A stretch of 64,000 bases of DNA, taken from Planotetraspora mira (lineage in GTDB: Bacteria > Actinomycetota > Actinomycetes > Streptosporangiales > Streptosporangiaceae). How positions within the stretch are numbered: the stretch's first letter is position 1; every line of letters begins with the position of its first letter. Of the stretch, positions 1 through 64,000 are shown one piece after another. The translations under genes were made by a program, and so were the position numbers. The stretch covers positions 248,001-312,000 of the forward strand of contig NZ_BOOO01000019.1 of NCBI RefSeq assembly GCF_016863275.1, written 5' to 3'. The notes beneath the pieces were generated by a model that made no database searches, had not been told where the DNA came from, and saw only the letters and a program-made list of their open reading frames with translations.

Positions 1-897
1 ACGGTGATGGTGGAGAAGATCCCCCGGGGCGACGAGGCCGTCGCGGCGCTGCGGGCGCTGGAGGGACACCTGGGACGCCGGGCCGACGCGACCATGCCGA
101 TCGAGTGCGGCGGGATCAACTCGATGATCCCCCTGCTGGTCGCCGCCCGCACGGGCCTGCCCGTCGTGGACGCGGACGGGATGGGCCGCGCCTTCCCCGA
201 ACTGCAGATGGAGACCTTCTCCGTGTACGGCGTGCCGGGTTCACCGCTCGCCATCGGCGGCGAGAACGGCGAGACCGTCATCATCGACACCGGCGCCGAC
301 AACAAGCGCCTCGAGTGGCTCGCCCGCGGGATCGCCATCCGGCTCGGCGGCGTCGCGCACATCGCCGAGTACGCGATGAGCGGCGCGGACGTGAAGCGGA
401 CGGCGGTGCCGAACACACTCAGCCTCGGACTGCGGATCGGGCGCGCCCTGCGCACCGCGCGCGAGGAACACCACGACCCGGTCGCGGCGCTCGCCGACAC
501 GATGTCCGGCACCCTCTATGACAAGGTCCGGGTGCTGTTCCGCGGCAAGGTCGTGGACGTCGAGCGGCGTACGGTCGCCGGGTTCGCCCGCGGGAGCGCC
601 ACCCTCGCCGCCTTCGAAGGCGACGGCAAACTCGAGCTGATCTTCCAGAACGAGAACCTGGTGGCGCGGGCCGACGGCGAGATCCGGTGCGTGGTCCCCG
701 ATCTGATCTGCGTGCTCGAGGCCGATTCGGGCGAGCCGATCACCACCGAGGGGCTCCGGTACGGCCAGCGGGCCGTCGTCGTGGGGATCAGCACCCCGGA
801 CCTGATGCGCAGCCCCGAGGCCCTCGCGGTGTTCGGACCTCACGCGTTCGATCTCGACGTGGAGTTCCAGCCGGTGGAGGATCTCGTGTCACTCTGA
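1..897 (+). CDS. DUF917 family protein, 5' end cut by window edge
   Basis: The reading frame is already open at base 1. The recognisable domain begins with a segment that normally lies some 60 residues inside DUF917 proteins (usual length about 360), so the N-terminus is outside the window. Conserved-looking stretches are ECGGINSM near the start, PVVDADGMGRAFPELQM, a glycine-rich IGGENGET loop, and a C-terminal PDLICVLEADSGEPI. The family includes S-methylthiohydantoin desulfurases and genes linked to hydantoin or allantoin-like ring breakdown; the exact substrate cannot be read here. The next gene is a paralogue that starts 4 bases after this stop, so the two are almost certainly co-transcribed and may act together. 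Confidence 0.85.
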   Translation, partial: TVMVEKIPRGDEAVAALRALEGHLGRRADATMPIECGGINSMIPLLVAARTGLPVVDADGMGRAFPELQMETFSVYGVPGSPLAIGGENGETVIIDTGADNKRLEWLARGIAIRLGGVAHIAEYAMSGADVKRTAVPNTLSLGLRIGRALRTAREEHHDPVAALADTMSGTLYDKVRVLFRGKVVDVERRTVAGFARGSATLAAFEGDGKLELIFQNENLVARADGEIRCVVPDLICVLEADSGEPITTEGLRYGQRAVVVGISTPDLMRSPEALAVFGPHAFDLDVEFQPVEDLVSL

Positions 898-901
898 GTG
901 C

Positions 902-1969
902 ATGCCTATCCGCTACCTCGGTGAGCCGGACATCGATCACCTCGCCCGGGGCACCACGCTGCTCGGCTCGGGCGGCGGCGGGCAGACGGACACGGCCGCC
1001 CGACTGCTCAGGCGGAGCCTGGCGGGCAGCCGGATCGAGCTGCTGAGCAGCGACGCCGTCCCCGGCGGCCACGTCGTCCCCGTGGGGATCGTCGGGGCGG
1101 TGTCGGCGTTCACGGAGAGGCTGCCGTCCGGTGGAGAGTGGGCGCCCGTGCTCGCGACGATCACGGACCGGACGGGGATCAGCCCCGCCGGGCTGATCGC
1201 GATCGAGGCGGGCGGGGTGAACGGCATCGTCGTGTTCGTCGCCGCGGTCGAGCTCGGCCTCCCAGTGATCGACGCGGATCTGCAGGGCCGGGCACTGCCG
1301 CGGCTGGACCAGATGTCCGTGGCTGCGGTCGGCGAACCGCTCACGCCCCTGGCCATCGGCGACGCCGGCGGCCGGTTGCTCATGCTGGACTCGCTGTCTC
1401 CCCAGGCCGCCGAGCGGATCGTCAGGTCCGCGCTCACCGAATTCGGCGGCTGGGCGGCGATCGCGCTGCGCCCGCTGCCCGTGGAGCTGCTGGACCGCCT
1501 GACCATCCTCGGCTCGTTCAGCCGCGCCCTGCACCTCGGATCTCGTCATGCGGCCTGGACCCTGAGCGCCGATCCACGCGAGGCGGCCGCGTCACTCGGG
1601 GCCCGGATCCTGGTCACCGGCCGCGTCATCGAGGTCGTCCGGCACCGGGCGGCGGCGGGGTTCGGCCGCGGATCCGTGATCATACGAGCCGGCCGTGACG
1701 GGACCCTCGTACGGCTGGAGATGGAGAACGAGTACCTGCTCGCTCTCATCGACGGCGAACCCGTCGCGTCCACCCCCGACATCCTGTGCGTCCTCGACAG
1801 GACCAGCGGTCTGCCCATCTCCTGCGACACCGTGCGCGGCGGCGCGGAGGTCGTCGCGCTGCACCTTCCCGGCCCGCCGTTCTGGTGGCGGCCGGAGGCC
1901 GTGGACATCGTCGCGCCCCGCGCCTTCGGGCTGGACATCGACCCGGTCCCTCTGCGGGGGGCGACATGA
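902..1969 (+). CDS. DUF917 family protein (second copy)
   Basis: This 355-residue protein covers a whole DUF917 domain. It has an N-terminal LLGSGGGG loop, a central PVIDADLQGRALPRLDQM matching PVVDADGMGRAFPEL in the upstream paralogue, and a C-terminal PDILCVLDRTSGLPI. The ATG at 902 lies 4 bases after the previous stop. Its own stop overlaps the start of the PucR-type regulator (ATGA), so the three genes form one translationally coupled operon. By family knowledge it is a probable cytoplasmic enzyme of heterocyclic nitrogen-compound catabolism. Two adjacent divergent copies suggest a heteromeric enzyme or two related substrates, which is inference. Confidence 0.88.
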   Translation: MPIRYLGEPDIDHLARGTTLLGSGGGGQTDTAARLLRRSLAGSRIELLSSDAVPGGHVVPVGIVGAVSAFTERLPSGGEWAPVLATITDRTGISPAGLIAIEAGGVNGIVVFVAAVELGLPVIDADLQGRALPRLDQMSVAAVGEPLTPLAIGDAGGRLLMLDSLSPQAAERIVRSALTEFGGWAAIALRPLPVELLDRLTILGSFSRALHLGSRHAAWTLSADPREAAASLGARILVTGRVIEVVRHRAAAGFGRGSVIIRAGRDGTLVRLEMENEYLLALIDGEPVASTPDILCVLDRTSGLPISCDTVRGGAEVVALHLPGPPFWWRPEAVDIVAPRAFGLDIDPVPLRGAT

Positions 1970-3513
1970 CGGACGCTCCGCCGACCCTGCGCGAGCTGAT
2001 CGGCCATCCGCACCTGGCCGCCACGCCGCTGTCCGGAGACGACGACCTCGACCGGCGCGTCACCGGGATCACGCTGATCGACCCGGCCGACACCGGCCTC
2101 GTCCAGGCAGGCGAGATCGCGGTGTGCCCGGTGATCCCCGCCGGTTACCTGAGCAGCTGGCGCCTGGACGCCACGATCCGCCGGCTGTACGACCAGCGGG
2201 CCGCCGCCCTCGCCGTCCCTCTCGAGGGCCCCGGCGGCGAGACGCTCCTGGACGGCAGCCGCCGCCTCGCACGGCATCTGCACCTGCCGATCCTGGGCAT
2301 CAGCGGGGCGCCGCTGCGCTGGGCGGGGACCGCCGCCGCGTTCGTGCACTCCCCCGCCGTGGACGCGGCCGATCATCTGCGCCGCGCCCACCGCGCGCTG
2401 ACCCCCCGCCTGCTCAGCCCCCAGGACGTCGCCCGGGCGCTCACCGGAATCCTGGACCGGCCGGTGGCGGTCCTCGGCCCCGACGGCACACCGATCACCG
2501 TGTCCTTCGAGTTGCCGTCCGGCTTCGATCCGCACGCCCCGGTGGCGCAGATCCTCACCGCGGACGGCCACACGACCGTCGCCGTACCCGTGCCGGGAAC
2601 GCCGAGCGGGACCGCCGACCTGTGGATGGCGGCCGCTCTCGGGCCCGCGCCGTCCGCCTGGGCGCGCGCCGTCCGCGACGTCCTCCAGTTCGCGACGCTC
2701 GCCGTCCAGCGGTGGCAGGCCACCCGCCGGGTCGTCCTGGAGCGCGACGCCCGGCTGCGCGCCGGCCTGTTCGGCGATCTCCTCGAGGGCAGGCTGGACA
2801 GCGGAGGCACCGCGCACCAGCGCGCGGCCGAAATCGGCTGGCGGCTGGACGGCTGGCATGTGGCCTTCCACATCGCGGCTCTGGGACAGGTCGACCTCCT
2901 GGGGCACACCGACGCCGTCGCGGCCGCCATCGCGGCGGAACAGATCGACGTCACCGTGGTGGAACGCGGTGACGGCTGGTCCGCGTGGACGACCAGCAGA
3001 GCCGAACCGGACGAGGACACCAGCCGGGACCTGCTCGCCTCCCTTCAGCGGATCCGCCGGCGACTGGCCGGCCGGTTCGACTGCGCGATCGGGGTGGGAC
3101 GCGGCCATCCCGACACCGGCGGGCTGACCCGGAGCCTCGCCGAGGCGTGGGACGCGGCCAGGCTCGCCCGCGGCCGGCCGCAGACCGGCCGCCTGGTGCA
3201 CATCGACCGTCTCGGGCTGGCCCAGTTGCTCGTCGCCTGGGCGAGCACCGAGACCTTCGCCCCCACCGCGACCCGGCTGCTCGCCCCTCTGGAGTCACAA
3301 CCCGGCGAGCTCGTCGCCACGCTGTCGACCTATCTGGACGCCGGAGGATCGGCGGCCGACACCGCGGCGATCCTCGGCGTGCATCGCAACACCGTCGCGG
3401 CACGGCTGCACCGGATCGAGGAACTGCTCACCGTCGACCTGAACAACCCGGACGACCGCCTCGCCCTCCACCTGGCCTGCCGGGTCACCCTTGACCGGAA
3501 CACCGGCTACTGA
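1966..3513 (+). CDS. PucR-family transcriptional regulator
   Basis: The ATG at 1966 overlaps the stop of the DUF917 gene (ATGA) and gives a 515-residue protein. An upstream in-frame start at 1786 would lie inside the preceding gene and is rejected. The N-terminal part (about residues 5-125: [41 protein letters not shown]) is the PucR sensing domain. A central GGDEF-like/CdaR-type region follows. The last 60 residues hold the PucR helix-turn-helix ([31 protein letters not shown] written in parts: [23 protein letters not shown]). PucR regulators usually control purine or amide nitrogen catabolism. Co-transcription with the DUF917 pair suggests it senses their substrate or product. It converges on the next gene with a 7-base 3' overlap. 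Confidence 0.9.
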
Positions 3514-4625
3514 CCGGCGGCGCGGCGCAGGGGCGGCCGGCGTGCCCAGGTGGCCCAGCGCCAGAGCCACTCCAGGGGGCCCTGACGGTATCGGCGCAGC
3601 CAGAGGGTGGACCACACCCATTGGGCGGCGAGGATGGCGCCGGCGATCAGGAACACCGTCGGGACGGACCATTCGTCCGGAGGAGCGTCGAGGAACCGGC
3701 TGACCGCCAGGACGAGCACGGTGGCGGTCAGGTAGTTGGTCAGCGCCATCCGGCCCAGCGGTGCGAAGACCGTCTCCAGCGCCGGCCGGACCCGCGTCCT
3801 GAGCAGGACCAGCAGGGCGCACACGTACACACCCGCGACCAGCAATCCGGCCACGGCCATCGCGCGGGCGGTGTCCTGGCCGGACAGGTCCCCGGTCTGC
3901 CACCACAGGGCGGGCGCCGCTCCCGCCGCCAGGACCAGGCCCAGTACGGCCGGCACCCGGGTGGACCGCTCGATCCGGTCGGCCACTCCGTATCGGACGA
4001 GCGCCGAGCCCAGCAGGAAGAGCCCGGGGACCAGCGAGAAGGAGCCACCGGTCAGAAGCAGCGACGGCGGGATGAGCACGACGGCGAGGCCGGCCACGGC
4101 CCACCGCGGCAGCCAGGTCGAGGGCAGCAGCACCACCAGACCGACGATGGCGTAGACGGTCAGGATGTCGCCCTGCCACAGCAGCACGTGGTGCACCAGT
4201 CCGACCCCGAGCAGCACCAGAAGCCGGCGCAGCAGGATCAGGCGCGGACGAGGGGCGCGGCCCGCGGCGGAGCCCAGCAGCAGCGAGAACCCGATGCCGA
4301 ACAACACGGAGAAGATGGGGAAGAAGCGCTGTGGGACGAGCAGCCCCACCCAGTCCCACTCCGGGTCCGCCGATGAACCCGCCGCGATGACGACCTTGCC
4401 GGCGTTGGCTATCGGCTGGATGTTGGCCAGCAGGATCCCGCACAGTGCGAACCCGCGAACCACGTCGAGCGCGGCGATCCGCGGCCGGCCGAGGAAGGGC
4501 GTCGCAGAGCTTCTCGGCGCGTCGTCTCGGCCCTGCCTGCGGGCATCTCGGTCATTCGGCTCGGCACTGTCGTGACGTACGGCTCGGCCTGCGGCTTTCA
4601 GCACGGGGAGGTTTTCAGGTGACAT
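3507..4625 (-). CDS. DUF418 family integral membrane protein
   Basis: The segment [22 protein letters not shown] near the N-terminus is written here in parts as its signature: [10 protein letters not shown] then [11 protein letters not shown]. About nine hydrophobic segments follow, and the C-terminal [12 protein letters not shown] box is typical of DUF418/YeiB-like proteins. The ATG at 4625 has an AGGATGAGG stretch just upstream. A longer reading back to 4781 would translate a repeat-bearing, unnatural-looking Cys/Arg-rich segment and is rejected; the ATG at 4634 is the alternative. The function of DUF418 proteins is not established, although an acyltransferase or transport role is often suggested. 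The last 7 bases overlap the end of the convergent PucR gene, leaving no room for a terminator. Confidence 0.85.
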
Positions 4626-4705
4626 GGGCCTCATCCTGCGGATCCGGCCCGTCGCCGGCATCGGCTCAAAGCACGGTAAGCGCCGTTCGTGACCGTACTT
4701 TCGGC

Positions 4706-4781
4706 CGGTTGAGCACCGCGAAGCAGCCCGACGGCACGCATACGGGCAGTCGGTTGAGCGCCGCGAAGCGGCCGACGACAC
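4706..4781. repeat. Imperfect direct repeat upstream of the DUF418 gene
   Basis: Two copies of about 31 bases begin CGGTTGAGC[A/G]CCGCGAAGC at 4706 and at 4751, an offset of 45 bases. They lie between the two minus-strand genes at 3507 and 4833. No function is known; a duplicated binding site or a small slipped duplication are both possible. Confidence 0.5.
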
Positions 4782-4832
4782 GAGGCAGAGCGAACGGCCG
4801 CATGATCCGGCTCACGGCCGGCTGAGAAATCG

Positions 4833-5894
4833 TCAGCCGATGGAAAGGCCGCATGCCGCGATGACCCGGTGGATCTCCTCCAGCGGGTACGGAGTCTGCC
4901 TGCTCTCTTCCTGGAGCTTGCGATAGAAGTCCGCCATCACCACGGCGAGGGGGCTGTAGCGGGTCAGGATCGCCGCGGCCGCCGCCGGGATTCCTGTGGG
5001 GCACTCGCCCTCGGCGCACGCGCGGACCAGCGCGTCACGCTCTTTCCTTCCGTACCCGTAGAAGGCGGTGACCAGCCAGTTCACCAGATGCGTGCTCGCA
5101 TAGCAGCGGTCGTAGGTTCGATGCCGGTCGAAGAAGCCGATCTCGGCCTGCGACAGGTCGAACCGGGAAGAGAGTGCGAGGCCGTAATCGGCGAAGTAGA
5201 GACGGCGCCCGTCGGTGAGGATGTTCTCGAAGTGCGCGTCGAAATGCAGGAGCCCGCGGGTGTTCATGAACGAGACGCCGGCCTCCAAGCCCTCGTCCAC
5301 CAGGGAACAGGCCAGGTCGGCGGCCTCCTCCCCCGCACGCACCTGCGCTCCCAGCCACTCGTGCAGGTTCTGCGGGATGTACTCCAAGAACAGGGCGACA
5401 CTGGCCGAGGCCTGCCGGAGGGCCTCGATCCGGTGCCGGACCTCCGGTCCGCCTCCCCAGTAGGCGACGGCCCGTTCCTCCGGAGGGGGCGGCGGCGGCG
5501 TGTCCGGCAGCACGCGCCAGTGGTACATCAGCGGGAACCCCTGGAACTGCCCCGCGAGCACCCAGTTCGTGGTCATGGTGTGCACAGCGAGCTCCCGCCA
5601 GGCCCCGAAACCGGGCCCGCCGATGCCGTACTGGCAGAAGGTCGGAAGCCCGAACACGTTCGCGGTGGACCGGGTGTTCCGCAGCAGCCTCTCCGGATCG
5701 GTGAGAGGCACCCGCTTCACGAAAACCGGGGTCCCGGCGACCTCCATCAGCGCCGACCTGCCGCCGATGCCGGAACCGAGCGGGACGGCCGCGTCCACCA
5801 ACTCGCGCAGCCCATGATCACTGCACAGGGCGAGGGCGGTGGAGACCGCGCTGTGAGCGGTGAGACGCCCGCCCGACGTGTCAGGGTGCTCCAT
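4833..5894 (-). CDS. Protein-kinase-fold (phosphotransferase-like) protein
   Basis: This 353-residue soluble protein carries kinase-fold motifs: a VAIK-like lysine in PVFVKRVPL (about residue 60), a catalytic loop HFDAHFEN (H217, D219, N224) and a metal-binding ADYG (D236) in place of DFG. The segment IPQNLHEWLG before the catalytic loop is seen in actinomycete proteins annotated as protein kinases. There is no transmembrane or PASTA segment, and a proline run (six Pro) occurs near residue 135. It therefore probably phosphorylates a small molecule or a protein, but the substrate cannot be told. It stands alone on the minus strand, 36 bases downstream of the AlkZ-like gene, and could share its transcript. 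Confidence 0.75.
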   Translation of the reverse strand: MEHPDTSGGRLTAHSAVSTALALCSDHGLRELVDAAVPLGSGIGGRSALMEVAGTPVFVKRVPLTDPERLLRNTRSTANVFGLPTFCQYGIGGPGFGAWRELAVHTMTTNWVLAGQFQGFPLMYHWRVLPDTPPPPPPEERAVAYWGGGPEVRHRIEALRQASASVALFLEYIPQNLHEWLGAQVRAGEEAADLACSLVDEGLEAGVSFMNTRGLLHFDAHFENILTDGRRLYFADYGLALSSRFDLSQAEIGFFDRHRTYDRCYASTHLVNWLVTAFYGYGRKERDALVRACAEGECPTGIPAAAAAILTRYSPLAVVMADFYRKLQEESRQTPYPLEEIHRVIAACGLSIG

Positions 5895-5930
5895 CGCCGT
5901 CTCCCGTCGAGCCTGTGGCCGGCTCAGCGA

Positions 5931-7010
5931 TCAAGGTCGCCTCGCCGCGGCGAGCAGGGCGGCGACGCGTTCGGTCTCGCGGCTCAACGCGGCGGCGGGC
6001 ACGTCTTCGAAGAGGTCGAGGGCGATCTCGCCGTCCTTGGCCTCCCACACGCCGGCGACCCGCCCCTGGAAGACCACGACGGGTGAGATCCATCCGGCGG
6101 CGCGGCTGACCTTGGGCTTGGCCGCCCCGGGCAGCAGCGGCTCGAGGTCACGCGGCGCGCCCATGATGTATTGGTCGAAGCCGGGGAGAAGGCGGACGGT
6201 CTCGGATGGGCGGGTGGCGGCCAACGCCTCGACATGCTCGGTGAGCGCCGGCATCGCGCGCCCCTCGACCTCCACCTCGGTGACGTCGGGGCCGAGGTCG
6301 TGAAACCAACCGCGCAGCGCCGCCTTGGGGGTCTTGCCGCGGAACAGCCAGGTGTCGAACATCTCGGGCGTCGCGGGTCCGTGAGCGCCGAGGAAGGACC
6401 GGACCAGCCGGGTGCCCGCCTCCGCCACAGGAAGCGGCACGATGCCCGGCGCGGTGAAGGTGACCCTGCCCTCGCGCGGCGGGCCGTAGCACAGCTCGCC
6501 GAGGAAGCTCAGCGGCTTGAGCAGCATTCCCCAGCCGGAGGTGAGCGCCTCTCTCAGATGGGCGTCACCGGTGGAATCGATCACCGCCTCGACCAGCTCG
6601 TCGCGGGTCAGCGCCCGCTCCCCCAGCACCCGTGGCACCGTGTCGACGATCGCCTCGATCTCGGCGGCGGTGACGCCGTGGCCGCGCTGCCACGATCCCT
6701 TCTCCCACAACCGCAACGATCCGAGAGCACCGCAGTACATCGCCAACTCGTCGGCGGGAACCAGGTGCAGGGTGCCGCGCATGAGCCAGGTCTTGCGCAG
6801 CGTGCGCTCCCCCCACAGGGCGGTCTCGACCTCGCCGGGCCGCGGGTCCGCCTGCCGTATGGCGATCGCCAGATCGGCCGCCGAGGCCACCTGGCTCTGC
6901 ACGCCGCAAAGCCTGCGAACCACCGATACGGCGTCGGCCCCGGTGCCGCCGACGAACTGGCGCTCCAGCCGCCAGGCGAGCACCTGCGGCCACGTCAGGG
7001 AAATGCTCAC
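5931..7010 (-). CDS. Winged-helix DNA-binding protein, AlkZ/YcaQ (HTH_42) family
   Basis: This 359-residue protein starts MSISLTWPQVLAWR and has the family's RRLCGVQSQVASAADLA motif. Q38-S39-Q40 occupies the position of the catalytic QxQ of Streptomyces AlkZ (QxD in E. coli YcaQ). Other family hallmarks are LMRGTLHLV, LPGFDQYIMG and VVFQGRVAGVWE near the C-terminus. AlkZ enzymes are monofunctional DNA glycosylases that remove alkylated bases and unhook interstrand crosslinks. The QSQ signature makes glycosylase activity plausible, though many family members are only called DNA-binding proteins. It is divergent from the P-loop kinase at 7148. No toxin-biosynthesis genes flank it, so a housekeeping repair role is more likely than self-resistance. 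Confidence 0.85.
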   Translation of the reverse strand: MSISLTWPQVLAWRLERQFVGGTGADAVSVVRRLCGVQSQVASAADLAIAIRQADPRPGEVETALWGERTLRKTWLMRGTLHLVPADELAMYCGALGSLRLWEKGSWQRGHGVTAAEIEAIVDTVPRVLGERALTRDELVEAVIDSTGDAHLREALTSGWGMLLKPLSFLGELCYGPPREGRVTFTAPGIVPLPVAEAGTRLVRSFLGAHGPATPEMFDTWLFRGKTPKAALRGWFHDLGPDVTEVEVEGRAMPALTEHVEALAATRPSETVRLLPGFDQYIMGAPRDLEPLLPGAAKPKVSRAAGWISPVVVFQGRVAGVWEAKDGEIALDLFEDVPAAALSRETERVAALLAAARRP

Positions 7011-7147
7011 GACCCATGACTACACGAGACACGCGACAAGTGGCGCACGAACGATCGCGGAAACAAGCAGTCGCGTCCCTCTGCCAGGCCCCCGGACATG
7101 GCCCGCCGGTGTTTCGAGGGGCCCCGCCGGGATGCGAGAGTGTGGCG

Positions 7148-7747
7148 ATGACGTGCCCGACGCTGATAGTCGTGAGCGGCCCCCCAGGCAGTGGAAAGAC
7201 GACGCTCGCACACGAGATCGCCCGATCGCTCGGCTGCCCGGCGCTCTGCCGCGATGAGATCAAGGAGGGGATGGTTCACAGCACCCCCGGGTTCGAGGCG
7301 AGCGCCGGCGACCCGCTCACACGACGGACACTCACGGTGTTCTTCGACGTCCTCGCGACGCTGCTGCGTGCCGGCGTGACCGTGGTGGCGGAGGCGGCGT
7401 TCCAGGACAAGCTGTGGCGACCGAACCTGGAACCTCTCGGTGAGATCGCGGCGATCCGCGTCGTACGCTGCACGGTCGGCACCGGCGTCGCCCATGAGCG
7501 GATCGTCCGCCGCGCTCGAGAGAACGCGCACCGGGCGGCGCACGCCGATCGGGATCTGCTGAGGGCGATCGCCGACGGTGAGCGCCCCATCGAGTCGTGG
7601 GTTCCCATCTCCCTGGATGTTCCGACACTGATCGTCGATACGACGGACGGCTACAAGCCATGCATCGAGGACATCACCTCCTTCGCCGGGCAGTCGCCGA
7701 CCGACAGGCGTGAACGAACGGGGATGACGCGCCGACCGACCCGGTAG
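7148..7747 (+). CDS. P-loop AAA/zeta-toxin-like small kinase
   Basis: The ATG at 7148 gives 199 residues starting directly with a P-loop strand: LIVVSGPPGSGKTTLA, with the Walker A lysine at residue 17. A longer frame from 7016 would add 44 residues before the P-loop and overlap the divergent promoter region. The CRDEIKEGMV segment after the first helix resembles the substrate region of AAA_33/zeta-like kinases, and VVAEAAFQDKLW is the second conserved strand. ATP-dependent phosphorylation of a small molecule is the likely activity. No antitoxin gene is adjacent, which argues against a classical zeta toxin. Confidence 0.75.
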   Translation: MTCPTLIVVSGPPGSGKTTLAHEIARSLGCPALCRDEIKEGMVHSTPGFEASAGDPLTRRTLTVFFDVLATLLRAGVTVVAEAAFQDKLWRPNLEPLGEIAAIRVVRCTVGTGVAHERIVRRARENAHRAAHADRDLLRAIADGERPIESWVPISLDVPTLIVDTTDGYKPCIEDITSFAGQSPTDRRERTGMTRRPTR

Positions 7748-7786
7748 GTCCTCGCGCCCGGTCGGACCGGCGCATGCCAGAGCCTT

Positions 7787-8380
7787 TCAGTCGAGGCCCG
7801 CGACGACTCCGAGGCGGTCGAAGGCCGCGGCCACGCTCGGCCACAGCGCGTCCGGGTCGCCGGCCGCGATCTCGTGACCGGTCTTGTAGCAGGCCCACGC
7901 GAGCTGGGGCGCCAGCGCGGCCGTTTCCGCCGATGCTCCCCGCTGCCGCAGATCCTCGCCCATCATCTCGACGATACGGCGCTGCTTACGGGCCGCGCGG
8001 TCGCCGAGCTCGGGGTTTTCCGCGATCAGCCTCTCGCGCAGGACATGGCGCGCGGTGTCCCGGGTGGCCGACGCGCAGACGGCCTCCGTGGTGTCGCGCA
8101 GCAGAGCCAGCGCCTCCGGCAGCGACGGCGGGTGGCCGCGCCGCAGTTCCCGTTGGCGCCGCGCGACGTCGTCCAGCCATTCCTCCTCGCCGGCGAAGAC
8201 GACCTCCTGCTTGTCGCCGAAGTAGCGGAAGAACGTGGTGCGGCCGACCTTGGCCCGATCGGCGATGTCCGCGACCGTCACGTCGGCGTAGTCGCGTTCG
8301 GCGAACAGTTCGTAGGCGGCCGCGATGATCTCGTCGCGGGCCCGCTGCTGGTTGCGCGCGCGGAGGGTGGGTCGGGACAC
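7787..8380 (-). CDS. TetR/AcrR family regulator
   Basis: This is a 197-residue regulator. The N-terminal TetR helix-turn-helix reads DYADVTVADIADRAKVGRTT and then FFRYFGDKQEV, about residues 15-60. The remaining helical ligand domain is not assignable. It is divergent from the quinone-oxidoreductase-like gene at 8460, and a perfect 17-bp palindrome lies in the 79-base gap between them. It most likely represses both genes and is released by a ligand handled by the reductase, for example a quinone or reactive carbonyl (inference). Confidence 0.9.
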   Translation of the reverse strand: MSRPTLRARNQQRARDEIIAAAYELFAERDYADVTVADIADRAKVGRTTFFRYFGDKQEVVFAGEEEWLDDVARRQRELRRGHPPSLPEALALLRDTTEAVCASATRDTARHVLRERLIAENPELGDRAARKQRRIVEMMGEDLRQRGASAETAALAPQLAWACYKTGHEIAAGDPDALWPSVAAAFDRLGVVAGLD

Positions 8381-8415
8381 CGGGTCAGTCTAGCTCTGAT
8401 GAATATCGATCCATT

Positions 8416-8432
8416 ATGGTACTCAGTACCAT
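8416..8432. promoter_or_regulatory. Perfect 17-bp palindrome, putative TetR operator
   Basis: ATGGTACT-C-AGTACCAT is a perfect inverted repeat between the divergent TetR gene and the oxidoreductase gene. It lies 36 bases from the TetR start codon and 28 bases from the GTG of the reductase, a typical position for a shared TetR operator. Confidence 0.75.
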
Positions 8433-8459
8433 CTAGGGACTTAATCCCAAGGAGTGAAC

Positions 8460-9413
8460 GTGCGAGCAGTGCAGATCACCGAGTTCGGCGGGCCCGAGGT
8501 CGTGGCCGTGCGGGACGTGCCCGAACCCCGGCCGGGAGCCGGTCAGGTCCTCATCGACGTCGCGCGATGCGGAGTGAACTTCGCCGACACGCTGCTGCGC
8601 GAGAACGCCTACCTCGCCTCGGCAACGCTGCCGGTGATCCCCGGCATCGAGGTCGTCGGCCGGACCGCGGACGGCCGGCGGCTGGCCGCCATGATCCCCA
8701 ACGGCGGGTACGCGGAGAAGGCCGTGATAGCCGAGGACGCCGCCTTCCCGGTGCCCGACGGTGTCGACGACGTCGCGGCCGTCGCACTGCTCGCCCAGGG
8801 GTTGACCGCCTGGTGGCTGGTCGACCACACCACCCGCGTGCGGCCGGGTGACAGCGTGGTCGTGCACGCGGCGGCGGGCGGCGTCGGCTCGCTTGCCGTA
8901 CAACTGGCCAAGCTGCGCGGCGCGGGCCGGGTCATCGCCACGGCGAGCACGCCGGAGAAACGAGAGTTCGCGCTCTCCCTCGGCGCCGACGCGGCCGTGG
9001 ACCCCGCGACAGAGGACCTCACCGGAGCGTTGTGCGCGGCGAACGGCGGCGAACCCGTGGACGTGGTCCTGGAGATGACGGGCGGGCGCGTCACCGACCA
9101 GAGCATCGCCGCTCTGGCCCCCTTCGGCCGACTCGCCTTCTACGGAATGGCCGGGAGGATCGAGCCCGAGCGGGTGTCACCGCGCGAACTGCAGCGCCGT
9201 TCCATCACCGTCAGCGGCTTCTGGCTGATGAACGCCCTCACCCGCGCGGAGACCCTCGTCAAGGCGTACACGGAGATGTCCGCGCAGGTGACCGCAGGCG
9301 AGTTGCGCGTGGTCCACGGTGGCGACCACCCGATGTCGGAGGTACGGCGCGCGCACGACGACCTCAGCGGCCGCCGAACCATCGGCAAGCTCGTCCTCGA
9401 TCCACACAGATAG
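8460..9413 (+). CDS. Zinc-independent MDR alcohol dehydrogenase / quinone oxidoreductase
   Basis: This 317-residue enzyme has the N-terminal GroES-like half of quinone oxidoreductases (MRAVQITEFGGPEVV, RCGVNFADTLLRENAY). Its Rossmann part contains VVHAAAGGVGSLAVQLAK, binding NADPH, and no structural or catalytic zinc cysteines. GTG at 8460 is preferred because AAGGAG lies 5 bases upstream; GTG at 8454 overlaps that site. It probably reduces quinones or alpha,beta-unsaturated carbonyls. Control is probably by the divergent TetR protein through the palindrome at 8416-8432. Confidence 0.88.
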   Translation: MRAVQITEFGGPEVVAVRDVPEPRPGAGQVLIDVARCGVNFADTLLRENAYLASATLPVIPGIEVVGRTADGRRLAAMIPNGGYAEKAVIAEDAAFPVPDGVDDVAAVALLAQGLTAWWLVDHTTRVRPGDSVVVHAAAGGVGSLAVQLAKLRGAGRVIATASTPEKREFALSLGADAAVDPATEDLTGALCAANGGEPVDVVLEMTGGRVTDQSIAALAPFGRLAFYGMAGRIEPERVSPRELQRRSITVSGFWLMNALTRAETLVKAYTEMSAQVTAGELRVVHGGDHPMSEVRRAHDDLSGRRTIGKLVLDPHR

Positions 9414-9499
9414 CACCGATCGGTTCGCTCTGTGCCGGAGAGTGCCCGGGGATCATTTGAAGACGGCGGCGGGCGGGAGACCGCCGAGGCGTCCGAGAG

Positions 9500-10444
9500 C
9501 TACGACGTCGCCTCGGCCCTCGCCCGCCGGGCGTCGCGTCGCTCCTCGAAGCGAGTCGCGGCCACGTCGAGCTTCGCGAGGAAGTCCGACAGCTCCTCGC
9601 GAGCCTGCTCCCCCTCGGCGTCGAGCCCTTCGATGTCGAAGGTCTTCCACTGCCGCAGCACCGGCAACAGGACCTCGTCGGAGTGCTGGCGCAGGTCGTA
9701 GATGCCCGCCATGGCGATCGTCACGGACTTGCGGGCGAAGCCCTCCATGCCCTGGCCCGGCATCTGGAACGAGGTCACGACATCGGTGACGGCCCGCATG
9801 GTCTGCGACGGGGCCAACTCGAACGCCGCGGCGAGGAGGTTCCGGTAGAAGAGCATGTGCAGGTTCTCATCAGCGGCGACCCGCGTGAGCAACCTCTCGC
9901 AGACCGGGTCCCCCGACACCTTCCCGGTGTTCCGGTGGGCGACGCGGGTGGCCAGTTCCTGGAACGAGACGTAGGCCAACTGCCGCAGCATGCCGTCGTA
10001 CTCCGTGGTGAAGCCGTTCTGCATGTGGATCATCCTGGCTCGCTCCAGCGCGACCGGATCGACGGCCCGGGAGACGGTGAGGTAGTCGCGGATGGCGTAC
10101 GCGTGCCGCCCCTCCTCCGCCGTCCACCGGTGCACCCACGTGCCCCAGGCGCCGTCCCTGCCGAATGTCGTGGCGATCTCGTGGTGGTAGCTCGGCAGGT
10201 TGTCCTCGGTCAGGAGGTTGACGATGAGCGAAACGCGGGCGGGTTCGGGAATCGAGGAGTCCTCCGGCGACCAGGCCTCGCCCTCCAGCACACCGTCGAA
10301 CGTCCGGCCGTCGCTCCACGGGACGTACTCGTGAGGGAACCACTCCTTGGCCACCGCGAGGTGGCGGTCCAGCTCTCGCCCTACGACGGGTTCGAGCTCC
10401 ACGAGAAGCTCCGTCTGGGTGAGCAGGCGAGACGCGACAGACAT
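9500..10444 (-). CDS. Acyl-ACP desaturase (stearoyl-ACP Delta9-desaturase family)
   Basis: This 314-residue ferritin-like di-iron enzyme has a first ligand helix LLTEDNLPSYHHE and the two family motifs EEGRH (in TAEEGRHAYAIRDYL) and DENLH (in AADENLHMLFYR). These correspond to EExxH and DExxH. Such enzymes insert a cis double bond into acyl-ACP, using ferredoxin and oxygen. The ATG at 10444 has GGAGG 7 bases upstream; the ORF extends 7 codons further but without a better site. A 26-bp palindrome begins 33 bases upstream of the start. No regulator adjoins it, so control is probably by a lipid-sensing TetR-type protein encoded elsewhere. Confidence 0.92.
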   Translation of the reverse strand: MSVASRLLTQTELLVELEPVVGRELDRHLAVAKEWFPHEYVPWSDGRTFDGVLEGEAWSPEDSSIPEPARVSLIVNLLTEDNLPSYHHEIATTFGRDGAWGTWVHRWTAEEGRHAYAIRDYLTVSRAVDPVALERARMIHMQNGFTTEYDGMLRQLAYVSFQELATRVAHRNTGKVSGDPVCERLLTRVAADENLHMLFYRNLLAAAFELAPSQTMRAVTDVVTSFQMPGQGMEGFARKSVTIAMAGIYDLRQHSDEVLLPVLRQWKTFDIEGLDAEGEQAREELSDFLAKLDVAATRFEERRDARRARAEATS

Positions 10445-10476
10445 GCGGGACCTCCGAGTCAGCAAACCTACTATGG

Positions 10477-10502
10477 CGTAACCTACGCTAGCGTAGGTTA
10501 CG
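10477..10502. promoter_or_regulatory. Perfect 26-bp palindrome upstream of acyl-ACP desaturase
   Basis: The left half CGTAACCTACGCT is followed immediately by its exact reverse complement, AGCGTAGGTTACG, with the centre between 10489 and 10490. It sits just upstream of the desaturase start (10444), in the right place for an operator. Length and full symmetry resemble TetR-type fatty-acid regulators. The divergent serine hydrolase begins 168 bases away, so it is less likely to be the target. Confidence 0.75.
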
Positions 10503-10669
10503 GTTCAGCGAGCCGAACACCACACTCACTTCCGTCCATCGATCCAGCCGGCCGCATCGGCTTGCACGCCATCTCGATCCTCCAGAAGACGAACGGACAT
10601 CCCGCAGGAGTTCCGTCGCTCTTCTCTCCGGATTGGCCCTTACACAGTGATAGGCCGTAGAACGGGATC

Positions 10670-11635
10670 ATGAGCAGTCACATCCTCGCCGGCCGTCTCG
10701 CGCAGGCCATCGAGCAGAATCGCGTGCCCGATCTCCACGCCGTCGTCGCCGTCCGTCACGGACACGTGCTCCTCGAGCACTACGGCGAAGGCGAGGACTT
10801 CAAACTGAACGAAGCCCTCGGCCACGTGCGCTTCACGCCCGACACGCTCCACGACGTCCGCTCGGTCACCAAAAGCGTCGTCGGCCTCCTGTACGGCATC
10901 GCCCTGGCCGACGGCCGGGTGCCGGAGCCGGACGAGCCCCTGCTACGGCACTTCCCCGAGTACCCGGACCTCGCCGAAGACCCCCGGCGCGCCGCGTTGA
11001 CGGTCGAGCACGCGCTCACGATGACGCTCGGGCTGGAGTGGAACGAGAACGTCCCCTACACGAGTTCGGCCAACAGCGAGATCGCCATGGAACTCGCCCC
11101 CGACCGCTGTCGCTACATCCTGCGGCAGCCGATCGTGGACGAGCCCGGCACCCGATGGTCCTACTGCGGAGGCGCGTCGGCGCTGGTGGCACGGCTCATC
11201 GAGAAGGGCACCGGACTGGCGCTGGAGGACTTCGCGCGCGCTCGGCTCTTCGAGCCTCTGGAAATCACGTGCTCGGAGTGGTCGACCGGCGAGGACGGGG
11301 TGGCCCTGGCCGCCTCCGGACTGCGGCTGACCCCTCGCGGCCTCCTCGCGATCGGGCGACTCGTGCTCGAAGGAGGCCGCGGCATCGTGCCCGGGCCCTG
11401 GCTCGCGAGGGCGCTGCGCCCACGCGTACGGATCGACGAGGGCTTCCACTACGGCTACCAGTGGTACGTCGGCGACACGTGGGCGGGCGGGTTCGGCAAC
11501 GGCGGTCAGCGGATCCACGTGTCACCCGACCTGGACCTCGTGGTCGCGATCACAGCAGGACAGTACGACAGGGCAGATCAGCCGACCGCCTCGATCGTGC
11601 TCGACGAGGTGATCCTCAAGGGGATCGAGCACTGA
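10670..11635 (+). CDS. Serine hydrolase, beta-lactamase class C / D-alanyl carboxypeptidase-like
   Basis: This 321-residue protein has the SxxK motif SVTK (S65, K68) in DVRSVTKSVVGLL. An expected YxN tyrosine appears in WSYCGGASALVARL, where Tyr is kept but Asn is replaced by Gly. The C-terminal part contains GFGNGGQRIHV, which supplies the usual HxG/KTG-like strand. No signal peptide is visible, so it may be cytoplasmic. The family comprises esterases, peptidases and beta-lactamase-like proteins, and the actual substrate is unknown. The ATG at 10670 opens the clear domain directly. It converges on the CMD gene, 19 bases away. Confidence 0.85.
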   Translation: MSSHILAGRLAQAIEQNRVPDLHAVVAVRHGHVLLEHYGEGEDFKLNEALGHVRFTPDTLHDVRSVTKSVVGLLYGIALADGRVPEPDEPLLRHFPEYPDLAEDPRRAALTVEHALTMTLGLEWNENVPYTSSANSEIAMELAPDRCRYILRQPIVDEPGTRWSYCGGASALVARLIEKGTGLALEDFARARLFEPLEITCSEWSTGEDGVALAASGLRLTPRGLLAIGRLVLEGGRGIVPGPWLARALRPRVRIDEGFHYGYQWYVGDTWAGGFGNGGQRIHVSPDLDLVVAITAGQYDRADQPTASIVLDEVILKGIEH

Positions 11636-11654
11636 ATCGCCGCCCAGAGGGCCC

Positions 11655-12065
11655 TCAGCCGACAGGGAGCAGGCCGCGCTCGCCGAAGACCTTCTTGGCG
11701 ACGAAGGTGGCGTTGACCGCCTTGGGCATGCCGCAGTAGACCGCGGAGTGCAGCAGCGCCTCGACGATCTCTTCAGGGGTCAGACCCACGTTCAGGGCGG
11801 CGTTGATGTGGACGTCGAGTTGAGGCTCACAGCCGCCGAGGGCGGTGAGCATGCCGAGCGTGACCAACTGCCGGTCGCGGGGGGCCAGACCTGGACGGTC
11901 GTAGATGTCGCCGAAGGCCCAGGCGACCACCTGATGGCCGAGTTCGGGAGAGATGTCGGCCAGGGTGTCCACGACCTTCCGGCCTCCCTCCCCGTCGACG
12001 CGGGTGAGGACCTCCATGCCGCGGTCGAATCGGTCCTGGCGGGTCTCGGCGGGGGCGGTGCTCAT
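11655..12065 (-). CDS. Carboxymuconolactone decarboxylase (CMD) family protein
   Basis: This 136-residue protein spans one CMD domain: RDRQLVTLGMLTALGGCEPQL, then VHINAALNVGLTPEEIVEALLH and AVYCGMPKAVNA. It lacks the CxxC pair of AhpD peroxidases, having single cysteines in GGCEP and YCGMP, so it resembles 4-carboxymuconolactone decarboxylase-like proteins more than AhpD. Its ATG overlaps the stop of the upstream MerR gene (ATGA), so the pair is translated as a coupled operon from the MerR-type promoter at 12485-12515. Its role is probably detoxification or aromatic metabolism, with the ligand unknown. Confidence 0.88.
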   Translation of the reverse strand: MSTAPAETRQDRFDRGMEVLTRVDGEGGRKVVDTLADISPELGHQVVAWAFGDIYDRPGLAPRDRQLVTLGMLTALGGCEPQLDVHINAALNVGLTPEEIVEALLHSAVYCGMPKAVNATFVAKKVFGERGLLPVG

Positions 12066-12478
12066 GTGCGTTCCGTTTCCGGCTGCGGGGACAGCAGCCG
12101 TTCGTAGTGGTCGATCTTTTCGTCCAGCGCGTCCGCGTTCTGCTGGAGGACCCGGATGCGCTCGCCGAGCCCGCTGCGGTGCTCGCGCAGGACGACCAGC
12201 CGATCGGCGACGGTGGCCCCGCCGTCGGCGCGCAGCCGGGCGAACCGCTGCATGTCGGCGATGGACATCCCGGTCGCCCGCAGCCGCAGCAGGAACTCCA
12301 CCCAGTCGAGATCGGTCGCCGCGTAACGGCGCTGATTACCGGCGCTGCGCCTGACCGGCTCGATCAGCCCTGCCTTCTCGTAGTAGCGCAGAGTGTCGGC
12401 CGACAGCCCGGTGCGCTCCGCCATCTGGGCGATGGTGAGCGTCTCCTCCCCCAGCGAGAGGGCGTCTTCGCTGTTCAC
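12062..12478 (-). CDS. MerR family regulator
   Basis: This 138-residue regulator has the MerR helix-turn-helix (LTIAQMAERTGLSADTLRYY, then EKAGLIEPVRR and RRYAATDLDWVEFLLRLR). A long dimerisation coiled coil follows, ending LDEKIDHYERLL. There are no cysteine pairs for metal binding, so it fits the NmlR/AdhR-type branch that responds to aldehydes or other electrophiles. It is the first gene of a two-gene operon with the CMD protein, and its own promoter carries the palindromic operator, so it is autoregulated. Confidence 0.92.
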   Translation of the reverse strand: MNSEDALSLGEETLTIAQMAERTGLSADTLRYYEKAGLIEPVRRSAGNQRRYAATDLDWVEFLLRLRATGMSIADMQRFARLRADGGATVADRLVVLREHRSGLGERIRVLQQNADALDEKIDHYERLLSPQPETERT

Positions 12479-12484
12479 GAGGAG

Positions 12485-12515
12485 ACACTAGAACTTGGAG
12501 TGCACTCCAGGTCAA
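12485..12515 (-). promoter_or_regulatory. MerR-type promoter with 19-bp spacer and palindromic operator
   Basis: On the minus strand TTGACC (-35, 12515-12510) and TAGTGT (-10, 12490-12485) are separated by exactly 19 bases. This over-long spacing is diagnostic of MerR-activated promoters. The spacer contains TGGAGTGCACTCCA, a perfect 14-bp palindrome (12496-12509) of the type bound by AdhR/NmlR-like MerR proteins. The MerR start codon is 6 bases past the -10, so the transcript must be leaderless or nearly so. Confidence 0.8.
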
Positions 12516-12574
12516 ATGGAGCGTGCGGAGCAGCGGAGACCGGGCCGGACGACGTCTGTGGTACACACCGTTCC

Positions 12575-12964
12575 ATGAGCTCACCCGCTGCCCAGCACCT
12601 GGGCGTCGTGCCGTCCGTGTTCGCCGTCGAGCACCTCCCGCAGGCCACGTTCCCCGAAGACGACGAGTGGATCGCGCTGGTTCGCGCCCCGGAGGGCCTC
12701 ACCGTCGTCCGTGAGACCTGGCCGACCGGCTCCCGCGAGCGATGGATCGGTCTGTACGGCGGAGCGCACGGCCTTGGCGTCCCCGGCATGCTGGCCGCGG
12801 TCGTGGGACCGCTGGCCGATGCGGCGATCCCCGTTTTCGTCGCCTCGACCTTCCATGCCGATCTGGTCCTGGTGCCCGAACCGAGGGTCAAGGAGGCCGT
12901 CGCCGTCCTGGAGGAGGCAGGGCATCGGGTGGACACCAGGAATCTGCGGTCAACCGACATCTAG
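12575..12964 (+). CDS. ACT-domain protein (CASTOR/ACT_7-like)
   Basis: This 129-residue protein has paired ACT-like halves: VFAVEHLPQ ... EWIALVRAPEGLTVV, then a GLGVPGMLAAVVGPLADAAIPVF segment (read as GVPGMLAAVVGPLADAAIPV). It ends STFHADLVLVPEPRVKEAV and EEAGHRV. This matches the small ACT-domain family that binds amino acids or similar ligands. The ATG at 12575 was chosen because the frame further upstream lies inside the divergent MerR gene. No enzyme domain is attached, so a regulatory or sensing role is inferred. Confidence 0.75.
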   Translation: MSSPAAQHLGVVPSVFAVEHLPQATFPEDDEWIALVRAPEGLTVVRETWPTGSRERWIGLYGGAHGLGVPGMLAAVVGPLADAAIPVFVASTFHADLVLVPEPRVKEAVAVLEEAGHRVDTRNLRSTDI

Positions 12965-13024
12965 CGGCCGCCCCGGTCGGAATATTCGGTCGCCGACGCG
13001 GCGGGAGCCGTTCAAACTGGCGGG

Positions 13025-14215
13025 ATGGGACGGACAGTCAGCGCGTGGGTGACCGCGGGCGAGGAGTGCCTCGGCGTCCTCGGGCCGTTTCCGGTGAACG
13101 TCCCCTGGTGGTCGCAGGTCGAGCCGGTCGTCACGCACGTGGGACACGTGCTGGAGGTTCCGGTCCTGGTGCTGCGACTGCTGTCCGTCGACGGCGGGGA
13201 GGGCGGCCGCGACGGTCATGTGACCTATCACGTCGAAGCGCTGGAGCGGCCCGCGCCCGGGCGGCTGGCCGCACCGCCCGTCGATCAGGCCGCCCTCACC
13301 AAGCCCGAGGCCCTGCGTTCGCCGTGGGCCGGGATGAAGAGTCTGCGGGAGGTCCTCACCTGGGCGTCCGACGCGCTGGCCGCCGTGGGGCGCCCGGTCA
13401 CCGGGCCGGTCGAGCAGCACAAGACGTGGAATCTGGCCGGGCTGTTCCGCCTGCCCACCGGTCAGGGCCCGGTCTGGCTGAAGGCCACGCCGCGCTTCGC
13501 CGCGGACGAGGCCGGCGTCATCGCCGCCTTGGCTCGCGTGGACCCTGGCCTGGTCCCGGCGGTCATCGCGGCCGGGGAGGGACGGGTCCTGCTGGAGCAC
13601 CTGCCTGGCGAGGACTGCTGGCAGGCCTCCCCTGAGACGATCACCAGTGCGGTGAGCCGCCTCGTCGCCGCGCAGGCAGCGGTGGCGGATGGACTTCCGC
13701 CCGATCTGTGCGACCGGCGCACGCCCGTCATCGCCGAGCAGGCGCGCAAACTCCTCGCTGGCGAGGTCGCCCGCGAGCTCACCGCCGACGAGTTGCGGGC
13801 CGCGCGCGCACTGGTCGAGCGGTGGCCGACGCTGGACGAGTGCGGGCTGCCGGACACGCTCGTGCACGGCGACTTCCACCCCGGCAACTGGCGCAGCGAC
13901 GGCGGCCCGCCGGTCGTGGTGGACTTCGCCGACGCGCATCTCGGCAACCCGGTGCTGGACGGGCTGCGGGTCTGCGACTTCCTGCCCGAGGCGAAGCAGG
14001 CCGCGGCCACCCGCGCGTGGATCGACGCCTGGGAACTCCAGGTCCCCGGCTGCGACCCGGCCCGCGCGCTGGCCGTCGCCGAGCCGCTCGCGCACCTGTC
14101 GTACGCGGTGCGCTATCAGGAGTTCCTGGACGGCATCGAGCCCTCCGAGAGGATCTACCACCTCGGCGACCCCGCCGCGACGATCCGTGCCGCCCTGCGC
14201 TGCGCACAGGGGTGA
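13025..14215 (+). CDS. Aminoglycoside phosphotransferase (APH) family protein
   Basis: This 396-residue protein has an uncharacterised N-terminal domain of about 100 residues. The APH fold follows: PVWLKATPRF (ATP-binding lysine), VLLEHLPGEDCW, the catalytic loop LVHGDFHPGNW (His-Gly-Asp ... Asn) and VVVDFADAHLGNPVLD as the metal-binding DFx segment. Such enzymes phosphorylate hydroxyl groups of antibiotics or small metabolites. No resistance specificity can be inferred. It is an isolated plus-strand gene, ending 15 bases before a convergent gene. Confidence 0.85.
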   Translation: MGRTVSAWVTAGEECLGVLGPFPVNVPWWSQVEPVVTHVGHVLEVPVLVLRLLSVDGGEGGRDGHVTYHVEALERPAPGRLAAPPVDQAALTKPEALRSPWAGMKSLREVLTWASDALAAVGRPVTGPVEQHKTWNLAGLFRLPTGQGPVWLKATPRFAADEAGVIAALARVDPGLVPAVIAAGEGRVLLEHLPGEDCWQASPETITSAVSRLVAAQAAVADGLPPDLCDRRTPVIAEQARKLLAGEVARELTADELRAARALVERWPTLDECGLPDTLVHGDFHPGNWRSDGGPPVVVDFADAHLGNPVLDGLRVCDFLPEAKQAAATRAWIDAWELQVPGCDPARALAVAEPLAHLSYAVRYQEFLDGIEPSERIYHLGDPAATIRAALRCAQG

Positions 14216-14230
14216 ACCACCAGGCTCGGA

Positions 14231-14659
14231 TCAGAAGGCCACGATGGTGGCCGCACCGCACAAGATCAAGCACATCGGGGTGTACGCGGTGAGGTTGAGC
14301 CGGTAGAACGCCGAATTCCGATCGGCTCCGATGCCCAGTGCCCAGACGATGCCGGCGCCGCCGCGCAGGAGTGCCCCGACGGCGACGGCGGCCGCCCCGG
14401 CGGACGCGATCCAGCCGGGCACCCAGTCACCCACCTGGCCGGCCTTGGCGAGGACCGCGGTCGCCCCGGCGACCAGGATGAGAACGATCGGCGCCAGCAC
14501 GCGGGGGGTGAACGGCACCTCGAAGTTGAGCACCATCTGGGACAGCGTGCGTGTGTCGCGGGCCGGCCAGGTGCGGCCGGTCATCCAGTAGACGTGCACG
14601 AGGGCGTCGACGCCCAGGATCGCGGCCACCACGATGGCCGCCAGTTCGTGAATCCTCAT
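14231..14659 (-). CDS. DUF3995 family membrane protein
   Basis: This 142-residue protein has four hydrophobic segments (about residues 7-24, 55-72, 84-102, 120-140). An early conserved HVYWMTGRTWP follows the first segment, characteristic of DUF3995. No function is established for the family. It lies 45 bases downstream of the SRPBCC-like gene on the same strand, so it may be the third gene of the ECF sigma operon. Confidence 0.8.
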   Translation of the reverse strand: MRIHELAAIVVAAILGVDALVHVYWMTGRTWPARDTRTLSQMVLNFEVPFTPRVLAPIVLILVAGATAVLAKAGQVGDWVPGWIASAGAAAVAVGALLRGGAGIVWALGIGADRNSAFYRLNLTAYTPMCLILCGAATIVAF

Positions 14660-14704
14660 ACCTGGGAGAGGGATCCACCGGCCGGAACACTCCGGTGACG
14701 TGGC

Positions 14705-15193
14705 TCACATCGGCCGGCCTCCGGAGTCACCGTCGCGGTCGAACCGCGTGATGAAACGGCGGACGACGACTCGGCCGAGCAGCCGGTTGGCCGGGACCAG
14801 CAGCGGCCCGAGGATCCGCATGCCCGGAAACCGGAAGCCTGACATGTAGCCGAGCCGGGTGCCGTCTCCGTCCGGTGCGACGGCGATCCCGAACGACACG
14901 AAGCGGCTCTGCATGAGACACCAGCCGGGCCGCAGGATGCCGTCGAACGGCGCGCGGAGTCCGGACCGGCCTCGAATCATCGCCCGGAAGCGTTCGCCGT
15001 GCTGCTCGGTGACGCGAACGGATCGGACATCGGGCACCAGGCCGGGGAGCGCTCGTTCCAGGTCGCCCAGCACCTGCCACACGTCGTCGAAGCGGGCCGG
15101 CAGGTCGGTCTCGACGTACATGGCGCCGGGGATCGCCGCCGCCAGCACGCGCAGCCGGCGCAGGTCGTCGATCTCACCGATGGGCCAGGTCAT
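14705..15193 (-). CDS. SRPBCC/START-like small protein coupled to ECF sigma gene
   Basis: The ATG at 15193 overlaps the stop of the sigma-factor gene (ATGA) and gives 162 residues. The layout fits a helix-grip ligand-binding protein: YVETDLPARFDDVWQVLGDLER at the N-terminus, alternating strands in the middle (SVRVTEQHGERFRAMIRG, RFVSFGIAVAPDGDGTRLGY) and a long C-terminal helix (PANRLLGRVVVRRFITRF). The assignment rests on pattern only. Translational coupling to an ECF sigma factor suggests a partner or sensor for it rather than an independent enzyme (inference). No membrane anchor is present. Confidence 0.65.
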   Translation of the reverse strand: MTWPIGEIDDLRRLRVLAAAIPGAMYVETDLPARFDDVWQVLGDLERALPGLVPDVRSVRVTEQHGERFRAMIRGRSGLRAPFDGILRPGWCLMQSRFVSFGIAVAPDGDGTRLGYMSGFRFPGMRILGPLLVPANRLLGRVVVRRFITRFDRDGDSGGRPM

Positions 15194-15741
15194 CGGTCGC
15201 CCCCTTCTGTCCGCCATGCTCGCCGGAAGCTCTCACGGGCCCGGAACAGCCGGGACCGTACAGTGCCCGCCGGGACGCCGAGCATCTCTCCCGCGGCCCG
15301 CTCGTCCAGCCCCTCCAGGTCGCGGAGCGTCAACACCGCGCGGTGCTCGGGCGACAACCGGTTCAACACGTCACGGATGTCGGCGGTCAACGCCGGATCG
15401 TCGGGGGCGGGAAGTTCGATCAGCTCGGCCGGAGCCGTCCGGGATGACTGCCGGGCCACCCGTACGGCCTCCCGGACGGCGATCACGCGCACCCAGCCGA
15501 AGAGCGCGGCGGGCTCCCGCAGCGTCCCCAGTTTGCGCAGCACCACGATCAGGGTCTCCTGGGTGGCGTCCGGAGCGTCCTGCAACGCGATCGGCCAGCA
15601 CAACCGGCGCACGTACGGGGTGATCGCCTCAAGCAGGTCATGCAGGGCGATCAGGTCGCCACGCTGGGCACTTCGTATCGTGGCGTCGGGCACACGGACA
15701 GGACCGGCGGTGGCCGATTCCGCCCGCTGATCGTCGAGCAT
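15190..15741 (-). CDS. ECF-type RNA polymerase sigma factor
   Basis: This 183-residue sigma-70 family protein has region 2 (LHDLLEAITPYVRRLCWPIAL, QDAPDATQETLIVVLRKLGT) and region 4 (LNRLSPEHRAVLTLRDLEGL, GVPAGTVRSRLFRARE), joined by a short linker. The ATG at 15741 has GAAGG 5-6 bases upstream and is preferred over the GTG at 15747. There is no adjacent anti-sigma factor with a zinc finger or membrane domain. The coupled downstream SRPBCC-like gene and the following DUF3995 membrane gene are the only candidates for control partners. Confidence 0.9.
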   Translation of the reverse strand: MLDDQRAESATAGPVRVPDATIRSAQRGDLIALHDLLEAITPYVRRLCWPIALQDAPDATQETLIVVLRKLGTLREPAALFGWVRVIAVREAVRVARQSSRTAPAELIELPAPDDPALTADIRDVLNRLSPEHRAVLTLRDLEGLDERAAGEMLGVPAGTVRSRLFRARESFRRAWRTEGGDR

Positions 15742-15927
15742 GGTCACCTTCGTACGCGCTGTCGCAGGAACGAGATCACCGTACGCCGCGTCGTGCCGCG
15801 TGAAGGACCGCCCACGACCCGCTGGGACGGGCCTGCCTCACCTTCGCCTACGTGTCCACGCATTCCGCGCTCCTTCCGCCGTTCCTCACACCGGAAGGAG
15901 GCTCGCAATCGCCGTATCACTCCCGGC

Positions 15928-15943
15928 TGTGACACGGATCACG
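15928..15943. promoter_or_regulatory. CRP-like site
   Basis: TGTGA-CACGGA-TCACG matches the CRP consensus TGTGA-N6-TCACA at 9 of 10 fixed positions. It lies in the 270-base gap upstream of the minus-strand sigma-factor gene (start 15741), about 190 bases from it. It is a sequence match only; no cAMP control is shown. Confidence 0.35.
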
Positions 15944-16010
15944 GAAATCAGCACAGGACCGGCACGCCGGCGGCTCGGCCTCAGGTCCCGATGACGCACT
16001 GCGGGTGTCG

Positions 16011-16544
16011 TCACCAAGGGCTGCTGCGATCCTGTTCGAGTTGCCGCACCATGACCCGGCAGACCTCGGGGCGACGCTCGCGAACACCATCAGGGTGGTA
16101 GACGACCTCCGTCGTGGCCAGCAGGCCGTGCGGCCATTCGGTGTAACCGAGGCGAAGGTACAGACGCTGGGCAGCGTGGTTGTCCAGATTCACGCCCAGG
16201 GCGACGTGTTTGTAGCCCCTCTCCCACAGTTCACGCTCGGCCACCTGTAGGAGTTCGGTGCCGATCCCCTGGTTGCGTCGTCCGGGAACGACTTCCAGGT
16301 GAGTGAGCAACGGGACGTCAGGCAGACGCGCCCGGAGTTCCGGCTCCTCGGCGGCGGCCAGCCACACGTAGACGTCCCCCACCGCGGTGCCGTCGTCCCA
16401 CGCGAGCAGCAGCTGACCGTGCCCCGATGCCTGCCGGACGAGCCGGTCGGCGAAGTAATCCTCTTGCCCGAGCGACCGGACCACGGCGGGGAGATCCCCA
16501 TCAACAGCCTGACGAATAGCCGATGCCCCCACAAACAAACACAT
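16011..16544 (-). CDS. GNAT family N-acetyltransferase
   Basis: This 177-residue protein contains the acetyl-CoA binding motif A of GNAT enzymes: LEVVPGRRNQGIGTELLQVAE, seen as VVPGRRNQGIGTELL (R/Q-x-x-G-x-G/A). It is followed by HVALGVNLDNHAAQRLYLRLGY, the typical motif B with N and Y. The acceptor substrate is not predictable. It lies 33 bases after the glycosyltransferase stop on the same strand, so it might be the last gene of the XRE/glycosyltransferase unit. Confidence 0.88.
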   Translation of the reverse strand: MCLFVGASAIRQAVDGDLPAVVRSLGQEDYFADRLVRQASGHGQLLLAWDDGTAVGDVYVWLAAAEEPELRARLPDVPLLTHLEVVPGRRNQGIGTELLQVAERELWERGYKHVALGVNLDNHAAQRLYLRLGYTEWPHGLLATTEVVYHPDGVRERRPEVCRVMVRQLEQDRSSPW

Positions 16545-16577
16545 TCCCGGCTAAAGGGCTGGTAAATCAAGACCCAT

Positions 16578-17768
16578 CTACATCCGGCATCTCACCACAT
16601 TCAGCGGGCTCTCCCCGCCCTTGACCAACCATTTCAGGGCACCCTCGACATCGGCCGGGGGCACAGGAACCCGATTGAGGTGATCCGTCCACCGGTCACG
16701 GTCTTCCGCCCACGCCTTGATGTAGGCGACGCAGAACTCGGCTTTGATGATCCTTAGCCGGCCGAGAGCCGCGAGCAACGAGGCCTCCATGGCCCGGGGG
16801 TTCGGATCCGACCCCGCCGGAAGGCTCCTGACCCGCCGCAGCACATCTTCGATGAAGCGTTCCCGATTGACGAGGAAGTGCTTCCAGTGCAGCAGATCTG
16901 CGGCCTCCTGCCAGCTTGTGTCCGTCTGCCCGTCGAGGAGCCAGTAGATGCCTTCCGCAAGTACATCGCCGAACTCCTGGTCTCGGGCTCGGCCGGGACG
17001 GTCGAAGGGATCGTACGGCCGTTGCTTCACCATGCCCGTCACCGCGAGAGGGCGCAGCGCCTTGTCGTCCAGTAGGTAGAACCAGTCCTCGTTGTACACG
17101 TTCGGAAAGAAGGAGGGGTTACTGGTTGCCTGCACCGCGAGAGCACCGCCCCCCACGAATGAGCCCTGAGGTCCCCTTGTCAGCCTGTGGGCATGGCACA
17201 CCACCGAGTTGTCGGGATAGCCGCCGATGCGCATCCCGACCGCGTCGTAGTCGCTCAGCAAACCCGCGGCTCGCGCGACCTCCTCATGGCCGCCGACCTC
17301 GATGTCGTCGTCCAGGAAGACGATGCGCTGCCAGCCCATGAGACGCGCGAGGAGGAGCCCGACATTGCGTTTCGCGCTGAGATCGGTCCGCCTGTCGAAC
17401 CGTATGCCGCGCAGGAGAGCGGTCGTCGCGAGGTCCGGCAGATTCAGCCGATCCACGTCGTCGATGTCGACGGCTATGAGTTTCACGTCGGCAGGCAGGC
17501 AGGACGCTGCCAGCCGTGCGCTGCTCCGACTCCGGCTGTGCAGGGATACGAGAGGACAATCCAGCTCGACGGCCAGACGAGCGGCGTGTCTCAGCCAGAC
17601 CGGATGCCTGATCGTGGGGACCACGATGGCGTCGACGGTTCCGGTCGCCGCGGAACCGGACACTTCGTCGGCCAGGTGCCGGTGATCGCCGTGATGATTC
17701 TCCGACACGACCTCGTCTATCTCGTTCTCCCGCAGTCGATTAAGGCCATTCGTGCAGCCGGACGGCAT
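16578..17768 (-). CDS. GT-A-type glycosyltransferase, coupled to an XRE regulator
   Basis: This protein of about 396 residues has a nucleotide-sugar-binding half ending in RIVFLDDDIEVGG, an Asp-rich DxD-type metal site. An acceptor half follows with SFVGGGALAVQ and YNEDWFYLLDDKAL, the late ED motif of many GT-A enzymes. No membrane segments or signal peptide are present. The start is uncertain: ATG at 17768 overlaps the XRE gene by 29 bases, and a GTG about 80 bases further in is possible. The overlap shows one transcript with the regulator. Donor and acceptor sugars cannot be read from the sequence. Confidence 0.75.
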   Translation of the reverse strand: MPSGCTNGLNRLRENEIDEVVSENHHGDHRHLADEVSGSAATGTVDAIVVPTIRHPVWLRHAARLAVELDCPLVSLHSRSRSSARLAASCLPADVKLIAVDIDDVDRLNLPDLATTALLRGIRFDRRTDLSAKRNVGLLLARLMGWQRIVFLDDDIEVGGHEEVARAAGLLSDYDAVGMRIGGYPDNSVVCHAHRLTRGPQGSFVGGGALAVQATSNPSFFPNVYNEDWFYLLDDKALRPLAVTGMVKQRPYDPFDRPGRARDQEFGDVLAEGIYWLLDGQTDTSWQEAADLLHWKHFLVNRERFIEDVLRRVRSLPAGSDPNPRAMEASLLAALGRLRIIKAEFCVAYIKAWAEDRDRWTDHLNRVPVPPADVEGALKWLVKGGESPLNVVRCRM

Positions 17769-18837
17769 CGAGAGTCCAGTCCGGCGTGACGACCACCCGG
17801 CCCTCGATCTCGACCCGCATGAGAATGCCGTAGGACTGCACATCGCCGAAGCGTTTTCTCAGGAACTCCGCGTTCCGGTCACGGAACCGTTCGTCGGTCA
17901 GCGCCCGGACCGCCCCGTACACGCCGCGAGGGTACATGCCGTTGCACATGGTCAGAGTGCGCTTGACGTTGTAGGGATTCTCACCGCGATAGAAGAACGC
18001 GACGTCCTCGAGCAATCGCAGGCTATCGCCTGACCCGTCAACGAGCGGGTGATGCCGACGCGTGTCGTCACCCTCGTCGACCTCGAAATACGTCCCTTTC
18101 TCTCTGTCCCAGTCGGCCACCTGCCGGACCGGAAGTTCGATCCGCTGAAGGACCGACTTCGTGATCCGGTTCCAGTCCACACCACCCAGCAGCACCAGAT
18201 GGGTGGTGAGGTCGTCCGACGTGAGCTCCTCGGTCGCCGCACGCACGGTCACCAGGCTCCGGGGATTGGCCGCCCGAAGATGCCCGTGCAGTTCGAACAG
18301 CGAATCCAGATCCGAATATTTGTAGAGGTCGATGTAATCGGGCTTCTCGGGGTCCGCGTACGGGATCTTCACCCGGTCCGCGTCGGGGACCTCCGAACAG
18401 ATGATCGTGATCGGCTTGCCGTCGCCGAAATGCAAGGGGCCCTCGATGAAGGCGGCCGGCAACGACGGGGACTCGTCATCCGCGGCCGCCACGGCGTTCT
18501 GTGACCGCTGCGCGTCCCGGCGCAGCCGGGTCAACTCGTCGAGCAGTACGGCGCGCTCGCCCAGTTCGTCCTCGGTCAGATCGGACAGGGACAACAGCCG
18601 CGGCGTCTCATCCGCCATCGATCTCTGCGTCGCGAAGAACGACGCGTATCCCTCGACCCTGTCCATAGGGGGGATCTTGGGCGCGCGCACGGACTCCCAC
18701 GACGAGATCAGCGGGACGCTGACGCCGAGCGCCTCGCTGAGCTGCGCCTGGGTGATCCGGGTTTCGCGCCATCGGCTGAAGCGAAGTTCGCGCAGGCGCC
18801 GCGCCAGCCTGCCCTCCGCAGTGTCGTCGCCGCTCAT
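17740..18837 (-). CDS. XRE-family HTH protein with unassigned C-terminal domain
   Basis: The protein has 365 residues if started at the ATG at 18837, which has GAGG 6 bases upstream; an ATG at 18849 lacks a good site. The N-terminal Cro/C1-type HTH is clear (ITQAQLSEALGVSVPLISSW). From about residue 125 comes a separate domain. It has a strand PITIICSEVP, a helix DLDSLFELHGHLRAANP, a strand SLVTVRAA and an LVLLGGVDWN motif, a Rossmann-like alternation with a GG-x-x-x-N turn. I do not recognise this domain. Late conserved-looking features are FFYRGENPYNVKRTLTMCNG and a terminal LHEWP. It is translationally linked to the glycosyltransferase, and the operator-like motif just upstream suggests autoregulation. 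Confidence 0.75.
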   Translation of the reverse strand: MSGDDTAEGRLARRLRELRFSRWRETRITQAQLSEALGVSVPLISSWESVRAPKIPPMDRVEGYASFFATQRSMADETPRLLSLSDLTEDELGERAVLLDELTRLRRDAQRSQNAVAAADDESPSLPAAFIEGPLHFGDGKPITIICSEVPDADRVKIPYADPEKPDYIDLYKYSDLDSLFELHGHLRAANPRSLVTVRAATEELTSDDLTTHLVLLGGVDWNRITKSVLQRIELPVRQVADWDREKGTYFEVDEGDDTRRHHPLVDGSGDSLRLLEDVAFFYRGENPYNVKRTLTMCNGMYPRGVYGAVRALTDERFRDRNAEFLRKRFGDVQSYGILMRVEIEGRVVVTPDWTLDAVRLHEWP

Positions 18838-18853
18838 CTTTCGCCTCATTCAT

Positions 18854-18865
18854 CTGAACTTCAGT
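18854..18865 (-). promoter_or_regulatory. ACTGAAGTTCAG motif (copy 1), putative XRE operator
   Basis: On the minus strand ACTGAAGTTCAG lies 17 bases upstream of the XRE start codon. The inner CTGAA-C-TTCAG is a near-perfect palindrome on its own. It matches copy 2 at 19062-19073 in 11 of 12 positions. Confidence 0.5.
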
Positions 18866-19061
18866 CATCTAACTAAACACTAAACCAAAGAGGGTCCGAT
18901 GAAGAATCCGCAGCTGATGCGTAACGAAAGGATCCAGCTAGCGGACCGACGCGCAAGCGGAGCCCAACTGTAGCCAGTTCCCCACACCAATCGCACAGGA
19001 ATGCCTGGGTTCAGCAAGGGGAATCAAAACTACAACAGGTTCGGTAAAGCAAGTGAACTTA

Positions 19062-19073
19062 ACTGAAGTTAAG
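19062..19073 (+). promoter_or_regulatory. ACTGAAGTTAAG motif (copy 2) inside an inverted repeat
   Basis: ACTGAAGTTAAG on the plus strand is part of CTTAACT-GA-AGTTAAG (19058-19073), a 7-bp inverted repeat. It is about 200 bases from copy 1 and in opposite orientation, 147 bases upstream of the small membrane protein gene. Confidence 0.5.
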
Positions 19074-19219
19074 GAAGGAGGAAACCCGTGCTCGAGGCCG
19101 GAGACGACAAGACGTAGCGGCGAGCAGCGCTCGCCAGACGGCACAACGACCCGCGGACACCTCCTGGCGTCCACACGGAAGGGCTCCCATCCAGCACATA
19201 TCCCCACCGGAGATGACCG

Positions 19220-19447
19220 ATGAAAGCATTGAGCGCCCTCCACCCGATGGTGGAAACCCTCAACCCCGAAGACAGCCGAACCCTGACCCTCCTCATTCTC
19301 ACGATCATGATCACGCTGGTGGTGGCGGCCATCCGGTGGACGGTCCGGCGAACGCGCGTCGTCCTCATGATCAGCGGCGGCAGCGTCCTTCTCGTGGTCC
19401 TCACCATTCTGATCACGGCCTACCTCGTCGCCTACGGGACGATCTGA
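19220..19447 (+). CDS. Small two-helix membrane protein, unknown
   Basis: This 75-residue protein has two strongly hydrophobic segments (about residues 22-38 and 48-71) separated by a basic RWTVRRTR loop, which would place that loop in the cytoplasm. GGAG lies about 7 bases before the ATG, supporting translation. I do not recognise the family. It stands between the XRE regulator region and a secreted peptidase, and may be controlled by the ACTGAAGTTAAG site upstream. Confidence 0.5.
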   Translation: MKALSALHPMVETLNPEDSRTLTLLILTIMITLVVAAIRWTVRRTRVVLMISGGSVLLVVLTILITAYLVAYGTI

Positions 19448-19638
19448 CCGCCGGTACGCGCACGCCGAGGCCCTGGGCAAAGGCGCCCAGTGAGCCCGGC
19501 TCGGTCCGGCGACGCGACGTCCGTCGCGACACGCCCGCGGCTGAGGTGATCGGCGGGTGGCCGACGGTCGTGATGACCTTGAGTCCATGGGTGAGTGCCG
19601 CCCGCGCATGAGCCGCGATAGCCGTAGAAAAGAGATCA

Positions 19639-19667
19639 TTGACCGGGACTTGACAAAAAGTTACATT
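19639..19667 (+). promoter_or_regulatory. Predicted sigma-70-type promoter of the M1 peptidase gene
   Basis: TTGACC (19639-19644) and TACATT (19662-19667) are separated by 17 bases in an unusually AT-rich stretch 49 bases upstream of the start codon at 19716. Confidence 0.45.
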
Positions 19668-19715
19668 ACGTCGGCAGATCGGGGGTCCCAGATGCTCGAA
19701 GGGAGAACCGTTCTC

Positions 19716-21053
19716 ATGGTCCGACGCGTTCTGATCGCCGTCGCAGCCGTACTTCTGCTCGTCTGGGGTGTCCAGCCGGCCGCATCCGCGGCGGACGGCA
19801 CTCGAACTCCATCGGCTCCCTCGTACACGGTCACCCTGACCAGTAACGCCTCGGGCAGCACGTGGACGGGACACGAGAGCGTCACCTTCACCAACCCCTC
19901 CGCGGACCCGTTGACGGAGGTCTACCTCCGGCTGTGGGACAACTACCACGGCACGTGCCCGTCCACGCCGATCACCGTGACGAACGTGACCGGGGGGACG
20001 CCGTCACCGTTGTCCGTCTCCTGCACCGCGCTGAAGATCACGCTCCCCACTCCGCTGAACCAGAACCAGAGCGCCTCGGTCGGATTCGACCTGAGCATCG
20101 TGGTGCCCGCCGGCGCGGACCGGTTCGGCCGCGACGGGTCCTACAACTTCATCGGCAACGCGCTGCCGGTCCTGGCGGTACGCGACGCGAGCGGCTGGCA
20201 CCTCGACCCGTACTCCAACAACGGTGAGTCCTTCTACTCGCTCATCAGCAACTACTCGGTCACGCTCGACCACCCGACCTCGCTGCTCGTGCCCGCGACC
20301 GGCACCTCCGTCGACACGCCGGGGACGTCCGGCCGTACGGTCACCAAGGCCACCGCCGCCAACGTCCGCGAGTTCGCGTGGGCGGCCGGGCCGTTCGTGA
20401 AGACCACCAGCACCACCACCACGGGCGTCAGGGTGAACGTCTACCGGGTGAGCGCGATCAGTTCGAGCAGCGCCAACTCGATGATGACCACCGCGAAGAA
20501 CTCGCTCGTCGCCCATGCCGGCCGCTTCGGGGCCTACCCGTACGGCGAGGCGGACGTGGTGCTCGACAACAACTTCTGGTTCGGCGGCATGGAGTACCCC
20601 GGCTTCGTGCTCGACGTGGTCAGTTCCACGGCACTGGCGCACGAACTGGCCCACCAGTGGTGGTACGGCATCGTCGGCGACGACGAGTACAACAGCCCCT
20701 GGCTGGACGAGTCGTTCACCGACTACGCGACCGACCTGTACAACAACGTCTCGGGCACCAACTGCTGGAACAACGTCACCTGGCAGTCGTCGGCCGAGAA
20801 GATCAGCAACTCGATGGCCTACTGGGACGCCCATTCGAGCCGGTACGGAACCGTCGTCTACACCTACGGAAAGTGCGCACTGCACGACCTGCGGCGCACG
20901 ATCGGCACGACGGCGATGACGAACCTGCTGAAGAACTACGCCACCGCCCACTGGTACGGGATCTCGACCACCGCGGACTTCAAGGCCGCCGCCCAGGCCG
21001 CGACCACGGTCAACCTGTCGTCGTTCTGGACCACCCACCGCATCGACGGCTGA
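19716..21053 (+). CDS. Secreted M1 family zinc metallopeptidase
   Basis: This 445-residue protein begins with a signal peptide, MVRRVLIAVAAVLLLVWG, with a likely cut after ASA near residue 26. The zinc site HELAHQWW (H309, E310, H313) is followed by WLDESFTDYA with E332, giving HExxH-x18-E as in M1 aminopeptidases. The exopeptidase sequence GGMEYPGFVL lies before it, with GGMEYP in the position of GAMEN. The protein ends soon after the catalytic domain, so the C-terminal helical domain of large aminopeptidases is absent. The ATG at 19716 has GGGAG 10 bases upstream. An extracellular peptidase role is likely. Confidence 0.88.
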   Translation: MVRRVLIAVAAVLLLVWGVQPAASAADGTRTPSAPSYTVTLTSNASGSTWTGHESVTFTNPSADPLTEVYLRLWDNYHGTCPSTPITVTNVTGGTPSPLSVSCTALKITLPTPLNQNQSASVGFDLSIVVPAGADRFGRDGSYNFIGNALPVLAVRDASGWHLDPYSNNGESFYSLISNYSVTLDHPTSLLVPATGTSVDTPGTSGRTVTKATAANVREFAWAAGPFVKTTSTTTTGVRVNVYRVSAISSSSANSMMTTAKNSLVAHAGRFGAYPYGEADVVLDNNFWFGGMEYPGFVLDVVSSTALAHELAHQWWYGIVGDDEYNSPWLDESFTDYATDLYNNVSGTNCWNNVTWQSSAEKISNSMAYWDAHSSRYGTVVYTYGKCALHDLRRTIGTTAMTNLLKNYATAHWYGISTTADFKAAAQAATTVNLSSFWTTHRIDG

Positions 21054-21130
21054 GCGGCGCGGCCCACCGGGCTCATCGGCTCAGCCGAATGGACAGCAAG
21101 CCGGCCTGGGCACCTCCGAACGGGCAGTCG

Positions 21131-22066
21131 TCACGCGAACCAGGCGATCGACTGCCCGTGCCCTCGGGTCCAGGCCAGCGGTGTCCCGTCCAGCGCGAGC
21201 ACATTGTGCAGCGCCTCGTCCGGTGGCTGCGGCAACGCGTCATAGGACAGCACGTCGGGAGCCTCGTTCGCGATCCAGTGCCCGGGCAGCCCCCGTACCA
21301 CCTCGGCGAACGCCTCCCGGCGCCGAGCCGGCACCTGGTACAGCACGGACGTGTGGAACACCACCAGCATCGCACCGGCCGGTGCCCGCCCGGCCAGCGC
21401 CGGCAGGTCGTCCACCAGGTCGCCGCGCACCAGCAGCGGCGGGTCCGCCGCCGCGACGGCCGCCGCGGCGCGCAGCCGGTCCCGGCGGTGGGCGTGCTCC
21501 GGCCAGATGAGTGCGTCGAGCCAGGCGACGTCCGCCGGGTCGGTCACATCGAGCGGGTTCAGATCGAGGCCCGCCCGCCACACCACATCCGGCAGGCCCG
21601 CCGGTGGCGTGAGTCCGGTGGCCGTGCAATCGAGGATCGGCCGGCCTGAGCCGACCACGTGATCGCCGTAGCGGTAGGCGTACCGGTCGGGGTAGAGGCA
21701 CAACCCGGCGGACGCGCCGACCTCCAGCAACGCGAGCGGCTGCGGCAACGCCGCGAGCACCGGCAACAGGAGGGCACACCGTCCGGCCTCGTTCGTCTGC
21801 GTGGCCCGGGTGCGCGACTCCGCCTCGATCGCCCGCCAGTTCTCCACCACGAACTCGTGGAACGCGGCAGGGTCGTCGACAGGACCGCCGAGGAACCGCA
21901 CGACGCCGAACAGCAGAGTCGGCTGCCTCTTGCCCGGCGGCAGCGTGCCGAGCAGCGCCACGACCTCGTCGTCGCGGGAGACCGCGAGCGACAGACGCTC
22001 GTAGGCGGGTGACACGCCGCGCGCCTCACGCACGGCGAACTCGGCGTAGGTCATGGCGATCGTCAT
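21131..22066 (-). CDS. DUF2332 family protein
   Basis: This 311-residue protein has the DUF2332 pattern: an early SPAYERLSLAVSRDDEVVALL, then LLEVGASAGLCLYPDRY, RAGLDLNPLDVTD and HTSVLYQVPARRREAF. The LLEVGASAGL segment resembles the glycine loop of an AdoMet-binding Rossmann fold, but the family has no proven activity. ATG at 22066 is used; a second ATG at codon 5 (22054) is possible. It is convergent with the peptidase gene. Confidence 0.82.
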   Translation of the reverse strand: MTIAMTYAEFAVREARGVSPAYERLSLAVSRDDEVVALLGTLPPGKRQPTLLFGVVRFLGGPVDDPAAFHEFVVENWRAIEAESRTRATQTNEAGRCALLLPVLAALPQPLALLEVGASAGLCLYPDRYAYRYGDHVVGSGRPILDCTATGLTPPAGLPDVVWRAGLDLNPLDVTDPADVAWLDALIWPEHAHRRDRLRAAAAVAAADPPLLVRGDLVDDLPALAGRAPAGAMLVVFHTSVLYQVPARRREAFAEVVRGLPGHWIANEAPDVLSYDALPQPPDEALHNVLALDGTPLAWTRGHGQSIAWFA

Positions 22067-22125
22067 GTCGTCATGCTTTCAGTGATGCACGCCTCCTGAT
22101 TCCATCGAAGATCACAGACACTCGA

Positions 22126-23403
22126 TCATGCCGGGCCGATGCGAAGCGGAAGCGTCCGCGGTCCGCGAACCTGACCCGCCGCCCAGGTCACCGCCGCCGG
22201 GTCGTGGAGACTGAAGTCCGGGATCCGCTCGAGCCAGACCTCGAGGGCGACCCGAAGCTCCATGCGGGCCAGGTGCGAGCCCACACAGCGGTGGATGCCG
22301 AGGCCGAACGCCACATGCCGGTTGACCTCACGGTCGATGACCACCTCACCGGCCCGGTCGAACTGGGCCGGGTCGCGGTTGGCCGCCGGGAACGACAGCA
22401 GAACCCAGTCCTCGGCCTTCATGTCGACACCGTTCCAGTGCATGTCCTCCTTCACCAGCCGCGCCATCGTCACCGGGGCATAGACCCGCAGGAACTCCTC
22501 CATCGCGGTCGGCAGCAACTCCGGCTCCGCCACCAGGCGCTCCCGATCGGACGGAGTCTTCGCCAGGTGCCACAAGGACGCGCCGATCGCGCTCCACGTC
22601 GTGTCGATGCCGGCGATGAGCAGCAGCGCCATCGTGCCGGCCACGTGGGACGGGTCGAGCTTGCGGCCGTAGAGCTCCGCGTTGATGAGATGGGTCGTCA
22701 GGTCGTCGCGGGGGTTGTCGACGTGGTCGCGGATCTGGGCCAGCAGATAGTCGAAGAGCTGCCCCATCCGCTCCATGCGCTCCTCCGGCGGGAGGTTGAC
22801 GCCTTCGAGCGAGTTCTCGATGAACTCGCGGAAGTGCGGCCCGTCCTCCGGCGGGAAGCCGAGCATGTCGGCGATGACCCGCATGGGGATGTACTGCGCG
22901 TAGTCACGGGCGGCGTCGACGACGTCCCGTCCCTCGAACGCGTCGATGAGCGAGTGGCACAGCGCTCTCGTCGCCTCCTCCCGCTTGGCGACCGCGGTCT
23001 TGGTGAACACCGGGAGTAACAGCTTGCGCGCGTCGTGGTGGAACGGCGGGTCGGAGGAGATCGGCGGTGTGCCGCCCACCGGCGCCAGCTCGCGGGGCGG
23101 CCGGAAGTTGCTCATGATGATCGACCGTGAGGAGAAGCGCTCGGTGTCGTAGGCGACCGCCGCGACGTCCTCGTAGCTCGTCGGCAACCACCCGCCGCCG
23201 AAACGCTCGGTGTGCGCGATCGGGCAGCGCTGCCGCAGGTCGTCCTGGATCGGGTACGGGTCGGCGGCCCACTCGGGCTCGAGGTGGGAGAAGTCGGTCG
23301 CCCAGTCCGTGACCGGGCCGGTGACGATCTCGTTGCGCGTGCCGAGGGGCTGGTCTCCCCTCGTCTCGCGGAAGTCCCGGGTGAAGCGGTCGTCGAGAGT
23401 CAT
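22126..23403 (-). CDS. Cytochrome P450
   Basis: This 425-residue P450 has an I-helix AGIDTTW oxygen-activation motif, an ExxR helix (EEFLR) and the heme loop FGLGIHRCVGSHLARME with the thiolate ligand Cys373. There is no membrane anchor, as usual for actinobacterial soluble P450s. The ATG at 23403 lies 1 base after the ferredoxin stop, so the longer reading to 23574 is rejected. Electrons presumably come from the ferredoxin encoded just upstream. The substrate is unknown. The TetR gene heads the same operon. Confidence 0.93.
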   Translation of the reverse strand: MTLDDRFTRDFRETRGDQPLGTRNEIVTGPVTDWATDFSHLEPEWAADPYPIQDDLRQRCPIAHTERFGGGWLPTSYEDVAAVAYDTERFSSRSIIMSNFRPPRELAPVGGTPPISSDPPFHHDARKLLLPVFTKTAVAKREEATRALCHSLIDAFEGRDVVDAARDYAQYIPMRVIADMLGFPPEDGPHFREFIENSLEGVNLPPEERMERMGQLFDYLLAQIRDHVDNPRDDLTTHLINAELYGRKLDPSHVAGTMALLLIAGIDTTWSAIGASLWHLAKTPSDRERLVAEPELLPTAMEEFLRVYAPVTMARLVKEDMHWNGVDMKAEDWVLLSFPAANRDPAQFDRAGEVVIDREVNRHVAFGLGIHRCVGSHLARMELRVALEVWLERIPDFSLHDPAAVTWAAGQVRGPRTLPLRIGPA

Positions 23404-23404
23404 G

Positions 23405-23605
23405 TCAGGCCTCCTCGACCAGGTCGATCGCTCTTTCCGGACAGTTGGACACCGCCAGGCGCGCCACGTGCTCCTGGTCCGGCGGCACGGCGCTGTCGCC
23501 GGCGACTTGCCCGTAGCCCTCGTCGTCCTCGCTGAAGAGGCCGGGGGCAAGGTCGTAGCAGCGGCCGTGTCCATGGCACCGCTGGGGGTCGATCTGCACT
23601 TTCAC
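23405..23605 (-). CDS. Ferredoxin, [3Fe-4S]-type with CxxHxxC motif
   Basis: This 66-residue ferredoxin starts at a GTG overlapping the TetR stop codon (GTGA). Cluster ligands are C10, C16 and C55 (NCPE). The position that is cysteine in [4Fe-4S] ferredoxins and often another residue in P450 partners is His13 (C-H-G-H-G-R-C). This matches the actinobacterial CXX?XXC(X)nCP class that serves P450s. It lies 1 base upstream of the P450 start, which supports a dedicated redox pair. Confidence 0.9.
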   Translation of the reverse strand: MKVQIDPQRCHGHGRCYDLAPGLFSEDDEGYGQVAGDSAVPPDQEHVARLAVSNCPERAIDLVEEA

Positions 23606-24219
23606 TGAGTAGCTCTCCTCTGTGCAGTGATGTCGGTGGGGGCGAGGGCGGCCACGACCCGGGTGAGCAACGCGGTCCACTCCTCGTCGTCGACCGCGTG
23701 CAGGTCCGGCGGGATGAGCGCGCTGCCCATCGAGAGCAGGAGGCAGAAGTGGGCGAGCGCGTTCGGCGACAGCGCCGAGTCGAGCTCGCCGCCGGCCTGA
23801 CCGGTGCGCACCAGATCCGCGACCCAGTCGGCGCGTTCGCCGACGTAGTCGCGCATCGGCCGGGCGACGTCCTCGTCGCGACGCGCGGCCACCAGCGCCT
23901 CGACGATGAGGTAGCCGCGGGCGTCGCGACGACGGGGAAGCCAACGGCCGATGACGAGAAGCAGCTCCGTGATCGACCGGTCGGGGTCGGCGGCGAACAC
24001 GGTGGCGAGCATCCGCCGCCCATGAGCGCGCAGCGCCGCCACGAGCAGTTCGCCCTTGGAGCCGAAGTGCGCGTACAGCGCACCGTTGCTCACCCCTGCC
24101 GCAGCGGCGATGTCGGCCACGCGCGTGCCGTCGTACCCGCGCTGGGCGAAGACGTCGGCCGCCGCGCGCAACAACCGATCGCGCGTTTCAGCCGCCGTGA
24201 CGCCCGCTATCCGCCCCAT
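23602..24219 (-). CDS. TetR family regulator heading the P450 operon
   Basis: This 205-residue regulator has the HTH region TRVADIAAAAGVSNGALYAHF in residues 30-50 and the usual SKGELL extension. Its TGA overlaps the GTG of the ferredoxin gene, so TetR, ferredoxin and P450 are co-translated. The promoter must lie in the 24 bases before the MFS stop or inside the MFS gene. A short AT-rich run with TTAAAAGACCGTTCATTT is present there. Confidence 0.9.
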   Translation of the reverse strand: MGRIAGVTAAETRDRLLRAAADVFAQRGYDGTRVADIAAAAGVSNGALYAHFGSKGELLVAALRAHGRRMLATVFAADPDRSITELLLVIGRWLPRRRDARGYLIVEALVAARRDEDVARPMRDYVGERADWVADLVRTGQAGGELDSALSPNALAHFCLLLSMGSALIPPDLHAVDDEEWTALLTRVVAALAPTDITAQRRATQ

Positions 24220-24243
24220 GATCGAATTAAAAGACCGTTCATT

Positions 24244-25671
24244 TCATTCGTCAAGGGAGCCGGTGGGAGTCTCCGGCGAGGAATTTCCGGGGCGACGCGC
24301 CGTCCCGCGGGCGAACCAGGCTGCTGAGGCCGCGCATACCAAGGCCGCGAGCAGGAACGCATACGCCGATCCGGCCCCGGCGCCAAGGCTGACGCTCGCG
24401 CCCATCGCGGCGACGCCGAGAGTGGCCCCCGTCTGCCGGGTGGCGTTGAGAAGACCGCTGACGGCTCCGGCTGTGCCTTCCGGGGCGACGCCCATGACCG
24501 CCGTGACCAGCGCGGGCAAGGCGAACGACACACCGAGTCCGGTGAGCAGCAGGCCGAGTGCCAGCCAGCCGTATCCGGCACCGAACCGGACGGCGCAGCA
24601 GAGCACCGCGCCTCCCCCGGTCATCAGGGTCATCCCCGCCAGGATGGGCGGGCGCGCGCCGAGCCGTACCACGATTCTGCCGGTGATCGGCGGGTTGAGC
24701 GCGAACGGCAGCGTGAGCGGGAGGAACGCCAGACCGGTGGCGATCGGGCCGAGCCGGCGCTCCTGCTGGAGCAGCAGTGGCAGAACGAAGAGTCCCCCGG
24801 AGAGCGTGAAGTTCACCGCTGCGCCGACGGAGAGGCCTGCCCCCACTCCTTTGGCCCTCAGCAGTGCCCGGTTGAGGACCGGAGCGGGGCTGCGCCGCTC
24901 CACCAGCACGAACACGGCCCCCGCGAGCACCGCCGCCGCCCCGGATGCGGCGGCATGCGGCCACGAGCGCGAACCCGCGGCGATGAGCGCGTCGGTCGAC
25001 AAGGCCAGGACGATGCAGGCCGTCACCTGTGCGGCCCAGTCGATCCGCCGATCACCGCGCGGGCGGTGGACCGCCCGCCCGGCGGTGAGCACCAGCACCA
25101 GGATCGCGATCGGGACGTTGACGAGGAAGATCGCCCGCCAGCCCGCCAGCCCGACCAGGGCTCCGCCGACGATCGGGCCCGCGGCCATCGCGGCTCCACT
25201 CGTGGCCGCCCACGTCGCCACGGCGCGGGTCCGTTCCGCCGCGTCCGGATAGAGTCGCGTGATCATCGCCATCGAGGCGGGTACGCAGGCCGCCGCCGCC
25301 ATACCGAGCACCACTCGCAACGCGACCAGGATCCCCAGTGTCGGCGCGAGGGCACACAGCAGCGAGCCGGCCCCGAACACGGCGACTCCGGAGCGGAAGA
25401 CCCGGTCCGCGCCGTAGCGGTCGGCGACCGCCCCGGAGGACAGCAGCAGCGCGGCGAACACCACCGTGTAGCCGGTGGTGGCCCACTGCAGACCGGCGAT
25501 CGAGGTGTGCAGTGAGGCGGCCAGATCCGGCTCGGCGACCGAGAGCACGGTCATGTCCAGCAACACCATGAAATATCCCAGCGAGATGCCGAGCAGCGTG
25601 GCCGCCCGACGACGTGGCCGCAGAGCGGCCCGCGCATGCTCGCCGGGGAGAGCGGATTCGAGGGTGGTCAT
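24244..25671 (-). CDS. MFS drug/proton antiporter (DHA2-like)
   Basis: This 475-residue protein has about 13-14 hydrophobic segments. Motif A-like GAVADRYGADRVFRSG follows the second helix and the antiporter motif C-like AGPIVGGALVGLAG lies in helix 5. The first helix carries GYFMVLLDMTVLSVAEPDLA, close to the D1 motif LDxTVxNVALP of 14-TMS antiporters. The ATG at 25671 is chosen because further upstream the frame would overlap the divergent LysR promoter and gene. Export of a hydrophobic drug or metabolite controlled by the divergent LysR regulator is likely. Confidence 0.88.
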   Translation of the reverse strand: MTTLESALPGEHARAALRPRRRAATLLGISLGYFMVLLDMTVLSVAEPDLAASLHTSIAGLQWATTGYTVVFAALLLSSGAVADRYGADRVFRSGVAVFGAGSLLCALAPTLGILVALRVVLGMAAAACVPASMAMITRLYPDAAERTRAVATWAATSGAAMAAGPIVGGALVGLAGWRAIFLVNVPIAILVLVLTAGRAVHRPRGDRRIDWAAQVTACIVLALSTDALIAAGSRSWPHAAASGAAAVLAGAVFVLVERRSPAPVLNRALLRAKGVGAGLSVGAAVNFTLSGGLFVLPLLLQQERRLGPIATGLAFLPLTLPFALNPPITGRIVVRLGARPPILAGMTLMTGGGAVLCCAVRFGAGYGWLALGLLLTGLGVSFALPALVTAVMGVAPEGTAGAVSGLLNATRQTGATLGVAAMGASVSLGAGAGSAYAFLLAALVCAASAAWFARGTARRPGNSSPETPTGSLDE

Positions 25672-25728
25672 GCAGCCCACTGTCCGGCCCCGGCGCCGGG
25701 GGCTCCACCGGAGCGCCCGTACACTCCG

Positions 25729-25743
25729 TTCGGAAATCCCGAA
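25729..25743. promoter_or_regulatory. Putative LysR box
   Basis: TTCGG-AAATC-CCGAA is a 5-bp inverted repeat with 5-base spacer; its inner T and A give the T-N11-A pattern of LysR sites. It lies in the 98-base gap between the divergent MFS and LysR genes, 26 bases before the LysR ATG. Confidence 0.55.
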
Positions 25744-25769
25744 TCCTGCTCGCGGGGCTGGAGAGTGGC

Positions 25770-26648
25770 ATGGAACTGCGTCAGTTGCGGACCTTTGAGG
25801 CGGTGGTCCGGCACGGTACGGTGACCGACGCCGCCAACGTCCTCGACCAGGCGCCCTCCACCGTGTCCGAGCAGATTCGCCACCTGGAACGATCGCTGGG
25901 CGTGGCGTTGTTCGAGCGGACGGCCAGAGGGATGCGGCCGACCGAACAGGGAGAGGTGCTGCTGCGCTGGTCCCGCAGCATCCTGGACCAGGCCGAACAG
26001 GCGCGCCGCGAGGTGACCGGCCGAGGCCGGGCGGTACGGCTCGGCGCACTGGAGACCATCGTCGCCACCTACGTGCCGCGGGTGCTGGCCAGAGTCGCCG
26101 GACGCCGGCCGGACATCACCGTCGACGTCCGTTCGGCAACGAGCCGGGACACGCTGCTCGCCGAAGTGACCGCCGGGCAGTTGGAGGCGGCGCTTCTCCT
26201 GGACACCGGGGACGCGCTCGGCGATCTCGGCTTCCCTCTCCCTGCCGCGCCGCTGACCTTTCTCGACCTCGATCCGGTGCCGCTCGTCCTGGTCGCCGCA
26301 CCCGATCACCGGCTCCGTGACCGTCACCACCTGGGGCCTCAGGATCTGACCGGCGAAAAACTACTGGTCAATGTGCCGAACTGCTCCTTCCGGATGGCCG
26401 CCGACAAACTCCTCGGCCCCGGCCCGCAGCGCATCCAAGCAGGCGGGGTCGCGGTGATGCGCGCCTGGGTGGAGCAGGGCCTGGGCATATCGCTCCTCCC
26501 CCGATTCGCCGTGTCGGCCGCCTTGGAGTCCGGCACACTCTCCGGCCTCGACTTCGCCGCCCCGGACCTCAGCCTCCGGTTGATCTGGCGCTCCGACAGG
26601 GAGGACCTCCCCGGATTGCGTGACGTCCTCTACGCCGCCGGCGCCTGA
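25770..26648 (+). CDS. LysR family regulator
   Basis: This 292-residue protein has an N-terminal winged helix (MELRQLRTFEAVVRHGTVTD, then AANVLDQAPSTVSEQIRHLE, RTARGMRPTEQGEVLL) and a periplasmic-binding-like effector domain from about residue 90. The ATG at 25770 has GGAG 6 bases upstream. The frame open back to 25614 would enter the divergent MFS gene. It probably activates or represses the MFS exporter through the T-N11-A box between them. Confidence 0.92.
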   Translation: MELRQLRTFEAVVRHGTVTDAANVLDQAPSTVSEQIRHLERSLGVALFERTARGMRPTEQGEVLLRWSRSILDQAEQARREVTGRGRAVRLGALETIVATYVPRVLARVAGRRPDITVDVRSATSRDTLLAEVTAGQLEAALLLDTGDALGDLGFPLPAAPLTFLDLDPVPLVLVAAPDHRLRDRHHLGPQDLTGEKLLVNVPNCSFRMAADKLLGPGPQRIQAGGVAVMRAWVEQGLGISLLPRFAVSAALESGTLSGLDFAAPDLSLRLIWRSDREDLPGLRDVLYAAGA

Positions 26649-26686
26649 CGACTGGTCGGGATCGGAGACTCAGCACAACGGCGTGA

Positions 26687-27556
26687 TCAGCCTCCATGGG
26701 TCGCGGTGACCAGCCAGTGACTGCCGTCCAGTCGGACGCCGCCGGGTCCCTCATGGGACACGAGGCCGGCCGTGACCTCCTCGCGCGCCTGGGCGACCGC
26801 CCGGGGATCGGCATCGCGGAGGTTGAACCGCATCGGTCCCATGTCGAAGATGAACCGGGCCGCGTCGGCGGCGTCCCTGCCGAAGATCATGGGTGCCGTG
26901 ACGTCGTCGTGGGTCACGCCGGTGAAGCCGGCGTTCGTCAGGACATGGCGGATCCGGTCCGGGTCGGCCAGCGAGGCCGGCCCCTGCTGGGGGTCGCCGG
27001 AACCGCCCGCGGGTGCCCGCTCGGCCAGCAGCGCGTACAGGGGACGAAGCGCGCGGGCGAAGTCCTCGCCGGCATCCGCGCTCCGCATGCAGATGAAGGC
27101 CAGGCGCCCCTCTGGCCGCAACGCACGCCCGATGTTGGTGAACGCGGCGACCGAATCGGTGAAGAACATGATCCCGAACCGGCTGACCGCGACGTCGAAG
27201 GCGCTGTGCGCAAAGGGGTGAACCTGGGCGTCGCCCTGCTCGAAGGTGACATTGGTGATCGCCTCCTCGGCCGCGGTCGCACGCGCCCGCTCCAGCATGG
27301 GAGCGGACAGGTCGACGCCGAGGGCTCGTCCCTGTGGTGCCCGGCGAGCCGCCAGCCGGGTGATCTGCCCGTTGCCGCATCCGATGTCGAGCACGTGGTC
27401 GCGTTCGCCGATCGACGCCGCGGCGAGAAGCGGTTCGTTGAAGCCGCTGTTCATGGCGTCGTAACGGTCCTGGTGCTGAGCCCAGTGAACCCCTTCGTAG
27501 CCGTTCCACGCCTCGGCCTGGTGGGTGTTGACGACGACTGCGTCCTGGGCGCTCAT
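26687..27556 (-). CDS. Class I SAM-dependent methyltransferase
   Basis: This 289-residue protein has motif I VLDIGCGNGQITRLAARR, a post-I acidic GVDLSAPMLERA and the motif II region FDVAVSRFGIMFF. The opening HQAEAWNGYEGVHWAQHQDRY is shared with the paralogue at 57751. The ATG at 27556 overlaps the stop of the upstream YHS-like mini-gene (ATGA) and has GGGAG 8 bases upstream. The substrate is unknown. Confidence 0.88.
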   Translation of the reverse strand: MSAQDAVVVNTHQAEAWNGYEGVHWAQHQDRYDAMNSGFNEPLLAAASIGERDHVLDIGCGNGQITRLAARRAPQGRALGVDLSAPMLERARATAAEEAITNVTFEQGDAQVHPFAHSAFDVAVSRFGIMFFTDSVAAFTNIGRALRPEGRLAFICMRSADAGEDFARALRPLYALLAERAPAGGSGDPQQGPASLADPDRIRHVLTNAGFTGVTHDDVTAPMIFGRDAADAARFIFDMGPMRFNLRDADPRAVAQAREEVTAGLVSHEGPGGVRLDGSHWLVTATHGG

Positions 27557-27747
27557 CGGGCCATCTCCCTCTGTGACTCCTCGGCGAAGACGTGACGGCA
27601 CCCGGTGCCGCAGAACGCGTAAAGGGTGCCGTCACGCTCCAGGGTCATGGCGATGGTGGCCACGGAGTGATTCGCGAGCAGCGGCGTGCGCCGGCGTGCG
27701 GACAGGTCCATGACAACGATGCTGACGTCCCGGCCGGTCGCCGTCAT
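27553..27747 (-). CDS. YHS-domain-like mini-protein, coupled to methyltransferase
   Basis: This is a protein of about 64 residues if ATG 27747 is used. GTG 27795 and ATG 27711 are alternatives, none with a strong ribosome site. Its last 30 residues, DGTLYAFCGTGCRHVFAEES, resemble the YHS motif (YFCSxxCxxxF) with a CxxxC pair suited to metal binding. The stop overlaps the methyltransferase start (ATGA), so the pair is translationally coupled. It may be a metal-binding subunit or chaperone for a redox or metal function; this is inference. Confidence 0.55.
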   Translation of the reverse strand: MTATGRDVSIVVMDLSARRRTPLLANHSVATIAMTLERDGTLYAFCGTGCRHVFAEESQREMAR

Positions 27748-28091
27748 CGCACGTGGGGAGGCGGTCGCGGCTACTTCGAGGGGTCGCGGTTCCACGGGGG
27801 TGCTACTTCACCGGTAGTAGCGCCGGGCTCGTCCCATCGCGCGGGTGGCCCCTCCGATACGGGAGTCACTCACCGGCGGAGCGGGCCGGCTCCATTCGAC
27901 CGCCGTCGGGCGGTCGGCGTCAGCCGAGTCTCCGGTCACGTCGACGAACTCGTCAGTTTTACCTGATCAGAGGCGTGGCAGCGGGTAGCGCGGCGCGGCG
28001 GTGGCGTGATCCTCCGAGATGTGATCGCTTTCCGGCCGCCGTCTCTCAGCGCCGCCGAGAGACGGACATCCCATGCGAAGGAGGCAGGACG
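27748..28091. other. Intergenic region upstream of haloacid dehalogenase
   Basis: These roughly 340 bases hold no credible ORF. An 8-bp perfect hairpin, CGACCGCC-GTCG-GGCGGTCG, lies at 27897-27916. The region must contain the divergent promoters of the YHS-like/methyltransferase pair and of the dehalogenase. No operator was recognised. Confidence 0.5.
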
Positions 28092-28841
28092 ATGAACCAG
28101 AACAAGGACGTCACACCGCGAGCACCCGGTGCCCGTCACGGCGAGTGGATCGGCGGAGAGCCTTCCGTCCTCGTGTTCGACGTCAACGAAACACTGATCG
28201 ACTTCGAGTCGATGAACCCTCTTTTCGAGAGGATCTTCGGCGACAGGCGTGTGATGCGCGAGTGGCTCGGCCACCTGATCACGTACTCCATGACGATCAC
28301 CCTGTCCGGCCTGTACGAGGAGTTCTTCACTCTCGGCCAGGGACTGCTAAGGATGGTCGGCGACATCCACGGCGTCGAGGTCACCGACGCCGACATCGAG
28401 GAGATCAGGAAGGCGATGCTGACGATGCCGGCGCACCCCGACGTCGAGGCGGGCCTGAATCAGCTGAAGGACGCCGGATTCCGCATGGTGACGCTGACGA
28501 ACTCCCCGCCGAACCCGAAGGGCCGGAGCCCACTCGAGCACGCCGGCCTCGCCCACTTCTTCGAGCGGCAGTTCACCATCGAGACCACCCGCGCCTACAA
28601 GCCCGCCCCGCAGACGTATCACCTGGTGGCACAGAGCCTGGACGTTCCGCCGTCCACGTGCTTCATGGTCGCGGCGCATGTCTGGGACACGGTGGGAGCA
28701 CAGAGCGCCGGATATACCGCGGGTCTTGTCACCCGGCCGGGCAACGCTCCCCTGCCTGTCCGCTCGCTGCCGCAACCCAATCTCGTCGCGCCGGATCTCC
28801 CCGCCCTGGCGACCCGGCTCATCGAACGATGGCGTTCCTGA
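28092..28841 (+). CDS. Haloacid dehalogenase type II (HAD superfamily)
   Basis: This 249-residue protein has HAD motif I VFDVNETLIDF (nucleophile Asp), motif II TLTNSPP, motif III lysine in AYKPAPQTYH and motif IV in VAAHVWDTVGAQSAG. This order and the AHxWDxxGA tail are typical of L-2-haloacid dehalogenase-type proteins, though many are general phosphatases. The ATG at 28092 has a near-ideal AAGGAGG 6-7 bases upstream. It stands alone on the plus strand. Confidence 0.9.
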   Translation: MNQNKDVTPRAPGARHGEWIGGEPSVLVFDVNETLIDFESMNPLFERIFGDRRVMREWLGHLITYSMTITLSGLYEEFFTLGQGLLRMVGDIHGVEVTDADIEEIRKAMLTMPAHPDVEAGLNQLKDAGFRMVTLTNSPPNPKGRSPLEHAGLAHFFERQFTIETTRAYKPAPQTYHLVAQSLDVPPSTCFMVAAHVWDTVGAQSAGYTAGLVTRPGNAPLPVRSLPQPNLVAPDLPALATRLIERWRS

Positions 28842-28959
28842 GCGCATGCCGCCGGGATGGTGCTCTGGGGGATCGGAGGCCGGCTCGTGCTCGGGCGGCC
28901 GTCGCGGGACTGCCCGTCGCGTACAGCGGCTGGCCTGCCTGTGGCGTCGGCAACCGGGC

Positions 28960-29994
28960 TCAGCCTGGCACCCCCGCGGACGACGCGGGCGCGGTCGACC
29001 CCCGCACGACCAGTTCGGTGGCCAACTCGACGTGGTGAGAGTCGATCTTCTCCCCTGCCGCCAGGCGCAGCGCCGTACGCAGAGCGACGCGGCCCATCTC
29101 CCGCAGGGGCTGCCGAACGGTGGTCAGCGGCGGCGAGCCCATCCGGGCGACCTGGGTGTCGTCGAACCCCACGATGCTGAGATCTTCGGGGATGCGCAGG
29201 CCCCGCGCCCGGGCGGCCTCGATGATTCCGAGGGCGGTCTCGTCACTGCCCGCGAAGATCGCCGTCGGGGCCTCCGGCAGGTCGAGCAGCTCCGCGCCCA
29301 ACTCCACGCCGTCGTTGTAGAGGAAGTGCCCCTCCCGCACGTAACCGGGGGCCACGGGCGCCCCCGCCCCCTCCATGGCGGCCCGGTAGCCGTGCATGCG
29401 CGCCTGGTTGCACGCCGCGGTCGCCGGGCCGCCCAGGTAGGCGATGCGGCGGTGACCGAACGAGAGCAGGTGCTGGGTCGCCGCGAGGCCGCCGGCGAAG
29501 TTGGTCGAGCCGACACTGGTCACGTCGGTGCGCGGCAGGTTGAGCGGGTCGATCACCACCAGCGGCAGGTTGGCCCGCGACAGCGCGGCCAGCTGCCTGG
29601 CGGTCATCTCGGCGGTGACGGCGATCACCGCCCTCCGTCCGGCGGACACCAGGTCGCGGGCCCATCCGGTGGTCCGCTCCGCGCCCCTGCGGATGCTCAC
29701 GACGACCCCGACGCCGACCTCGGCCCCGGCGTCGACGGCGCCCTGGATGATCTCGGTGGAGTACGCGTTGATGTCCGTGTCGAACTCGACCTCGATCGTG
29801 CCGGCCGCGGCCGCGTCACCCCGCCGCGGCGACGGGGCGACGTAGTCGTGCTGCAGCAGCAGCGATTGCACCAGGGACCGCGTCGTCGGCGCGACGTCGC
29901 TGCGGCCGTTGAGCACCTTGGAGACCGTCGCGACCGACACCCCGGCCGAGGCCGCGACGGTGGCCAGTGTGGCGCGCCTAGGAGTGACCGGCAT
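28960..29994 (-). CDS. LacI family repressor of the GH3/ABC locus
   Basis: This 344-residue protein has a LacI headpiece (ATLATVAASAGVSVATVSKVLNG) and a periplasmic-binding-like core (VVIDPLNLPRTDVTSV, GHRRIAYLGGP, AIFAGSDETALGI, DLSIVGFDDTQVARMGSPPLT). The ATG at 29994 has GGAGG 6 bases upstream and lies 17 bases inside the 3' end of the GH3 gene, so the repressor is translated from the GH3 transcript. It most likely binds the TTCTCG[C/A]AACATTT pair at 32496 and 32682 and is induced by the oligosaccharide taken up by the adjoining ABC importer. Confidence 0.93.
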   Translation of the reverse strand: MPVTPRRATLATVAASAGVSVATVSKVLNGRSDVAPTTRSLVQSLLLQHDYVAPSPRRGDAAAAGTIEVEFDTDINAYSTEIIQGAVDAGAEVGVGVVVSIRRGAERTTGWARDLVSAGRRAVIAVTAEMTARQLAALSRANLPLVVIDPLNLPRTDVTSVGSTNFAGGLAATQHLLSFGHRRIAYLGGPATAACNQARMHGYRAAMEGAGAPVAPGYVREGHFLYNDGVELGAELLDLPEAPTAIFAGSDETALGIIEAARARGLRIPEDLSIVGFDDTQVARMGSPPLTTVRQPLREMGRVALRTALRLAAGEKIDSHHVELATELVVRGSTAPASSAGVPG

Positions 29995-32458
29995 CTCTTC
30001 CCTCCTGCTGCCCGGCGGCTGCGTCAGACGCCGGAACCACGTCCACCGGTGTGACGAGCCGCCTGTCGTGGCCGACGACCCGCAGCGGCCCGGTCAGCCG
30101 AACGGCCCCGCGGCACGGGAGGTCGCCCGCCGAGGTGCCGACGAGCACCTCGACGTCTCCAGGCTCGACGATCCGCCGCAGGTCACGGCCCGTGAACGCG
30201 GTCCGGTCCGCGTGCACGTGGAACCGCACGTCCGCGCTCGCGCCAGGCTCGAGATGAACTCGCTTGAACCCGGTCAGCTGCTTCACCGGCCGGGTGACCT
30301 GGGCGACGACGTCGCGCAGGTACAGCTGGACGACCTCGTCACCCGCCCTGGCGCCCGTGTTGCGGACGCGGACCGACACGATGAACTCGCCGTCGGTGGG
30401 GACCTCCGTGCCGTCGACGCGCAGGCCGTCGACCTCGAAGGTGGTGTACGAGGTGCCGTACCCGAACGGGAACAGCGGGGTCGGGTCGACGTTGCTGATG
30501 CCGTGGCTGTCGTCCCCCAACGGCGGCTGCAGATAGGTGCCCGGCTGCCCGCCGGGCCTGCGGGGGATCCGCACCGGCAGTTTGCCTCCCGGCTGGACAC
30601 GTCCGGAAAGGACGCCGGCGATCGCCGCCGCACCCTCCTCACCGGGCATGAACGCCTGAACCAGCGCGGCGGCCCCGGCGTGCACGTCGCCCAGGGCGTA
30701 CGGGCGGCCGGAGACGACGACCACGACGACCGGGGTCCCCGTCGCGGCGAGATCGGCCAGCAGGTCCGCCTGCACGCCGGGCAGCCGGAGGTCCTCGGCG
30801 TCGCAGCCCTCGCCCGAGGTGCCGTGCCCGAACAGGCCCGCGAGGTCGCCCACGACGGCGACGCACAGGTCCGCGTCGCGGGCGGCGGCCGTCGCCGCGC
30901 CGAAGCCCGAACGGTCGGCGTTCTGTACGTCACAGCCACGTTCATGGACGATCTCGGCGTCCGGCAGTTCCGCCCGGAGTGCGTCGAGCACGGTGGGCGC
31001 CGCGATGCCCAGCCCGAGGCCGGGGTGGCGGGGCAGGACGTGGTTGGGGAAGGCGTAGCACCCCATGAACGTGCGCGGGTCGGCCGCGGCCGGTCCGACC
31101 ACGGCCACGCGGCGAAGCTCCGGACGTCCCTGTCCGAGCAGGGGCAGCGCGGTTCCGGCGTCGAGCAGGACGATGGAGCGTTCGGCCATCTCGAGGGCCA
31201 GGGCGCGGTTGGACGGCGAGTCCAGATCCGTCGCGTCGGCCGCGGCCACCGACCCCTCAGGCGTCCAGTCCTCGTCGAGCAGCCCGAGTTGCACCTTCTG
31301 GGTGAGCAGGCGGCGCGCCGCGCGGTCCACCAGGGACTCCGGCACCTCTCCCCGGCGCACCCGCTCGACCAGGTGCTGGCCGAAGCCGAGGGTGTCGGGG
31401 AGCTCGACGTCGACGCCCGCGGTGAGCGCCTGGACGCCGGCGTCGTCGGTGTCGGCTGCGATCCCGTGCATCGACGCGAGGAACGGTACGGCCCAGTAGT
31501 CCGACACGACGGTCCCGGTGAATCCCCACTCGTCGCGCAGCACCTCGGTGAGCAGCCACGGGTCGGCCCCGGCCGGGACACCGTCCACGTCGGAGTAGGA
31601 GCACATCACCGAGCGGGCGCCGCCGAGGGCGACGGCGGCCTCGAACGGGGGCAGGATCATGTCCATGAGCTCGCGGCGTCCCATCGGGACGGGACCGTGG
31701 TTGCGGGCCGCCCGCGACGCGGAGTATCCGGCGAAGTGCTTGAGGGTGGCGATGATCCCCGTGCTCTCCAGGCCGCGGACGTATGCGGCGCCGAGCATCG
31801 CGACGAGATGGGGGTCCTCGCCGATCGTCTCCTCGACCCTCCCCCAGCGGTAGTCGCGGACGACGTCGAGCAGCGGCGACAGCCCCTGGTGCACTCCCAC
31901 GGCCCGCATGTCCCGCCCGATCGCGGCGGCCATCCGCTCCACCAGGTCGGGATCGAACGTCGCACCCCAGGCGATGGCCGCCGGGTAGACGGTCGCACCG
32001 TAGGTGGTGAATCCGGTGAGGCATTCCTCGTGGACGAGGGCCGGGATGCCCAGCCGGGACCGCTCTATGACCGCGCGCTGCAGCCGGACGACCTCCGCGC
32101 CACCCTCCGCGGCGGTCACCGGCCCGCTGCCGAACACCCGTGTCAGGTGACCGAGCCCGAAGCGGGCTGCCTCCTCGATGGGGATGGTCCCCGAGGCCGC
32201 GAACACGTCCTGCATCGGTGCGACGTTCAACGCTCCGGCGGCATCGGCGGCCTCCGTCTCCGGACCGGCGTCGGCACCCGGCTCGGGCTCGCCGGCCTGC
32301 ATGTCGTTGCCGACCCACCGGCTGCCGAGCTGGGCGACCTTCTCCTCCAGGGTCATCTCCGCAAGGAGGGCGTCGACCCGGGCGGCCACGGGAAGCGTCG
32401 GGTCCTGCCACGAGCGGAGGACCTGGTCCGACGTCGGGGTCCGGTCTAGAGCCGTCAT
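29978..32458 (-). CDS. Glycoside hydrolase family 3 (beta-glucosidase/beta-xylosidase)
   Basis: This 826-residue cytoplasmic enzyme has no signal peptide. Its (beta/alpha)8 domain contains GFTGTVVSDYWAV with the nucleophile near D320. The alpha/beta sandwich domain carries SGEGCDAEDLRLPG, where E550 is a plausible acid/base. A C-terminal fibronectin-III-like domain follows PLFPFGYGTSYTTF. The ATG at 32458 has GAGAG 6-7 bases upstream; the frame opens 12 codons earlier without a better site. It would hydrolyse imported beta-linked oligosaccharides. Xylosidase versus glucosidase specificity cannot be decided from sequence alone. It is the first gene of a unit with the LacI repressor and is divergent from the ABC genes. 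Confidence 0.92.
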   Translation of the reverse strand: MTALDRTPTSDQVLRSWQDPTLPVAARVDALLAEMTLEEKVAQLGSRWVGNDMQAGEPEPGADAGPETEAADAAGALNVAPMQDVFAASGTIPIEEAARFGLGHLTRVFGSGPVTAAEGGAEVVRLQRAVIERSRLGIPALVHEECLTGFTTYGATVYPAAIAWGATFDPDLVERMAAAIGRDMRAVGVHQGLSPLLDVVRDYRWGRVEETIGEDPHLVAMLGAAYVRGLESTGIIATLKHFAGYSASRAARNHGPVPMGRRELMDMILPPFEAAVALGGARSVMCSYSDVDGVPAGADPWLLTEVLRDEWGFTGTVVSDYWAVPFLASMHGIAADTDDAGVQALTAGVDVELPDTLGFGQHLVERVRRGEVPESLVDRAARRLLTQKVQLGLLDEDWTPEGSVAAADATDLDSPSNRALALEMAERSIVLLDAGTALPLLGQGRPELRRVAVVGPAAADPRTFMGCYAFPNHVLPRHPGLGLGIAAPTVLDALRAELPDAEIVHERGCDVQNADRSGFGAATAAARDADLCVAVVGDLAGLFGHGTSGEGCDAEDLRLPGVQADLLADLAATGTPVVVVVVSGRPYALGDVHAGAAALVQAFMPGEEGAAAIAGVLSGRVQPGGKLPVRIPRRPGGQPGTYLQPPLGDDSHGISNVDPTPLFPFGYGTSYTTFEVDGLRVDGTEVPTDGEFIVSVRVRNTGARAGDEVVQLYLRDVVAQVTRPVKQLTGFKRVHLEPGASADVRFHVHADRTAFTGRDLRRIVEPGDVEVLVGTSAGDLPCRGAVRLTGPLRVVGHDRRLVTPVDVVPASDAAAGQQEGRDAGHS

Positions 32459-32495
32459 GTGCCGCTCTCTTTCAAAGGGGGGTTTCTGTCGCAAA

Positions 32496-32509
32496 TTCTC
32501 GCAACATTT
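32496..32509 (+). promoter_or_regulatory. Putative LacI operator, GH3 side
   Basis: TTCTCGCAACATTT matches the GH3/ABC divergent partner site in 13 of 14 positions. It has the central CG step usual for LacI-family operators and lies 38 bases upstream of the GH3 ATG. Confidence 0.6.
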
Positions 32510-32681
32510 CGGCGCCGTGAAGCGATCCCGCGCGCGAGACCTCCTTGACCAAGTCGACCAGTTTGACGCCCGTGCGAGCGTACCCCACAGGCCTCACCGA
32601 ACCCAGTCCAATCCTGTGAGTCAGAGGTATTGACACACCATCAGCCGAAATCTAAATTGACGACCCGCGCGGTCATGTCGC

Positions 32682-32695
32682 AAATGTTTCGAGAA
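32682..32695 (-). promoter_or_regulatory. Putative LacI operator, ABC side
   Basis: On the minus strand this reads TTCTCGAAACATTT, one mismatch from the site at 32496. It lies 121 bases upstream of the binding-protein start. Confidence 0.6.
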
Positions 32696-32815
32696 GCTTG
32701 CTCAAGGAGGAATTGAAGAGCGGCATCGGGGGGTGCTGATCCATGACCGCCGGCCGACGCATCCGATGGTCAACGAGCCGCGGCCAGCCCCCGGCATTCA
32801 AGTACGGAGATCAGC

Positions 32816-34153
32816 GTGGATTCCAATACAACCTCTCGCCGTAAATTCCTCCTCCTCTCCATGGGCGTCCCCCTGGGTGCCGCGCTCGCCGCCTGCGGCG
32901 GCACCGCCGGCCCCGGCAGCACCAGTGGCAGTGGTGGGGGCGCCAAGGCCACCTACTGGTACCTGTCGGTGCAGCCGCAGGAAGGCGTGCGCACCAGGGC
33001 CGTGGAGCGGTTCAACAAGGCCAACCCCGGCGGCACGATCACGGGGACGCCCTTCCAGAACGACGCTTACAAGACGAAGATCAAGACGGCGATCGGCGCG
33101 GGTCAGGCGCCCACCATCATCTGGGGCTGGGGCGGCGGAACCCTGCGCACGTACGTGCAGGCCGGACAGGTCGAGGACCTCACCTCCTGGTTCGACCAGA
33201 ACGCGGCGGTGAAGGACCGGCTGTTCCCCTCGTCCTTCGGCGCGGCGACGATCGACGGCAAGATCTACGCGATGCCGTGCGAGACGGTGCAGCCCATCGT
33301 TCTGTTCTACAACAAGACGGCGTTCGAGAAGATCGGTGCCCAGCCGCCCACGTCGTGGGGCGACATCATGGACCTGGTCCCCAAGTTCAACAAGGCCGGC
33401 ATCGCCCCGTTCTCCCTCGGCGGCCAGTCCCGCTGGACGAACATGATGTGGCTGGAGTTCCTCCTCGACCGCATCGGCGGCACCGAGGTGTTCCAGGCGG
33501 TGTTCGACGGCAAGAAGGACGCCTGGTCGCACCCCGCGGTCCTCGACATGCTGACCAAGGTGCAGGACCTCGTCAAGGCGGGCGGGTTCATCAAGGGCTT
33601 CTCCTCGATCACCGCCGACTCCAACGCCGACCAGGCCCTGCTGTACACCGGCAAGGCGGCGATGATGCTGCACGGCACCTGGACGTACGGCGGCATGTCC
33701 CAGGACGGCGGCGACTTCGTCCCCGGCGGCCACCTCGGCTACATGAACTTCCCGCCGGTCGAGGGCGGCAAGGGCGACCCCAGCAACACCGTCGGCAACC
33801 CCGGCCAGTACCTGTCGATCTCCTCCAAGGCGACCCCGGAGCAGAAGGAGATCGCCAAGAAGTTCTTCGCCACCGGGGTGCTCACCGACCAGGAAGGGAA
33901 GGAGTGGGTGGAAACGGGCGGCGTGCCCATCGTCAAGGGCTCTGACGCGGCGTGGGCCGGCTCCAAGGACGCCGACTTCCTGAACTTCGTCTACGGCATC
34001 GCGAGCAACGCCAAGGTGTTCGCCCAGTCCTGGGACCAGGCGCTCAGCCCGACCGCCGCCGAGGTGCTGCTGGACAACATCGCCAAGCTGTTCCAGCTGT
34101 CGATCACACCGCAGCAGTGGGTGGACAACATGAACGCGGTCATCGGCCAGTGA
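32816..34153 (+). CDS. ABC sugar importer, Tat-exported lipoprotein binding protein
   Basis: This 445-residue family 1 extracellular solute-binding protein starts at a GTG with GGAG 6 bases upstream. The N-terminus has a twin-arginine motif SRRKFLLL and a lipobox LAAC with the lipidated Cys27, so it is exported folded and anchored outside. The mature part holds the usual two lobes (TYWYLSVQPQEGVR, IKTAIGAGQAPTIIWGWGGG, LFYNKTAFEKIG). Its stop overlaps the first permease (GTGA). An ATPase gene is absent, as is common where a shared MsiK-type ATPase serves many importers. Confidence 0.92.
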   Translation: MDSNTTSRRKFLLLSMGVPLGAALAACGGTAGPGSTSGSGGGAKATYWYLSVQPQEGVRTRAVERFNKANPGGTITGTPFQNDAYKTKIKTAIGAGQAPTIIWGWGGGTLRTYVQAGQVEDLTSWFDQNAAVKDRLFPSSFGAATIDGKIYAMPCETVQPIVLFYNKTAFEKIGAQPPTSWGDIMDLVPKFNKAGIAPFSLGGQSRWTNMMWLEFLLDRIGGTEVFQAVFDGKKDAWSHPAVLDMLTKVQDLVKAGGFIKGFSSITADSNADQALLYTGKAAMMLHGTWTYGGMSQDGGDFVPGGHLGYMNFPPVEGGKGDPSNTVGNPGQYLSISSKATPEQKEIAKKFFATGVLTDQEGKEWVETGGVPIVKGSDAAWAGSKDADFLNFVYGIASNAKVFAQSWDQALSPTAAEVLLDNIAKLFQLSITPQQWVDNMNAVIGQ

Positions 34154-35076
34154 CAGCGTTCGCACCCCCCGCCCGACCAGGGCCGCCGCCCGCCGCCACG
34201 CGTGAGGCGCGTGGCGGCGTCCTGCCGTGGCTGGCCGTGCCGGCCCTGGTGATCTTCGTGGGCTTCGGAGTGATCCCGCTCCTCGGGGTCCTGTTCCTGA
34301 GCTTCACGTCCTGGGACGGGCTCGGTGAAATTCACCTGTCCGGGCTGACGAGCTGGCGGGCCGTGCTCGCCGACCCCGGGCTGCCGCACGCGCTGTGGGT
34401 GACGTTCCTGGTGATGGCCGCCTCCTGGGCGTTCCAGACGCCGGCCAGCATCCTGATCGGCGTGTTCCTGGCAGGGCGCCAGCGCTACCGTGCGGTGCTC
34501 GCGGTGCTGTTCTTCATCCCCCTGCTGCTCAGCCAGGCGGCCATCGCCATCGCCTACAAGGCGCTGCTCGATCCGAACTTCGGGCTCGGCGCGGGGCTGC
34601 ACATCGATCTGCTCTCACAGGACTGGCTCGGCAGGCCCGTCCTCGCCTTCAGCACTGTGATCTTCGTGGTGTCGTGGCAGTTCATCCCGTTCCACTCGCT
34701 GATCTATCAGGGCGGCGTGCGGCAGATTCCGCGCTCCATGTACGAGGCCGCCGAAATCGACGGCGCGGGCAGGGTGCGCAAGTTCTTCAGCATCACGCTG
34801 CCGCAGCTCAAGTACACGATCATCACGTCATCCACGCTCATGGTCGTCGGCTCGCTGACCTTCTTCGACCTGATCTTCGTGCTGACCGCCGGCGGTCCCG
34901 GAGACGCCACCCGGGTGCTCGCGCTCGACATGTACAAACGCGGATTCCAGGCCAACCTCATGGGACCGGCGAGCGCGATCGCCGTCATCCTCGTCCTCGT
35001 GGGCCTCGCACTGGCGTTGCTGCTGCGCCGGCTCGGCGGCCGCAACCCCGGCGCCAGCCAGCTGGAAGGGGCCTGA
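34150..35076 (+). CDS. ABC sugar permease (MalF-like)
   Basis: This 308-residue protein starts at a GTG overlapping the binding-protein stop. It has six hydrophobic segments and the EAA loop YEAAEIDGAGRVRKFFSITLPQL, which contacts the ATPase. It belongs to the carbohydrate-uptake CUT1 type. It pairs with the permease at 35079. Confidence 0.9.
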   Translation: MTAFAPPARPGPPPAATREARGGVLPWLAVPALVIFVGFGVIPLLGVLFLSFTSWDGLGEIHLSGLTSWRAVLADPGLPHALWVTFLVMAASWAFQTPASILIGVFLAGRQRYRAVLAVLFFIPLLLSQAAIAIAYKALLDPNFGLGAGLHIDLLSQDWLGRPVLAFSTVIFVVSWQFIPFHSLIYQGGVRQIPRSMYEAAEIDGAGRVRKFFSITLPQLKYTIITSSTLMVVGSLTFFDLIFVLTAGGPGDATRVLALDMYKRGFQANLMGPASAIAVILVLVGLALALLLRRLGGRNPGASQLEGA

Positions 35077-35078
35077 GC

Positions 35079-35975
35079 ATGAGCGTGACCCAGACGACGA
35101 CTAGGCGGGAGCCCACGGCCGAGCCCGGAACGCACCGGCGCCCGCAGGGCGCGGGTGGCGAGCGGCCGAACTGGCTGGGCGGGGCCGTGAGCTGGCTGTG
35201 GCTGGCCGTGGTGATCGTCCCGATCTACTGGATCGTCATCACCAGCTTCAAGGCGCAGAGCACCTACTACGCGTCGAACCCGCTGGCACCACCCGGTGAG
35301 CCGACCCTGGCCAACTACAAGATGGTCATCGAGTCCGACTTCCCGCTGTACTTCCTCAACAGCCTCATCGTCACCATCGGCGCGGTCGTCCCGGCGGTCG
35401 CGGTCGCGTTCATGGCGGCGTACGCGATCGTCCGGGGCGGCGCCGGCCGCTTCCTGCGTGGGGTCAACTCGCTGTTCCTCATGGGGCTGGCCATTCCGCT
35501 GCAGGCGACCATCATCCCGGTCTACCTGATCATCATCAGGCTGCACCTGTACGACTCACTGATGGGGCTGATCCTGCCGTCGATCGCGTTCGCGATCCCG
35601 CTGTCCGTGCTGGTCCTGTCCAACTTCATCCGCGACGTCCCCAAGGAGCTGTTCGAGTCGATGCGGCTGGACGGCGCAGGCGAGGTGAAGACGCTCTGGC
35701 GCCTGGCGTTCCCGCTGACCCGGCCGGCCGTGGTGACGGTGACGATCTACAACGCACTCACGATCTGGAACGGATTCCTGCTGCCGCTGATCCTCACCCA
35801 GAGCCCCGACAAGCGCACGCTGCCGTTGGCCCTGTGGACCTTCCAGGGGCAGTTCAGCGTGAACGTGCCGGCGGTGCTCGCATCCGTCGTGCTGACCTCG
35901 CTGCCCATCCTGATCCTCTACGTGGTGGGCCGGCGCCAGCTCCTCAGCGGCCTGACCGCGGGGTTCAGCAAGTGA
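35079..35975 (+). CDS. ABC sugar permease (MalG-like)
   Basis: This 298-residue protein starts 2 bases after the preceding stop. It has six hydrophobic segments and the EAA-type loop FESMRLDGAGEVKTLWRLAFPLT. A proline/arginine-rich N-terminal extension of about 35 residues precedes the first helix. It forms the second half of the CUT1 permease. The strong hairpin that begins 2 bases after its stop probably ends the operon. Confidence 0.9.
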   Translation: MSVTQTTTRREPTAEPGTHRRPQGAGGERPNWLGGAVSWLWLAVVIVPIYWIVITSFKAQSTYYASNPLAPPGEPTLANYKMVIESDFPLYFLNSLIVTIGAVVPAVAVAFMAAYAIVRGGAGRFLRGVNSLFLMGLAIPLQATIIPVYLIIIRLHLYDSLMGLILPSIAFAIPLSVLVLSNFIRDVPKELFESMRLDGAGEVKTLWRLAFPLTRPAVVTVTIYNALTIWNGFLLPLILTQSPDKRTLPLALWTFQGQFSVNVPAVLASVVLTSLPILILYVVGRRQLLSGLTAGFSK

Positions 35976-35976
35976 C

Positions 35977-36003
35977 GTCTCGTCGGCCGCCTGCCGGCGA
36001 GAC
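35977..36003 (+). terminator. Hairpin after the ABC operon
   Basis: The arms GTCTCGTCGGC (35977-35987) and GCCGGCGAGAC (35993-36003) form an 11-bp stem with one G-U pair and a 5-base loop, starting 2 bases after the permease stop. A second palindrome CTCTCGGCCGAGAG follows at 36008-36021. There is no U-tract, as is usual in actinomycetes. Confidence 0.6.
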
Positions 36004-36131
36004 GACACTCTCGGCCGAGAGAACAGCGGTGGGAAGGCGACGCCGCCCGGCCATCACGTGACGTCCTCCAGGGGCTGGGCCGAAAGCCCGGTCCAGCCCT
36101 GGTCGGCTCCGGTTGAGCATGTGGCGAACTT

Positions 36132-36165
36132 CCGGCAGTGTGCCGCCTTCCCGGCAGTGTGCCGC
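36132..36165. repeat. Tandem 15-bp repeat
   Basis: CCGGCAGTGTGCCGC occurs at 36132-36146 and again at 36151-36165 (19-base period). Each copy can fold on itself. It lies in the gap between the ABC operon and the HAD gene; no role is known. Confidence 0.5.
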
Positions 36166-36197
36166 GGCCGCCGGCGGCGTCTGATCCTCGCGGCCGG

Positions 36198-36821
36198 TCA
36201 GGACGCCGTCCCACCGTTCAGCAGTGGGGCGAGGGCCTCCCGGAGATCTCGCGGACCCCGGTAGAGGACACCGGTCATGCCGAGTTCCTCCGAGACCCGC
36301 ACGTTGTCGGCATGGTCGTCGATGAACAGGCAACGGCCCGTTGAGGCCCCGGCCCGCGCCGCGGCGATCTCGTAGATCCGCCGGTCGGGCTTCGCCACGC
36401 CGACGGCGGAGCTGTTGACGATCGCATCGACGGCGTCGAGCAGCCCCACTCGGGCGAGGTCGCGTTCCAGACGGGTCGTGGCGTTGGTGACCAACACCAC
36501 GGGCACCCGCTCACGCACGCGTGTCAGCAGATCCAGCACCGGCGCGTCGACCCGGTGCGGCGCTTCGACGAAGGCCCGCACGAGTCGCGCGGCACCCTCC
36601 GCGGACCCGCACAAGGCAGTGAGCCTGTCCCTGATGGCCGCCTGCCACTCCTCATCGGTGATGTGACCGGTCAGGGCTCGATTCACCAGATCGGGAGCGA
36701 ACGCCACGGAGGTGACGGTGCCCGCCTCCAGTCCGAAGTCGCGTTCCAGCGCCAGCCCGTCCGGATCGTAAATCCTCAGCACACCGTCGAGATCGCACAA
36801 CACCGCGTCGAAATGCCTCAC
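36198..36821 (-). CDS. HAD-superfamily hydrolase (phosphatase-like)
   Basis: This 207-residue protein starts at GTG 36821 with GGGAG 5-6 bases upstream; the frame extends 14 codons further without support. HAD motif I is AVLCDLDGVLR, motif II VLVTNAT, the motif III lysine is in GVAKPDRRIYEIA and motif IV is CLFIDDHADNVR. It is a small-molecule phosphatase of the subfamily IA type with unknown substrate. Confidence 0.88.
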   Translation of the reverse strand: MRHFDAVLCDLDGVLRIYDPDGLALERDFGLEAGTVTSVAFAPDLVNRALTGHITDEEWQAAIRDRLTALCGSAEGAARLVRAFVEAPHRVDAPVLDLLTRVRERVPVVLVTNATTRLERDLARVGLLDAVDAIVNSSAVGVAKPDRRIYEIAAARAGASTGRCLFIDDHADNVRVSEELGMTGVLYRGPRDLREALAPLLNGGTAS

Positions 36822-36920
36822 CAGGACTCCCTCGTGCCGCCTCGCGTTCCGCTCTACTGTCACCCGGCTCTACTGTCACCCGGCGCGAGCCTCCCGGCCA
36901 GAGCCGACCGTGCTCAGGTC

Positions 36921-37574
36921 TCAGGGTTCGATGAGGCCCGCTCGGATGGCGTAGCGGGTCAGTTCGAGCCGGTCGCGCATGCCGAGTTTCTGCAAGATGT
37001 TCGCGCGGTGCCGGTCGACCGTCTTCACGCTGATGAACAACATCTCGGCGATCCGTTTCGCGGAGTTCCCCTCGGCGATGAGCTTGACGATCTCTTCCTC
37101 GCGTGGGGTGAGGATGGTGTCGGGTAGGCGCTCTCCCTGCCGGTCGCGGGCCAGGTAGTCGCGGATGAGGGCGGTGATCGCGCCCGGATAGAGGAACGGT
37201 TCGCCGCGCATCGCGGCGCGGCAGGCCTCCAGGAGGTCCCGGTCGGCGACCGACTTGAGCACGTAGCCCGAAGCTCCCGCCTTGAGAGATTCGAAGAAGT
37301 ACTGCTCGTTGTCGTACATCGACAGGATCAGGATGCGGATGCCGGGCGCCCGTCTGGTGATCTCGCGGGCGGCCTGAATCCCGGTCATCCGCGGCATCGC
37401 GACGTCCAGAATCGCCAGATCGACCTGATCGGGAGAAGCGGCCTCCACAGCCTCGGCGCCGTCGGCCGCCTCCGCGACGACCGTGAGGTCGGGTTCCGCC
37501 TCGAGGATCAGCCGCAGCCCACGCCGGACCAGTGCGTGATCATCTGCCAGCAGGATCCGTGTTATCGACGACAC
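36921..37574 (-). CDS. NarL/LuxR-type response regulator
   Basis: This 217-residue protein has a receiver domain (RILLADDHALVRRG, phospho-acceptor Asp in LAILDVAMPRMTG, Lys in GYVLKSVADRD) and a C-terminal LuxR HTH (LTPREEEIVKLIAEGNSAKR, then IAEMLFISVKTVDRHRANIL). It starts 4 bases after the histidine kinase stop and so is co-transcribed with it. Its probable targets are the divergent SPFH/CBS/transporter genes (inference). Confidence 0.93.
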   Translation of the reverse strand: MSSITRILLADDHALVRRGLRLILEAEPDLTVVAEAADGAEAVEAASPDQVDLAILDVAMPRMTGIQAAREITRRAPGIRILILSMYDNEQYFFESLKAGASGYVLKSVADRDLLEACRAAMRGEPFLYPGAITALIRDYLARDRQGERLPDTILTPREEEIVKLIAEGNSAKRIAEMLFISVKTVDRHRANILQKLGMRDRLELTRYAIRAGLIEP

Positions 37575-37578
37575 CCGT

Positions 37579-38595
37579 TCACCTCCCGCTCGTCGTGCCG
37601 GGGACGACCAGGCACACCTGGGTGCCGCCCCCGGGTGGGGAGGTGATGGTCAGGCGGGCGCCGATGAGCAGGGCCCGTTCGCGCATGCCGCGGATCCCCG
37701 CTCCTTCGCGGACCACGCCGCCCTTCCCGTTGTCCGTGATCCGCAGTCTCAGCGCGTCGCGCCCGGCCACGAGCGACAGTTCCACCCGCGTGGCGCCGGC
37801 GTGCCTGGCGATGTTGGTGAGGCTCTCCTGGGTGATCCGATAGAGGACCAGTTCGGTGTCACTGCTCAAGCCTGGCAGGTCCGGATCGACCTCTCGGATG
37901 ACCGGAATCGCGCTGACCTGAGAGAAGTCGTGACACAGGGCGCTGAGGGCGCTGTGCAGCCCGAGGTCCTCCAAAACGCCCGGGCGCAGCCTGCGCCCGA
38001 CCTGCCGCACCTCGTCGAGGCTGTCGCGGACCGTCTCCTGGACCGAGTGGAGCTCGTCACGTAGATCGGCGGGCGCCCGGTCGATCACCCGCTTGAGGCC
38101 CAGGAGCACCACGGTGAGGCCCTGGCCGACCTCGTCGTGCAGTTCTTGCGCGATGCGCCGGCGTTCTCCCTCCTGGGCGGCCAGCGCGTGGGCGCTGCTC
38201 TCACTGCGCTCGGCCTCGAGCCGGTCGAGCATCGCGTTGAACGTGTCGATCAAGTGATCGAGATCGCCGTTGCCGCTTTCGGTGAGCCGGTCGCCGGCCC
38301 GCAGCAGATCGACCCGCTGCATCAGCGAGGCGAGCGCGTCGAGCGGCGCGAGACTGGTGCGCACCAGCATCGCGTTGGCGGCCAGGATCAGCACCAGCCC
38401 GATCAGCAGGACCGACACCTCGGTCAGCAGGACCGGTGAGGACACGGTGGCGGGAGACAGCGCCAGCACGAGCGTCCCGATCGCGAACACCAACCCGTTG
38501 ATCACGAACAGCCGCCGGAACAGCGGTCCCGCCGGGGTGCGCGCGGGCGGCCCGGCTCGCTGCCCGATGCTCCGCTGATCGGTGCCGTCGCTCAT
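37579..38595 (-). CDS. Sensor histidine kinase (NarX/LiaS-like, HisKA_3)
   Basis: This protein of about 338 residues starts at ATG 38595, which has GAGG 8 bases upstream; starts at 38631 and 38640 are alternatives. Two membrane segments (FVINGLVFAIGTLVLAL and EVSVLLIGLVLILAANAML) are separated by only a short extracytoplasmic loop. HAMP follows, then HisKA_3 with the phospho-His in RRIAQELHDEVGQGL, and the HATPase with SLTNIARHAGA and ITDNGKGG. The tiny outside loop suggests it senses the membrane itself or a signal within it. Its partner is the response regulator directly downstream. Confidence 0.92.
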   Translation of the reverse strand: MSDGTDQRSIGQRAGPPARTPAGPLFRRLFVINGLVFAIGTLVLALSPATVSSPVLLTEVSVLLIGLVLILAANAMLVRTSLAPLDALASLMQRVDLLRAGDRLTESGNGDLDHLIDTFNAMLDRLEAERSESSAHALAAQEGERRRIAQELHDEVGQGLTVVLLGLKRVIDRAPADLRDELHSVQETVRDSLDEVRQVGRRLRPGVLEDLGLHSALSALCHDFSQVSAIPVIREVDPDLPGLSSDTELVLYRITQESLTNIARHAGATRVELSLVAGRDALRLRITDNGKGGVVREGAGIRGMRERALLIGARLTITSPPGGGTQVCLVVPGTTSGR

Positions 38596-38775
38596 CTTCT
38601 CAGCCTCATCGTCGCCGAAATGTCTGTCCATGGGAGTCATCACCCATATCCGCATGCCGTCCCTCCATGTATGCCCCGGCCGAGATGGGTGCAGGACCCG
38701 ATAGGAAAACGGCTTTGACCTGCGGAGACTTGAAGCAGGCAAGCGCCGGTCCGTGACAGGAGGAGGGAGGAGAGC

Positions 38776-39384
38776 GTGATCGTCACCAGTACGCACGGGC
38801 TTGTGGGCGCTCCCATGACCGCCGGAGTGCCACAGGTGGGGGCCATCGCGATCAGCCTGATCCTGGCCGCCGTCGCGGCTCACGCCTTCAGGTTCGTCCG
38901 AAGCGGCCATCGGCTGGTGGTGTTCCGGCCCGGTCGCCCCGCGATCGTCAAAGGCCCGGGTCTCGTCCTCGTACTGCCCGGCCTCGATCGTGCGGTCCGG
39001 GTCCCGTTGGGACCGGACCTTGTCGACCTGCCGTGGATCGAGGCCGTCACCCGGGACGGCGCGATGGTGACCGTCAACGGCGCCGTGCTGACATCGGTGC
39101 GGGATCCGGTCTCCTATGCCCGGAGCATGCCGCCGCCGCGGAGCCGGACGGCCGCGGAGGCGGAGACCGTGATCCGCGGGTACGTCGCGAAACGCGATCT
39201 GGCGGACCTGTCACACCTGTCGAGGGTCGACCTGCTCGTCTTGGCGGCCGAGATCGGTCACCACACCCGCGACTGGGGTGTCGAGGCGACGCGTATCGAG
39301 ATCTCCCGTGTGGAGGTTCAGCTCACGCAGGGTCCCGCCGACGAGGTGCCGGCCCGGTCCGCGACGGCACGGCTCACGCCGTGA
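38776..39384 (+). CDS. SPFH/Band 7 (stomatin-like) membrane protein, short form
   Basis: This 202-residue protein starts at GTG 38776 preceded by GGAGGGAGGAGAGC, an extended ribosome site. One N-terminal hydrophobic segment ([16 protein letters not shown]) is followed by a Band 7 core: [24 protein letters not shown], written as [18 protein letters not shown], then [19 protein letters not shown] and [14 protein letters not shown]. The core is shorter than typical slipins (about 250 residues) and lacks the C-terminal coiled coil. SPFH proteins scaffold membrane microdomains and often pair with proteases or transporters. Here it is divergent from a two-component system and leads a CBS/transporter operon. 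Confidence 0.78.
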
Positions 39385-39434
39385 TCAGCGGTTTCCACCC
39401 GCACCCGGAATCCAGGAATGGAGGCGTCATCCAC

Positions 39435-39515
39435 ATGGACATGATCCGCGGCACCGTCCCCCGCGCCGGGACGGTGCGACACCGCTTCGCCGACCACACC
39501 GTGCGGGCGCCGTGA
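39435..39515 (+). CDS. Small ORF (26 codons), candidate leader peptide upstream of CBS gene
   Basis: ATG at 39435 is preceded by TGGAGGCGTCATCCAC and encodes 26 residues ending VRAP-UGA. It begins 51 bases after the SPFH stop and ends 44 bases before the CBS gene. The start context is nearly the same as that of the small ORF at 40139. It is too short for confidence by coding statistics; the evidence is the ribosome site, its position and the shared context. Confidence 0.35.
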
Positions 39516-39559
39516 CCGCGCCCTGGACGGCCCGTCGCTCCGGACAACGGGATGGTGCA

Positions 39560-40018
39560 ATGCAAGCTCGCGATATCGCCGTGAATCTGCCGACGGTGAC
39601 CGTCCGCGACCCAGTGATCAAAGCGGTGCGGGTGATGGTGGTGGGCCGCCTGCCGGGACTGATCGTCGTGGACGGCCGGGGGCGACCCCGGATGGTCCTC
39701 CCCGGCACTCAGGTGCTGCGTCTCGCCCTGCCCGGTTCCTACCAGGAGGATCCGGCGCTGGCCCGGACGGTCGACGAAGCGCATGCCGACCTGTTCTGGC
39801 AGGAACTGGGCGGCCTCACCGTGGCGGACTGCCTGCCGCATCAGCCGGCCCGGCCGGTGACGGTGCCGGTCGACGCGACCCTTCTCGAGGTGGCCGCACT
39901 CATGGCGCGTCTGCGCAGCCCGATCGTCGCGGTCGTCGACGACGACGGTGCGCTGTTCGGCACGATCACCCTGGAACGGCTTCTCACCAGCCTGGCGGTC
40001 GAAGGCCCCGGCGGCTGA
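39560..40018 (+). CDS. CBS-domain protein
   Basis: This 152-residue protein contains a pair of CBS motifs: [20 protein letters not shown] with [15 protein letters not shown], and [17 protein letters not shown] with [21 protein letters not shown] pairs bind adenine nucleotides or sense ionic strength and often regulate transporters or channels. The ribosome site is weak (GGGATGG). It sits between an SPFH protein and an ion transporter, suggesting it regulates transport (inference). Confidence 0.88.
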
Positions 40019-40138
40019 GAGCCCGCCGGGCGGGAGATCCGGCGCGGCCGGATCCGCCGCGTCACCGCCGCGGACGCCCGTGATCGTCCTCGCTCCGCCC
40101 GGCCGCTTCACCATGTCCGCTGTCTGGAGGTCATTCAC

Positions 40139-40282
40139 ATGTACCGCTCGTACGCTTCGCTCGCCGGCCGCGCACGGCGACCACGGCCCGGCATGACGCC
40201 GTCGACCGCCGCCCGTCCACGCCCGAACGCGGGACGTCTCCCGGCCCGTACTCCCGGCACGTCACCGGGACCCGGCCCATGA
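40139..40282 (+). CDS. Small Arg/Pro-rich ORF (47 codons) overlapping the transporter start
   Basis: ATG at 40139 has TGGAGG 8 bases upstream and encodes 47 residues with 10 Pro and 9 Arg, ending PGPGP-UGA. Its stop overlaps the ATG of the transporter (ATGA), so transporter translation is probably coupled to it. Proline-rich leaders that stall ribosomes are known upstream of ion transporters, for example MgtL. Pro-UGA endings are known to stall in TnaC. The peptide is not similar to anything I recognise. Confidence 0.45.
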   Translation: MYRSYASLAGRARRPRPGMTPSTAARPRPNAGRLPARTPGTSPGPGP

Positions 40283-41565
40283 CCGGCGTCGGCGCTCTCG
40301 CGATCTTCCTGACCGCGTTCTACTTCATCGCGACCGAGAAGGCGAACAAGGTCAAGGTGGTGCTCATCGCCGCCGGAGCGATGGCGGTCCTCGGGCTGAT
40401 CCCCGGTGCCGACGTGTTCTTCTCCGAGCACGACGGCATCGACTGGAACGTCGTCTTCCTGCTGCTCGGCATGATGATCATCGTCGGCGTCATCAAGCAG
40501 ACCGGCATCTTCGACTACCTGGCGATCTGGGCCGCGAAGAAGTCCAAGGGCGACCCCTACCGGCTCATGCTCATGCTCATGGGCATCACCGCGATCGCCT
40601 CACCCTTCCTCGACAACGTCACCACGATCATGCTGGTCGCCCCCGTCACCGTGATGGTGTGCGACCGGCTGCGCATCGCGGCCCAGCCGTACCTCATCGC
40701 CGAGATCCTCGCCTCCAACATCGGTGGAGCCGCGACACTCATCGGCGACCCGCCCAACATCATCATCGGCAGCCGCGCCGGGCTCACGTTCAACGACTTC
40801 CTCGTCCACATGGCGCCGATCGTCGTGATCGTCTTCGTGGCCTTCGCGCTGTTCACCCGCGTCCTGTTCCGCCGCTCCTTCCGGCACAGGCCCGACGACA
40901 TCGACGCGGTCCTGGCCCTGCAGGAACGGCGGGCCATCACCGATCCCCGGCTCCTCACCCGATGCCTGATCGTGCTCGGCCTCGTCATCATCGCCTTCGG
41001 CCTGCACGCCGTGGTCCATGTGGAGCCGTCGATCATCGCCCTGGTGGGCGCGGGGACGATGTTGCTCGTGTCCCGCGTCGAGGTCTCCGACATCCTCCGG
41101 GAGGTCGAGTGGCCCACGATCATCTTCTTCATGGGCCTGTTCGTGATGGTCGGAGGGCTGTCGCACACCGGTGTCATCGCCGCGATCGGCGGCTGGATCG
41201 TCGGTGTGCTCGGCGACGACTACTTCATGGCCGCGACCAGCCTGCTGTTCGGCTCCACCGTGCTCGGCGCCTTCTTCGACAACATCCCCTACGTCACCAC
41301 CATGGCCCCGATCGTGGAAGAACTGGCCGCCACCGCGCCGGACGCGCGGACCCGGCAGGCACTGTGGTGGTCCTTCGCCCTGGGCGCCGACTTCGGAGGC
41401 AACGGAACCGCCGTGGCGGCCAGCGCCAACGTCGTCGCCATCGGCATCGCCGCCCGAACCGGCCACCACATCACCTTCTGGCAGTTCACCAAGTACGGCA
41501 TCATCGTCACCCTGCTGAGCAGCCTCATGGCATGGGTCTATGTGTGGATGCGGTACTTCCCGTAG
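40279..41565 (+). CDS. ArsB/NhaD-superfamily ion transporter (SLC13-like permease)
   Basis: This 428-residue protein has about 11-12 hydrophobic segments. Each half carries a superfamily signature: FLDNVTTIMLVAPVT and ASNIGGAATLIGDPPNIIIG in the first, GAFFDNIPYVTTMAPI and GADFGGNGTAVAASANVVAIG in the second. The ATLIGDPPN motif is typical of ArsB/NhaD/P-protein members, which move Na+/H+, arsenite or organic anions. The substrate cannot be assigned. Its ATG overlaps the stop of the 47-codon ORF, and the SPFH and CBS genes precede it in the same direction. Confidence 0.9.
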   Translation: MTGVGALAIFLTAFYFIATEKANKVKVVLIAAGAMAVLGLIPGADVFFSEHDGIDWNVVFLLLGMMIIVGVIKQTGIFDYLAIWAAKKSKGDPYRLMLMLMGITAIASPFLDNVTTIMLVAPVTVMVCDRLRIAAQPYLIAEILASNIGGAATLIGDPPNIIIGSRAGLTFNDFLVHMAPIVVIVFVAFALFTRVLFRRSFRHRPDDIDAVLALQERRAITDPRLLTRCLIVLGLVIIAFGLHAVVHVEPSIIALVGAGTMLLVSRVEVSDILREVEWPTIIFFMGLFVMVGGLSHTGVIAAIGGWIVGVLGDDYFMAATSLLFGSTVLGAFFDNIPYVTTMAPIVEELAATAPDARTRQALWWSFALGADFGGNGTAVAASANVVAIGIAARTGHHITFWQFTKYGIIVTLLSSLMAWVYVWMRYFP

Positions 41566-41603
41566 CCGGCGCCGTCCTCGCGGACCGATGACCCCGCCGG
41601 CGA

Positions 41604-42629
41604 TCAGCGGGGGGTGGGCGGCGCGGCCGAGTCTCTGATGACCAGACGGCACGGCATGCGGTGGACGCCGCTGGTTGCCCGTCCCTCTATCGCGGCGAAC
41701 AGGTGCTGCGCGGCCGTACGGCCCAGCAGTTCCAGGTTCATGTCCATGGTGGTCAGCGGTGGCCGCGTCTCCTCCGACAACACCTCCCAGTTGTCGTAAC
41801 CGACCACCGCGATGTCGTCGGGCACCCGCCGCCCCCGTTCGCGCGCCGCCTCGATCAACCCCGCCGCGATCTGGTCGCTGCCGCAGAAGACGGCGTCCAC
41901 GTCGGGATCCGCGTTGAGCACGATCTCGGCCGCGTGCCGTCCCCAGCGTTGCGACCAGGCGCCGTAGACGACGCGGTCTCCCGACAGGGGAAGCCCCGCC
42001 GCCTTCAGCGCGCCCAGGGCCCCCTCCGCGCGCTCTCGTGCGGCCGTGTAGTGCGTCGGCCCCGTGACGTGGGCGATCCTCCGGCGTCCCAGCGCGATCA
42101 GATGCCGTACGGCCTCGCCGGAACCGGCCACGTCATCGGGGACGAACGACACGTCCTCCGGGTCGTCGGACGGCGCGTAGGCGTAGACGACCGGGATGGA
42201 CAGGTCGCGGCTGATGGAGGGCCTCGGGTCGGTGCTCTCCCCCACCACGATCAGCCCGTCGACCCGCCTGGCGAGCAGCGTGCGCAGGTAGTGCTGCTCG
42301 CGGAAGGCGTCACCCCGGGCGTCGCACAGCAAAACCGCGGTCTCGCCTGAGCCGAACGCGTCCTCGGCGCCGAGCATGACGGGGATGCCGAATCGGCCGA
42401 CGCTGTCGCTCGTCAGCAACCCCACCGTCCGGGTCTGGCCGGTCACCAGACTGCGGGCCAGCGGGTTCGGCTGGAAGGACAGCTCACGCGCGGCGGCGAC
42501 CACCCGGTCACGAGTCTCCGCGCGTACCTGTCCCCGGCCGTTGAGCGCCTTGGACGCGGTCGCGATCGAGACTCCGGCCAGAGCCGCAACGTCATTGATC
42601 GTCACCGCGCGTGGTCGGTCAGAAGGCAT
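41604..42629 (-). CDS. LacI family repressor (first of two paralogues)
   Basis: This 341-residue protein has a headpiece VTINDVAALAGVSIATASKALNG and a core with RTVGLLTSDSVGRFGIPVML, VDAVFCGSDQIAAG and IAVVGYDNWEVLSEETRPPLTT. Its closest visible relative in the window is the LacI protein at 52265, which shares most of these blocks. The operator core at 42632-42644 begins 2 bases upstream of its start and covers its ribosome site (AAAAGG), so it likely blocks its own translation region as well as transcription. It is divergent from the ABC/GH127 operon. Confidence 0.93.
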   Translation of the reverse strand: MPSDRPRAVTINDVAALAGVSIATASKALNGRGQVRAETRDRVVAAARELSFQPNPLARSLVTGQTRTVGLLTSDSVGRFGIPVMLGAEDAFGSGETAVLLCDARGDAFREQHYLRTLLARRVDGLIVVGESTDPRPSISRDLSIPVVYAYAPSDDPEDVSFVPDDVAGSGEAVRHLIALGRRRIAHVTGPTHYTAARERAEGALGALKAAGLPLSGDRVVYGAWSQRWGRHAAEIVLNADPDVDAVFCGSDQIAAGLIEAARERGRRVPDDIAVVGYDNWEVLSEETRPPLTTMDMNLELLGRTAAQHLFAAIEGRATSGVHRMPCRLVIRDSAAPPTPR

Positions 42630-42631
42630 CG

Positions 42632-42644
42632 CGAAAACCTTTTC
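42632..42644. promoter_or_regulatory. Operator core at the first LacI gene, overlapping its Shine-Dalgarno
   Basis: CGAAAACCTTTTC is palindromic except for the centre CC. Read on the minus strand it contains GAAAAGG, the ribosome site of the LacI gene whose ATG is at 42629-42627. The same core recurs at 42775, 52121 and 52252. Confidence 0.65.
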
Positions 42645-42744
42645 TTCGGGAACATCACTGTCGCCAGAAAGCTCGATCGACCGTTCACGCAGACCATAAC
42701 GGTCGTGCCGACATCACGGCAACCACCGGGACCGCCGCGCCCAT

Positions 42745-42773
42745 TGACAGCTCATCAGATGACGTTTACGTTT
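42745..42773 (+). promoter_or_regulatory. Promoter of the ABC/GH127 operon
   Basis: TTGACA (42745-42750, consensus -35) and TACGTT (42768-42773) are separated by 17 bases. The operator core CCGAAAACCTTTTA begins 1 base after the -10, over the transcription start, a position suited to repression. Confidence 0.6.
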
Positions 42774-42774
42774 C

Positions 42775-42788
42775 CGAAAACCTTTTAT
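42775..42788. promoter_or_regulatory. Operator core at the ABC/GH127 promoter
   Basis: CCGAAAACCTTTTA shares GAAAACCTTTT with the site at 42632 and lies immediately downstream of the predicted -10 element. Confidence 0.65.
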
Positions 42789-42896
42789 TTTGCTTCACGC
42801 CGGTGCGATCGCAAGCAGTTGCTTGGTTGGGGCGCGAGCACCGGGCATCCGCCGCCGTCATGGACGGCAACCCCCCAGAAGTGCAAGGAGCAGGAC

Positions 42897-44174
42897 ATGG
42901 CAAAAAGGTTTTCCGCGGCGATAGCCGCTGGGCTCTTGGTGACAGCGCTGGCCGCGTGCGGCGGCGGCGAGCAGACGGAGGGCGGAGCGTCCGGAGCCCC
43001 CGACAGCGGGACGACGATCACGATGTGGACCCGCGCGGCCACGCAGGCCCAGAGCCAGCGACTCGTGGACGCCTACAACAAGTCCCACAAGAACCAGGTC
43101 AAGCTGACCGTGATCCCGATCGACAACTACCAGCCGCGCATCGCCGCCGCGGCCGGCGCCGGGCAGCTTCCCGACATCTTCGCCGCCGACGTGATCTTCG
43201 TGCCGAACTACACGTCGCAGGGGCTCTACCTGGACATCACCGACCGGATCGCGAAGCTGCCCTTCAAGGACTCGCTCGCCGCCTCGCACATGAAGCTCGG
43301 CACGTACGAGAACCGGATGTACACCCTCCCGCACACGCTCGACCTGTCGGTCTGGTTCTGGAACAAGGACCTCTACAAGAAGGCCGGGCTCGACCCGGAG
43401 AAGGGCCCGACGACCCTGAAGGAGTTCGCCGCGCAGGCGACCACGGTCCAGGACAAACTCGGCAAGGACGGCAAGGTCCACGGCACGTTCTTCGGCGGCA
43501 ACTGCGGCGGCTGCTACGTCTTCACCTTCTGGCCCTCGGTCTGGGCCGCCGGCGGCCAGGTCATGAACGAGCAGGGCACCAAGTCGCTGGTGAACCAGTC
43601 GCCGATGACCGACGTCTTCCAGACCTACAAGGACCTGTACGCCAAGGGCGTCAGCGGGCCGACCACGAAGGAGGAGCAAGGCGCCACCTGGACGGGCTTC
43701 TTCCCCAAGGGGGAGATCGGCGTCATGCCCATGCCGTCCACGACGCTGGGCTCCATGCCCGCTGACATGAACATCGGCGTCACCCCGATCGCCGGCCCCG
43801 ACGGCGGCCAGTCCACGTTCGTCGGCGGCGACTCGATCGGCATCTCCGCCACCACCAAGCACGCGGACGCGGCCTGGGACTTCCTGTCCTGGACGGTCGG
43901 CGACGAAGCCCAGGTCGAAGTCCTCGCCAAGAACAAGGACGTGCTGGCCAGGACCGACCTCGCCAGCAACAAGTACTCCGAGGCCGACCCCCGGGTCGTC
44001 CTGATCAACTCCCTGGTCGCCAAGGGGCAGACGCCGTACGCCCTGCGCTTCGGCCAGACCTTCAACGACCCGCAGGGGCCGTGGCTGCGCTTCGCCCGTG
44101 AGGCCGTCTTCGGTGATCCCGCCAAGCTGGCCGAGCTCAACGTCGCCATCGACAAGTCGCTCGCCCAGTCATGA
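42897..44174 (+). CDS. ABC sugar importer, lipoprotein binding protein
   Basis: This 425-residue family 1 solute-binding protein starts at ATG 42897 with AAGGAG 7 bases upstream. The signal sequence ends in the lipobox LAAC (Cys21), with a Sec-type signal (MAKRFSAAIAAGLLV) rather than Tat. Mature features are TMWTRAATQAQSQRLVDAYN, IAAAAGAGQLPDIFAADVIF and FFGGNCGGCYVFTFW. It is the first gene of the ABC/GH127 operon, and its stop overlaps the first permease (ATGA). Confidence 0.92.
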   Translation: MAKRFSAAIAAGLLVTALAACGGGEQTEGGASGAPDSGTTITMWTRAATQAQSQRLVDAYNKSHKNQVKLTVIPIDNYQPRIAAAAGAGQLPDIFAADVIFVPNYTSQGLYLDITDRIAKLPFKDSLAASHMKLGTYENRMYTLPHTLDLSVWFWNKDLYKKAGLDPEKGPTTLKEFAAQATTVQDKLGKDGKVHGTFFGGNCGGCYVFTFWPSVWAAGGQVMNEQGTKSLVNQSPMTDVFQTYKDLYAKGVSGPTTKEEQGATWTGFFPKGEIGVMPMPSTTLGSMPADMNIGVTPIAGPDGGQSTFVGGDSIGISATTKHADAAWDFLSWTVGDEAQVEVLAKNKDVLARTDLASNKYSEADPRVVLINSLVAKGQTPYALRFGQTFNDPQGPWLRFAREAVFGDPAKLAELNVAIDKSLAQS

Positions 44175-45088
44175 CTCGACTCGCCCCGCCCCGCGCGGGC
44201 CGTGACCTTGACAAGGTCGCGGCCCGCGCGTCCCACGCCCGAGGCCGTCCCCGCTCGCGTCGATACATCGGGATGCTCTACGCGGCCCCGACCGCCGTCA
44301 TCGTCGGGGTGCTGTTCCTCGCTCCCCTCGCGCTCGTCGTCTGGATGTCGCTGAACAAGTGGCCGCTGCTGGGCCAGGCGAGGTTCAACGCGCCGGAGAA
44401 CTACACCAAGATCTCCGATGACCCGTTGTTCGTGGACTCGGTGTTCTTCACGCTGAAGTACACCCTGATCATCACGGTCCTGCTGTCGGCGGTGGCGCTC
44501 GGCCTCGCCCTGCTCGTGCAGAACCGCAGGCCAGGGGTCACCTTCTTCCGCACGGCCTTCTTCCTGCCGGGTGCGGTCGGCTTCGCGGCGGCCTCGCTGC
44601 TGTTCTACGGCATGCTCAATCCCGACTTCGGGCCCCTCGGGTTCATGGACGTGAAGTGGATCGGCACGCCGAACATGGCGCTGTTCTCCACGATCGCGCT
44701 GGTCCTGTGGAGGTTCGCCGGGTTCAACATGCTGATCCTGCTCACCGGTCTGCAGGCGATCCCGGTCCAGGTCTACGAGGCCGCCAGGACCGACGGGGCG
44801 AGCAGGTGGCAGACCTTCACCAAGATCACGCTGCCGCTGCTGCGCCCGACGATCGCGCTGATGCTGATCCTGAGCATCACCGGCTCGCTGCTGGCCTTCG
44901 ACCAGTTCTTCATCTTCACCAACGGCGGCCCCGACAACAGCACGGTGTCCATGGTCATGGTCATCTACCGCAACGCGTTCTTCCGCTTCGACCTCGGCGG
45001 CGCCGCGGCGCTGTCGGTCGTTCTGCTGGCGGCGCTGGTCGCGCTGAACGCCCTGCAGTTGCGGGTTCTCAGGGGAGGCGACAAATGA
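44171..45088 (+). CDS. ABC sugar permease (MalF-like)
   Basis: This 305-residue protein has six hydrophobic segments and the EAA loop YEAARTDGASRWQTFTKITLPLL. Its ATG overlaps the binding-protein stop and its stop overlaps the next permease (ATGA on both sides), so three transport genes are tightly coupled. Confidence 0.92.
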   Translation: MTRLAPPRAGRDLDKVAARASHARGRPRSRRYIGMLYAAPTAVIVGVLFLAPLALVVWMSLNKWPLLGQARFNAPENYTKISDDPLFVDSVFFTLKYTLIITVLLSAVALGLALLVQNRRPGVTFFRTAFFLPGAVGFAAASLLFYGMLNPDFGPLGFMDVKWIGTPNMALFSTIALVLWRFAGFNMLILLTGLQAIPVQVYEAARTDGASRWQTFTKITLPLLRPTIALMLILSITGSLLAFDQFFIFTNGGPDNSTVSMVMVIYRNAFFRFDLGGAAALSVVLLAALVALNALQLRVLRGGDK

Positions 45089-45891
45089 GGCGCACCGGCT
45101 CGTATTCCGCCACGTCGGCGCTGGCCGTCCTGTTCCTGTTCCCACTGCTCTGGAGCGGGTGGTCGTCCCTGAAGGGGCAGCCCGGCAGCGGGCAGACCAA
45201 CGGGTACGGCTTCGGCAACTACACGAGGATGGCCCACTTCGGCGAGGGGCTGACCTCCTACCTGACCAACAGCCTGCTGGTGTCGGCGATGACCGTCGCG
45301 GGGACGCTGCTGGTCTCGGCGCTGGGGGGCTACGCGTTCGCCAGGTTCGCCTTCCCCGGCAAGAACCTGCTGTTCCTGGCGACGCTGGCGATCCTGATGG
45401 TTCCGTACGCCACGATCCTGATCCCGCTCTATGTGCTGCTGGGCAAGATCGGCCTGCAGAACTCCCTGGTCGGGCTCAGCCTCGTCTTCGTCATGTTCCA
45501 GTTGCCGTTCGCGCTCTACATGATGCGCAACTCGTTCGAGGCGGTGCCGCGGGAGCTGGACGAGTCGGCGATGGTCGACGGATGCGGCACGTTCCGCGCC
45601 TTCACCCTGATCCTGCTCCCCGCAGTCCGGCCGGGCCTGGTCACCGTGGGGCTGTTCGCCTTCCTCGCTTCGTGGAACGACTTCCTCGCCCCCCTGATCC
45701 TGCTCAACGACGGGGCCAGCTTCCCGCTCCCCGTGGCCGTCTGGAGCATGACGCAGCGCACGTTCGGGGCGATCGACTACGGGATGCTCGAAGCCGGGGT
45801 CATGGTCATGGCCATTCCCTGTCTGCTCCTGTTCATCGTGCTCCAGCGCTACTACGTGCGCGGATTCATGTCAGGCGCGCTGCGCGGCTAG
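45085..45891 (+). CDS. ABC sugar permease (MalG-like)
   Basis: This 268-residue protein has six hydrophobic segments and the EAA-type loop LDESAMVDGCGTFRAFTLILLP. Its ATG overlaps the preceding stop. The operon lacks an ATPase gene, so energising by a shared MsiK-like ATPase is likely. Confidence 0.92.
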   Translation: MRRTGSYSATSALAVLFLFPLLWSGWSSLKGQPGSGQTNGYGFGNYTRMAHFGEGLTSYLTNSLLVSAMTVAGTLLVSALGGYAFARFAFPGKNLLFLATLAILMVPYATILIPLYVLLGKIGLQNSLVGLSLVFVMFQLPFALYMMRNSFEAVPRELDESAMVDGCGTFRAFTLILLPAVRPGLVTVGLFAFLASWNDFLAPLILLNDGASFPLPVAVWSMTQRTFGAIDYGMLEAGVMVMAIPCLLLFIVLQRYYVRGFMSGALRG

Positions 45892-45929
45892 CGGCTTCTC
45901 TTCGCATGAGAACTCTGAAAAGGACAAAT

Positions 45930-47879
45930 GTGACCGGCATCGTCGAAAGACACACCTCCCCTGTCGCCCCCGTCGTCCCGCGCGGCGGGGTGTTCACCCC
46001 GCTCGGTCTTGATGAATCCCGGCTCGCCGGAGGATTCTGGGGGGAGCGCCAGGAGCTCAACCATGACGCGATCATCCCGCACGCACTCCATTGGCTGGAG
46101 CGGGCGGGCTGGGTGGGGAACTTCGACAACGCGGCCTCCGGCCGGCCGTACGAGCACCGGGGCATGGAGTTCGCCGACTCGGAGATCTACAAGATCATCG
46201 AGGCGATCTCCTGGGATCGGGCGAGAACCGGCCCGGGAGGCGCCGACCTCCACGCCGAACTCGACGCCGCGCTCGACGGGCTCGTCGACCGGCTGGCGGC
46301 GGCACAGGACGCCGACGGCTACCTGCACACGCTGTTCGGCCGGGCCTGGCAACGCCCTCGCTACTCGGACCTCTCCTGGGGGCACGAGCTCTACTGTTTC
46401 GGGCATCTCCTCCAGTCGGCGGTCGCCAACGCGCGTGCGGGGGCCAACGCCAAGTACCTCCAGGTGGCGACGGCGCTGGCCGATCATGTCTGCGTGATGT
46501 TCGGGGAGAACGGGCTGCGCACGGTGTGCGGCCACGCCGAGATCGAGCTCGGCCTGGTCGAGCTCTACCGGCTCACCGGCGTGCGCCGCTACCTGGACCA
46601 GGCGGCCCTGTTCATCGATCGGCGCGGCGCTGGAACGCTCCCTCGCATCGAGTACGGCAGCGCCTACGCCCAGGACGACATGCCGGTGCGCGAGGCAACC
46701 GTGCTGCGCGGCCACGTCGTGCGGGCCCTCTACCTGTCGGCCGGCGCCACGGACGTCGCCGTGGAGACCGGCGACACGGAACTGCTGCATGTGCTCGAGA
46801 CCCAGTGGGCCAACACCGTCGCGACCCGCGTCTACGTCACGGGCGGGATGGGATCCCACCACAACGACGAGGCGTTCGGCCTCGACTACGTCCTGCCGCC
46901 TGATCGTTCCTACTGCGAGACGTGCGCGGGCGTCGCCTCCATCATGTTCAGCTGGCGGCTTCTCCTCGCCACAGGGAAGAGCCGGTATGCCGACCTGATC
47001 GAGCGCACGCTGTACAACGTCCTGGCCGCGTCTCCCGCGCGCGACGGCAGGGCCTTCTTCTACGCCAACACGCTGCACCAGCGTTCGGTGAGCGTGCCGG
47101 CGCCGGTCAACGCCGACGGCCTGTGCCTGAGAGGCGCGAGCAGCCGGCGCGAGGCCTGGTTCGAGGCGTCCTGCTGTCCGACCAACCTGGCCAGGACTCT
47201 GGCGAGCCTCGGCGCGCTCTGGGCGACCAAGGACGCCGAGGGCGTGCAGATCCACCAGTACGGCGGCGCGTCCGTCGACACGGTCCTGGCGGACGGACGA
47301 CGGGTCAGCCTCGATGTGGAGACCGAGTTCCCCCATGCCGGCACGGTCAGGATCACGATCCGGGAGTCCCCCGGCACCCCGTGGACGCTGTCGTTGCGTG
47401 TCCCCGAATGGGCGGAGGGTGCGAGCGTGTCGGTGAACGGGGTCGCGGAGGAGGCGGCGCCGGGGGCCGCCTCGGTCACGAGGCCGTTCGTCGCCGGGGA
47501 CACGATCGTGCTGGAGTTGCCCATCGAGGCGCGGTTCGTCTTCCCGCACCCTCGCGTCGACGCGGTCAGGGGCTGCGTCGCGGTCCAGCGCGGTCCCGTC
47601 GTCTACGCCCTGGAGTCGGTCGACCTCCCCCATGGCTGGAGCACGGAGGCGACGGTCGTCGACGTGTCCAAACCGCCGATGTCGGACCGGGACAGCGTGC
47701 GCGTCCACCTCTCCTCGGCGGACTCCCCCGTGCGCGACTTCCCCTATTCGGTCAGCGCCGCGGACGTCACCCCTCACCTCACGGCCTCGGCCGAAGTGCC
47801 GCTGACGCCCTATCACGACTGGGCGAACCGGGGTCCCTCGACCATGCGCGTCTGGATTCCCGCGGGCACGGCCGAGTGA
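45930..47879 (+). CDS. GH127 beta-L-arabinofuranosidase (DUF1680 family)
   Basis: This 649-residue cytoplasmic enzyme starts at GTG 45930 with AAAGG 7 bases upstream; the in-frame ATG at 45906 has no ribosome site. The zinc-cysteine catalytic signature is present: SYCETCAGV with E330 and C332, and ASCCPTN with C415-C416. These correspond to Glu338, Cys340, Cys417 and Cys418 of Bifidobacterium HypBA1, where one cysteine is the nucleophile. The N-terminal (alpha/alpha)6 part and C-terminal beta-sandwich regions are complete. It would release L-arabinose from imported arabinofuranosides, following the ABC genes by 38 bases. Confidence 0.92.
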   Translation: MTGIVERHTSPVAPVVPRGGVFTPLGLDESRLAGGFWGERQELNHDAIIPHALHWLERAGWVGNFDNAASGRPYEHRGMEFADSEIYKIIEAISWDRARTGPGGADLHAELDAALDGLVDRLAAAQDADGYLHTLFGRAWQRPRYSDLSWGHELYCFGHLLQSAVANARAGANAKYLQVATALADHVCVMFGENGLRTVCGHAEIELGLVELYRLTGVRRYLDQAALFIDRRGAGTLPRIEYGSAYAQDDMPVREATVLRGHVVRALYLSAGATDVAVETGDTELLHVLETQWANTVATRVYVTGGMGSHHNDEAFGLDYVLPPDRSYCETCAGVASIMFSWRLLLATGKSRYADLIERTLYNVLAASPARDGRAFFYANTLHQRSVSVPAPVNADGLCLRGASSRREAWFEASCCPTNLARTLASLGALWATKDAEGVQIHQYGGASVDTVLADGRRVSLDVETEFPHAGTVRITIRESPGTPWTLSLRVPEWAEGASVSVNGVAEEAAPGAASVTRPFVAGDTIVLELPIEARFVFPHPRVDAVRGCVAVQRGPVVYALESVDLPHGWSTEATVVDVSKPPMSDRDSVRVHLSSADSPVRDFPYSVSAADVTPHLTASAEVPLTPYHDWANRGPSTMRVWIPAGTAE

Positions 47880-48157
47880 TCGGTCGCACGGAATCGGGGG
47901 TCGCGACGGCGTGAGACGTGCGCCATCGCGAGATTGAACGGCCGGCCTCCGTGAGCCGCTGACGGGTCACTTGCGCAGCCTGTCGAGCATGGCTCGCGGA
48001 TCGACCGGTTCGGACGCCCGGGGCCGGGTTCGCCTCTGAGCCCCGCCCCGGGCCGCCGTCCGCTCGGGATCGGTTTCCGCCGCGCGGCCGGCAAATGCCC
48101 TGGCGACCAGGCCTGGCGACAGGACGGAGATCTTGCCTGCCCTTAGGCTCCCTACTC

Positions 48158-49087
48158 ATGCGCATACTTGTGACCGGCGGAGCCGGGTTCATCGGCTCCC
48201 ACCTGACCGACGCCTTCCTGGCCAGGGGTGACGAGGTCGCCGTGCTCGACGACCTGTCCTCCGGCAGGCTGACCCGGTTGGATCCCCGGGTGGCGGCGCA
48301 CAGGGCCTCCGTCGCCGACCCCGGCGCGATGGCGGCGGTCATCGCCCAGGTCCGGCCCCAGCTGATCTGCCACCTCGCGGCGCAGATCGACGTGCGGGCC
48401 TCGGTGGCCGATCCGGCGGGCGACGCCCAGACCAACGTCATCGGCACCATCAACGTGCTGGAGGCGGCGCGCGCCGCCGGGGCCCGGGTGCTGTTCGCCT
48501 CGACCGGCGGCGCCCTGTACGGCAAGGACGCGGTGATCCCCTCGGACGAGGATCAGCGGCCCGAGCCCGAGGCGCCGTACGGCACGGCCAAATACTGCGC
48601 CGAGCAGTACATCGGCCTGTCCAACCGCCTCCACGGGACCGCCCACTCGGTTTTGCGGCTCGGCAACGTCTACGGCCCGCGCCAGGACCCGGCCGGGGAG
48701 GCGGGAGTGGTCGCCATCTTCTGCGGCAAGGCCATGCGGGAGGAGCGGCCCGTCATCTACGGCGACGGCACCCAGACACGGGACTACGTCTACGTCGGCG
48801 ACGTCGCCGCGGCCTTCCTCGCCGCGGCCGGCTCCTCCGCCGCGGGGGTGTGGAACGTCGGCACCGGCATCGAGACCAGCATCCTCACCCTGGCCGACGT
48901 CATCGGCCAGGTCACGGGCCGGAGCATCGAGCCGGAGTTCGGGCCCGCGCGGCCCGGGGAGCTCCGGCGCAGCGCGCTCGATGTGGCACGCGCCGCCGGT
49001 CAGCTGGGCTGGAAGGCGGCCACCTCACTGTCCGAGGGCGTCGCGAGCACCTACGCGTGGGTGCGGGACGGCGGGCCCGACAGATAG
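48158..49087 (+). CDS. NAD-dependent sugar-nucleotide epimerase (GalE/SDR-extended)
   Basis: This 309-residue SDR has the dinucleotide loop VTGGAGFIGSHL at the N-terminus, the catalytic YGTAKY (YxxxK) and LRLGNVYGPRQDP. Extended-SDR epimerases act on UDP- or dTDP-sugars such as UDP-glucose or UDP-xylose/arabinose. There is no clear ribosome site. A TAGGCT -10-like element ends 8 bases before the ATG, so leaderless translation is possible. Lying between GH127 and the secreted enzyme, it may belong to the arabinose locus, though it also fits cell-wall sugar metabolism. Confidence 0.85.
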   Translation: MRILVTGGAGFIGSHLTDAFLARGDEVAVLDDLSSGRLTRLDPRVAAHRASVADPGAMAAVIAQVRPQLICHLAAQIDVRASVADPAGDAQTNVIGTINVLEAARAAGARVLFASTGGALYGKDAVIPSDEDQRPEPEAPYGTAKYCAEQYIGLSNRLHGTAHSVLRLGNVYGPRQDPAGEAGVVAIFCGKAMREERPVIYGDGTQTRDYVYVGDVAAAFLAAAGSSAAGVWNVGTGIETSILTLADVIGQVTGRSIEPEFGPARPGELRRSALDVARAAGQLGWKAATSLSEGVASTYAWVRDGGPDR

Positions 49088-49111
49088 GGCTCGGGCCGCA
49101 CGCGGAGTGGA

Positions 49112-49142
49112 GTGGCGGAGGAGGGGTGACCTCCTCCGCCAC
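49112..49142. terminator. Bidirectional terminator hairpin
   Basis: GTGGCGGAGGAGG (49112-49124) and CCTCCTCCGCCAC (49130-49142) form a perfect 13-bp stem with a 5-base loop. It sits between the convergent epimerase gene and the secreted glycosidase gene. Confidence 0.85.
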
Positions 49143-49162
49143 GGGAGCGGACCGCCGTTACC

Positions 49163-52021
49163 TCAGCGGTTGTAGATCTTGATTTCGGTGAGACCCGACT
49201 TCGCACCGGAGGCGTTGGTCATCAGCACCCGCACCCGCTGCGCGCTGACCGGCGTGAACTGGACCACGTTGTAGTTGCCCTGCGGTGTGCTCGGTGTCTT
49301 GACCTGGGCCGCGGCGTTGGTCCAGGTGCTGCCGTTGAGGTACTGGATCTGGTAGGCGGACGGCGGACGGTAGGTGGCGCTCGCCGGACGGCTGTCCTTG
49401 AAGTAGAGCCGGACCTCGTCGAGGGTCTTGGCGCTGCCGAAGTTCACCTCGTACCAGTCCTGGGCGTTGGGCGAGCCGCCCGCACCCCAGTAGGGCTCGT
49501 TGACGGGGTAGCCGTCCACCGCGCCGCCGGTGCTGGTGCCGCCACCGGTGTAGGAGGCCGACACGGTGGCGCCCTGGGCGAGGTTGGTCAGGTTGGCGGT
49601 GAGGTCGACTCCTGCCTTGGCGAGCTCGTCGACGACGCGCGCGTCGGACTGGACGACCTGCTGCGGCGACCGGAGACCGGCGATCGCGGTGCTGAAGGCC
49701 ACGGTCCCTGTGGTGCCGCTGAAGGTGACCGCGCCGGTGTCGGGGTTCCACACGAAGGGCACGAGCTGGTTCACCGTCGCGGCGCGGGTGCCGTTGATGT
49801 AGATGGAGTACCCCTGGGGCACACCGGGGTACTTGACGACGCCGTCCGCCGGGTCGTCCCAGACGATGGACAGGTCGGCGTTGCGGTAGCGGATGTTGTT
49901 GACGGCGAAGTTGGCCCATCCGATGTTGATCGGCGACAGCTCCACCTTGTTGTCGTTGCGGGGCCGCAGCCCGGCGACGTCCTCGATCAGCGTCCAGTTG
50001 CTGCTGCCGAGGATGTTGTGGTGGATCCACGAGCGGTAGGTGATGGACGAGCCGTTCCAGTTGGCCCAGAACTCGTTGGCGTCGGGCCACTGGGTGTTGC
50101 CCCCGACGTACTGGGCCCAGGTGTTCCAGTAGAGCAGCTTCTTGTAGTCGGTGGTGGTGATGTAGGAGCTGGGGTAGTTGCGCAGAGCGGACGAGAAGAG
50201 CCGGAACTGCACGGTGGAGTTGATCGTGGAGAAGTTGTTGCTGCCCGGGTTGCCGGCCGCTGCGGCCGCCGCCTTGTCCTTCTGGTTGGCGGTGTAGAAC
50301 GGGAAGACCGGGTATTCGGCCGGGTCGGTGAACAGCCGCAGCGCCTCGCGGTAGGTCGCGGTGTTGGGCATCAGCCCCACGGCGTACGGATAGAAGTTGT
50401 TGATCTCCTTCCACGGGTCCAGGGTGTTGGTGGACACGTGGCGGTGTTGCAGCACGCGCGCGGTCGGGTTCCACAGCACGTTGACGACCGCGTTCTGCAC
50501 GCGGGTGGCGAGCGTGCGCATCTCGGCCGCCTTGGTGGTGTTGCCGATCGCGTCGTACGCCTGCGCCGCGGCGAGGGCCCCGCTGTAGACGTACGCGGAC
50601 TCGGTGCGATCGAGGTTGCCGCTGCGCCAGTGGAAGGAGACGGCGTCGGCGTCGTTGCCGGTCAGCGCGCCCCAGTCGTACTCGATCAGGCCGTTGTTGT
50701 CATGGTCGTAGAAGCTGAGCTGGCCCTTCGCGTCGCCTTCCGCGTACTTGGCGAGGTTGGCCGCGATGCCGGGCTGACCGCCGTGGATCTGGTAGCTGCG
50801 CCAGGCCGCCTCACCGATGTACTGCGTGTAGCTGTTGGACCAGTTGGCCGGATCCCCGGGGTTGTCGAGGAACCTGCCGCCCTTGGAGACCTGACCGACC
50901 GAGAGCCAGTCGCCGTAGGCGTACAGCGGGGTGCGGAGGTACTTGAGATCGTCGATGTGCATCGGCTGGGTGAGCACGATGGCGTTGTTGTACCCGAGCG
51001 CGCCCTCGACCGAGGTGGGGAACTGGTAGGTCTGGCCGGGCAGGTTGGCGTCGAGGTTGTTGAACCTCATCAGCCACCACCGGTAGTAGTAGTTCTTCTT
51101 GATGGCCGGCTCAGGCGAGTCGAAGTACGGGATGTTCTGCGCCCACCACAGATTGTAGGCCCGCACGTGCGTGGCGAACGCGGTGGCGTTGGTGTAGCCC
51201 TTGTACGCGTTGTACTCGGTCAGCGACTCGGGGATCTCGTTGGTGACGAAGCCCATCACGACCTTGGCGGTGACGGTGGCGCCCGCGCCGACGGTGACCG
51301 AGCGGTTGAGTCCCCCGCTGGTGACGGTGAACCCGTCGCCCGACAGACGCGGGGACAAGGTGGTGAGGTTGTTGAACGCGCTGCGACTGCCGGTCAGCTC
51401 GTTGCCGCTGCCCGAGGTCGCGTACGGCGAGGTCGCCCGCAGCTGCAGGGTGGTCGCGGAGGTGCCCGAGTTGGTGATCGAGAAGTTCGCCACCGCGACG
51501 TTGTTCTGGGTGATGAACTTGGTCTGCTCGACGCGGACCGAGCCGCTGGTGTGCACGCTCTTGAAGTAGCTCGGCGCCTGCCAGCGCTGGGAGACCTGCT
51601 CGGTGAAGGTGCCGGGCGTGATGGCCACGGTGAACGCGCTCTGGTTGCTGATGCTCTCGATGTAGGCCACGTTGCCGGCGAAGCCGAGCGTCCCGGGGTT
51701 GTGGGTCTTCATGAACAGCGCCCGGCCGCGTGTCATCAGGATGCCGCCGTCGGCGTCGGACGGATCGCTGCCGGAGCGGCTGAGCAGCCGGTCGATCCAG
51801 AAGTTGGTGCCTGAGCTCTCCGAGTCGTAGACGGCCTGCATCATGTTGCCGGTGTTGTAGGCGACCGGCGGCGCGGGTACGGCGGGGCCGCTGAAGGTCG
51901 GGTATCCGATGGTCTGGGCCGCGGACGCTTGCCGTCCTGGGGCCACGAGCGCGCTGGCGACAAGGCAGAGTATGGCCACCATGACCAATGATCTCGACCT
52001 GGAGCGGGCGTACACCAGCAT
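49163..52021 (-). CDS. Large secreted glycoside-hydrolase-like protein with C-terminal F5/8-type domain
   Basis: This 952-residue protein has a signal peptide (RSLVMVAILCLVASALV, likely cut after ASA). The long middle part is rich in aromatic residues and WxxN-type helices, with FHWRSGNLDRTESAYVYS and EINNFYPYAVGLMP. It looks like an (alpha/alpha)6-barrel glycosidase resembling MGH1-type or arabinofuranosidase families; I cannot assign a GH number. The last 150 residues (NLAQGATVSASYTGGG, WYEVNFGSAKTLDEVRLYF) are a coagulation-factor 5/8-type or NPCBM-like carbohydrate-binding domain. It starts 100 bases from the operator at 52121, so it probably works outside the cell to release the sugars imported by the ABC system. 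Confidence 0.8.
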   Translation of the reverse strand: MLVYARSRSRSLVMVAILCLVASALVAPGRQASAAQTIGYPTFSGPAVPAPPVAYNTGNMMQAVYDSESSGTNFWIDRLLSRSGSDPSDADGGILMTRGRALFMKTHNPGTLGFAGNVAYIESISNQSAFTVAITPGTFTEQVSQRWQAPSYFKSVHTSGSVRVEQTKFITQNNVAVANFSITNSGTSATTLQLRATSPYATSGSGNELTGSRSAFNNLTTLSPRLSGDGFTVTSGGLNRSVTVGAGATVTAKVVMGFVTNEIPESLTEYNAYKGYTNATAFATHVRAYNLWWAQNIPYFDSPEPAIKKNYYYRWWLMRFNNLDANLPGQTYQFPTSVEGALGYNNAIVLTQPMHIDDLKYLRTPLYAYGDWLSVGQVSKGGRFLDNPGDPANWSNSYTQYIGEAAWRSYQIHGGQPGIAANLAKYAEGDAKGQLSFYDHDNNGLIEYDWGALTGNDADAVSFHWRSGNLDRTESAYVYSGALAAAQAYDAIGNTTKAAEMRTLATRVQNAVVNVLWNPTARVLQHRHVSTNTLDPWKEINNFYPYAVGLMPNTATYREALRLFTDPAEYPVFPFYTANQKDKAAAAAAGNPGSNNFSTINSTVQFRLFSSALRNYPSSYITTTDYKKLLYWNTWAQYVGGNTQWPDANEFWANWNGSSITYRSWIHHNILGSSNWTLIEDVAGLRPRNDNKVELSPINIGWANFAVNNIRYRNADLSIVWDDPADGVVKYPGVPQGYSIYINGTRAATVNQLVPFVWNPDTGAVTFSGTTGTVAFSTAIAGLRSPQQVVQSDARVVDELAKAGVDLTANLTNLAQGATVSASYTGGGTSTGGAVDGYPVNEPYWGAGGSPNAQDWYEVNFGSAKTLDEVRLYFKDSRPASATYRPPSAYQIQYLNGSTWTNAAAQVKTPSTPQGNYNVVQFTPVSAQRVRVLMTNASGAKSGLTEIKIYNR

Positions 52022-52120
52022 CGCGTCACCTCCTTCGGGGTGGGACTGGCGGGGGGGTGCGAAGTAGCGAGGGTCCGTGCCGACGCGCCCGGGATGCGCC
52101 GCTTCCGTTCACGATCGGCT

Positions 52121-52136
52121 CCGAAAAGGTTTTCGG
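52121..52136. promoter_or_regulatory. Operator core upstream of the secreted glycosidase
   Basis: CCGAAAAGGTTTTCGG is a perfect 7+7 inverted repeat around GG. It is 100 bases upstream of the minus-strand secreted gene start and shares its core with the sites at 42632, 42775 and 52252. Confidence 0.7.
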
Positions 52137-52240
52137 CAACGTTAAATTTCGATAACGAGAGCCCGGCGACGAGGTGTTGTATCGGACGGATCTTCGACAT
52201 AAGCTCAGGACACGCGCCCCTCCCGACTTTGTCGGCATCT

Positions 52241-52265
52241 CGAAACGCTTTCGAAAGGTTTTCGG
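52241..52265. promoter_or_regulatory. Tandem operator cores at the second LacI gene, overlapping its Shine-Dalgarno
   Basis: CGAAACGCTTTCG (52241-52253) runs into CGAAAGGTTTTCGG (52252-52265). The second carries AAAGG, the ribosome site for the LacI GTG at 52265. The arrangement mirrors that at the first LacI gene. Confidence 0.6.
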
Positions 52266-53314
52266 TGGGCCGACGTCGTTCCGAACTGGTGACCCTGGCC
52301 GACGTGGCCAAACTGGCCGGGGTTTCCGTCGCGACGGCGTCCAAGGCGCTCAACGGACGGCCCGAGGTCGCGGACGCCACCCGCTCACGGGTACGCCATG
52401 CCGCCGCGGAGTTGGCCTTCCATCCCAACCCGCTCGCCCGCGGGCTGATCGGCGGCCGCACCCGCACCATCGGACTGCTCACCGACGAACTCGGCGGGCG
52501 CTTCTCCATGCCGGTGCTGCTCGGAGTGGAGAACGCCCTGGGCAACGAGGAGATGTCGGTGGTGCTCTGCGACGCGCGCGGCGACTCCATCCGCCGCCAG
52601 CACTACATCCGCACCCTGGTGGCCAGGCAGGTCGACGGCTTCATCATCCTCGGCGAGAGCAACGACCTGCGCCCGTCGCTGACCCGCGACATCCCGGTGC
52701 CGGTGGTGTACGTGTACGGGGAATCCAGCGACCCCGGGGATCTGTCGATCCTCGCCGACGACGAGGGAGGCGCACGCCTCGCCGCCGAGCACCTCATATC
52801 GCTACAAAGGCGTCATGTCGGGCACATCACCGGCCCAGAGTTGTACCGTGCCGCGCGTGACCGGGCGGCCGCGCTGCGCCGGGTGCTGCACGACTCCGGT
52901 CTGGACCTGGCCGGTGGCGAACCCTTCCACGGCGAATGGTCACGCCGCTGGGGCCGGCATGCGGCGCACATGCTGCTCACCGCGGACCCCGACCTGGACG
53001 CGATCTTCTGCGGCAACGACCAGATCGCCGACGGCGCCTGCGAGACGCTGACGAACCTCGGGCGGCGCATCCCCGACGACGTCGCGGTGGTGGGCTACGA
53101 CAACTGGGAGACGCTGGCGGCCGACTGCCGTCCGCCGCTGACCACCATCGACCTGAATCTGGAGCAGTTGGGCGCCATCGCGGTGGAGCATCTGTCCGCG
53201 GCCCTGGACGGACACCGCACGACCGGCGTCATCCGCCATCCGGGACGGCTGGTGGTCCGCGAATCGACCGGCCCGCCGTCCCTTCGCCCATCGCCGGCCG
53301 CCGCACACGGGTGA
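52265..53314 (+). CDS. LacI family repressor (second paralogue)
   Basis: This 349-residue protein starts at GTG 52265 with AAAGG 6 bases upstream; the open frame back to 52040 lacks a start of the family type. The headpiece LVTLADVAKLAGVSVATASK is followed by KALNGRPEV, and the core blocks RTIGLLTDELGGRFSMPVLL, LDAIFCGNDQIADG and VAVVGYDNWETLAADCRPPL match the LacI protein at 41604. It is divergent from the secreted glycosidase. The two paralogues could recognise the same operators. Confidence 0.92.
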   Translation: MGRRRSELVTLADVAKLAGVSVATASKALNGRPEVADATRSRVRHAAAELAFHPNPLARGLIGGRTRTIGLLTDELGGRFSMPVLLGVENALGNEEMSVVLCDARGDSIRRQHYIRTLVARQVDGFIILGESNDLRPSLTRDIPVPVVYVYGESSDPGDLSILADDEGGARLAAEHLISLQRRHVGHITGPELYRAARDRAAALRRVLHDSGLDLAGGEPFHGEWSRRWGRHAAHMLLTADPDLDAIFCGNDQIADGACETLTNLGRRIPDDVAVVGYDNWETLAADCRPPLTTIDLNLEQLGAIAVEHLSAALDGHRTTGVIRHPGRLVVRESTGPPSLRPSPAAAHG

Positions 53315-53348
53315 GACGCAGGGCTTACCGAGACACCGGCCACGGGGC

Positions 53349-54053
53349 TCACCGAGGCACACGGTGCGGATCACGCTCCGCCTCCTGGAGTTGCGGGCGC
53401 CGCTCCTCGCGCCGGTAGAGGATCGCACGCGCGGCGACCGTGACACAGCAGACGCCGAGCAACAGGCCCCAGATGACGTCGGTGGGGAAGTGCATGCCCC
53501 GGTACAGGCGAGAGAAGCCGACGATGAGCGGGACGGCGACGGCCACCGCCCAGATCGCCACCCGCGACGCCCTGTCGCGGATGTGCGAGGTCAGGATGAG
53601 CGCGATCGCGCAGTAGAACCCGACGGCGGCGCTGACGTGCCCCGAGGGGAAGCTGGAGGTGGGCGGGGCGGGGTCGAGGTGCCGCACCGGCGGCCGGTGC
53701 CGGCCGACGAGTTCGGTGGTGGCGAGGAAGACGAGCGACTGACCCCAGACGGACGCCATGAGGAAGACCGATTCGCGCCAGCGTTTGTGAACGAGCCTGA
53801 ACACGATCACGCCCACCACGGTGAGCGCCACGATGTACGGCATGTCCGACAGGCTGGTGCCGTAGTCCGTGAGCGTGTTCAACAGCGAGGTGCGGTCGGC
53901 GGCCAGGCCCCTGTTAACGGCCGCCTCACCGGTCGGCCACCTGAGGATCAGCTCGCCCACGCCGTATGTCGCCGCGGCCAGCAGGAGCAGCGGCACGACG
54001 ATCGACAACGCGTAGTACCGCACGTGCCCGGTCATGGCTGTGGGCATCTTCAC
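53349..54053 (-). CDS. PAP2-family phosphatase (A)
   Basis: This 234-residue membrane protein has the three phosphatase motifs: GRHRPPVRH, FPSGHVSAA and SRLYRGMHFPTDVIWG. It has about five or six hydrophobic segments, and the active site would face outward. The GTG at 54053 overlaps the stop of the upstream PAP2 gene (GTGA). Such enzymes dephosphorylate lipid phosphates or undecaprenyl pyrophosphate. Confidence 0.9.
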   Translation of the reverse strand: MKMPTAMTGHVRYYALSIVVPLLLLAAATYGVGELILRWPTGEAAVNRGLAADRTSLLNTLTDYGTSLSDMPYIVALTVVGVIVFRLVHKRWRESVFLMASVWGQSLVFLATTELVGRHRPPVRHLDPAPPTSSFPSGHVSAAVGFYCAIALILTSHIRDRASRVAIWAVAVAVPLIVGFSRLYRGMHFPTDVIWGLLLGVCCVTVAARAILYRREERRPQLQEAERDPHRVPR

Positions 54054-54772
54054 CGGCCCGGCTCCATTCCCTCGCTCAGCGGCGCGGCCGGCCTGCGGCC
54101 CTGCTCTCGCCGCCACGTCTCGAATGCCGCCGCGGTGGCGGCGACCACGGCTGTGCCGAGCGCGATCCCGGCGATCACGTCACTGACCCAATGCACGCCG
54201 AGGGCGATCCTGGTGTAGCCGACCGACAGGACCAGGAGGCACGCGAGGGCCCAGGCGACGCGCCGCCCCCACCGGGAAAGCATGGGCAGGACGAGCAGGA
54301 CGATGACGCCCGCCCCCAGCGTCACGTTGACGGCGTGGCCCGACGGGAACGACTCACCCGGTGCCAACGCGACGGGATCCGGAAGGTTCGGCCTGGCCCG
54401 GGCAACGATGACCTTGAGCGCGAGGCCGAGCAGCCCGCCGACGGTCACGGTGGCGAGCGCCCATACGGCCAGCCTGGGCGCGCCCTTGTGCACCAGCCGG
54501 ACGGCGAACGCGGCGACCGCGATGCGCCAGGGCCACGGCCCGAACAGGTCGGTCCAGACGATGAGCAGCCTGGTGACTGCGGGGTGGGCGAGCGCGTACA
54601 CGTGCAGGTCCTCGGCGACCTCCGCGTCCAGCCGGTTGACCGGCATCTTGGCGATGACGAGCAACACGGTGAAGGGGACCATGGCGAGCGCCACGGCGAG
54701 GCCGGCGACCGTCAGGCGCAACCCCAGAGCGCGGTCACTCCCGGCGTACGCCTTCAACCACGGATGTGTCAC
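54050..54772 (-). CDS. PAP2-family phosphatase (B)
   Basis: This 240-residue membrane protein has motifs KVIVARARPNLP, FPSGHAVNV and TRIALGVHWVSDVIAG. It starts at GTG 54772 with AAGGAG 8 bases upstream. It is coupled to phosphatase A and divergent from the lipid kinase gene at 54900. The trio may cycle diacylglycerol and phosphatidate or related lipids (inference). Confidence 0.9.
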   Translation of the reverse strand: MTHPWLKAYAGSDRALGLRLTVAGLAVALAMVPFTVLLVIAKMPVNRLDAEVAEDLHVYALAHPAVTRLLIVWTDLFGPWPWRIAVAAFAVRLVHKGAPRLAVWALATVTVGGLLGLALKVIVARARPNLPDPVALAPGESFPSGHAVNVTLGAGVIVLLVLPMLSRWGRRVAWALACLLVLSVGYTRIALGVHWVSDVIAGIALGTAVVAATAAAFETWRREQGRRPAAPLSEGMEPGR

Positions 54773-54899
54773 CGTCCGGCTCCTTCGCGATCGGAGTGGC
54801 GCTTGATCGCACGGCTACCCGGGCAGAAGGCGCTGACTCCTGTTCTGCTCACTGGTGTGGATCATCTTTGAAAGCCGTCGTCGAGGGTAGCCGGGAAGC

Positions 54900-55793
54900 A
54901 TGTCCCCCACCGTGGCGGTTGTCGCGCACCGCAAGAAGACCCTCGGCGCCGGCCTGGACAGGCTGCGCGTGCTGGTCAGCGAGCAGGACGTCGGCGACCT
55001 GCTCTGGTACGAGGTGCCCAAGAGCAGAAAGGCGCGCAAGAAGGTCCGCGACGCGCTCAGGCGCGGCGCCGACCTGGTGTTCGTCTGGGGTGGCGACGGC
55101 ATGGTCCAGCGGTGCGCCGACGCGATGGCCACCTCCGGTGTGCCGATGGCGATCCTCCCCGCGGGGACCGCGAACCTGTTCGCGGGCAACCTCGGCATCC
55201 CCGCCGACCTTGAGGAGGCGGTGCACATCGGCTTCCACGGCCGTCGGGAGAAGCTGGACCTCGGGCTGCTGAACGGCGAGCATTTCGCTGTGATGGCCGG
55301 TGCCGGATTCGAAGCCGAGATGATCGCCGACGCCGACGGGCAGGCCAAGAGGCGGCTCGGGAGGCTGAGCTATGTCAAGGCGGCCGTCCGGCACGTCGGC
55401 GGCCCGCTCGTGCCGATGAAGATCAAGGTCGATGGGGTGACCTGGTTCGACGGGGAGGCGAGTTGCCTGCTGCTGGGCAACGTCGGCACGATCGCCGGCG
55501 GCATCGAGGCGTTCGACGATGCCCGGCCCGACGACGGCTGGCTGGAGGTGGGCGTCTCCACGGCCAAGGGACCGGTGCAGTGGGCCCGGGTGCTCGGGAA
55601 GATGGCGACAGGACGCTCCGAGGAGTCCCCGTTCGTCCGGATCACCCGTGCCAGGACCGTCTCCGCCCGGTTCGGCTCACCCCTGATGTACGAACTCGAC
55701 GGCGGCGAACGCGAGGCCACCACTCGGCTCAAGGCCAAGGCCGTCCCGGGTGCGCTGACCGTCTGCCTTCCGGAGACGATCGAGGGCTCCTGA
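54900..55793 (+). CDS. Diacylglycerol kinase family protein
   Basis: This 297-residue protein has the DAGK/LCB5 nucleotide motif GGDG (residues 64-67, in FVWGGDGMVQ) and PAGTANLFAGNLGI, a strongly conserved substrate or ATP loop. Late motifs are LGNVGTIAGG and PDDGWLEVGV. It would phosphorylate a lipid such as diacylglycerol. The divergent PAP2 genes would reverse such a reaction. Confidence 0.9.
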   Translation: MSPTVAVVAHRKKTLGAGLDRLRVLVSEQDVGDLLWYEVPKSRKARKKVRDALRRGADLVFVWGGDGMVQRCADAMATSGVPMAILPAGTANLFAGNLGIPADLEEAVHIGFHGRREKLDLGLLNGEHFAVMAGAGFEAEMIADADGQAKRRLGRLSYVKAAVRHVGGPLVPMKIKVDGVTWFDGEASCLLLGNVGTIAGGIEAFDDARPDDGWLEVGVSTAKGPVQWARVLGKMATGRSEESPFVRITRARTVSARFGSPLMYELDGGEREATTRLKAKAVPGALTVCLPETIEGS

Positions 55794-55825
55794 CGCGAAG
55801 GTGCGGGCGGTGGCGTCCGCGCCCT

Positions 55826-57028
55826 TCAGGACGTGACGTCGGATGCGGCCTCCGCCCGGGTGACGCCGGCGGCCCGCCGATCGCCCGTGCGGAGCACGCC
55901 CGCGAACACGGCGAGCCCGCATGCGAGCGCCGTCACCACTCCGAAGGACACCACGAGGCTGGTCGCGTCGGCGATCGTGCCGATGGCGAAGGGGGCGACG
56001 AGTCCCGAGGTGTAGGTGACGGTGGCGACGCCCGCGATGGCCTGGCTCGGGTTCGGGCCCTTTCGTCCTGCCGCGGCGAACGCCAGCGGCACGACGACCG
56101 CGATGCCGACGCCCAGCAACGCGAAGCCGGCCATCGCGACCAGCGGATGCCAGGCGGTCATCACCAGCAGGCCACCCGCGGCGGCGATGACACCGCTGGC
56201 CCGTACGGTCCGCACCGCTCCGAACCGGTCCACCAGGGCGTCGCCGGCGATCCTGGCCACGGCCATGGTGAGCGTGAAGCCCGTGGTCGTCGCGGCCGCC
56301 ACGCCCGCCGAGGCCGTCAGGACGTCTCGCAGGTACACCGCGGACCAGTCCAGGCTCGCTCCCTCACCGAAGGTGGCGCAGAACGCGACCGCACCGATGA
56401 GCAGCGCCGACTTGGGCGGCAGCGCGAACCGCGGAGGCGGCTCCTCGTCCTGATCCGGCCGCAGGTCGAGCACGTAGTGGCACGCCACGAGTCCGACGAC
56501 CATGAGGGTGCCGGCCGCCGCGGCGTGGTGCAGTTGGGCGCTCACCTCGAGGTGCGCGGCGAGCGTGCCCACCGCGGAGCCGATCAACGCGCCGACGCTC
56601 CACATGCCGTGCAGCCCGGACATGATCGACTTGTCGAGCCGCCTCTCGACGTCGACGCCCAGCGCGTTCATCGCCACATCGCACATCCCCGCGCTCGCTC
56701 CGAAGACGAACAACGCCATGCACAACGTCGGCATGTTCGGCGCCAGAGACGGCGGGATCAGGGCCAGCGTCCACAGGGTGAGGAGACCGCGGAGTGCGGC
56801 ACGGGCCCCGAAGCGGTGGCTCAGCCGGGCGGCGAGAGGCATCGTCAACGCGGCGCCGATCGCCGGGAAGGCCAGGGCGATCCCCAACTGGCCCGCGCTG
56901 ACCGCGGCATGTTCCTGAATCCACGGAACCCGGGTCGCGAAGGACCCGGTCACCGAGCCGTGGACACAGAACACGGCGGCAACCGCGTATCGGGCCCGCC
57001 GCACGGTGCGCTGCTCGTAGCGTGCCAA
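55826..57028 (-). CDS. MFS transporter
   Basis: This protein of about 400 residues has 12 hydrophobic segments. An RIAGDALVDRFGAVRTVR motif A-like loop lies in the second half and RLSHRFGARAALRG in the first. It resembles the fucose-permease/YfmO-like MFS branch (PWIQEHAAVSAGQLGIALAF). The start is uncertain: TTG 57028 with an upstream GGGGG, or GTG 57004; the longer frame to 57139 would cross the TetR operator. It is divergent from the TetR gene at 57132 and likely repressed by it. Confidence 0.8.
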   Translation of the reverse strand: MARYEQRTVRRARYAVAAVFCVHGSVTGSFATRVPWIQEHAAVSAGQLGIALAFPAIGAALTMPLAARLSHRFGARAALRGLLTLWTLALIPPSLAPNMPTLCMALFVFGASAGMCDVAMNALGVDVERRLDKSIMSGLHGMWSVGALIGSAVGTLAAHLEVSAQLHHAAAAGTLMVVGLVACHYVLDLRPDQDEEPPPRFALPPKSALLIGAVAFCATFGEGASLDWSAVYLRDVLTASAGVAAATTTGFTLTMAVARIAGDALVDRFGAVRTVRASGVIAAAGGLLVMTAWHPLVAMAGFALLGVGIAVVVPLAFAAAGRKGPNPSQAIAGVATVTYTSGLVAPFAIGTIADATSLVVSFGVVTALACGLAVFAGVLRTGDRRAAGVTRAEAASDVTS

Positions 57029-57086
57029 CAGGAGACCCCCGCGTCCGATCGGCCCATATCGGCCGCCCCAGAGAACTGTAAGCTCA

Positions 57087-57108
57087 ATACCGACCAAGTG
57101 GTAGGTAT
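57087..57108. promoter_or_regulatory. Putative TetR operator between MFS and TetR genes
   Basis: ATACCGACCA-AG-TGGTAGGTAT is a 10-bp inverted repeat with one mismatched pair. It lies 23 bases upstream of the TetR GTG at 57132. Confidence 0.65.
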
Positions 57109-57131
57109 CTGACGCCGGAAGAGTGGAGACA

Positions 57132-57731
57132 GTGGCCACCGGGGCTCAGCATGGTTACGAGAAGGGCCGCGCCAAACGACGCGAGATCATCGACCGCGCC
57201 GTGACGCTGTTCGGCGAGGTCGGTTACCGCGGCGCCTCCCTGCGCGAGATCGCGGCCCGCTGCGGGATCTCGCATCCCGGCCTGCTGCATCACTTCCCGA
57301 CGAAGGAGTCGCTCCTGCTCGCCGTGCTCGAGCACCGCGACGAGGTGGACGGGCAGTGGTTGTCGATCGACGGCGCCACCGGCATGGAGTCGCTGCGCCG
57401 GCTGGTCGGCCTCGTCTCGATGAACGCCGCACGCCGGGGCATCGTCGAGTTGTTCGCCGTGCTGTCCGCCGAGGCGACATCTGCCACGCATCCCGCCCAC
57501 GACTACTTCGTCGAGCGCTACCGGACATCTGTCGCCACCTTCGAGCTGGCCTACACGCGGGCCCGTGACGAGGGGATCCTGCGGCCCGGCATCGATCCGG
57601 GCATGGCGGGGCGGCAGCTCGTCGCCCTCATGGACGGCCTGCAGGTGCAGTGGTTGCTGGACGACTGTGTGACGGACATGGCGGGCATCGTCCGGGCACA
57701 CGTCCAGGGTCAGCTGACCGAGCCGCTCTGA
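57132..57731 (+). CDS. TetR family regulator
   Basis: This 199-residue regulator has an N-terminal HTH (ASLREIAARCGISHPGLLHH, then FPTKESLL). GTG 57132 has GGAAGAG 8 bases upstream; GTG 57123 is the alternative. It is divergent from the MFS gene with a palindrome between. Confidence 0.9.
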   Translation: MATGAQHGYEKGRAKRREIIDRAVTLFGEVGYRGASLREIAARCGISHPGLLHHFPTKESLLLAVLEHRDEVDGQWLSIDGATGMESLRRLVGLVSMNAARRGIVELFAVLSAEATSATHPAHDYFVERYRTSVATFELAYTRARDEGILRPGIDPGMAGRQLVALMDGLQVQWLLDDCVTDMAGIVRAHVQGQLTEPL

Positions 57732-57750
57732 CCGGCCCAGGCCCGGAGAC

Positions 57751-58587
57751 TCAGGGGCGGACGGCGCTCACCAGCCAGACGGCGCCGGGAATCCGGACCC
57801 CCTCTGAGGTCTCGTACGGCCCGAGCCCCGCCCGCAGTTCCTCCCTCGCCCGTGCGACGACAGACCGGTCGACCCCTTCCAGGTTGAAGCGGACCGGCCC
57901 CTGGCTGAGGATGAACTCCGCCGCGTCGGCGGCGTCGCGGCCGTAATCCATCAGCGCCTCGACCGGAGTGACACTCACGTCGGCGAACCCGGCCGCACCG
58001 AGCACCTCGTGGATGCGGGCCGAGTCGACCAGGGATCCCATCCCCCGCGCCGCGGGCGACGGTCCACGCATCAGCGGCTTCAGCGCCGCGGTGGCACGGG
58101 CGTAGTCGCTGTCGGGGGCGCCGCCCTGCGGGCCCATGAACACGAGTCGCCCACCTGGCCGCAGCCCTCGCTGGATGTTGGCGAAGCCGGCCACCAGGTC
58201 GCCGAAGAACATGACGCCGCCACGGCTGATCGCGACGTCGAAGCCACCGTCGGGAAAGTCGTGGACCTGGGCGTCTCCCTGCTCGAACCTGACGTTGGGG
58301 ACGCCCTGCTCCGCCGCGTCGGCGCGGGCGCGCTCAAGCATCGGCGCCGAGATGTCGACGCCGAGGACGCGCCCTCGGGACGCCTGCCGTGCCGCCAGCA
58401 GCGTGATCTGGCCCGTCCCGCAGCCGACGTCGAGGACGCGGTCATCCTCGTGGATCGCAGCGACGTGGAAGAAGTCGTCGGTGAAGGCGGCGACTATCGC
58501 GTTGTAGCGGGCGGGATTCCGCGCCCAATGGACGCCTTCCCAACCGTTCCACGCTTCCGCGTGCCGGGTGTTGGCGATTGCCTGCAT
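57751..58587 (-). CDS. Class I SAM-dependent methyltransferase (paralogue of the one at 26687)
   Basis: This 278-residue protein has motif I VLDVGCGTGQITLLAAR and GVDISAPMLERARADAA. It shares the opening HAEAWNGWEGVHWARN and the C-terminal layout with the methyltransferase at 26687. The ATG at 58587 has GGAGGAGG upstream. It is divergent from a TetR gene, with CTAGAG half-sites between. Confidence 0.88.
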   Translation of the reverse strand: MQAIANTRHAEAWNGWEGVHWARNPARYNAIVAAFTDDFFHVAAIHEDDRVLDVGCGTGQITLLAARQASRGRVLGVDISAPMLERARADAAEQGVPNVRFEQGDAQVHDFPDGGFDVAISRGGVMFFGDLVAGFANIQRGLRPGGRLVFMGPQGGAPDSDYARATAALKPLMRGPSPAARGMGSLVDSARIHEVLGAAGFADVSVTPVEALMDYGRDAADAAEFILSQGPVRFNLEGVDRSVVARAREELRAGLGPYETSEGVRIPGAVWLVSAVRP

Positions 58588-58618
58588 GGGTCCTCCTCCT
58601 GCGTTTCGCACACTCTCG

Positions 58619-58650
58619 CTAGAGCTGAACTCTAGTGTCAATATCTAGAG
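58619..58650. promoter_or_regulatory. CTAGAG half-site cluster between methyltransferase and TetR genes
   Basis: CTAGAG-CTGAA-CTCTAG (58619-58635) is an inverted repeat. A third half-site CTAGAG at 58645-58650 pairs with the same CTCTAG across a 9-base gap. TTGACA, a minus-strand -35 element (58641-58636), lies between them. This fits a TetR operator covering the methyltransferase promoter. Confidence 0.55.
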
Positions 58651-58663
58651 ATAAGCTACAGCC

Positions 58664-59296
58664 ATGGGTCAGGTCAAGGGCGAGGACAAGCGGGCTCGAA
58701 AGGCGAAGGAGACGCGCCGGCGCATGCTGGAGGCCGCGAGCGAGCTGTTCGTCCAGCACGGCTACGGCGCGACGACGCTTCAGGAGATCGCCGACCGAGC
58801 CGGCGTCGCCGTCCAGACGATCTACTTCACGTTCGGCAACAAGCGCGTGCTGCTCAAAGAGCTGATCGACGTGTCGATTGCGGGAGACCACGAGCCGATC
58901 GCGACGATGGATCGGCCGTGGTTCCAAGAGGCCCTCGCCGCGGAGACCGCCGGAGCGCAGTTGCGACTCCATGTTCAGGGCACGCGAGGGATCCTGGAGC
59001 GAGTGGCTCCGATCATCGAGATGTTGCGCGCCGCCGCCTCGGCCGACCCCGGCATCGCCGAGCTCTGGGACCAGGACGCCGACCCGAGGTTCACCGTCCA
59101 CGCGGCGGCCGCCCGGTCTCTGACGACCAAGCCGGGGATCCACCAGGGGGTGACGGCCGAGCACGCCGCCGACCTGCTGTTCGGCCTGCTCAGCCCCGAG
59201 CTCTATCTGCTGTTCGTCCGCGACCGCGGGTGGTCGCCCGACAAGTGGGAGCACTGGTCGTACGACACTCTGGAATCCCAGCTCTGCTCGGGGTGA
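58664..59296 (+). CDS. TetR family regulator
   Basis: This 210-residue regulator has the HTH TTLQEIADRAGVAVQTIYFT and then FGNKRVLLKEL. It is divergent from the methyltransferase at 57751. It ends 140 bases before the copper module, which has its own operator. Confidence 0.9.
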   Translation: MGQVKGEDKRARKAKETRRRMLEAASELFVQHGYGATTLQEIADRAGVAVQTIYFTFGNKRVLLKELIDVSIAGDHEPIATMDRPWFQEALAAETAGAQLRLHVQGTRGILERVAPIIEMLRAAASADPGIAELWDQDADPRFTVHAAAARSLTTKPGIHQGVTAEHAADLLFGLLSPELYLLFVRDRGWSPDKWEHWSYDTLESQLCSG

Positions 59297-59379
59297 GACG
59301 GCCTTCGGCTCGTCGTTCCCAATGATCTTCTTCTACTGAAGGCGGCCAACGGTCATCCAGGACGTCCCCTGCCATCGGA

Positions 59380-59396
59380 ATACCCTGCGGGGGTAT
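59380..59396. promoter_or_regulatory. CsoR-type copper operator
   Basis: ATACCC-TGCGG-GGGTAT is the GC-rich inverted repeat typical of CsoR binding sites. It lies 40 bases upstream of the csoR ATG at 59437. Confidence 0.8.
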
Positions 59397-59436
59397 GGTG
59401 TTCCATAATCGGGCAAACTGATTTCCAGGTGGAGAA

Positions 59437-59718
59437 ATGGCCGGATACACGGGAAGCAAAGAAGACCATCTCAGGCGGCTGCGGCGCATCGAGGGCCAGG
59501 TCCGCGGCCTGGAACGGATGGTCGACGAGGACAAGTACTGCATCGACGTCCTCACCCAGGTATCGGCCGCCAACAGGGCGCTTCAGGCCTTCGCGCTGGA
59601 GTTGCTCGAGGCGCACTTGGCGCACTGCGTCGCCGATGCCGTCGCCAAGGGCGGGGCCGAGGCCGACGCCAAGGTCAAGGAAGCCTCCGACGCCATCGCC
59701 CGCCTCGTCCGTTCTTGA
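59437..59718 (+). CDS. csoR: CsoR-family copper-sensing repressor
   Basis: This 93-residue DUF156 protein has copper ligands C35, H60 and C64, with the same spacing as the C-H-C site of CsoR (36, 61, 65). Its helices read HLRRLRRIEGQVRGLERMV and LQAFALELLEAHLAHC. A CsoR-type operator precedes it. Copper binding would release the operator and switch on the chaperone, membrane protein and ATPase genes that follow. Confidence 0.93.
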   Translation: MAGYTGSKEDHLRRLRRIEGQVRGLERMVDEDKYCIDVLTQVSAANRALQAFALELLEAHLAHCVADAVAKGGAEADAKVKEASDAIARLVRS

Positions 59719-59743
59719 TCGACATAGAGCAGGAGTTCTCGTG

Positions 59744-59956
59744 ATGACCACCGCCACCTTCACCGTCAAAGGCATGACCTGCGGCCACTGTGTCAGCTCG
59801 GTCAAAGAAGAGGTCGGAGAGGTTCCCGGCGTCGCCGGCGTCCAGGTCGATCTCGCCACAGGCCTCATGACAGTGGAGAGCGACTCCCCGCTCGACGCGG
59901 CGCAGATCAGGACCGCCGTCGCCGAAGCCGGATATGAAGTGGCGGATCCGTCGTGA
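59744..59956 (+). CDS. copZ: CopZ-like copper chaperone (HMA domain)
   Basis: This 70-residue single HMA domain has the copper site MTCGHC in VKGMTCGHCVSSVKEEV. ATG 59744 has AGGAG 8 bases upstream (GTG 59741 possible). It hands Cu(I) to the CopA ATPase and possibly to CsoR. Its stop overlaps the start of the next gene (GTGA). Confidence 0.93.
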   Translation: MTTATFTVKGMTCGHCVSSVKEEVGEVPGVAGVQVDLATGLMTVESDSPLDAAQIRTAVAEAGYEVADPS

Positions 59957-60882
59957 ACGCCCCGATCAAGCTGAGCGTGTACGGTCTCGGCCTCGCGGTG
60001 ATCTTCATTTCGGCCCTCGGCATCGGCAACGCGGTGGGCGCGGTCGGCCCGGCGCCGGCGCACACGGGCCACGGCGCTCATGTGACCTCCTCCCCCGACC
60101 GTCAGACCACGGAGCCCGTTCCAGGGGGGCTGCAGACGTCCCAGGACGGTTACACCCTGACCCCGGAGGCCACCTCGATCACGCCTGGTGAGCGCACGGA
60201 CTTCCGGTTCACCGTGACAGGACCCGACGGCAGGCCGGTGACCGGCTTCCAGGTCGCACACGGCAAGAGGCTGCACTTCATCGTGGTGAACCGCGACCTG
60301 AGCGGCTTCCAGCACCTCCATCCCACCGAGACCGGCGACGGAGTCTGGTCGGTCCCCCTGTCGCTGCCCGAGGCGGGAACCTATCGCGGTTTCGCCGACT
60401 TCACCCCCCCAGGACGCGAAGGGCTCACCCTCGGCACCGATCTCTACGCCGCGGGCGACTACACCCCGCATATGCTGCCGCCCTTCGCCCGTACGGCCAC
60501 TGTCGACGGCTACACCGTCGAACTCGACGGCGTTCTGACTCCGGGTACGGCCAGCAGGCTCACGCTGAAGGTGAGCAAAGACGGCACGCCCGTCACCGAC
60601 CTGGAGCCCTACCTGGGCGCCTATGGTCACCTGGTGGCGCTGCGCGCGGGCGACCTGGCGTACCTGCACGTGCACCCCGAGGGCACCCCCGGTGACGGCG
60701 AGACCCCGCCTGGGCCGGCGATCACCTTCTACGCAGAGGTGCCGAGCGGCGGCACGTACGGGCTCTTCCTCGACTTCCAGCACGCAGGAACCGTCCACAC
60801 CGCGGCCTTCGCCCTCCAGGCCGTCCAGCCGCCTACCGGCACGACACCGGTCGAATCCGACCACGAGCACTCCGGCCACTGA
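59953..60882 (+). CDS. Membrane-anchored extracytoplasmic protein of the copper operon, His-rich tail
   Basis: This 309-residue protein starts at a GTG overlapping the chaperone stop. One N-terminal hydrophobic segment (LSVYGLGLAVIFISALGIGNAV) serves as signal anchor. Extracytoplasmic beta-rich domains follow (DFRFTVTGPDGRPVTGFQV, LHFIVVNRDLSGFQHLHPTE, LVALRAGDLAYLHVHPEG). Repeated H-x-H and Met/His residues and the tail ESDHEHSGH suggest Cu binding. Its place between chaperone and ATPase indicates a periplasm-side copper acceptor; I do not know a named family. Confidence 0.8.
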   Translation: MNAPIKLSVYGLGLAVIFISALGIGNAVGAVGPAPAHTGHGAHVTSSPDRQTTEPVPGGLQTSQDGYTLTPEATSITPGERTDFRFTVTGPDGRPVTGFQVAHGKRLHFIVVNRDLSGFQHLHPTETGDGVWSVPLSLPEAGTYRGFADFTPPGREGLTLGTDLYAAGDYTPHMLPPFARTATVDGYTVELDGVLTPGTASRLTLKVSKDGTPVTDLEPYLGAYGHLVALRAGDLAYLHVHPEGTPGDGETPPGPAITFYAEVPSGGTYGLFLDFQHAGTVHTAAFALQAVQPPTGTTPVESDHEHSGH

Positions 60883-60909
60883 CGCCCGGGTACGCGGAAA
60901 GGAGAGGTG

Positions 60910-63162
60910 ATGACCTCCACCACGCATGACAGGCCGCAGGCCGCCGGCGGTGCGGTCGAACTCTCGATCGGCGGCATGACCTGCGCGTCCTGCGCCACCA
61001 GGATCGAGCGCAAGCTCAACAAGCTGGAGGGCGTGACCGCGTCGGTCAACTACGCCACGGAGAAGGCCAAGGTGACCTTCCCCGAGGAGCTCGACCCGCG
61101 GCAACTGGTCGCCGAGGTCGAGAAGGCCGGATACACCGCCAAGCTGCCCGACCCGTCCGCGCCGGAGCCTGACGACGCGGGGCGGGAGCCCGATGACGAG
61201 CTCCGGCCGCTGCGGACGCGGCTGATCACCTCGGTGGTGCTGGCCGTTCCCGTGATCGCGATGGCGATGATCCCGGCGCTGCAGTTCACGTACTGGCAGT
61301 GGCTGTCGCTGACGCTCGCCGCGCCGATCGTGGTCTACGCCGGACTTCCGTTCCACAAGGCCGCGTGGACCAACCTGCGGCACGGCGCGGCGACCATGGA
61401 CACCCTGGTGTCGCTGGGCACGATCGCCGCGTTCGGCTGGTCGTTGTGGGCGCTGTTTTTCGGTACGGCGGGCACCCCCGGCATGACCCACGGGTTCGAC
61501 TTCACCATCGCGCGCGGCGACGGGTCGGGCGACATCTACCTCGAGGCCGCCGCGGGCGTGACGGCCTTCATCCTGGCGGGGCGCTACTTCGAGACCCGAT
61601 CCAAGCGCCGCGCGGGCGCCGCGTTACGGGCGTTATTGGAGATGGGCGCCAAGGACGTCACAGTGCTCCGCGATGGCGTAGAGGAGCGCATCCGCGTCGG
61701 CCGGCTGGCCGTCGCGGACCTCTTCGTCGTACGGCCAGGCGAGAAGATCGCCACCGACGGTGTGATCGAAGAGGGCACCTCGGCCGTCGACGCGAGCCTG
61801 CTGACCGGCGAGTCCGTCCCCGTCGAGGTCCGGCCGGGTGACGCCGTCACCGGCGCGACCGTGAACGCGGGCGGCCGGCTGGTCGTCCGCGCCACCAGAG
61901 TGGGCGCCGACACCCGGCTCGCCCAGATGGCCCGGCTCGTGGAGGAGGCGCAGACCGGCAAGGCCCAGGTCCAGCGGCTCGCCGACAAGATCTCGGCGGT
62001 CTTCGTGCCGACCGTGATCGCGCTGGCCGTCGGCACACTGGGCTTCTGGCTCGGAACCGGCGCGGGCGCGGGGGCGGCCTTCACCGCGGCGGTCGCCGTG
62101 CTCATCATCGCCTGCCCCTGCGCGCTCGGCCTGGCCACCCCGACCGCTCTGCTGGTCGGCACCGGCAGGGGCGCCCAGCTCGGCATCCTCATCAAGGGGC
62201 CCGAGGCGCTGGAGTCCACCCATGGGATCGACACCGTCGTCCTGGACAAGACCGGCACGGTCACCGAGGGCAGGATGACCCTGGTCCAAGTCGTCACCCG
62301 TGAGGGCGAGAACCGCGACGAGGTCCTGCGCCTGGCCGGGGCGCTGGAACACGCCTCCGAGCACCCGATCGCCCAGGCGATCGCCCGAGGCGCCGTCGAA
62401 CAGGTCGGTGAACTGCCCGTCCCCGAAGACTTCGCCAACGTCGAGGGCCTGGGCGTGCAGGGCGTCGTGGACGGCCACGCCGTACTCGTCGGGCGGCCCC
62501 GACTGCTCGCCGAGTGGTCCCAGCATCTCCCTCACGACCTGGAGCGGGCGCTGCACGCCGCGCAGGACGCCGGCCGTACTGCTGTCGCCGTCGGCTGGGA
62601 CGGCAAGGCGCGCGCGGTCCTCGCGGTCGCCGACGTCGTCAAAACCACCTCGGCCGAGGCCGTCTCCCGGTTGCGTGCGCTCGGCCTGACCCCGGTGCTG
62701 CTGACCGGCGACAACGAGACCGTCGCCCGGTCGGTCGCCGCCGAGGTCGGCATCGGCGAGGTCACCGCAGAGGTGCTGCCCGCCGACAAGGTCGACGTCG
62801 TCAAGCGACTCCAGGCCGAAGGGAAGGTCGTGGCGATGGTCGGCGACGGCGTCAACGACGCGGCCGCGCTCGCCCAGGCCGACCTCGGCCTGGCCATGGG
62901 CACCGGGACCGATGTGGCCATCGAGGCCGCCGACCTGACGCTGGTCCGCGGTGACCTGCGCGTCGCCGCCGACGCGATCCGGCTGTCGCGACGGACGCTC
63001 CGCACGATCAAGGGCAACCTCTTCTGGGCCTTCGCCTACAACGTGGCCGCCCTGCCGCTGGCCGCACTCGGGTTGCTCAACCCCATGATCGCCGGTGGGG
63101 CCATGGCGTTCTCCAGTGTGTTCGTGGTGAGCAACAGCCTCCGCCTGCGCCGCTTCCGATGA
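60910..63162 (+). CDS. copA: Cu(I)-translocating P1B-type ATPase
   Basis: This 750-residue protein has an N-terminal HMA domain with MTCASC (C25, C28) and the membrane copper motif CPC (402-404, in [13 protein letters not shown]). The phosphorylation site is DKTGT (446-450), the HP locus is [10 protein letters not shown] and the hinge is [10 protein letters not shown]. It exports Cu(I) at the expense of ATP. ATG 60910 is used, with AAAGGAG 6 bases upstream. It is the last gene of the copper operon and is followed by a strong hairpin. Confidence 0.96.
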
Positions 63163-63170
63163 TCCGGCCG

Positions 63171-63202
63171 ACGGGCCTCCGGCAGTCGCTCCGGAGGCCC
63201 GT
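63171..63202 (+). terminator. Terminator after copA
   Basis: ACGGGCCTCCGG (63171-63182) and CCGGAGGCCCGT (63191-63202) form a perfect 12-bp stem with an 8-base loop, 9 bases after the copA stop. Confidence 0.85.
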
Positions 63203-63326
63203 TCGTCGTGCCTGCGCTCGTATGGGTGACGCGGCCCTCACAGGAGTGCCGTCGTTCCATGTTTCGCGGGACTTTGATCATTAACGGAGTGCCCCATATG
63301 ATTCGATCTTGCTTCCGAAAGGACAT

Positions 63327-63788
63327 ATGGTGAACCGAAACGCACTTCGTACCGTTGCCGTGGCGGGCGTCATCGCCGCCACCGCGACCCTCGCATCCCC
63401 CGCCAGCGCGAACACCTACATGGTCGGCACCTGCGGATCCGGCTACACCTTGCAGGAGGCGACTCCGACGAGCACAGCCAGCGCCGCCGCGACCGGAGCC
63501 GGAATCATCTTCCTTTACTACAGCAGCGCCACCGGCAAGAACTGTGCGATTCTGCGGCGCGATGTGGATTTCATCGCAGCTGAAGGCATGGGCATCACCT
63601 TGCGGGTCGACAACGGCCAGAGCGCCACGGATTCGAGCACCCTCTACCGTTCTTTCGCGGGCCCGGTCTACCTCCCCGCGCGTGGGCACTGCGTGAGTGT
63701 CAGCGCATGGACCCGCGGATTCTGGAAGGACAGCGCATACCTGTCCGACACCAACACCGGTGGGATCGCCTGGAGTCACTGCGGTTGA
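63327..63788 (+). CDS. Small secreted protein, spore-associated-protein-like
   Basis: This protein of about 153 residues has a signal peptide (LRTVAVAGVIAATATLA, cut after ASA). The mature part has four cysteines (GTCGSGY, KNCAIL, GHCVSV, SHCG) likely forming two disulfides. The layout CGSGY ... YYSSATGKNCA ... FAGPVYLPA ... C resembles Streptomyces spore-associated proteins. ATG 63327 and GTG 63330 are both possible; AAAGGA is better spaced for the GTG. No function is established. Confidence 0.7.
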   Translation: MVNRNALRTVAVAGVIAATATLASPASANTYMVGTCGSGYTLQEATPTSTASAAATGAGIIFLYYSSATGKNCAILRRDVDFIAAEGMGITLRVDNGQSATDSSTLYRSFAGPVYLPARGHCVSVSAWTRGFWKDSAYLSDTNTGGIAWSHCG

Positions 63789-63815
63789 GATGACTCGACC
63801 GTGATCTTCGCTGCA

Positions 63816-63849
63816 CCCAGGCGTACGGCTCGTCGGCCGTACGCCTGGG
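63816..63849. terminator. Bidirectional terminator hairpin
   Basis: CCCAGGCGTACGGC (63816-63829) and GCCGTACGCCTGGG (63836-63849) form a perfect 14-bp stem with a 6-base loop. It follows the secreted-protein gene and faces a possible minus-strand gene. Confidence 0.85.
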
Positions 63850-63886
63850 CAGGTAGCGGGGCCGGTGCCGGGCCGGCGCCGGGTTA

Positions 63887-64000
63887 TCACCGGCATCGGT
63901 CGCCCGCGCATGCGGGGCCGTTCGCCTGAAGAAGATCGTCATCCTGCTCAGCCCCGGCGGGTGGCGCGGCCGGTTCCTGATTCGAGGACGCGATAATCGT
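63887..64000 (-). CDS. Possible 3' end of a minus-strand gene entering from the right
   Basis: The minus frame is open from the window edge to a TGA at 63889-63887 and reads a polar, Gln/Ala/Asp-rich tail (NQEPAAPPAGAEQDDD, LLQANGPAC). Only 37 codons are visible and codon use is only moderately GC-biased. The bidirectional terminator at 63816-63849 would suit a convergent gene here. Confidence 0.25.
   Translation of the reverse strand, partial: TIIASSNQEPAAPPAGAEQDDDLLQANGPACAGDRCR

Follow-up and report, generated by a model that had tools for sequence, protein, structure and literature searches.

The DNA analysed in this study is a stretch of 64,000 nucleotides from Planotetraspora mira, hereafter called the window. 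It includes an operon in which genes for an SPFH protein, a CBS-domain protein and a transporter of the ArsB/NhaD/CitMHS superfamily are accompanied by two small ORFs, here named ORF1 and ORF2 (Table 1). A first-pass annotation made from the sequence alone had described both ORFs and all three protein types. The two ORFs are present as described, and domain searches confirmed the SPFH, CBS and CitMHS/ArsB-type assignments. The transporter scored under every NCBIfam cut-off, with MamN as the best match (204.6 of 500 bits). No close transporter orthologue is found at E ≤ 1e-150 in four compared species of the same genus, and the locus is patchy within that genus.

The operon is bordered by divergent genes encoding a sensor histidine kinase and a response regulator. 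Orthologues of the regulator share 70–90% identity in most relatives, where it is conserved as a divergent neighbour, and the kinase gene likewise has divergently placed orthologues next to the operon in most of them. The true start of the kinase gene is probably nearer to position 38630 than to the start of the longest ORF. Between the kinase gene and the operon there is an inverted repeat resembling ATGGGTGnnnGACCCGAT, which is present in about half of the named relatives and is a candidate operator for the NarL-type regulator.

Table 1. Features of the transporter operon and its divergent neighbours in the window
Feature	Position	Strand	Basis or remark
NarL/LuxR-type response regulator	36921..37574	-	Divergent neighbour; Pfam Response_reg and GerE
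Sensor histidine kinase (HAMP, HisKA_3)	37579..38910	-	Longest ORF; Pfam
ATGGGTGCAGGACCCGAT, inverted-repeat-like element between kinase and operon	38685..38702	.	Pattern scan of relatives
SPFH / Band_7 protein, 202 aa	38776..39384	+	Pfam Band_7, E 7.9e-14
Shine-Dalgarno GGAGG of ORF1	39420..39424	+	Anti-SD duplex −9.3 kcal/mol
ORF1, 26 codons, 5′ stump of a ~90-aa gene	39435..39515	+	UGA overlaps CBS GTG; nucleotide and HMM match
CBS-domain protein, most likely start GTG 39512	39512..40018	+	Pfam CBS; start recurs in relatives
Shine-Dalgarno GGAGG of ORF2	40126..40130	+	Anti-SD duplex −10.0 kcal/mol
ORF2, 47 codons, conserved leader-ORF family member	40139..40282	+	Derived end TSPGPGP-stop versus GPPGxxx-stop in relatives
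ATGA, transporter start on ORF2 stop	40279..40282	+	Poor SD upstream, −4.0 kcal/mol
ArsB/NhaD/CitMHS superfamily transporter, 428 aa	40279..41565	+	Pfam CitMHS 9.9e-89, ArsB 2.5e-19

The CBS gene most likely starts at the GTG given in the table, 16 codons upstream of the methionine at 39560, because a start at −16 codons and an extension of the form ...RDGA-M recur in relatives. With this start, the UGA of ORF1 overlaps the start of the CBS gene (GTGA) in the same way that the stop codon of ORF2 overlaps the transporter start. The first-pass annotation had noted the latter overlap and the proline that precedes UGA in each ORF, and both statements were borne out.

ORF1 and the gene between SPFH and CBS

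In many relatives, the interval between the SPFH and CBS genes is occupied by a conserved gene for a protein of ~90 amino acids that contains MDITRTTVPGTGTVHHF...DEADQVAEVLHSRPIADRLAELERRLAEITG and also carries DEADQVAEVLHS after MDITRTTVPGTGTVHHF. This protein has no match among Pfam or NCBIfam families, and its gene often overlaps the CBS gene by the same four nucleotides. When aligned start to start with this gene, the first 20 codons of ORF1 reach an identity of 41/60 nucleotides, the best of 89,533 windows (mean 18). In addition, a profile built from 18 members of the ~90-aa family ranks ORF1 first among the 1,216 ORFs of the window, with residues 1–19 aligned to 1–19 (E 0.065 for the 1,216-ORF database, or about 5e-5 for a single pre-specified target). 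Because of these start-to-start nucleotide and profile matches, we identify ORF1 as the 5′ stump of the ~90-aa gene, left by a deletion, rather than as a leader peptide. Two other origins were considered and rejected. Alignments of ORF1 to two Acrocarpospora loci, in which it would represent a detached CBS start, are not significant. Derivation from the C-terminal part of the ~90-aa gene yields a weak profile score, although one at the top of a small null, and the N-terminal match is decisive. ORF1 probably still hands ribosomes to the CBS gene, as suggested by its strong Shine-Dalgarno (SD) sequence (−9.3 kcal/mol) and the near absence of one at the CBS start (−2.5 kcal/mol).

The translation starts of ORF1 and ORF2 had been described as nearly identical, and this holds for the window, where they read TGGAGGCGTCATCCACATG and TGGAGGTCATTCACATG. 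Across the 9.0-Mb genome, the pattern TGGAGGN0-4TCATYCACATG has exactly two matches, both at this locus, and a scan of related loci gave no match. A duplication as the source of the twin context was rejected, given its lack of conservation in relatives and a similarity between the ORF1 and ORF2 regions that is not significant (20 of 300 shuffles are as good). The two Pro-UGA ends are likewise unremarkable, as proline precedes the stop codon at 21 of 108 (19%) four-nucleotide overlaps of long ORFs with SD sequences in these genomes. Such ends are ordinary at gene overlaps of this kind in actinomycetes and are by themselves no ground for calling the ORFs arrest peptides. What does exceed chance at this locus, on comparison with relatives, is the conservation of ORF2.

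An upstream ORF family at the transporter start

To the named loci we added orthologues from the family and the class, which yielded 136 non-redundant loci with a transporter identity of at least 65%. Upstream ORFs (uORFs) were chosen by SD sequence and start codon alone, never by their ends. A small ORF with a strong SD sequence is present in 52 of the 136 loci; one of these is spurious, and the other 51 were analysed. In the relatives that carry it, the uORF stop codon overlaps the transporter start by four nucleotides ([AGT]TGA). The uORFs span 9 to 50 codons, many of them 9–30, and the body of the peptide is variable. Their ends, however, are not. GPPG occupies codons −7 to −4, followed by three codons and the stop, in 36 of the 51 uORFs, and Pro-Pro is present at codons −6 and −5 in 41, compared with 0.42% and 2.1%, respectively, upstream of arbitrary [AG]TGA sites within these loci. 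Only five of the 51 have proline at −1. Where the gap between the CBS and transporter genes is at least 60 nucleotides, all 35 starts of the form GGAGG..[AG]TG lie in the overlap frame. The same end is also seen in 17 other loci whose start is weaker or non-standard.

The element is found in Streptosporangiales, in Pseudonocardiales (Saccharothrix, Umezawaea, Actinophytocola and Lentzea pudingi) and in Virgisporangium, and Flexivirga has a variant NNPPG form of the end. The uORF is missing from about half of the orthologues, and most loci in which the CBS and transporter genes nearly touch have neither uORF nor motif. Presence of the uORF changes 13 times on a transporter tree with 135 tips. 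One genome has two transporter copies (contigs 43 and 77), each with its own GPPG uORF. At several loci, strong GC-rich hairpins of differing sequence are located just past the CBS stop codon and before the uORF SD sequence; these might be partial terminators or mRNA-stability elements.

Genome-wide controls consisted of pattern scans together with fetched loci. Scans of 151 genomes recovered 14 transporter uORFs with other matches scattered, and a frame-shifted control pattern, one base longer, gave no matches at the transporter in the genome scans. We also considered whether the GPPG uORF is a general device, but rejected this notion, since matches elsewhere in the 151 genomes were at background level, with occasional pairs in closely related genomes and no clear recurrent second gene.

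The relatedness of the genomes makes simple probabilities optimistic, and codon constraint was therefore assessed by parsimony on the transporter tree, using the 51 uORFs that are free of end-based choice. The Gly-Pro codons (−7 and −6) show 13 changes at first and second positions versus 23 at third positions, whereas the unconstrained codons (−12 to −10) show 89 versus 37 (Fisher p = 3e-4 for the comparison). The trend is the same in a 68-locus set, which includes 17 loci picked partly for Pro-Pro (15:33 versus 123:53). Codons −5 and −4 (CCG GGG) show constraint at every position, as expected given that GGGG also serves as the weak SD sequence of the transporter. These patterns argue that Gly-Pro is under purifying selection at the peptide level, beyond what RNA alone would impose, and that Pro-Pro-Gly is a feature of the family with constraint on the protein. 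RNAalifold detected no consensus structure around the transporter start. The first-pass annotation had called for conservation of both ORFs in relatives and for a codon-level comparison; ORF2 passes on both counts, and relatives offer no counterpart of ORF1 as a leader.

The two translation starts differ strongly in quality. GGAGG precedes the uORF start in 48 of the 51 loci and an SD sequence precedes the transporter start in three, with mean anti-SD energies of −9.9 and −5.6 kcal/mol, respectively. The uORF start is also predicted to be more accessible (unpaired probability 0.43 versus 0.27, p = 3e-8), a gap that may partly reflect local GC content. The window follows this arrangement, combining the stop/start overlap with a strong uORF SD sequence and a weak transporter SD sequence (Table 1). 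The second proline codon is located 14 nucleotides upstream of the transporter start codon in 57 of 60 cases.

Pro-Pro-Gly is absent from ORF2 of the window, which ends in SPGPGP-stop. Viewed against its relatives, the Pro-UGA end is a derived trait. GPPG has been lost from this copy, and a Pro-Pro-Gly pause therefore cannot be claimed for the window genome. By analogy with the arrest known at NSP-stop and NAP-stop elsewhere (PMC10987492), a pause at the stop codon of this ORF2 is possible, but one genome cannot show it. Other lineages have diverged as well. In one genus (g33), the ORF is kept as MPTVPLVRPG-stop without Pro-Pro, and in Lentzea pudingi and Umezawaea the diproline has moved, giving ends of GPP-stop and PGPP-stop.

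Another genus (g69) lacks ATG or GTG at the expected spacing of its uORF. In 10 of 10 genomes, the codon about eight nucleotides past GGAGG is ATT or ATC (GGAGGTTCCGATC-ATT-CAC-CGC), which suggests a non-canonical, IF3-sensitive start. For comparison, Streptomyces sigR has a GTC start (PMC5472188).

Probable translational coupling and a putative diproline pause

From the conservation, frame, codon constraint, SD asymmetry and geometry of the uORFs, we infer that they are translated, that they are coupled to the transporter gene, and that a ribosome pause within them affects its translation. Specifically, we estimate a probability of roughly two in three that the ORF2 family comprises cis-acting leader ORFs that couple transporter translation, with a Pro-Pro-Gly pause setting the passage of ribosomes in most relatives. 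Coupling is the likely part of this reading, and the diproline pause as a throttle is plausible. Ribosomes would load at the strong GGAGG of the uORF and make a short peptide in which the sequence of the body is unimportant. Termination at the UGA located on the transporter start would then permit reinitiation at ATGA. Presumably, the transporter relies on these handed-over ribosomes because its own ribosome site is weak and less accessible. A ribosome with the second proline in its P-site and glycine in its A-site would have its P-site codon 14 nucleotides upstream of the transporter start, so that the leading edge of a paused ribosome would rest on that start codon. The pause, relieved by EF-P, might thus set both the speed of ribosome passage and the time for which new initiation is blocked. 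In the window, coupling would be kept while Pro-Pro-Gly has been swapped for Pro-Gly-Pro-Gly-Pro-stop.

EF-P is encoded in the window genome, and Pro-Pro-Gly is a standard EF-P-dependent motif, at which ribosomes pause with glycine in the A-site when the factor is missing (PMC4140641). GPPG may cause only a mild pause, because few PPX motifs in E. coli pause measurably without EF-P (2.8%; PMC4140641) and AGPP served as an arrest-defective control elsewhere (PMC12992588). Tentatively, and with rather more doubt than confidence, we extend the proposal to its regulatory consequence. If the GPPG pause parks the leading edge on the transporter start, transporter synthesis would follow the capacity for diproline translation (EF-P and charged tRNA-Pro), and translation capacity would thus gate an ion/anion transporter in Actinobacteria. 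The genus with AUU/AUC starts would add control by IF3, and some lineages would have swapped Pro-Pro-Gly for Pro-Pro-stop or Gly-Pro-stop. If the pause is real, the spacing of the diproline motif places the leading edge of the ribosome on the start of the next gene, a compact means of regulation that selection has maintained at a single transporter in several actinobacterial orders. Such a device would also provide a natural test of whether EF-P-dependent pauses act as regulators or are tolerated costs.

Another possibility, which we consider unlikely but worth serious weight, is that these uORFs are plain translational couplers, in which GPPG has no pausing role and is a by-product of the weak transporter SD sequence (CCGGGG). 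Constraint on all three positions of CCG GGG is what an SD sequence would produce, both the window and genus g33 keep the ORF without Pro-Pro, and leader ORFs near starts are common in Actinobacteria, where they have been proposed to aid reinitiation (PMC4833913). However, Gly-Pro at −7 and −6 is upstream of the SD sequence, with third positions free and first and second positions nearly fixed. Moreover, loci that lack the uORF and have a GGGG SD sequence do not keep GPP, whereas the GPP-stop, PGPP-stop and NNPPG members keep diproline at other distances. The same freedom at third positions, together with the 35 of 35 starts in frame and the lack of an RNAalifold consensus, makes it very improbable that the conserved block is an RNA element (a hairpin or protein site) with an incidental reading frame, even though the motif keeps a constant spacing to the start codon and shows partial nucleotide conservation.

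It is also improbable that the family consists of nascent-chain arrest peptides of the RAPP/RGPP or SecM (R-x-G-P) class that stall strongly in response to a specific cue. RAPP/RGPP peptides (ApdA, ApdP, CruR and a Streptomyces lividans set; PMC10987492, PMC12992588, PMC9426467) are likewise encoded by small ORFs upstream of a regulated gene, with a diproline near the C-terminus and a variable body, and those of S. lividans precede diverse genes (PMC12992588). Also, R[T/S/A]GPPG in some uORFs contains the R-A-G-P of SecM, and arginine is present at −9 in 25 of the 51. In RAPP/RGPP peptides, however, arginine directly before A/G-P-P is essential, and most of these peptides carry localisation signals and resist EF-P. 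Neither R, Q nor H directly precedes A/G-P-P in ORF2 of the window, and in most of the 51 GPP is preceded by T, A or S; AGPP is the arginine-mutant, arrest-defective control in the RAPP/RGPP work (PMC12992588). SecM has a different downstream gene, and its FxxxxWIxxxxGIRAGP arrest sequence is not visible in ORF2 or its relatives; RAGPPG occurs in some members, with RAGP confined to a minority and arginine not conserved in the family. In members of 9–13 codons, only a short stretch of nascent chain would occupy the tunnel, and no upstream element is conserved.

The original proposal, that ORF1 and ORF2 are a pair of true Pro-UGA leader peptides that respond to an ion or metabolite, now has very little probability left. 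In its favour, each ORF has a Pro-UGA end, and their common start context is seen nowhere else in the genome; arrest peptides with NSP-stop and NAP-stop ends are known, and PMC10987492 lists RAP-stop among its motifs. The remnant status of ORF1 largely refutes the proposal for that ORF, and proline before the stop is frequent background and rare at −1 in the family. Nothing found points to sensing of an ion or metabolite: the uORFs vary in their body, and members may be as short as 9–13 codons. Two elements of the proposal are supported. ORF2 is conserved, constrained at the codon level and positioned so that it could control synthesis of the transporter, and a ribosome pause based on proline is the natural reading of the conserved family end, although the diagnostic feature is GPPG three codons before the stop rather than Pro-UGA.

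Relation to known leader ORFs and pause sites

The comparisons that had been drawn with TnaC, RAP-type peptides and the leaders of MgtA did not hold, as the defining features of these systems are missing here. The mgtL, mgtP and TnaC leaders are linked to proline, as is the ORF2 family. However, they are 5′ leaders that act on transcription elongation, and TnaC additionally depends on Trp12 and free tryptophan. ORF2 lies between cistrons and runs into the start of the transporter gene instead of occupying a 5′ UTR, and neither ORF1 nor ORF2 contains tryptophan, such that only the Pro-UGA end matches TnaC.

The Pro-Pro-Gly motif itself is shared with EF-P-dependent PPG/PPX pauses, such as that of AtpD (PMC4140641). 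Those pauses occur within coding sequences, whereas in the ORF2 family the motif has a fixed place in a leader ORF that overlaps the regulated start.

Our literature search found no paper describing a transporter uORF of the ORF2 type. The closest counterpart is mgtQ of the Salmonella mgtCBRU operon, which is likewise a short ORF with a strong SD sequence; it sits in a long gap between cistrons and promotes translation of the transporter gene downstream, and its residues are thought to affect the translating ribosome (PMC8092293). It differs in having eight codons, destabilisation by Asp/Glu and alternative RNA hairpins, as well as in its occurrence in Enterobacterales, its unrelated sequence, and the lack of a conserved GPPG end or a described stop/start overlap (PMC8092293). 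By analogy, the ORF2 family might work most like mgtQ, but through another effect on the ribosome and with coupling by overlap.
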